Shown: piece after piece, positions 1-22,334 of the stretch | Layout: each line of letters opens with the position of its first letter | How positions within the stretch are numbered: position 1 is the stretch's first letter | From: a virus | Strand: one strand, 5' to 3' | IMG/VR virus record: IMGVR_UViG_3300032326_001222 | Location: 1-22,334 of that record | Length of the DNA: 22,334 nucleotides | Translations under genes and position numbers: made by a program | Notes under the pieces: generated by a model | What the model saw: the letters and a program-made list of their open reading frames with translations, nothing else | What the model was told of the DNA's origin: nothing | Databases searched by the model: none

Positions 1-1
1 A

Positions 2-142
2 ACTGCACAAGGTTTTCTATGTCCAGGATGTGCCACCAATAGACAGACAGAACAACAGAGACTGGATGCCAAATTTCGCAAATTGCCCATCATTCAAGAG
101 AGTTTTGATAATCGCATTATTAAAAACCCAAATTCCGCCTAA
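2..142 (+). CDS. C-terminal end of an unidentified gene (partial)
   Basis: An open frame enters from the left edge and ends at TAA 140-142, giving 46 visible residues. It contains a CPGC (C-x2-C) pair near its start, which could be half of a zinc-binding site, followed by a basic/polar stretch and the ending KNPNSA. It lies just before the scaffold transcription unit, where head-assembly genes (portal, protease or small accessory proteins) usually sit, but nothing in these residues identifies it. The codon pattern (GCC, CAA, ATT) resembles the neighbouring genes, so I believe it is coding. The function is unknown. Confidence 0.5.
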   Translation, partial: TAQGFLCPGCATNRQTEQQRLDAKFRKLPIIQESFDNRIIKNPNSA

Positions 143-150
143 GAAACAAC

Positions 151-171
151 AATAAGCATAAATAAGCATAA
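151..171 (+). promoter_or_regulatory. ATAAATA late-promoter-like element made by a 10-bp tandem repeat
   Basis: AATAAGCATA occurs twice in tandem (151-160, 161-170), and the junction creates CATAAATAA with ATAAATA at 158-164. This resembles the T4-type late promoter TATAAATA, which needs no -35 box. It sits 71 bases before the scaffold start, in the first gap of the window. Expected initiation near 170 would place the hairpin at 172-194 at the 5' end of the mRNA. The promoter role is inferred. Confidence 0.45.
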
Positions 172-194
172 GATCCTGTGAACATCACGGGGTC
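172..194 (+). promoter_or_regulatory. 5' leader stem-loop upstream of scaffold gene
   Basis: GATCCTGTG (172-180) pairs with CACGGGGTC (186-194) around an AACAT loop. The 9-bp stem includes two T/G wobbles. It begins 8 bases after the end of the ATAAATA element and precedes the Shine-Dalgarno sequence at 219-225. A 5'-terminal stem like this could protect the transcript from 5'-dependent decay. The same arrangement recurs elsewhere in the window. Confidence 0.5.
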
Positions 195-234
195 ATTCAA
201 TAACAACAACACTCTTAAAAGGAGGCGATGCACG

Positions 235-918
235 ATGTCAGAAAATACATTGGTAAACGATAAGGCAACTGATGCCACAGCGGCAACCACCGCAGAAAAT
301 CAGGCACCAGCGGATAAATCATACAGTCAAAAAGAAGTGGATGATATGATGGCCAGAATGAAAGGGTCATTGCAAAAGAAACTTTTAAAACCGTATGAAG
401 ATTTGGGAGATCCAGAAACATTACGTCAATTGAAAGCAGAAGCTGAAGCGAAAGCACAGGAACAAGCAATCAAGAGAGGTGAGTTTGAAAAGACTCTTAA
501 AGAATTAGCCGCTAAAAAGGATTTAGAGATCCAAAAGCGAGATGCTCAGATCAGAGAATACAAGGTGAATACACCTTTACTGAATGCGGCAGCCAAACAC
601 CGTTCTGTTAATCCAGAACAAGTGCGACAGCTGTTGTCAAACAGAGTCAAATTAAATGATCAGGGCGACGTGGAAGTGCTTGATGATAAAGGCAGTGTGA
701 TGTATAATGATAAAGGATCACCTGTGGATGTGGATACATTCGTGGGCAATTGGTTGTCACAAAACGCACATTTTCAATCAGCAAGTGTTAGCACCACCAA
801 CAGCAAATCCAGTATGGGCTTTGAAGCCGCAGAAAAATTTGACATCTCAAAATTGGACATGAAGAATCCTAATCATAGGAAGATTTATGCTGAGGCCAAA
901 GCCAAAGGCAAGATCTAA
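235..918 (+). CDS. Capsid scaffolding protein
   Basis: A 227-residue hydrophilic protein directly ahead of the major capsid gene, the standard scaffold position. ATG 235 is chosen because AAGGAGG (219-225) lies 9 bases upstream; the longer frame opening with GTG at 178 would run through the leader hairpin. Residues about 50-110 are rich in Lys, Glu, Ala and Gln with heptad spacing and should form a long coiled coil. A short basic tail (AEAKAKGKI) ends the protein, and in scaffold families a basic C-terminus often contacts coat protein. It would act as an internal chaperone of procapsid assembly and be lost on maturation. No serine-protease motif is visible, so there is no sign of a fused prohead protease. 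Confidence comes mostly from position and composition. Confidence 0.75.
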   Translation: MSENTLVNDKATDATAATTAENQAPADKSYSQKEVDDMMARMKGSLQKKLLKPYEDLGDPETLRQLKAEAEAKAQEQAIKRGEFEKTLKELAAKKDLEIQKRDAQIREYKVNTPLLNAAAKHRSVNPEQVRQLLSNRVKLNDQGDVEVLDDKGSVMYNDKGSPVDVDTFVGNWLSQNAHFQSASVSTTNSKSSMGFEAAEKFDISKLDMKNPNHRKIYAEAKAKGKI

Positions 919-950
919 AACATTAACGCCAATTATCAAGGAGATACTCA

Positions 951-1784
951 ATGGCTAACAACACAACAATCAACAGCGAACTGTTTACGAATTTATTGGT
1001 TCAATCTCAGTACGCTATGTATGAAAACTCAATCGCTAGACAATTAGCGACTGTGTTTGATTACCCAGTTAATTCTGGAAAAGTAGTTCAAATTCCAGTA
1101 TGGGGTTCACTAAACGCTTCTAAACCAGGCGAAGGTGTAGCACCATCAGCACAAGACACCAACACAACTTCTAAAACTATCACTTTAGAAGAACACGTGG
1201 TTTACGCTCAAGTGACAGATTTCTTAAGAGATTCTGCACAAGAAGATGTGATCACATCACTAGCAAACCAATCAGGTTTAGCATTAGCAGAAGCAATTGA
1301 CAAAGAAATGATTTCTTACTTTGCAACTGTGTCTAACTCTATTGGAACAGCTGGTTCTGACAACACAGCAGTGGACATTATGAAAGCTGCCGCGACGATC
1401 AGAGGCAACAAATATAGCGGACCTTTATTTGCTATATTGAACCCAAAACAAGCATACGGTATCAAAGCCGCTCTAACTGCAACAACTGCTTACACTGCTA
1501 ACACAAACGTAGGTAACAACATTTTGTCAAACCAATTTATTGGTACATTGGCTGGTGTTCAAATCTATGAATCAGCATTGGTAGTAGCTGACGGTTCAGA
1601 CGATGCAACTGGTTGCGTATTCGCCAAAGAAGCTTTTGGTTTAGCTCAAAGAGGCGGAATTGCTATGGGAACTCAGAGACAAGAAACCACTAGATCTACA
1701 GACGTTGTGATGACTGCTGTTGCTGGTGCCACTCTTATCAGACCTGAGTTTGCTGTTAAAATAATTGGTGACGCATTAGTATAA
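951..1784 (+). CDS. Major capsid protein
   Basis: A 277-residue protein with AAGGAG at 938-943 ahead of ATG 951. The N-terminal part (NSELFTNLLVQSQYAMYENSI), a central segment on the pattern T-I-T-L-E-E-H then QVTDFLRDSAQEDVI, and an 'AILNPKQAYGIKAAL' segment followed by a C-terminal beta-rich half are typical of HK97-fold coat proteins of the N4-gp56/P22-coat-like type. It forms the icosahedral shell around the scaffold encoded just upstream. Length is normal for the fold without a large delta domain. Codon choice differs from the tail genes: Leu TTA and Ala GCT/GCA are preferred over TTG and GCC, as expected for a very highly expressed gene. The next gene follows after 22 bases. Confidence 0.85.
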   Translation: MANNTTINSELFTNLLVQSQYAMYENSIARQLATVFDYPVNSGKVVQIPVWGSLNASKPGEGVAPSAQDTNTTSKTITLEEHVVYAQVTDFLRDSAQEDVITSLANQSGLALAEAIDKEMISYFATVSNSIGTAGSDNTAVDIMKAAATIRGNKYSGPLFAILNPKQAYGIKAALTATTAYTANTNVGNNILSNQFIGTLAGVQIYESALVVADGSDDATGCVFAKEAFGLAQRGGIAMGTQRQETTRSTDVVMTAVAGATLIRPEFAVKIIGDALV

Positions 1785-1791
1785 TATACTA
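1777..1791 (+). repeat. 15-bp palindrome at the end of the capsid gene
   Basis: TAGTATAATATACTA reads the same on both strands apart from its central base. It overlaps the capsid stop codon and lies 4 bases before the Shine-Dalgarno AAGGAG (1795-1800) of the next gene. As RNA it could form a weak 5-bp hairpin. It also contains TATAAT, but no -35 box is seen upstream. Possible roles are a protein-binding site or a weak 3' end; this is unproven. Confidence 0.3.
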
Positions 1792-1806
1792 TAGAAGGAG
1801 ATCAAA

Positions 1807-2316
1807 ATGGCTTTTATTTCTTCAGGTGGAACGGTGATCAGCTTTGCTGACTACGATGACGTATACGCAAGAGATCAACGACTGTTTGACGCAAATGAAG
1901 GACTTACTGATGATCTCATTGAAGATCTATTAATCAGAGCCACGGAGCGTATTTTAACCAAATTACGCTCCAGCTCTTGGTGGAGATCCTACTACATCAC
2001 CAGAAGCAGCGGCAGCACATTCAACACAATAGCTGATGTGCCAGCACTGAATGCAAATAAAATCAAAGGCAGACAGAATGATTTCACTGACCTTTGCGTT
2101 TATACAGCATTGAGTGAATTGGTTCTACCAATGATTGCTGACTTTGGCAATGAAAATAACGCAGAGAGACAAAAAATGGGTTATTACACTTCCAAAGCAG
2201 ACATATTATTGTCAGAGCTGATCACTGCAGGTGATTGGTATGATTTTGATGGAGACAACACAGTTGAATCCACAGAAAAAACACCAGGACAAGTGAGCTT
2301 AAAGAGAGTTAGATAG
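1807..2316 (+). CDS. Head-tail connector (adaptor) protein
   Basis: A 169-residue protein in the position of the gp6/gp15-type adaptor that joins the portal to the tail. It opens with a short strand and then DYDDVYARDQRLFDANEGLTDDLIEDLLIRATERILTKL, an acidic helix-rich N-terminus characteristic of head-tail connector families in which helices line the ring. The C-terminal third is charged and ends basic (SLKRVR). AAGGAG (1795-1800) lies 6 bases before ATG 1807. The next gene begins 2 bases after the stop, so the two are probably translationally coupled. The identification rests on gene order and the N-terminal pattern; a neck or completion protein is the alternative. Confidence 0.65.
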   Translation: MAFISSGGTVISFADYDDVYARDQRLFDANEGLTDDLIEDLLIRATERILTKLRSSSWWRSYYITRSSGSTFNTIADVPALNANKIKGRQNDFTDLCVYTALSELVLPMIADFGNENNAERQKMGYYTSKADILLSELITAGDWYDFDGDNTVESTEKTPGQVSLKRVR

Positions 2317-2318
2317 AG

Positions 2319-2711
2319 ATGAGAACAGAAGTCGTTGATTATGTTCAAGGTTTGAATCTGGGCACATTCACAGTGAGCACAGAACTGCCTTACACTGAAT
2401 CTGGTCAGGCTTTGTATGTTAAAAATCCCAAAAGGATTTATGTGGACGAGGAACAGATTGTTTCAGAACCACTTGTACAGGCTTTGGACGGCATCAGCAT
2501 AGTCAATGAAGAATCCACAGTAACCATTTATTTTTCCGTGGATAGTAAATTAGTGCCAGCCAATTATGACTCAGTGGTCACAGCATTGAAAGGTGCCAAA
2601 AACATCACAACCATCAGCGGAGTATTTCGCAGAGAGTTGGATGTGAGCACAGGATATGATGGTGATCTATTGATAACAGAATTGGCAATACGTTTTAACA
2701 AAATAACATAA
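2319..2711 (+). CDS. Tail terminator-like (neck) protein
   Basis: A 130-residue mixed alpha/beta protein between connector and tube genes, where tail terminators (lambda gpU, SPP1 gp17 type) are encoded. It starts with a helix (MRTEVVDYVQGL), then 'FTVSTELPYTESGQALYVKNPKRIYVDEEQ' and a strand-rich middle (VTIYFSVDSKL), and ends with a strand pair near DLLITELAIRFNKIT. The compact size and alpha-beta order fit the terminator fold, which caps the growing tube and docks to the head. No strong Shine-Dalgarno is seen; translation probably couples to the upstream gene ending 2 bases before. Assignment is by synteny and size rather than a diagnostic motif. Confidence 0.6.
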   Translation: MRTEVVDYVQGLNLGTFTVSTELPYTESGQALYVKNPKRIYVDEEQIVSEPLVQALDGISIVNEESTVTIYFSVDSKLVPANYDSVVTALKGAKNITTISGVFRRELDVSTGYDGDLLITELAIRFNKIT

Positions 2712-2720
2712 GGAAATACC

Positions 2721-3218
2721 ATGGCTTATATTAACCCAGCTCCAGGCACTGCATCGCAAATAGTTTTAAAACTAGACTGCGGTATTGCTTTGGGCACCCT
2801 AACATTGGGAGGTTCGCCTCTTACTGTGCCAGCATTACAGGATATTACCATTAATGCTGCCAACGACGTGTTCACTTGGTCACAATTGGATGCTACTGCT
2901 AAACAGCAAGTGGCCACCACTTCTACCAACTCTATCGCAATGAATTTGGTAGTAGACCCCACAACATTCTTTGGCACCACATTGGCTTCTGTGCAAACAG
3001 ACACTGTGGCAGCACAAGGCATATTGGGTTTGAGCAGAAACAAAACTCTTGTGACTTTCAGTTTGAAATTCCAAGAAGGTGGCGCCACTGACCGTTTTAT
3101 CAAAGGTCAAGGCTACATCACTGGACTTGCTCCAACTCTAACAGCAGATGCTCCTGTATGGGTATCTCCAATCACAATCACTGTGACTGGTGAATACACA
3201 TCAAGTGCAACTGAATAA
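2721..3218 (+). CDS. Major tail tube protein
   Basis: A 165-residue protein rich in Thr, Ser, Val, Ala and Gly with alternating strands, placed before the tail chaperone and tape measure genes as in lambda (gpV). An initial segment contains the 'ALQDITINAANDVFTWSQLDA' pattern, and the C-terminal half has clear beta strands (TLVTFSLKF, PITITVTGEYTSS). It would polymerise into hexameric rings forming the tail tube. AAGGAAA lies just before ATG 2721. It is followed by a strong hairpin at 3227-3259 that would mark the end of this abundant transcript. Alternative: another structural neck protein, but the order of genes makes tube protein most likely. Confidence 0.72.
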   Translation: MAYINPAPGTASQIVLKLDCGIALGTLTLGGSPLTVPALQDITINAANDVFTWSQLDATAKQQVATTSTNSIAMNLVVDPTTFFGTTLASVQTDTVAAQGILGLSRNKTLVTFSLKFQEGGATDRFIKGQGYITGLAPTLTADAPVWVSPITITVTGEYTSSATE

Positions 3219-3226
3219 TAATTGAT

Positions 3227-3259
3227 TTAGAATAGGGGACTAACCTCCCCTATTTCTAA
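3227..3259 (+). terminator. Stem-loop terminator or mRNA 3' end after the tube gene
   Basis: TTAGAATAGGGGA (3227-3239) pairs with TCCCCTATTTCTAA (3246-3259) around a 6-base loop, CTAACC, with one bulged base, giving a 13-bp stem with a G4/C4 core. It starts 9 bases after the stop of the major tail gene. There is no long U tract after it, so it may be a weak terminator or an exonuclease block that sets the level of tube mRNA above downstream messages. Confidence 0.6.
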
Positions 3260-3266
3260 CACAACA

Positions 3267-3274
3267 CTAAATAT
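3267..3274 (+). promoter_or_regulatory. Weak TAAATAT promoter-like element
   Basis: CTAAATAT lies just after the hairpin at 3227-3259 and 12 bases before ATG 3286. It is one base off the ATAAATA motif seen at other transcription-unit starts. Initiation from it would leave almost no leader before the next gene. The evidence is position and similarity only. Confidence 0.25.
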
Positions 3275-3285
3275 TTGGTAGATTA

Positions 3286-3468
3286 ATGGATTTGATAGAA
3301 AATAAAAGCACCCAAGACCTGCTACGCAGTATGCTGGCAGAAGTGGCCAAAGCCAAAAACGAATTGGCCTGTGCTCAAATGGATATCAAAAAGGCCACCA
3401 ATAGATTGGGTTTCAGTCTAATGGTGTTAAACAAACTGATCAACAGGAAAGAAGATAAACAGATATGA
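3286..3468 (+). CDS. Small coiled-coil protein
   Basis: A 60-residue protein, 'MDLIENKSTQDLLRSMLAEV...', mostly predicted helix with heptad-like leucines and alternating Lys/Glu, ending in a charged tail (INRKEDKQI). Its stop overlaps the start of the chaperone gene by the sequence ATGA, so the two are translated together. No recognisable family. The position between tube and chaperone suggests a tail-assembly accessory. There is no obvious Shine-Dalgarno, and the gene lies right behind the hairpin at 3227-3259, so it opens the tail-assembly transcript segment. Confidence 0.6.
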   Translation: MDLIENKSTQDLLRSMLAEVAKAKNELACAQMDIKKATNRLGFSLMVLNKLINRKEDKQI

Positions 3469-3785
3469 AACTAGCAGAACTCGCAGCCAAACCCAAACTA
3501 ATCAAAATCATTTTGGATGATGAAGAAATTCGTCAGAGCTACAATGATTCATTGGAATTCTATGTGTATGATCGTCAGGACATGGAGACATTCATTAAAC
3601 TGGCCACATTGGACAGCAAGGATTTCAGCAAACTCACAGATTTAATCAACAGTTTGATTTTGGATGAGACAGGTGCAGCCATAGTGAAAGAAGGTCAGAT
3701 ATTGCCCAGCAACATCTTGATCAAAGCCATTCAGAAGGTGGTGGAAACTTTGGGAAAGCACCAGCAGCCAATTACGACCAAATAG
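3465..3785 (+). CDS. Tail assembly chaperone, short form (lambda gpG-like)
   Basis: A 106-residue acidic, helical protein between tube and tape measure, the place of lambda gpG. In lambda-type phages this protein coats the tape measure during tail assembly and is absent from the virion. The zero-frame stop is TAG 3783-3785. Upstream of it lies GGGAAAG (3752-3758), in phase as G GGA AAG, the same heptamer as the lambda G-T frameshift site. A fraction of ribosomes should shift to -1 there and make the longer form. The start overlaps the upstream gene as ATGA. There is no family-diagnostic motif beyond position and the slippery site, but the combination is highly specific. Confidence 0.8.
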   Translation: MKLAELAAKPKLIKIILDDEEIRQSYNDSLEFYVYDRQDMETFIKLATLDSKDFSKLTDLINSLILDETGAAIVKEGQILPSNILIKAIQKVVETLGKHQQPITTK

Positions 3786-4042
3786 ACCCTGGTCTGAACA
3801 TTTGGCTCACACTGGACTTCGTGGGTAAAAGATACGGAGTTATGCCCAGTGAAATACTACGCAGGGGTGAGTCCATAGACATATGGATTGCTCAATTGGG
3901 TGTGGGATATGAAAATTATCTACACCAAAAAATGAGTGGCAAGGCAGTGCCCAACACAGCCAAACCCACTGAAGCAGAATTAATGCAAATGTGGCAACGA
4001 GTGAAACTGGATGAAGATAAAAATAAACACACAGGACCTTAA
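3465..4042 (+). CDS. Tail assembly chaperone, -1 frameshift fusion (lambda gpGT-like)
   Basis: Ribosomes reading G GGA AAG at 3752-3758 that slip back one base continue in the frame that stays open to TGA/TAA-type stop at 4040-4042. The fusion keeps the first 98 residues of the short form and adds 94 new ones (192 in total), beginning AP-A-A-NYDQIDPGLNIW and running through 'MPSEILRRGESIDIW'. The downstream part has no good start of its own: GTG 3821 lies in mid-domain without a Shine-Dalgarno, while the open frame extends well upstream past the heptamer. The T-like domain in lambda binds tube protein while the G part binds tape measure. The fusion end overlaps the next gene by 32 bases. Confidence 0.8.
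3752..3758 (+). other. Programmed -1 frameshift site GGGAAAG
   Basis: The heptamer fits X-XXY-YYZ in the correct phase (ttG GGA AAG) and is identical to the site in lambda gene G. It lies 24 bases before the zero-frame stop, and the -1 frame is open on both sides. Together these indicate genuine recoding. Confidence 0.85.
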
Positions 4043-4319
4043 GAGATTGGTCAAAGACGCACAAAAAGAACTGCGCCAAGTGATGCGTGAAAGCCACAAA
4101 TATTTTCGTGACATTACTCCCAAACGCAACGGATATGCACAAAGAAACACCCAGTTAAAGAACAACAAGATTGAGGCTAATTACGATTATGCTGGTGCAT
4201 TGGATGCGGGCAAAAGCCGTCAAGCACCCAAAGGTATGTCAGAACCCACCATTGAACAGATGGAAAAAGAATTTATACCCAACGCAGTAGAAAGGATCAA
4301 CCGTGGCACGAAGTATTAG
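4011..4319 (+). CDS. HK97 gp10-like minor tail / head-tail protein
   Basis: A 102-residue basic protein. Its centre, 'DITPKRNGYAQRNTQLKNNKIEANYDYAGALDAGKSRQAPKGM', matches the recurrent pattern of HK97-gp10/gpZ-related proteins (TP-x-R-x-G-x-A-R...NTKI-x-A-x-Y-x-YA-x-x-LD-x-G-x-S-x-QAP-x-G). Family members take part in tail completion or tail-tube joining. Its position between the chaperone and the tape measure, instead of near the connector, is a little unusual but known in marine siphoviruses. The start at 4011 overlaps the frameshift product by 32 bases, and its 3' end overlaps the tape measure start by 17 bases. Confidence 0.65.
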   Translation: MKIKINTQDLKRLVKDAQKELRQVMRESHKYFRDITPKRNGYAQRNTQLKNNKIEANYDYAGALDAGKSRQAPKGMSEPTIEQMEKEFIPNAVERINRGTKY

Positions 4320-6144
4320 AGTAACCTTAGAACTGGATACCAAACCCTTTATAGATGGTTTGAAAAAGGCAGAACAAGCCAGCAATAGTTTTGGTAATGC
4401 GTTTGCAACCAACAATCAAAAAGCCAATCAAAGTTTTGGAGCACTGCAAGGATCTTTAGCACAATTTACCAAACTGTTGGGAGTAGGAGCATTGATTGCC
4501 TACAGCAAAAATGTGATAGGCATAGGAGATTCCATCAATGATCTCAGTGAAGCCACAGGTTTTGGAGTGGCAGGCATTGTGGGATTACAGAACGCATTGG
4601 CCACCAGTGGAGGCACAGCAGAATCAGCAGGCAGTCTACTAACCAAATTCAGTCAAACCTTGGATGATGTGGCACAAGGCAGTGACAAAGCATTGAGTCA
4701 ATTTGAAAGAGTTGGTTTAAGTTTAAATGATATCAAAGGAGCCACACCTGAACAAGTGTTTCAAAAAGTGGCAGAGCAGTTGGCCAAGATGCCAGCCAGT
4801 GCAGAAAAAACAGCACTGCAAATGGAATTATTTGGTAAAGCAGCCAAAGGTCTAGCCATCAATGAACAATTCATAGAAAATTTAAGAAAATCTCAAGAAA
4901 GAGCAGAACAGTTTTCAAGTGCCATTTCCACAGCAGGCAAATTTGTAGATACTGTGAGCAACTCAGTACAAGATTTAGGTTTAAGATTTTTGGCTGTGTT
5001 GGAACCTGTATTACAATTAGTTTTAGATTTGGGTAAAACATTCAGCAATCTAGATAAAATTGTTAAAGAAGTAACCAAAGGTATGTATGGTTTGGCAGAC
5101 GCTGTACAAGCAGTGGTCAGTGCCGCACTGCTTTTCTTCCCCATAGGTAAAGGTTTGCAATTACTGCAAAGAGGATTGGGAGCATTGGGATTATTGGATG
5201 TGGGCAAAAAAATGGCCAAAGGTTTAGATGAAGCAGATGATGCTCAAAAAAATTTAAACAAGAGCACCAAAGAAACTGTAGGGGCTACCACAATACAAAC
5301 TCAAGCCAATAAAGATTTACTTGCAACTTTAGAAAAAATTACCACAGAATATAGAAATCAGAATAAAGAACAAATAGATTCTTTAAGAGCTGAAACAAAA
5401 CTTTTGGGTTTGTCAGACGAAGAGCAAGAAATACAAAAAAAATTATTGCAATTTCAAAATCAAGAAAAGAAATTATTAGAATCTTTGGAAGATAAGAAAA
5501 GAACAGCTAGAGGTGAAAACCTAAAAGCAGTTGAAGAAGAAATAGCAAAATTTAAAGCAGGTCAAGAAGGAAGAACCAAAACATATGAAGAAGAATTAAG
5601 AAAAAGACAAGAAGCAGAAAGAAGTTTCAGCACAGGATTCAGTAATGCAATGGAAAATTACATATCTGATGCAACCAATGCCGCAAGGATTGCCAGAGAA
5701 GTGTTTGAAACTGCCACCAAAGGCATGGAAGATTCCATTACCAAATTTGTAAAAACTGGCAAACTAAGTTTCAAATCATTGATTGCTGACATTTTAGAAA
5801 CCATACTACGCAGTCAAATACAAGCCATTGTGGCACAGATATTCAGCATAGGTAGAAATGCTGGAGGACAGATTGGTAAAGTTTTGGGCATACCAGGATT
5901 TGCCAATGGAGGTATGATACCCAATAATGGTCCAGTATTGGTAGGAGAACGTGGTCCAGAAATTATATCAGGTGCCGCAGGTAGAATGGTCACTCCTAAC
6001 AATCAATTGGGTGGTGGCACAGTCACATATTACATCAATGCAGTGGATGCCATGAGTTTCAAACAATTGGTGGCACAGGATCCACAATTCATTTATGCAC
6101 TAACAGAACAAGGGCGCAGAAGTGTGCCTCAAACAAGGAGATAA
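4303..6144 (+). CDS. Tape measure protein (lambda gpH-like)
   Basis: A 613-residue protein starting at GTG 4303 inside the preceding gene. Residues 1-30 form an N-terminal beta/helix cap (IRVTLELDTKPFIDGLKKAEQ). Residues about 60-200 look like the tape-measure core, with the phrase 'ELFGKAAKGL'. A hydrophobic stretch lies at about 265-295 (membrane or channel segment), and a long Glu/Lys/Gln coiled coil at 340-440. Residues 445-515 plus the Gly/Pro motif 'FANGGMIPNNGPVLVGERGPEII' at 533-555 are typical of the C-terminal part of lambda-family tape measures. It fixes tail length and helps DNA passage. At about 1.5 angstrom per residue it predicts a tail near 90 nm (inference). Confidence 0.88.
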   Translation: MARSIRVTLELDTKPFIDGLKKAEQASNSFGNAFATNNQKANQSFGALQGSLAQFTKLLGVGALIAYSKNVIGIGDSINDLSEATGFGVAGIVGLQNALATSGGTAESAGSLLTKFSQTLDDVAQGSDKALSQFERVGLSLNDIKGATPEQVFQKVAEQLAKMPASAEKTALQMELFGKAAKGLAINEQFIENLRKSQERAEQFSSAISTAGKFVDTVSNSVQDLGLRFLAVLEPVLQLVLDLGKTFSNLDKIVKEVTKGMYGLADAVQAVVSAALLFFPIGKGLQLLQRGLGALGLLDVGKKMAKGLDEADDAQKNLNKSTKETVGATTIQTQANKDLLATLEKITTEYRNQNKEQIDSLRAETKLLGLSDEEQEIQKKLLQFQNQEKKLLESLEDKKRTARGENLKAVEEEIAKFKAGQEGRTKTYEEELRKRQEAERSFSTGFSNAMENYISDATNAARIAREVFETATKGMEDSITKFVKTGKLSFKSLIADILETILRSQIQAIVAQIFSIGRNAGGQIGKVLGIPGFANGGMIPNNGPVLVGERGPEIISGAAGRMVTPNNQLGGGTVTYYINAVDAMSFKQLVAQDPQFIYALTEQGRRSVPQTRR

Positions 6145-6147
6145 CCC

Positions 6148-6762
6148 ATGGCATTTCAAAGTATCATAGATAATGCTCAAAGCATCAGCATTGCCAAAAG
6201 AAAAAAAGTATCACAAACTGTTGCCAGAGATGGCACAGTAAAAACCACCAGCACAGGTGGACAAATTTGGGAATTCAGAGTAAGATATCCTGACGGACCC
6301 AAATGGACAGAATTAAGACAGAGCATTGAAGCATGGGAAGCCAAAGACAGAGTGAACACAGATACCATACAATTGAACAGTGCCAATCACAGTTGGATAT
6401 CCAAATATCAAGGCAATTTGGGCAGTACCTCAGGCATCACAGTGAGTTTCAGCAGTGGCAACACAGTGTCTATCACAGCAGGAGCCACAGGATTAACTGC
6501 AGGACAATACAAGTTTAGAGCAGGTGATTTGATTCAATTGGGATCCTCAGGCGCAGTGTATTCAGTGGCCGCAGATGTGGCACACAACAGCACCACCATA
6601 ACCACACACAGACCCATCAGAGAAGCAGCAGGCAGTTATAGTTTGATTGTGGGACCAGCAGTGACTTGGACTGTGTATTGCGTGGAATTTCCCAACTGGA
6701 CATTGTTTGCCAGAGATCAAGTGAGTTGGAGCGGCGATTTCGTTTTTGTGGAGGCGCTGTAA
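6148..6762 (+). CDS. Minor/distal tail protein following tape measure
   Basis: A 204-residue beta-rich protein immediately downstream of the tape measure (AAGGAG before ATG 6148), where lambda encodes gpM and other siphophages encode the distal tail ring protein. The N-terminal half contains 'VKTTSTGGQIWEFRVRYPDGPKWTELR', a pattern shared by Dit/gpM-like proteins in which a strand and a PDG turn precede a helix. The second half is a Ser/Thr/Gly barrel-like domain ending with 'FPNWTLFARDQVSWSGDFVFVEAL'. It probably forms the ring linking the tube to the tip. The stop is followed directly by ATG 6763, and GGAGG in the last codons serves that next gene. Confidence 0.6.
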   Translation: MAFQSIIDNAQSISIAKRKKVSQTVARDGTVKTTSTGGQIWEFRVRYPDGPKWTELRQSIEAWEAKDRVNTDTIQLNSANHSWISKYQGNLGSTSGITVSFSSGNTVSITAGATGLTAGQYKFRAGDLIQLGSSGAVYSVAADVAHNSTTITTHRPIREAAGSYSLIVGPAVTWTVYCVEFPNWTLFARDQVSWSGDFVFVEAL

Positions 6763-7344
6763 ATGGCTCTTAACCTTTCAGCATACGACAGCATTCAGAC
6801 CAATCTGTTTGTGAAGATTGTGATACCCAGCTATGCCACACTCACATTCAGCGATTATCACAAAAGCATCACCATTGATTCAGTGAACTATTCTGGTTTA
6901 GGACAATTATTAAGCGTGTCAGACACCAATGCCAGTTTGAGAGCATCACCACAAGATGTGACCATTGCTATTTCAGGCATACCCTCACAGAACATCACAG
7001 ACATACTCAATAACAAATTGGTAGGCAGTGATGTGAGAATCACCAGAGGCATATTTGATGTGAACACAGGAGCTCTAGTGAGTGCCATTGCAGGCAATCC
7101 AGTGGGTAAGTTTGTGGGGTACATCAACAATTTTGATATCACAGATGATTTGGAACAGGGTGCTGCCACAGGCACAATCACCTGTACCATGACCTGTACC
7201 TCAGTGGTGGAGCAATTGGAAAACAAAATCACAGGACGCAGAACCAATCCCATTGATCAAAAAGCATTGTATGCCACAGATGAATGTTTTGATAGAGTGC
7301 CAGCATTGGCCAAATCCAACTATAACTTTGGAGCAGACAAATGA
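6763..7344 (+). CDS. Minor tail / tail-tip hub N-terminal protein (lambda gpL-like position)
   Basis: A 193-residue protein with strand-rich halves. Residues 25-110 carry 'ITIDSVNYSGLGQLLSVSDTNASLRASPQDVTIAISGI', resembling the beta-sandwich of phage hub/tip proteins. The C-terminus follows the pattern R-R-T-N-P-I-D-Q-K-x-L-Y-x-x-D-x-x-F-D-R-V-P, common in minor tail proteins before a J-like tip gene. In lambda the comparable gpL holds an iron-sulfur cluster via four cysteines. Here only a few Cys are seen (ITCTMTCTSV and DECF), so a cluster is not established. It would assemble between the distal ring and the tip. The stop overlaps the next ATG by 4 bases (ATGA). Confidence 0.55.
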   Translation: MALNLSAYDSIQTNLFVKIVIPSYATLTFSDYHKSITIDSVNYSGLGQLLSVSDTNASLRASPQDVTIAISGIPSQNITDILNNKLVGSDVRITRGIFDVNTGALVSAIAGNPVGKFVGYINNFDITDDLEQGAATGTITCTMTCTSVVEQLENKITGRRTNPIDQKALYATDECFDRVPALAKSNYNFGADK

Positions 7345-8102
7345 GTTGGTTAAGTGGCATCACAAACATTGGTAAAAAAATACTTGGCAGCAATTTGGGA
7401 GGCACACTGGTTAAGACTGCCATATTGGGATATCTTATCAACAGATTGCGACGCAACGCACTCAAAGACAATGCACCCAAAAATGAAAACATTGATGGTG
7501 GAGTTAGATTGCAGATCCCACCTGCTTCAGACAACAAGATTCCCGTGCTGTATGGCACTGCTGTGATGAGCGGTATTATCACAGATGCAGAAATGAGCAA
7601 CAACAACAAAAGAATGACCTATTGCTTGACCATTTCAGAAAAAACAGGCACACTGATGAGCACAGGTGCTGCCAGTGCATATTTGTTCAAACAAGTGTAT
7701 TGGAATGATCAACGAATCATATTCAAAGCAGATGGATTCACAGTGGATTACACAGTGGACAGAGAAGGCAATCAGGACTTGAGTCTTAGAGATTTGGTCA
7801 AAGTTTATTGTTATGCAGGCAATGCCAGTACCACCAGCATACCAGAAAATTATACCAATGCCTCATATCCAGCGGCGTACACAGTGATGCCAGGTTGGGC
7901 ACTGTCCACACACATCATGACCAATTTGATATTTGTGATTGTGGAAGTGAATTACAACAGAGAAAAGAATGTCACAGGCATAGGAGATATGAGATTTCAA
8001 ATACAAAATTCAATGAACAAACCAGGAGATGTAATGCGTGATTATCTCACCAACACTGTGTACGGTGCTGGCATTGATGTGGCGGAGGTCTACACCAGCT
8101 AA
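7341..8102 (+). CDS. Tail tip attachment protein, J-like, N-terminal part
   Basis: A 253-residue protein starting with a glycine-rich hydrophobic N-terminus (ITNIGKKILGSNLGGTLVKTAILGYLI) and then the J/hub domain pattern: 'IPVLYGTAVMSGIITDAEM', 'YLFKQVYWNDQRI' and 'NKPGDVMRDYLTNTVYGAGI' near its end. In related phages the last motif continues without a break into a serine-leucine segment of the same polypeptide. Here the frame stops at TAA 8100-8102, and the expected continuation is found in the next frame, starting at the overlapping ATG 8102. So this is the first piece of a tip protein made as separate chains or joined by frameshifting. It would form the central hub at the tail end. Confidence 0.72.
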   Translation: MSWLSGITNIGKKILGSNLGGTLVKTAILGYLINRLRRNALKDNAPKNENIDGGVRLQIPPASDNKIPVLYGTAVMSGIITDAEMSNNNKRMTYCLTISEKTGTLMSTGAASAYLFKQVYWNDQRIIFKADGFTVDYTVDREGNQDLSLRDLVKVYCYAGNASTTSIPENYTNASYPAAYTVMPGWALSTHIMTNLIFVIVEVNYNREKNVTGIGDMRFQIQNSMNKPGDVMRDYLTNTVYGAGIDVAEVYTS

Positions 8103-10999
8103 TGGACAGTTTAACCACACTCAACACATATTCAGCCACATCCGTACCCTACACAGATGAAGCGGCAGGCGCAGCCACACTCACCAATCGTTATCAAATC
8201 AATGGAGTGATAGACACTGCACTGCCAGTGATGGAGAATTTGGAAAAGATCAGTTCAGCCGCAGGCAGTTGGCTCAGCTATGATGTGAGCACAGGCAAAT
8301 GGGGAGTAGTGATCAACAGAACTGGATCTTCAGTGGCCTCATTCAACAACAGCAACATTTTGGGTCCAATCAGTGTGAGCGGCACAGGATTGAAAGATTT
8401 ATACAATGCTGTGAGAGTGGAATTTCCCAACAGAGACATCAGAGATGCCAGCGATTTTGTCAAAATAGAATTGCCTGCAGGTGAAAAAAATGCCAATGAA
8501 TTGCCCAACACATTAAATTTGGCCTATGACAACATCAATGAACCAGTTCAAGCACAACTGTTGGGATTTATAGAATTAAAACAGAGCAGAGTGGATCTGT
8601 TGATCACATTTGAAACAGATTACAGCAACATCAATCTACAAGCAGGTGACATCATAGATGTGACCAACAGTCAATTTGGTTTCAGTGCCAAATTGTTTAG
8701 AATTATCTCCATTGCTGAACGTCAAGGAGATTCAGCCATCACCATTGAGATCACGGCATTGGAATATGACAGCACAGTGTACAGCACAGCAGATCTCAGC
8801 AGATTTGTGCGTAGTGACAGCACAGGTATCATAACCATAGGCAGTATTGGCACACCAGGCACACCAGTGGTGACCAAATATGAAAGAGACAGCAGACCAA
8901 GAATTGTTGTGACCAGCACAGCACCCACAGGCATTGTGGAGGCCATGGAATTTTGGAGAACCACAGATGTACTGTTGGCAGAAAGTGCCAGAAGTTATCA
9001 ACAGATTGGCACACAGAGACCCACAGGTGGTGGCACTTATTCCAGTGGAGACACAGTTACCTTTGAATTGGACACATTGAATGCCAGCGATTTCTTTATC
9101 AAAACCAGAGGCATCAATGATCTCACAGTGGGTCAATTCAGCACACCATCAGGATTGGTGGAATATGTGCCAGAACAAACCACAGATGCCATAGATCCCA
9201 ATACCAATATCAGAGACGCATTGGGCGCCATTGTCACAGCACAATCTTTGTTCACATTATTAAATTTATTGGATGATCTGTTGGCAGGTATCACAGGCAA
9301 AAGCATTTGGGATCGTATCAAAGATTTATTTCAAGAAGCCACAGGCATTGATATCAACACTGGAGGAGCCATACAGGCAGCCAGTGCTATCACTATCAGT
9401 GATGAAGGAGTATTAAAAACCAATCAACTGACCAGCATTAACTTTGTGGGTTCAGGTGTCACAGTGACCAACACAGGCGGTGCTGTGACTGCTACCATCA
9501 CAGGTGGTGCAGGATCAGGATTAAGTGTGGTAAACACTCCAGAAGAAAGTGACACAGTGGCCTGGAATGGCACAGCATGGGTGGCAGTGGAACCTTGTTG
9601 TCCCATCACTTGGCCCACAGGCTATGCTCCAGGTTATGTGCCTCCCACACCCACTTGCTATTTGACTTTCAATACCAGATATCCACCAGACAGAACCACA
9701 CAGGTGGATCCATTAACAGGAGCCAGCAGTGATTTGGCACCTATCACAGGCAACTATTATTTGGTCATGGGTGCAGGTGGTGCTACCACATTTCATGGAC
9801 CAGTTTCAGCAGGATCAGGTGATATCAAACTGTACAAATCAGATGGCACATTGGTAGAAACCAAAACAGCCAGTCAATTAACATTTGATAAAAATGTGGT
9901 ATCAATTCCATTCAGCACCAGATCATTGAAAACAGATTATTACATCACCATGGATGAGGGTGTGATTGCATATTGTTCTTGCGTTTCACCTGCCATCACA
10001 GCTACCACAGGATCAGGAGCTTGGAACTTTAATACTCCAGCATACTCCACCACTGCATACACAGTCACAGGCAGTGACTTTACTGCACCAAATTCAACTG
10101 TACCCACAGTGAGTTCATATGCACCATCAGGTGCAAACGTGTGTCCCAATGGAGATTTGACCATCACTTGGAACACCACTGTGTTAAAAAATGTGGGCAA
10201 TATCTATATCAAAAGATTCAGCGATGATGCCACTGCACAGACCATTGATGCCAGCACTGCCACAGGATCTGGTGCCACATTAAACTATGGTGCATTGAGT
10301 GCATTGGCCAGCAACACACAATATTATATTCAAGCAGATGCAGGCATTGTGAAAAGCAACAATGGTGATTGCTTTCAACAGGCAGTATCAGCTGCCATTA
10401 CCAAAGCCAGCAACAGAACATTTACCACTTATGCTGGATTGAGCATTATTGGTTTTGTGGTGGATTCAGATCCTCCCATTGCCAGCGATCCCACACGTCA
10501 AAAAGTAAATCCTCAGAGCAACATTGGAATTCAATTCAACAGAAGTATTGATTTGCACAGCACAGGCACAATCACATTGAACAGCAGTGCTGGTGTGCAT
10601 CAGACATTTGATGTGTCAGACATTTGGAACACAGACAAAGTGAGTGAATTGATTTGGATCAGTGGTGGTGACACATTGTACATCAATCCAACCACAGACA
10701 TGAGTTTGGATGTGACATATTGGGTGTTGTTGAGTGCAGGTTGTGTGAAGGATGCCTGCAACACAGTGTTCGCAGGACTAAGTGATGTAAATACCGTAAG
10801 ATTCAAAACAGATGCAGGACCAGTCAGCAGTACACCTACATTTGATGGATCAGGCAGTGTGAACCAAACAGGCATAGTGATGAATTTTGATAGAACAGTG
10901 GAGCCCAGCACAGGACTGGTAAGAATATTTGACGCCAGCAACAATTTAATTGCCACAGTGGATGCCACAGATCCATCAGTGAGCATAACAGAGGTTTAA
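8102..10999 (+). CDS. Tail tip/adhesin, J-like central part with SbsA-type Ig domains
   Basis: A 965-residue protein. Residues 1-230 continue the J-like hub ('TLTNRYQINGVIDT', 'AAGSWLSYDVSTGKWGVV', 'LQAGDIIDVTNSQFGF'). 250-360 look like a fibronectin/Ig-type domain, and 370-420 contain a helical pair. 425-500 are a Gly/Thr segment with the fibre phrase 'DTVAWNGTAWV'. From about 520 onward are Big_5 (SbsA) Ig-like domains at about 520-660, 665-777, 783-905 and 909-965. The last is incomplete: it stops after VSITEV, and its second half is in the next frame. ATG 8102 overlaps the previous stop (TAATG), with GGAGGT at 8084-8089 as a possible Shine-Dalgarno. Role: receptor-facing extension of the tail tip. 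Confidence 0.7.
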   Translation: MDSLTTLNTYSATSVPYTDEAAGAATLTNRYQINGVIDTALPVMENLEKISSAAGSWLSYDVSTGKWGVVINRTGSSVASFNNSNILGPISVSGTGLKDLYNAVRVEFPNRDIRDASDFVKIELPAGEKNANELPNTLNLAYDNINEPVQAQLLGFIELKQSRVDLLITFETDYSNINLQAGDIIDVTNSQFGFSAKLFRIISIAERQGDSAITIEITALEYDSTVYSTADLSRFVRSDSTGIITIGSIGTPGTPVVTKYERDSRPRIVVTSTAPTGIVEAMEFWRTTDVLLAESARSYQQIGTQRPTGGGTYSSGDTVTFELDTLNASDFFIKTRGINDLTVGQFSTPSGLVEYVPEQTTDAIDPNTNIRDALGAIVTAQSLFTLLNLLDDLLAGITGKSIWDRIKDLFQEATGIDINTGGAIQAASAITISDEGVLKTNQLTSINFVGSGVTVTNTGGAVTATITGGAGSGLSVVNTPEESDTVAWNGTAWVAVEPCCPITWPTGYAPGYVPPTPTCYLTFNTRYPPDRTTQVDPLTGASSDLAPITGNYYLVMGAGGATTFHGPVSAGSGDIKLYKSDGTLVETKTASQLTFDKNVVSIPFSTRSLKTDYYITMDEGVIAYCSCVSPAITATTGSGAWNFNTPAYSTTAYTVTGSDFTAPNSTVPTVSSYAPSGANVCPNGDLTITWNTTVLKNVGNIYIKRFSDDATAQTIDASTATGSGATLNYGALSALASNTQYYIQADAGIVKSNNGDCFQQAVSAAITKASNRTFTTYAGLSIIGFVVDSDPPIASDPTRQKVNPQSNIGIQFNRSIDLHSTGTITLNSSAGVHQTFDVSDIWNTDKVSELIWISGGDTLYINPTTDMSLDVTYWVLLSAGCVKDACNTVFAGLSDVNTVRFKTDAGPVSSTPTFDGSGSVNQTGIVMNFDRTVEPSTGLVRIFDASNNLIATVDATDPSVSITEV

Positions 11000-11003
11000 A
11001 GAT

Positions 11004-13316
11004 ATGGTCAGTAGAGTCACAATTAATACCAACAGTTTGAATGTGCCTTGGAGTTTGGGCACCACATACAGAATTGCTTTGGACGCAGGATTTGTGGCAG
11101 AACCTGACAACAACAGATCAGGCAATCCAGCTGTGAACAATTTGGTAACATTCACTACCAATGCCACAGGACCTACATTCAGCGCCAGTGTGCCCAGCAA
11201 TGGTGCATTTGATGTGGTCAACAACACCAGCATTGTGCTCACATTCAGCAGAAATGTGGAAGCAGGTGCTGGCACAATCAAATTGTATCAGGCAGATGCC
11301 GCTGTGGACACTCTCGTATACACCTACAACATGAGTGATCCAGCATTTGTGACCATCAGCACCAACACCATCACACTCAAAACCACAGGATTTTTGAGAG
11401 CAGACACACCCTATTATCTTATCTTTGACAACAACGCCGTGAGAGATCTGGACAATTTCAATTATGCAGGCAGTAGAGCAGCCAAAACAGTCACTGCCAA
11501 TGGCAACGCCACCACCAATAACACAGTGACCAAATGGGACAACATAGACAGTATAATTTTTGATGGTGTGGGAGATTATCTCTCAGTGCCCAGCAGTGCG
11601 GATTTTGGATATGGCACAGGATCATTTTTGATAGAAGCTTGGATCAGACCCACCACTGCCTCTCAGACCAGTGTGATTGTGGATCATAGACCCACTGCCA
11701 CAGAAGGATTATATCCCACATTAAGATTGCAATCAGGAGTATTACAATATTACACCAACAGTGCTGTGAGAATCACAGGCACCACCATCACTCCAAACAC
11801 TTGGACATTTGTGCAGGTGGCAAGATTTGCTGGCACCACCAGATTGTATGTGGGTGGGGTTCAAGTGGGTTCAGACTACACAGACAGCAACAACTACCCC
11901 ACTGCCGCTGTGAAAATTGGTGTGAATGGTGTGGATTTGAGTGCAGGGTTTCAAGGCTACATGAGTGATATTAGAATATTAAAAGCACCCGTTGGTTTGC
12001 AAAGCATACCTACCAGATCTAGAGTGAATGATGAATACACTGTGTTGTATGTGCAGGGCGGCGTGGGCGATGTGAACAGTACCATTTTCTTTGACACACA
12101 GGAAGAATCATTGGGATTCCCCAGCTTGAGTGCCACAATGTCTATCACATCAACATTGGCACACACAGGCACTATTGCAATCAAAGAACCCAAACGAATC
12201 ACATTGAATGGTGCAATGAATTTTGCTTTGAGTGCCAGCGGTATACTTTCTGTGAATAACATCACTGCAAGAACATACAGAGGCAATCAAATTAATACTT
12301 TATTTCCAAACAATTTGCCATATATAGAATCCAGCACTGCAGGAGATACCTATACCATTAATATTAGTACACCCAATGGATTAATTGGCACACAATCCAA
12401 TGGCAGTGATGCTTTATCTACCTATACTTTCACAGGTACTTTGGCGCAAGTGAATGGAATTTTTAGTTCAATCAAATATTTGCCAGAATATAATCTTAAT
12501 TCTACCACCACATATACCTATGAACAATATAAAAATGGTGTTTTGGAAGTGAGCAAAACAAAAAACATTACCTATGATGGATTAACAGCCACCAGCGTGG
12601 ATTATACTTTTACATCCAGTGACACATGGATTCCTACATTTTTAGAAAAAAGATATAATGTAATGGATTATATTATAGTGGGTGCTGGCGGTGGGGGTGG
12701 ATACAGCACTTTTGCCACCAGTCGCGGTCAAGGTGGAGGAGGAGGTGGAGGAGAAGAATTAATTTATACAAATCAAACCATTGCAAATCAATCTTATGCA
12801 GTTAGCATAGGTGCTGGAGGAATAGGTGGCAATGCGTTTGGTACTGCAAATCAAAACAATAACAGTAATTTAGCAGGTACTAATGGAGGCAACACTTCAT
12901 TTAACAATCACACTGCCAATGGAGGATTTGGTGGAGGATTTGGATTGGTAGGAGTAAGAGGAGGCAATGGAGGCAACAGTGGCAATGGTAATCTTGGTGC
13001 TGTGGGAGTGTATAATGCTTCTTTAACTACTGAACCTTATTCAGGAGGTTCTGGGGGTGGAGCTGGTGGAGCCGCAGGTGCCGCAGATAGTTTTGATAGT
13101 AATCCTCCAGGAGCTGATGATTCATCCAGATCAGGATACAAAGGTCCAGGATCTGTGAATGGATTTGGAGTGGGCGGCAGAGGTGGATATGCAGATGGTG
13201 GTTCATCAAACGATATAAATTTTTCAGCTGGTTCTGGTGGAGCAGGCAGTTCAAGATCAAGTCGTTCCACAAATGGTTTTGATGGATTGGTAAAAATTAC
13301 CATTCGTAATAATTAA
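11004..13316 (+). CDS. Tail tip/adhesin C-terminal part: Ig, LamG and glycine-rich domains
   Basis: A 770-residue protein. Residues 1-55 (VTINTNSL...TTYRIALDAGF) are the missing second half of the Big_5 domain broken off at 10999. 57-165 are a further complete Big_5 domain. 180-330 form a LamG/concanavalin-type fold ('SFLIEAWIRP', 'NTWTFVQVARFAGTTRLYVGGVQVG', 'GYMSDIRI'). 370-545 are Ig/cadherin-like strands. 553-770 are a glycine-rich domain ('MDYIIVGAGGGGGYSTF', 'YAVSIGAGGIGG') resembling the Gly_rich_2 type of phage fibres. It should be the distal receptor-binding region. ATG 11004 has AGAGGT (10990-10995) 8 bases upstream. The split may be real gene fission, recoding or an assembly indel. 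Confidence 0.7.
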   Translation: MVSRVTINTNSLNVPWSLGTTYRIALDAGFVAEPDNNRSGNPAVNNLVTFTTNATGPTFSASVPSNGAFDVVNNTSIVLTFSRNVEAGAGTIKLYQADAAVDTLVYTYNMSDPAFVTISTNTITLKTTGFLRADTPYYLIFDNNAVRDLDNFNYAGSRAAKTVTANGNATTNNTVTKWDNIDSIIFDGVGDYLSVPSSADFGYGTGSFLIEAWIRPTTASQTSVIVDHRPTATEGLYPTLRLQSGVLQYYTNSAVRITGTTITPNTWTFVQVARFAGTTRLYVGGVQVGSDYTDSNNYPTAAVKIGVNGVDLSAGFQGYMSDIRILKAPVGLQSIPTRSRVNDEYTVLYVQGGVGDVNSTIFFDTQEESLGFPSLSATMSITSTLAHTGTIAIKEPKRITLNGAMNFALSASGILSVNNITARTYRGNQINTLFPNNLPYIESSTAGDTYTINISTPNGLIGTQSNGSDALSTYTFTGTLAQVNGIFSSIKYLPEYNLNSTTTYTYEQYKNGVLEVSKTKNITYDGLTATSVDYTFTSSDTWIPTFLEKRYNVMDYIIVGAGGGGGYSTFATSRGQGGGGGGGEELIYTNQTIANQSYAVSIGAGGIGGNAFGTANQNNNSNLAGTNGGNTSFNNHTANGGFGGGFGLVGVRGGNGGNSGNGNLGAVGVYNASLTTEPYSGGSGGGAGGAAGAADSFDSNPPGADDSSRSGYKGPGSVNGFGVGGRGGYADGGSSNDINFSAGSGGAGSSRSSRSTNGFDGLVKITIRNN

Positions 13317-13319
13317 AGT

Positions 13320-13478
13320 ATGTTAAAAAAACTCATTGCAATCAGTCAGAATAGATACAACATCTGTCAAAAGTGTGATAGATTTGATCACACACACAAC
13401 AAGTGTTTGGAATGTGGGTGCTTTATGCGTCTCAAAGTGATGATGCCCACAGCTCGTTGTCCCAAAAGTAAATGGTAA
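13320..13478 (+). CDS. Zinc-ribbon microprotein
   Basis: A 52-residue protein starting 3 bases after the preceding stop. It has C-x2-C (ICQKC), then C-x2-C-x-C (CLECGC), then a final Cys in RCPKSKW at the C-terminus. This matches a widespread family of tiny phage proteins with the end pattern CP-x-x-KW (DUF6171-like; family name from memory). The four or more conserved cysteines should bind zinc. The function is unknown; in many phages such genes follow tail fibre or tip genes. It is too short for a normal ORF cutoff but has native codon use and lies directly between two structural genes. Confidence 0.72.
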   Translation: MLKKLIAISQNRYNICQKCDRFDHTHNKCLECGCFMRLKVMMPTARCPKSKW

Positions 13479-13528
13479 AAACTTTTTTCAACAATTTTCC
13501 ACGATTTCTGACGATTTTTTGAGTTTTT

Positions 13529-13537
13529 GATAAATAT
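13529..13537 (+). promoter_or_regulatory. ATAAATA late-promoter-like element
   Basis: GATAAATAT (ATAAATA at 13530-13536) lies in the gap between the zinc-ribbon microprotein and the decoration gene, 63 bases before ATG 13600. It is followed by a perfect hairpin (13558-13579) and a strong Shine-Dalgarno, so it probably starts the message for an abundant virion protein. Confidence 0.5.
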
Positions 13538-13557
13538 GATTACTTCAGGCAACAAGG

Positions 13558-13579
13558 GTTGTCTGAGCATTCAGACAAC
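13558..13579 (+). promoter_or_regulatory. Perfect 9-bp 5' UTR hairpin
   Basis: GTTGTCTGA (13558-13566) and TCAGACAAC (13571-13579) are perfect inverted repeats around the loop GCAT. The hairpin is 21 bases after the ATAAATA element and 11 bases before the Shine-Dalgarno AAGGAG (13590-13595). It leaves the ribosome site free, so it looks like a stabilising leader stem. No U tract follows, which argues against a terminator. Confidence 0.65.
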
Positions 13580-13599
13580 TAACCAACAAGGAGACACAA

Positions 13600-14013
13600 A
13601 TGTCAGCAGCCAGTAATTATACTGAAAATAAAGTTCTTGACCACGTGTTAAGAAATACTGCGTTCACACAACCATCTGGTTTACACCTTGCACTGTTCAC
13701 AAACACATCAGGCAATGCCGCTACCAATTTAGAAGCGGGCACATTGACTGATGAAGTTTCTACAGGCGGCACAGCGTATTCTAGACAAGCAGTGACTTTC
13801 AATGCGGCAAGTTCAGGATCTGCCACTTCAGCAGCCACTGTGACTTTCTCAGCAGCCACTGCAAACTGGGGCACAATTACCCACGTAGCAATCATGGACG
13901 CGTCAACTTCAGGCAACGTATTATTCTACGGAGCAGTAACCACTTCAAAAACAATTGAAACTGGTGACACGTTCCAAGTTAGCTCAGGCAACTTAACCGT
14001 TTCTTTAGCGTAA
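13600..14013 (+). CDS. Virion decoration/fibre-family structural protein
   Basis: A 137-residue Ser/Thr/Ala-rich protein with the family pattern 'NYTENKVLDHVLRNTAFTQP', 'LHLALFT', 'YSRQAVTF', 'NWGTITHVAIMDASTSGNVLFYGAVTTSKTIETGDTF' and 'GNLTVSLA'. Homologues are common in marine phages and are usually annotated as tail-fibre or capsid fibre/decoration proteins; their exact position on the virion varies between reports. AAGGAG lies 4 bases before ATG, and the gene has its own promoter-like element and 5' hairpin. Its codon use (GTT, TCA, GCT/GCA) resembles that of the capsid gene rather than the tail genes. These features fit very high expression. A hairpin at 14029-14060 follows. Confidence 0.72.
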   Translation: MSAASNYTENKVLDHVLRNTAFTQPSGLHLALFTNTSGNAATNLEAGTLTDEVSTGGTAYSRQAVTFNAASSGSATSAATVTFSAATANWGTITHVAIMDASTSGNVLFYGAVTTSKTIETGDTFQVSSGNLTVSLA

Positions 14014-14028
14014 TACCTTTAAATTTTT

Positions 14029-14060
14029 TAGTGAGGGTGACTTCATACCCGCCCTCACTA
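14029..14060 (+). terminator. Stem-loop after decoration gene
   Basis: TAGTGAGGG (14029-14037) pairs with CCCTCACTA (14052-14060), a perfect 9-bp stem with a 14-base loop. It lies 15 bases after the stop codon. A T6 run precedes the stem rather than following it, so classical intrinsic termination on the + strand is doubtful. It could protect the 3' end of the decoration message, as the hairpin after the tube gene would. Confidence 0.5.
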
Positions 14061-14077
14061 GAATAACAGGAGTCACA

Positions 14078-14875
14078 ATGGCCACCATCGTCACCAGAGC
14101 AAACAAAGGATCAGCACTCACTCATACAGAGGGTGATGCCAATTTTACCAATTTAAACAACGATAAAATGGAGAGTTTTACCCTAGCGGGAGACTCAGGC
14201 ACCAGTCAAACCATACAGGGTGGCAACACTGTGACCATTTCAGGTGGCACAGGATTATCATCAGTGGCATCCGCCACAGACACCATTACCATTAATTTGG
14301 ACAACACAGCAGTCACACCAAATTCATACACTTATGCCTCAATCACTGTGGATGCACAGGGTCGTATCACCGCAGCCAGCAATGGCACAGCACCCAGCAA
14401 CATCACTGTGAGCGATGACACCTCAACCAATGCCACCAGATACATTGTGTTTGAAGATGCAACCTCAGGCACATCCACATCAATCAATGTGGCATCAACC
14501 AAATTGACATTCAATCCCAGCACAGGCAGAATCACTGCCACAGAACTCACAGGCAGTTTGAGAGCCTACAATGAAGGTGCCATCTATGATCTGGGCACCA
14601 CAGGAGGCACCATTGCTCCCAATGTGACCAACGGCAATGTGCAAAAAATCACACTGAATGCCGCATTGACCATCAACGCATTCACCTCGCCAGTGGCAGG
14701 ACAAAGTTTAACATTAATCATATTTGGTGGCACAGCTTACACCTCAATCACCAGCACAATGAAATTTGCAGGAGGCATCAAGACGCTGACTGGAACTGCA
14801 TCGTGCATAGATATCTTATCTGTGTACTATGACGGAACCAATTATTATGCGTCGTTGAACAAAGGGTTTGCATAA
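14078..14875 (+). CDS. Tail fibre protein
   Basis: A 265-residue protein starting after AGGAG. Its N-terminus, 'RANKGSALTHTEGDANFTNLNNDKM', is the GS-x-LT-x-x-E-x-D-x-NF-x-NLN motif found at the start of many phage tail fibre and neck fibre proteins. At about 80-100 is 'YTYASITVDAQGRITAASNGT', another well-known fibre repeat. The C-terminal 100 residues are a strand-rich domain ('NVQKITLNAALTINAF', 'GQSLTLIIFGGT', 'YYDGTNYYASLNKGFA') often found as a fibre tip domain. It would form a trimeric fibre attached to the tip or tail. The stop overlaps the next start as TAATG, coupling it to the LamG protein. Confidence 0.75.
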   Translation: MATIVTRANKGSALTHTEGDANFTNLNNDKMESFTLAGDSGTSQTIQGGNTVTISGGTGLSSVASATDTITINLDNTAVTPNSYTYASITVDAQGRITAASNGTAPSNITVSDDTSTNATRYIVFEDATSGTSTSINVASTKLTFNPSTGRITATELTGSLRAYNEGAIYDLGTTGGTIAPNVTNGNVQKITLNAALTINAFTSPVAGQSLTLIIFGGTAYTSITSTMKFAGGIKTLTGTASCIDILSVYYDGTNYYASLNKGFA

Positions 14876-15570
14876 TGCCCCTGGGTGCTTCTAGATTAAA
14901 TTCATTGGGAAGATTCACAGCACCCGCTGGTAGAACTGCTCTAACTATTACCACAGTGGGTAATGCACAAGTATCCACAGCACAAAGCAAGTTTGGTGGC
15001 GCCAGTTTGTTGTTGGATGGCGCAGGTGATTATCTCTATGCGGACAATTCTGCAGGCACATTGAGTTTTGGAACCAGTCAAAATTTTACTTTTGAAGCTT
15101 GGTGTCGTTTTGCAAACACCAACACATATTTTACTATATTGAGTGGTCCTGGACAAACCAGCAGTTTTATAGTACAAAGAGGCAATGATAATATTTTAAG
15201 AGTGGGCAGAACCAACACAGCGTGGGACGCCGCTTCCACATCAAACGCCACTGCTGCCAACACTTTTCAGCACATTGCTGTCAGCAGATCCAGCGGCACA
15301 TTGAGAATATTTGTGAATGGTGTCAGTAGGCATTCCAGTGCCAATACTCAAGCATACCCTTGCGCATACAATTTGGGTGTGGGAGGAGATACTACTTATG
15401 GATCAGAATCTAATGGATACATGGATGAAGTGCGTGTGAGCAACATAGCAAGATACACTTCCAACTTTACACCCAGTGCTTCAGCATTTACCAATGATGC
15501 AAATACAGTATTTTTAATGCACGCCAATGGCACCAATGGTTCAACCACATTTACAGATGACAACGCATAA
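14875..15570 (+). CDS. LamG-domain virion protein (receptor-binding candidate)
   Basis: A 231-residue protein. It opens with MPLGASRLNSLGRF, a short motif seen at the start of phage fibre/LamG proteins. Residues about 40-215 form a LamG/concanavalin A-like sandwich: 'FGGASLLLDGAGDYLYAD', 'NFTFEAWCRF', 'NTFQHIAVSRSSGTLRIFVNGVSRHS' and 'NGYMDEVRVSNIARYTSNF'. This fold commonly binds polysaccharide or sialic-acid-like glycans, so it is a candidate receptor-binding protein. Start ATG 14875 shares its first base with the upstream stop; no separate Shine-Dalgarno is strong, so coupling is likely. The next fibre gene starts 4 bases after the stop. Confidence 0.7.
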   Translation: MPLGASRLNSLGRFTAPAGRTALTITTVGNAQVSTAQSKFGGASLLLDGAGDYLYADNSAGTLSFGTSQNFTFEAWCRFANTNTYFTILSGPGQTSSFIVQRGNDNILRVGRTNTAWDAASTSNATAANTFQHIAVSRSSGTLRIFVNGVSRHSSANTQAYPCAYNLGVGGDTTYGSESNGYMDEVRVSNIARYTSNFTPSASAFTNDANTVFLMHANGTNGSTTFTDDNA

Positions 15571-15573
15571 CAT

Positions 15574-18500
15574 ATGGCAGATATAATTTACATAGAACAG
15601 GGGTATTATCAAGGTGATAATTATTACACCTACACAGCAGATGCCGCTGCCACATTAAATTCAGAAGCCACCATTTCATGCACCATCACCAATGTGAAAA
15701 CATTGGCCTGTGATTTTCAAGCACTGTTCACACCATCTTTATCTGCGACCATATTGAAAAATCACACCGCAGTGTTGGACTGCACTGTGACACTGTTGGC
15801 AACCATCAGCAAAACTGTGGCCAACCAAAGCACATTGGACACCATTGTCACATTGAGTTTGCAGGGAGACAGGAACAGAGCTTTAGACAGCACACTCTCC
15901 TCTGCCTTCACACAATCCACACAAATTCAAAAAATTCTTAATATCAACAGCACACTTAACACACAATTTACTATCACTGTGAATGGTGATGTATTGGGTG
16001 CTGCCATAGAGGCTGCTGCCACATTGAACACTGAATTCACACAAACCACTCAGGTGAGCAAAACCTCAAACTCCACAGTGAGTCTGAACACTGAATTCAC
16101 ACATAGTGTCACAGCACAAAGATTCAGAGGCATAGAAAAAACCTTTATTGGTGAAGTGACCATTTTCACAGAAGTGGGCAAACTGCAAATCACTGCTTGT
16201 GATTTTGCCTCATTGTTCACACCCACAGTGACCTGTGTGGCATTGAAGAACCACACCGCAGTGTTGGATGTGGTGTGCAGTTTAAGCTGTGCGATTACCA
16301 AAACCACTGGTTATGTAGTGTCCGTAAACGCAGACAGCACAGTGTCTGTGCAGGTGAGTAGAACCAGATCCATATCTGAAACTCTGAACACAGAATTTAA
16401 CCAAACTGTCACAGCAATCAAAACTGTGGTCACTGCTGGTACATTATTCACTGAATTCACACAGTCCTCTCAGATTACAAAAATTAAAAATGCTCAATCC
16501 AGCATTTCAAGTCAATCATCGTTAACTGCATCATTCTTTACATTTGTGAGCAAATGGGTTAACAGTCATAGACCCACGGCATGGGTTAGAAATGAAAATT
16601 ACACTGCATTTGATAGTTCAATCAGAAAAATAGGATCCTACAGTTTAAAATTACGCAACGATGCAACAAGCACTTCAGATACCACACGCAGAGGATTGGC
16701 CTACACCACAGAACCAGCCAACATTAACACCACTGGAGATTTTGCGTTTGAAACTTGGTTTTACATAGAATCACCCACTACAATAGGTACATTTCATCTT
16801 GCACATACTAATAGAACTGCATACGTAAATGATATCACCTACACTGGCGTCACCACCAGCAGTACCAACATATATTGGAATATTCAATACTCTCATTTAG
16901 GAGGTATAGCAGTTTATTTTAGACCTAGCAACACAACTTATTCAGTTAGTATGGGGTCATATTCCCCTTTTGCATTTGATGTTTGGAATCACATAGCATT
17001 TCGCAGATTGAGTGGTGTGCTACAGGTATTTTTAAATGGCACAAAAATTTCTGGTGATGCCAACAATGGTGGGTACACTCAAACTGTGTCATCAGGTTAT
17101 CTGGTATTGGCCAACAATCAAGCAAGAACAGCAGGCACTGCTGCCAAATCTCAATACTATGATGGTTTGATTTGGAAACAAGGAGATGGCACATTGTCTG
17201 GTTGGAGCAATGGCAACAGTGCTCCTACTCCATTGTTGCCCAACAATGACGATGTGTACACTCTTACTTTAAACAATTTTGATAACAATTTAGATGACAC
17301 ATTAAGTTTAACACTGGATGCCATAGCCTCATTGAATGCCACTGCCACTGTCACTGCTCTAGCAGGCAAATCCACCACAGCACAATCCACACTGAACACT
17401 CTATTCACTGTGTCAGCCTTAATTGGTAAGATTCAACCTGCGGCAGCCACGTTCAATTGTCAAACAAGTTTGAGCATTACTGTTACCAAAATAAAAACAT
17501 TGGCGGCAGATCTCAACGCAGATGCACAGTTCAGTGCAAGTATAAACAAAACCACTGGATACACTGCTGACATTCAGAGTGCGTTCACACTCAACAACAC
17601 CATCACCAGAATCAAAACATTACAGACTGAATTCTCTGCTGTTGCTTCCAATTTGGCTGTGGTAGCCAGAATTGGTCAAGGATTGATCACCATGGACTCA
17701 GTGGCTCAGATCACTGCTGTGATTAACCGCACAGCCGCTGCTGAATCCAATTTAAGCACACAATTTGGCATCACAATCAATGCTGAAAGAATAAGATTTG
17801 CAGATTCTAGTTTCAGTGTGATATCCAGTCTAAATGCGGTGAATTCACGCATTAGAGCTCTAAATTCCGCTCTGAATGTGGAGTTTGCTGTCACTGCCTC
17901 CAACAGCAGAATCAGAAGCACTGCCAGCACACAGAACACACAATCAGAATTGGTTTGTCAACCATTGCCAATCAAAAATGCCATCAGCAACCAATCTGCC
18001 CAATTTGTTCAAACCACTATTGAAGAAAGAATCAGAAACAACACTGCCACATTCAATACCATTTTCACACAGCAAAGCAGTGGTATCATAGCAGTGGATG
18101 CTGTGGCTGATCTCAACAGTGAGGCACAATGCACCATCACAGTGCTGAGAATCAGACCTGGTGTGGTGGTAATGGCAGCTGTGGCTGTGAACCTCACAGC
18201 GGTGGCCAAAACTGGAGCAGGATTGGTAACCATTCAAATTCAGTCACAATGCACCACCACAGCACAAAAAACCACTGATATTCTATTGAATGCTGCCAGC
18301 ACTGCACAACTGACCAGTGTGGCGGAAAGAATACAGCAGGGTGCGGCAAATATTAATGGTCAATTCACACAGATTGCAAATGGCATATTGAGCACAGATG
18401 TCACAGTGAATCTAAACACCATATTCAGCACCACTACAACCGCACAGAAAACTGTGAGAGGGATTGCAAATATCACATCCGCAGGCGGGTTTGTAATGGC

Positions 18501-18810
18501 CATCACAGCCATCAGAAATGGCGAAATAATTATGGTCACGCAGACCAACATTGTGACATCAGCGGACAGACGTCGCAACACTGGTGCTAACTTTACTAAT
18601 TCTTTCACTGTGAACATATTGGCTGGCAAAGCTGTGGTGACACAGTGTGTGATGAATGTGACTGTGACACAAAGTATCACAGCAGGCGTGCTGAGACTGG
18701 ATGACATTGTATTGTACATCAAAACAGAAACCAGATCCTACAGCATAAATAATGAACAGAGATCCTATGCCATACGCACGGAAAATAGGATCTACACCAT
18801 AGAGGAATAA
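15574..18810 (+). CDS. Giant repetitive tail fibre with embedded LamG domain
   Basis: A 1078-residue protein. Residues about 24-325 and 575-1040 consist of degenerate repeats of roughly 20-22 residues (for example x-S-T-L-N-T-x-F-T-x-T), probably more than thirty in all, which should give an elongated shaft. Between them, at about 330-565, lies a LamG-like domain ('GDFAFETWFYIES', 'DVWNHIAFRRLSGVLQVFLNGTKISG'). Residues 46-81 and 209-244 are near copies (CDF..LFTP...LKNHTAVLD). The C-terminus has three nonapeptides on the pattern E-x-R-S/I-Y-x-I-x-x, a signature also seen at fibre ends in other phages; the next gene encodes the adaptor-like protein. Likely a long side or central fibre with the glycan-binding head in mid-chain. 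Confidence 0.75.
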   Translation: MADIIYIEQGYYQGDNYYTYTADAAATLNSEATISCTITNVKTLACDFQALFTPSLSATILKNHTAVLDCTVTLLATISKTVANQSTLDTIVTLSLQGDRNRALDSTLSSAFTQSTQIQKILNINSTLNTQFTITVNGDVLGAAIEAAATLNTEFTQTTQVSKTSNSTVSLNTEFTHSVTAQRFRGIEKTFIGEVTIFTEVGKLQITACDFASLFTPTVTCVALKNHTAVLDVVCSLSCAITKTTGYVVSVNADSTVSVQVSRTRSISETLNTEFNQTVTAIKTVVTAGTLFTEFTQSSQITKIKNAQSSISSQSSLTASFFTFVSKWVNSHRPTAWVRNENYTAFDSSIRKIGSYSLKLRNDATSTSDTTRRGLAYTTEPANINTTGDFAFETWFYIESPTTIGTFHLAHTNRTAYVNDITYTGVTTSSTNIYWNIQYSHLGGIAVYFRPSNTTYSVSMGSYSPFAFDVWNHIAFRRLSGVLQVFLNGTKISGDANNGGYTQTVSSGYLVLANNQARTAGTAAKSQYYDGLIWKQGDGTLSGWSNGNSAPTPLLPNNDDVYTLTLNNFDNNLDDTLSLTLDAIASLNATATVTALAGKSTTAQSTLNTLFTVSALIGKIQPAAATFNCQTSLSITVTKIKTLAADLNADAQFSASINKTTGYTADIQSAFTLNNTITRIKTLQTEFSAVASNLAVVARIGQGLITMDSVAQITAVINRTAAAESNLSTQFGITINAERIRFADSSFSVISSLNAVNSRIRALNSALNVEFAVTASNSRIRSTASTQNTQSELVCQPLPIKNAISNQSAQFVQTTIEERIRNNTATFNTIFTQQSSGIIAVDAVADLNSEAQCTITVLRIRPGVVVMAAVAVNLTAVAKTGAGLVTIQIQSQCTTTAQKTTDILLNAASTAQLTSVAERIQQGAANINGQFTQIANGILSTDVTVNLNTIFSTTTTAQKTVRGIANITSAGGFVMAITAIRNGEIIMVTQTNIVTSADRRRNTGANFTNSFTVNILAGKAVVTQCVMNVTVTQSITAGVLRLDDIVLYIKTETRSYSINNEQRSYAIRTENRIYTIEE
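15709..15816 (+). repeat. Internal duplication in fibre gene, copy 1
   Basis: Encodes residues 46-81 of the giant fibre (CDFQALFTP...LKNHTAVLD...ISKT). It matches copy 2 at 16198-16305 at about two thirds of residues. At DNA level the stretch around CACACCGCAGTGTTGGA is nearly identical in the two copies, which points to a rather recent duplication inside the repeat shaft. Confidence 0.7.
16198..16305 (+). repeat. Internal duplication in fibre gene, copy 2
   Basis: Encodes residues 209-244 (CDFASLFTP...LKNHTAVLD...ITKT), 489 bases downstream of copy 1 and in the same frame. The offset of 163 residues equals about eight shaft repeats. Confidence 0.7.
18727..18807 (+). repeat. Three 27-bp C-terminal nonapeptide repeats
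   Basis: Three consecutive 27-base units encode E-T-R-S-Y-S-I-N-N, E-Q-R-S-Y-A-I-R-T and E-N-R-I-Y-T-I-E-E. E, R, Y and I are invariant. Such E-x-R-x-Y-x-I repeats are frequent at the extreme C-terminus of marine phage fibres ahead of an adaptor gene; a docking role is inferred. Confidence 0.7.
18745..18793 (+). promoter_or_regulatory. ATAAATA element plus 9-bp hairpin inside fibre gene end
   Basis: ATAAATA (18745-18751) is followed after 8 bases by AGATCCTAT (18760-18768), a perfect inverted repeat of ATAGGATCT (18785-18793), with a 16-base loop. GAGGA (18802-18806) and ATG 18814 come next. The layout mirrors that upstream of the scaffold and decoration genes, although here it lies inside the coding repeats, so chance is possible. 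Confidence 0.35.
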
Positions 18811-18813
18811 CAC

Positions 18814-19149
18814 ATGAGTATCAACAGAGGCGGATTCATAGAAACAGCAAACGGCGTGGAGATCTCCAAGGATCCCGCAGCCACACTGACCTACACATTG
18901 GATTGGACCAATTGGTTGGAATCAGGACAAACCATATCAAGTTCCACTTTTACAGTGGCAGCCAGACGCAACGATCCCACACCACCCACCATAGTCACAC
19001 AGGGCATACAGTCAGGTGTAAGAACCTATGTGCAATTGAGTGGCGGTCAAGTGGACAAAGTGTACATCGTGAGCTGTCAAATCACCACCAACACAGGATT
19101 GATAGACAAGAGATCATTCCGTATGCTGGTGGAAACAAGGTTTGCTTAA
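18814..19149 (+). CDS. Fibre-tail adaptor-like protein
   Basis: A 111-residue protein with GAGGA 7 bases before ATG. The pattern 'KDPAATLTYTLDWTNWLESGQTISSSTFTV' and then 'VYIVSCQITTNTGLIDKRSFRMLVETRF' matches a common small phage family with an Ig-like fold (KDP-x-A-x-L-x-Y-x-x-DW-x-x-WL-x-x-G-x-x-I), often called fibre-tail adaptor protein. It directly follows the fibre with C-terminal E-x-R-x-Y-x-I repeats, so the two products probably bind each other, anchoring the fibre to the virion. Family identity is by pattern; the precise docking partner is inferred. Confidence 0.62.
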   Translation: MSINRGGFIETANGVEISKDPAATLTYTLDWTNWLESGQTISSSTFTVAARRNDPTPPTIVTQGIQSGVRTYVQLSGGQVDKVYIVSCQITTNTGLIDKRSFRMLVETRFA

Positions 19150-19150
19150 A

Positions 19151-19336
19151 ATGCGATCTGATCAAAAGAAATTGGATTGTTTGGCCAAAGAAATACACAT
19201 AATTAAAACCAATCACCTCCGTCACATGGATGAACGCATCAAAGTTTTGGACACACGCATTGAAAAAATGGACCAAAGATTATGGGCCATATTGATCATA
19301 TTGATTGGTTCAGTTCTGGTGGGAGTGCTCAAATAG
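19151..19336 (+). CDS. Coiled-coil / single-TM protein, XhlA-like
   Basis: ATG 19151, one base after the previous stop, is preferred over an upstream TTG at 19142. The 61-residue protein has a charged helix with heptads ('IHIIKTNHLRHMDERIKVLDTRIEKMDQRL'), then a hydrophobic C-terminal segment 'WAILIILIGSVLVGVLK' long enough to cross a membrane. This build (coiled coil then C-terminal anchor) is that of XhlA/haemolysin-like small phage proteins that cooperate with holins, and of some spanin or virion-associated membrane proteins. No endolysin or separate holin is in the window, so a lysis role is possible but not shown. Confidence 0.6.
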   Translation: MRSDQKKLDCLAKEIHIIKTNHLRHMDERIKVLDTRIEKMDQRLWAILIILIGSVLVGVLK

Positions 19337-19352
19337 CACACATAAGTACGGG

Positions 19353-19805
19353 ATGAAGAAACCACTCACCCGTGAACAAATACGCGAGCATCTTAATCGT
19401 TTGGCCATCATGAAGGATGTCAAAATCAACAAAACCATCAATCCCACTGTGCCACCAGTGCTACGCAAAATCCTACAAACCAAAAAACGCTGTGAAGATT
19501 GCCCACGCATTGTGAAAAACCGTGTGATAGAAGCTCATGTGGTGTTCTATCCTGTGAGACATTGGTTGCAAAAATGCAACAAATGTGATGCTCATTTTAA
19601 TCATCGCACAGGTCGCTATGAACTCAGCTGGCAGACAGCACACAGTCAAACACTCACAGATATTGGTTATCACAAAATGCAAAAACGCTTGGACACCAAA
19701 AAACCTTTGACCCTAGAACAACAGCGGGATCTACAACTGTATCGCAATCAATTGCAGAGTCAACGAGCCAAGATTCAACTCAAATCAAAAAAAGAAGATA
19801 AATAA
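19353..19805 (+). CDS. Zinc-ribbon protein of unknown function
   Basis: A 150-residue basic protein. ATG 19353 is chosen over the longer TTG start at 19305, which overlaps the TM segment of the previous gene. Cysteine pairs CEDC (about residue 46) and CNKC (about residue 75) are separated by about 25 residues, a typical zinc-ribbon spacing, with nearby His and Arg ('RHWLQKCNKCDAHFNHRTGRYELSW'). The C-terminal third is a Gln/Lys/Arg helix ('LTLEQQRDLQLYRNQLQSQRAKIQLKSKKEDK'). It could bind nucleic acid, but the family is not recognised. It is the last gene before the non-coding region, and its final codons overlap an ATAAATA motif. Confidence 0.6.
   Translation: MKKPLTREQIREHLNRLAIMKDVKINKTINPTVPPVLRKILQTKKRCEDCPRIVKNRVIEAHVVFYPVRHWLQKCNKCDAHFNHRTGRYELSWQTAHSQTLTDIGYHKMQKRLDTKKPLTLEQQRDLQLYRNQLQSQRAKIQLKSKKEDK
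19797..19805 (+). promoter_or_regulatory. ATAAATA promoter-like element at the start of the non-coding region
   Basis: GATAAATAA (ATAAATA at 19798-19804) overlaps the stop of the zinc-ribbon gene. About 10 bases later the RNA could fold with TGAGA (19814-19818) against TCTCA (19855-19859) and GTGA (19820-19823) against TCAC (19845-19848). A promoter for a non-coding transcript is inferred. Confidence 0.35.
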
Positions 19806-19905
19806 TACTGCCCTGAGAAGTGATGAATGGTTGGGATAAGGCTGTCACCTTTCCTCTCAATTCTCCTAGAAAAGCACACTTGTGTCCTCTCAATGGGTTT
19901 TTAAA

Positions 19906-20007
19906 ATGGAGTGCGATGAGCAATCTGACCGCTATGATATTTTGGAAACACGCTGGCATACACAAGAAGACTATCACTACCTCCTATATGACATAGCCAT
20001 ATGTTAA
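19906..20007 (+). CDS. Possible 33-residue ORF
   Basis: ATG 19906 opens a frame of 33 codons encoding an acidic, Tyr-rich peptide starting MECDEQSDRYDIL and ending YDIAIC. Composition looks more protein-like than chance, but there is no Shine-Dalgarno and no known family. The surroundings are non-coding, so it is listed with low confidence. Confidence 0.2.
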   Translation: MECDEQSDRYDILETRWHTQEDYHYLLYDIAIC

Positions 20008-20077
20008 GTTCCTTGCTTTTTGAACACCCCTTGGGGCAACCGCAAACCAAGATTAAACTCCCCACAACTGAACCTGA

Positions 20078-20088
20078 ATAAATAAATA
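20078..20088 (+). promoter_or_regulatory. Overlapping double ATAAATA element
   Basis: ATAAATAAATA contains two overlapping copies of the late-promoter-like motif (20078-20084 and 20082-20088). It lies 53 bases before the stem-closed element at 20141-20211 and has no gene close downstream, so it may drive a non-coding RNA. Confidence 0.35.
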
Positions 20089-20140
20089 TATCAAGGCTCA
20101 TATAGGCAACCCATACATTCTGAAACAACTGCACACAAGA

Positions 20141-20211
20141 GTTTAGATCACTCTCTGAATTGATCAGCTATGGTTGTACCGCGTCACAGTTAGGCGTCTG
20201 ACTGTCTAAAC
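20141..20211 (+). ncRNA. 71-base junction-type structured RNA candidate
   Basis: GTTTAG (20141-20146) pairs with CTAAAC (20206-20211), closing a domain with two inner hairpins: GATCA (20146-20150) with TGATC (20161-20165), and ACAGTTAG (20187-20194) with CTGACTGT (20198-20205, one T/G wobble). The last hairpin would stack directly on the closing stem. The size is like a tRNA, but the T-loop consensus is absent and the D-arm does not fit. The base shared at 20146 means the first inner hairpin may lose one pair. Confidence 0.4.
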
Positions 20212-20227
20212 AAATGAGCAGTGATGT

Positions 20228-20256
20228 TGATGCACTTTGGAAACTTTTGTGCATCA
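20228..20256 (+). repeat. 8-bp inverted repeat (stem-loop)
   Basis: TGATGCAC (20228-20235) and GTGCATCA (20249-20256) are perfectly complementary around a 13-base loop. It is one of a consecutive series of stem-loops in the non-coding region, only 2 bases before the next one. Confidence 0.55.
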
Positions 20257-20258
20257 TA

Positions 20259-20308
20259 CTTTTTACACTATGACTTCAAGTTCAGCAACTCACCTGCTGT
20301 GTAAAAAG
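20259..20308 (+). repeat. 10-bp inverted repeat with inner hairpin
   Basis: CTTTTTACAC (20259-20268) and GTGTAAAAAG (20299-20308) pair perfectly. Inside, CAGC (20283-20286) can pair with GCTG (20296-20299) at the base of the stem, sharing one base with the outer helix. The T/A ends resemble a bidirectional terminator, but the 30-base loop is long for one. Confidence 0.55.
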
Positions 20309-20387
20309 ACGGAAGTGGTCTCCCTAAACAGGTTGGTTAGATATGCAAACCCTTAACCATAATAGATTGATGCAGTGAGTCTCTAAG

Positions 20388-20422
20388 AGAGAACTTTGGT
20401 ATTATTTTACTAAAAGTTCTCT
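20388..20422 (+). repeat. 10-bp inverted repeat (stem-loop)
   Basis: AGAGAACTTT (20388-20397) and AAAGTTCTCT (20413-20422) pair perfectly around a 15-base A/T-rich loop. The left arm can alternatively pair with the adjacent CTCT at 20381-20384, giving a possible switch between two folds. Confidence 0.55.
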
Positions 20423-20469
20423 TGTTTCAAAGGCAAGGGAGGAAGAGGAAACAAAAAAGATATCAAAAC

Positions 20470-20491
20470 AAAAACTTCGCAAGAAGTTTTT
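20470..20491 (+). terminator. Bidirectional terminator-like hairpin with GCAA tetraloop
   Basis: AAAAACTTC (20470-20478) pairs with GAAGTTTTT (20483-20491) around the GNRA loop GCAA. The A tract before and T5 at the end give the layout of an intrinsic terminator readable on both strands, though the stem has only three G/C pairs. It would end transcripts crossing the stem-loop region. Confidence 0.6.
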
Positions 20492-20492
20492 A

Positions 20493-20513
20493 ATACGAGC
20501 GTTTAGCTCGTAT
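20493..20513 (+). repeat. Second tandem hairpin
   Basis: ATACGAGC (20493-20500) and GCTCGTAT (20506-20513) are perfect inverted repeats with the loop GTTTA. It begins one base after the previous hairpin, so the two could stack. No U tract follows, so it probably reinforces the preceding terminator or binds a protein. Confidence 0.6.
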
Positions 20514-20554
20514 TCATTCAATCACTCAGAATAATCAAAATAGTTCTGACTCAC

Positions 20555-20584
20555 TTGACACAATAATCTATCAGAAAGTATAAT
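20555..20584 (+). promoter_or_regulatory. Consensus sigma70 promoter (TTGACA-18-TATAAT)
   Basis: TTGACA (20555-20560) and TATAAT (20579-20584) match both consensus hexamers exactly, with an 18-base spacer. Initiation 6-8 bases after the -10 would fall on or next to the ATG at 20590, predicting a leaderless message. It is the only full-consensus host-type promoter noticed in the window and suggests early expression by host RNA polymerase. Confidence 0.8.
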
Positions 20585-20589
20585 ACACT

Positions 20590-20799
20590 ATGGGTAAAAG
20601 GAAAACTGCACACAAAATTAAGGATCATTCTGATTGTGAACTGATATTGCTGGAAAGAACCTACAATAGGGTGAATCGTTGGGAATTGAGATGTGAAACA
20701 CATCGCAATCACATTCAATGGTTGAGTGGTCCACAAGCAGAACTCATATGGGATATGGTGCGACATCGTCAACTACATTCCAAACGGGATCCATGGTAA
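20590..20799 (+). CDS. Small Cys/His protein of unknown function, possibly leaderless
   Basis: A 69-residue basic protein. The centre has the pattern W-E-L-R-C-E-x-H-x-x-x-I-Q-W-L-S, seen in small hypothetical phage proteins (C-x2-H followed by I-x-WL), with another Cys at residue 16, so a small metal-binding fold is possible. It starts 5 bases after the -10 box of a consensus sigma70 promoter and lacks a good Shine-Dalgarno, which fits translation of a leaderless mRNA. Unlike the surrounding structural genes it would be read by host polymerase, perhaps early. The function is unknown. Confidence 0.6.
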   Translation: MGKRKTAHKIKDHSDCELILLERTYNRVNRWELRCETHRNHIQWLSGPQAELIWDMVRHRQLHSKRDPW

Positions 20800-20834
20800 C
20801 CCAGCCACAATGGATCACTGCACAACCAGCTCTC

Positions 20835-20843
20835 CATAAATAT
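20835..20843 (+). promoter_or_regulatory. ATAAATA late-promoter-like element upstream of TerS
   Basis: CATAAATAT (ATAAATA at 20836-20842) lies in the 175-base gap before the small terminase gene. Expected initiation near 20848 coincides with the first base of the structured leader at 20848-20907. A weaker CTAAATAAT follows at 20919-20927. Confidence 0.45.
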
Positions 20844-20847
20844 CCAG

Positions 20848-20907
20848 CACTCACTGTCGCACATGATGCGAGGTAGTTTCTTGCCATTCTACCTTCCACA
20901 ATGAGTG
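20848..20907 (+). ncRNA. Structured leader (three-way junction) upstream of TerS
   Basis: CACTCACTGT (20848-20857) pairs with ACAATGAGTG (20898-20907) with one C/A mismatch. Inside are two hairpins: CGCA (20858-20861) with TGCG (20867-20870), loop CATGA region, and AGGTAG (20871-20876) with CTACCT (20889-20894). The parts abut almost without spacers, the look of a compact junction. It could be a 5' UTR element controlling terminase, a small RNA, or part of a packaging site next to TerS. Confidence 0.45.
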
Positions 20908-20974
20908 TGTGAATCAGACTAAATAATCATACTCAATCAACAGAGGCAGAGCAACATAAGCTCGTAAAGCAATT

Positions 20975-21433
20975 ATGGTCAAACACGCAGACGACTTGCA
21001 CACTCCTGGCAAAACAGGACCCAAACCCAAACAATTGGAACCCATCACACACAAGCAGGGTATTGCTGTGGGTCGTGACAATCTGGTGATAGATCCCCAG
21101 GACATTCAGAAGCTTGCCGCTTTGGGGTGCAATCTCAAAGAAATCTCAGACTTTTTTGGTGCCAAACCAGACACCATCAAACGCAATTTTGCGGATTATA
21201 TACAAAAAGGACAATCTGAGCTGAACATCAGTCTAAGACGTGCCATGATCCATAATGCCACACAGAACATGAATGCCACCATACAGATTTGGCTGAGCAA
21301 AAATATGTTGGGCATGAAGGATGAGCCCACACAATCAGATGATCAGAAACCCTTGCCTTGGGTGGAACGCAAACTCCCACAGGAGGCCACAGCACAAATT
21401 GGCAAAACAAGTGATTTACAAATCAAAGTATAA
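20975..21433 (+). CDS. terS: Terminase small subunit
   Basis: A 152-residue protein. Residues about 43-75 form a helix-turn-helix of the TerS type ('DIQKLAALGCNLKEISDFFGAKPDTIKRNFADYIQKG'), followed by the characteristic helix 'LRRAMIHNATQNMNATIQIWLSKNMLGMKDEP', where the end W-L-x-K-N-x-L-G-x-K-D is typical of phage TerS proteins. It recognises the packaging site and recruits the large subunit. The C-terminal tail is polar, probably the large-subunit contact. The large subunit itself is not in the window. The gene lies behind a structured non-coding stretch which could contain cos/pac. No strong Shine-Dalgarno is seen before ATG 20975. Confidence 0.8.
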   Translation: MVKHADDLHTPGKTGPKPKQLEPITHKQGIAVGRDNLVIDPQDIQKLAALGCNLKEISDFFGAKPDTIKRNFADYIQKGQSELNISLRRAMIHNATQNMNATIQIWLSKNMLGMKDEPTQSDDQKPLPWVERKLPQEATAQIGKTSDLQIKV

Positions 21434-21958
21434 ATGTTATTATCAAATATGAATCAAATATTACAAGAATATCAAATCACCCTAAATCAACTGTGTGATA
21501 TCTACAATCACATACATTACAAATTAAAAATGCAGTATGGTGACACGTGGAGCAAAAAGGCACCAGAGCACACAGAACTGTGGAAGAAACATCTACACCC
21601 CATCACACATCAGGAGATGCGTAAGATGTTGCTGATGTTTGCAGAAGTGATGGAGGACAGACCAGATGTGTTTTCACCCAAATTCAAAGAAGTGATTGCC
21701 ATTTGTGCTCATCTCGTGGTGACTCACGAATCTCAAGCCTATCTTAAAAAAGACCGCTCAATGCCTTTAGACAACTGCTTGGACTGTGAGCATCATCTGT
21801 ACAATGGCAGAACACACAGAACTTGGTTCTACATATTCATCATGGAGATGTATGATTTCTTCAAACAGATGAAAGATCCAAAATTTTATTCTGAAATCAG
21901 CAAACAAGCTGTGATGCGAAAACTATTTGAATTCCGCCATGGCCATCAAAAAGACTAG
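21434..21958 (+). CDS. Unidentified helical protein with Cys/His cluster
   Basis: A 174-residue protein directly after TerS (ATG is adjacent to the previous stop; a second ATG five codons in is an alternative). Largely helical, with many Met, His, Trp and aromatic residues. Near 115-125 is 'DNCLDCEHHLYNGRTHRTW', a C-x2-C-x-H-H cluster that could bind a metal. The positioning between TerS and the expected large-subunit gene suggests a DNA-packaging or nuclease accessory role, but no known family is recognised. Its 3' end overlaps the next gene by 20 bases. Confidence 0.55.
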   Translation: MLLSNMNQILQEYQITLNQLCDIYNHIHYKLKMQYGDTWSKKAPEHTELWKKHLHPITHQEMRKMLLMFAEVMEDRPDVFSPKFKEVIAICAHLVVTHESQAYLKKDRSMPLDNCLDCEHHLYNGRTHRTWFYIFIMEMYDFFKQMKDPKFYSEISKQAVMRKLFEFRHGHQKD

Positions 21959-22163
21959 AATACCCTATCAAGCCCGTGCCACAGAGAGGTTGGCCAGAGA
22001 TCTAAATCACTGTGACAATTGCGGTCATCTCAAACATTGTGACACACATCTTTGGGGCACACAGCTGGGAGGAGATTTGGTTACCACGTACACCAAATTC
22101 ATGCCCAACTACTATATGATCTGTTTCACTTGTCAATGTGCCAAATGCAAAGGTTCACAATGA
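21939..22163 (+). CDS. Small zinc-finger-like protein
   Basis: A 74-residue protein. ATG 21939 is preferred over TTG 21927. It has CDNC then HCDTH and, at the C-terminus, CFTCQCAKC: a set of at least six Cys and several His that could hold one or two zinc ions. The N-terminus is basic (AIKKTRIPYQARATERLARD). The family is not recognised; such treble-clef or ribbon mini-proteins are common in phage accessory clusters. It overlaps its neighbours on both sides (20 bases with the previous gene, ATGA with the next), so it belongs to the same translational unit. Confidence 0.6.
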   Translation: MAIKKTRIPYQARATERLARDLNHCDNCGHLKHCDTHLWGTQLGGDLVTTYTKFMPNYYMICFTCQCAKCKGSQ

Positions 22164-22334
22164 AACACAGACACCTCAGCATCAGAGAATGTCACAAAGT
22201 GATGGATTGGTATCAATCCAAATATCGCACACTGTGGGCAATAGAATATCCAGCAGTGCATTGGCCAGAAAGATTGGATTGGTGTCAGGTGGCACAAGCA
22301 GAGCTGTCACTGAGAAGCAGATTGAATCACACAG
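22160..22334 (+). CDS. N-terminus of an unidentified gene (partial)
   Basis: ATG 22160 overlaps the previous stop as ATGA, and the frame remains open to the right edge (58 codons). The visible part is basic and Trp-rich ('HKVMDWYQSKYRTLWAIEYPAVHWPERLDWCQVAQAEL'). It does not show a Walker A motif yet, so it cannot be called the terminase large subunit, although that is a candidate by position. Its codon use resembles that of the preceding genes. Confidence 0.5.
   Translation, partial: MKHRHLSIRECHKVMDWYQSKYRTLWAIEYPAVHWPERLDWCQVAQAELSLRSRLNHT

Follow-up and report, generated by a model that had tools for sequence, protein, structure and literature searches.

The window, an IMG/VR virus record of 22,334 bases, probably encodes a free-standing structured non-coding RNA some 400 nt in length, which would be transcribed from the + strand, be late or "moron"-like in character and act in trans. 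Evolution has preserved the fold of this RNA in at least 17 phages that differ considerably, and the RNA moves between gene contexts as well as between types of phage. Compensatory changes across 17 distinct versions strongly support the structured phage RNA that the initial annotation had raised as one possibility for this locus.

The gene-free gap and the family of relatives

The late region of the window is siphovirus-like, with genes for the major head protein, the tape measure, the tail and the fibres followed by terS at 20975. Its MCP shares 29-33% identity, over full or nearly full length, with those of four pelagiphages and phage DSL-LC06. The named phages closest to the window, at this low identity, have Pelagibacter and other bacteria of seas or lakes as hosts. 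The gap at 19806-20589, between the tail and packaging genes, was described as free of any credible gene, and this was borne out by the lack of a conserved reading frame. The accompanying view that stem-loops fill this 0.8-kb gap held for the 3' half (approximately 20095-20515) but not for the first ~290 bases. Compared with dinucleotide shuffles, the expected folding excess was present for 20120-20530 (z -2.8, with 1 of 100 shuffles equally good), whereas 19806-20130 showed none (z 0.0). Because this 5' segment folds like its shuffles and is absent from most relatives, we assign the structured RNA to the 3' half of the gap. Its predicted limits are 20095-20515 on the + strand, within 15 bases on either side, based on the onset of the conserved block in relatives (about 20096-20104) and the end of the last conserved hairpin (20515).

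A search with terS led to the loci L003 and L007, in which the gap DNA aligns with that of the window and the flanking genes differ. Pattern scans of viral contigs with conserved words brought the additions to 16 distinct versions on 19 other contigs; including the window, the family comprises 20 contigs and 17 distinct core sequences. A final wide pattern scan gave no new members, so the set is nearly converged for these words in that collection, and more divergent members may exist. All 17 versions were drawn from this one collection, and several of the siphovirus-side members have a common neighbourhood. The loci L022-L028 and L030-L032 matched the patterns but fall outside the RNA family. 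No copy was identified by blastn among named phages and plasmids. Using cmsearch, we found no such RNA in DSL-LC06 and HTVC202P, the relatives by MCP, when run without filters, nor in other named phages when run with filters. Two pattern scans of 84,980 prokaryote genomes also yielded none, the first giving 0 matches and the second seven that the covariance model did not support (at most 9.2 bits).

Covariation and architecture of the RNA

Members were aligned with a covariance model of the core, corresponding to 39 pairs in window positions 20186-20358. With 15 members, 96.5% of helix cells were paired, compared with 77.6% in shuffles, and 27 pairs had changed on both sides. With 17 members, these values were 96.3% and 76.9%, with double changes at 28 of the 39 pairs, and the covariation score of 0.519 (0.171 in shuffles) was reached by none of 500 shuffles. 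Sliding the partners by 1-3 columns lowered this score to 0.05-0.11. Since an alignment fitted to a structure leans toward that structure, we repeated the count on a structure-blind MAFFT alignment, where 88.6% of cells were paired versus 76.1%, 23 pairs were doubly changed and the score of 0.357 (0.152 in shuffles) was again reached by no shuffle. Two held-out loci that were found after model building, L051 and L050, scored 137.5 and 111.1 bits, respectively; in L050 the H4 loop is different and the H4 stem is compensated. Further column pairs that seemed to covary look like the result of relatedness and were set aside. Pairing is thus conserved in relatives. Folding-energy excess was no more than moderate in the window and weak or absent in several of the relatives (mean z -1.1), so energy alone would have missed the RNA.

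Helix cells contained G-U rather than A-C combinations at a ratio of 45:9, an excess pointing to the + strand as the RNA, which we regard as supporting evidence alone because that same strand was used to train the model. Stops interrupt all three forward frames in 16 of the 16 members examined, and no conserved coding frame was found. With pairing kept and no frame open across members, the product is therefore an RNA of the + strand. A short protein starting near 20215 (MSSDA..FWKLL) was considered and rejected, as it has early stops in L035 and L050, lacks its ATG in L010 and shows invariant third codon positions in the shared stretch.

The predicted fold comprises two 5' elements (H0/H1 and H3), a covarying central domain (H4, and H5 around H6) and, on its 3' side, an H7/H8 unit followed by the long hairpin H9, all on the + strand. 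The five stems listed in the initial annotation are present where it placed them, as read from the sequence. H0 pairs ACAAC (20125-20129) with GTTGT (20173-20177); its arms in relatives include GTATC/GATAC, GCATC/GATGC and GTTAC/GTAAC, and for these hand-chosen arms 98.6% of cells are paired versus 76% in shuffles. Hairpin H1 (20146-20165; GATCA/TGATC) has covarying arms around a fixed loop, CYCTCTGAAT, in a check in which L010 was mis-set by the script and L035 was left out. Hairpin H3 (20186-20205; ACAGT/ACTGT) carries the conserved loop TTAGGC, and its middle pair is A-U, U-A or C-G in 8, 5 and 4 members, respectively. A 71-base junction-like domain had been proposed at 20141-20211. Within it the H1 and H3 hairpins are conserved, as is the H0 stem, and the window does contain a 7-bp closing stem, GTTTAGA/TCTAAAC; this stem is not reliably kept in relatives, being absent from L003, L010, L016, L020 and L035, and we rejected it as a shared feature.

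In the central domain, H4 is an 8-bp hairpin (TGATGCAC/GTGCATCA, 20228-20235/20249-20256) with the loop TTTGGAAACTTTT; all 8 pairs have changed on both sides and 99.3% of cells are paired. The 10-bp helix H5 (CTTTTTACAC/GTGTAAAAAG, 20259-20268/20299-20308) encloses H5a and H6 and shows both-side changes at all 10 pairs, with 96.8% of cells paired. H6 (20284-20298; AGCA/TGCT) has changed on both sides at 4 of 4 pairs, and the small hairpin H5a (20272-20282; GACT/AGTT) is weak, with 72% of cells paired, and is missing from one clade. These helices are followed by a near-invariant single strand, GGAAGTNGTC (20311-20320), found in 15 of 17 members, with GGAAGT in all 17. Hairpin H7 (20323-20332; CCT/AGG), which is longer in L010 and L012, has an invariant core and is for that reason beyond the reach of covariation. 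H8 (20335-20358; GGTTA/TAACC) has the conserved loop GATATGCAAACCCT, both-side changes at 4 of 5 pairs and 100% of cells paired.

The long hairpin H9 (AGAGAACTTT/AAAGTTCTCT, 20388-20397/20413-20422), with its near-invariant 3' arm ACTAAAAGTTCTC, was present in every one of the 16 members in which we looked for it (z between -2.0 and -5.4). A pseudoknot between AACUUUU in the H4 loop and AAAAGUU in H9 was also examined; L035 and L050 speak against it, and both stretches are near-invariant, so that covariation gives no verdict. Further 3' lie H10 (AAAAACTTC/GAAGTTTTT, 20471-20479/20484-20492), a candidate terminator with a T5 tail, and H11 (AATACGAGC/GCTCGTATT, 20493-20501/20507-20515), for which the counterparts are AATACGAAC/GTTCGTATT in L009, GATACGAAC/GTTCGTATC in L019 and CATATGCC/GGCATATG in L012. 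The terminator-like end that had been suggested at 20471-20492 is not shared as a sequence, but some strong 3' hairpin occurs in every member, 23-92 bases past the 20388-20422 stem and with unrelated sequence. We predict that the RNA ends in the hairpins at 20471-20515.

Transcription signals and genomic context

Two ATAAATA elements had been reported in front of the stem-loops. Three lie within the gap or on its border (19798 and the overlapping pair at 20078 and 20082), with another at 20836. The complete set in the window (158, 13530, 18745, 19798, 20078, 20082 and 20836) falls on the coding strand in seven of seven cases and never on the other, with 3.2 expected in all. The four in L021 are likewise all on the + strand, and several of the window words stand before genes. 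We consider them candidates for T4-late-like promoters, here in a genome of siphovirus-like type. The element at 20078-20088 on the + strand, ATAAATAAATA, lies just 5' of the RNA as a putative late promoter core; L003 and L029 have a counterpart equally placed with respect to the core of the RNA, and in the window the transcript probably starts from this element. L012 has a 12/12 sigma-70 promoter with its end at 5287, just 5' of the RNA, whose H0 arm starts at 5299; this favours a transcription unit of its own. A TTGACT-18-TAAAAT site is located ~150 bases 5' of H3 in L016, with similar letters in L020 and L035. Since the window RNA is oriented like both of its neighbours, read-through from late genes is also possible. 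A search for a phage RNA polymerase gave no match, but its control gave none either, so the negative carries no weight.

Two further segments of the window are associated with similar words. At 19796-19868, GATAAATA is followed ~35 bases on by AAGGCTGTCACC, an arrangement also present in L003 and, in a variant form, in L007, L019 and L021; it resembles a distinct, short leader of a late transcript. Directly before terS, a conserved non-coding piece at 20843-20914 comes after CATAAATA at 20835, has a three-way junction fold (z -1.7) and is 89-94% identical in L002, L003 and L029; it is possibly the structured start of a late terS transcript.

The next gene lies on the same strand as the RNA in the window, L003, L007, L009, L010, L012, L021 and L029. 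Together with loops conserved like those that a sensing RNA would keep, this arrangement would suit a cis-acting leader, namely a long 5' UTR controlling the following gene by attenuation, riboswitch-like sensing or translation control. However, the gene that follows differs, being a 69-aa protein in the window, an N6/N4 DNA methylase (PF01555) in L003, an HNH endonuclease in L012 and terS directly in L029, and in L016, L019, L020 and L035 the neighbours have an orientation opposite to that of the RNA. Moreover, the next gene in the window has its own 12/12 sigma-70 promoter (TTGACA-18-TATAAT; 20555-20584, + strand), outside the RNA and past its last hairpin, with a similar arrangement in L009 and L021. 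On this evidence, we consider a cis-acting leader unlikely. Glucosyltransferase and heptosyltransferase-like genes lie downstream of the RNA in L033 and L019, respectively. As a separate observation on the window segment 20555-20799, the -10 box ends about six bases 5' of the ATG of the 69-aa gene, which is probably leaderless given the similar arrangement of its homologues in L009 and L021; the 69-aa protein had no Pfam or PHROG match.

In the window, L003, L007 and L029 the RNA is located between the fibre region and terS, within ~1.4 kb before the latter. This placement favours a packaging element, either pac- or cos-linked DNA or an RNA serving the motor like phi29 pRNA, which has at most 174 nt and is encoded at the genome end of phi29-type phages. 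The family resembles pRNA in being a phage-encoded structured RNA that is sometimes near terS, but it differs in having no Rfam match, to pRNA or otherwise, and no constant tie to packaging genes. In L012, terS is 5.6 kb from the RNA with fibre genes in between; in this locus and in L010 the RNA precedes the fibre genes. The RNA also occurs in T7-like podovirus contigs, which have an unrelated gene order and another packaging arrangement. L034 carries a T7-type head-tail connector (phrog_332, E 1e-66), and the terminase and tail of L016 differ from those of the window. In addition, the constraint is on RNA pairing and not on a DNA word, and the MCP relatives HTVC202P and DSL-LC06 lack the RNA. 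A packaging role is thus very unlikely, and the packaging or replication site beside TerS envisaged in the initial annotation is not borne out, in view of the distance in L012, the opposite-strand neighbours and the T7-like contigs. The presence in both morphotypes, the 5.6-kb separation, the opposite-strand neighbours and the sigma-70 promoter at the 5' end of the L012 RNA argue against a packaging site and a one-gene leader alike.

Between the window and L029, identity is 95-100% up to ~20180 (6660 in L029) and then drops sharply to 62-78% within the core, which appears to be a sign of a recombination breakpoint inside the element. Such a drop, the different cargo genes after the RNA and the adjoining HNH endonuclease (L012; the L010 protein is similar by eye) could also be expected of an element for recombination or transposition with hairpins that work as DNA, in the form of an inverted-repeat mobile element or an exchange joint. 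However, a recombination joint needs no fixed architecture, no G-U-tolerant helices of set length and no near-invariant loops, and an integrase was found in none of the records (the control matched 14 of 14). We regard this explanation as highly improbable. The stand-alone RNA would instead be swapped by phages of different morphotypes in the manner of a moron, by the tail-fibre and packaging region. It resembles morons in its own promoter-like elements, its variable presence and its location by that region beside accessory genes; morons are defined as protein genes, whereas the window unit encodes an RNA.

Comparison with known RNAs and possible mode of action

We compared segments of the window, L016 and L051 (E up to 10) and seven loci (E up to 1) with Rfam by cmscan and obtained no match, including to the GOLLD, ROOL and pRNA covariance models; nothing in the RNA family came near a gathering score. 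Membership of an Rfam family was therefore dismissed, and no description of such an RNA was found in the collection of open-access papers searched. To our knowledge, large structured phage RNAs are few, and the structures of GOLLD and ROOL have been solved with function still unassigned. GOLLD RNA forms a homo-oligomeric nanocage, is often more than 800 nt long and lies by tRNA islands; tRNA genes are often neighbours of ROOL as well. GOLLD has a conserved 3' and a less conserved 5' part, and ROOL is a phage-encoded RNA of elaborate secondary structure with no known protein partner (PMC12286853).

The window RNA and GOLLD are both large structured phage RNAs of unknown function with the same distribution of conservation, and the likeness to ROOL lies in the elaborate phage-encoded fold and the lack of a known protein partner. 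An unrecognised branch of these ornate RNAs, assembling into RNA-only multimers, would fit a large, multi-helix, phage-encoded molecule with no protein partner in sight and a 5' flank that varies as for GOLLD (PMC12286853). At ~400 nt, however, the RNA is roughly half as large as GOLLD, neither family's covariance model matches it at thresholds as lax as E 10, and tRNA genes are present in neither the window nor the 16 other loci. By the features tested it is not a GOLLD or ROOL member, and we consider such a branch quite unlikely; by analogy, the RNA may still work like them.

For the trans-acting RNA, the loops and joints CCCTCTGAT, TTAGGC, TTTGGAAACTTTT, GGAAGTNGTC, GATATGCAAACCC and ACTAAAAGTTCTC are near-fixed while the helix sequences vary freely, and for this reason the loops are likely the working surface. 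Most likely they would attach to a single conserved partner, either a protein or an RNA of the host, or take part in tertiary or intermolecular interactions, with the RNA acting in trans during infection. As the RNA stays the same across phages that differ, the simplest assumption is a partner on the host side. We tentatively suggest a new functional class of phage RNA, an RNA machine or scaffold, for example a blocker of host defence or a binder of a host RNA-protein complex, that has spread among unrelated phages sharing a host target. The family is compact, with a clear covarying architecture, near-invariant loops and carriers of different morphotypes. The fixed loops identify the nucleotides to mutate, and the occurrence of the family in several phage types points to a conserved target in the host; what such RNAs do can thus be tested on a far smaller molecule.

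Two other loci contained features of separate interest. In L045 (phage DSL-LC06), positions 573-1327 form a 755-base gap without genes between the tail and packaging genes; it begins with TATATACATTATAGGCA, has a strong terminator at its end and does not match the window RNA model, and may hold a different RNA. In L049 (Microcystis phage Mae-JY09), positions 9698-9762 match the Rfam family int-alpA with 37.8 bits, against a cut-off of 35.8.
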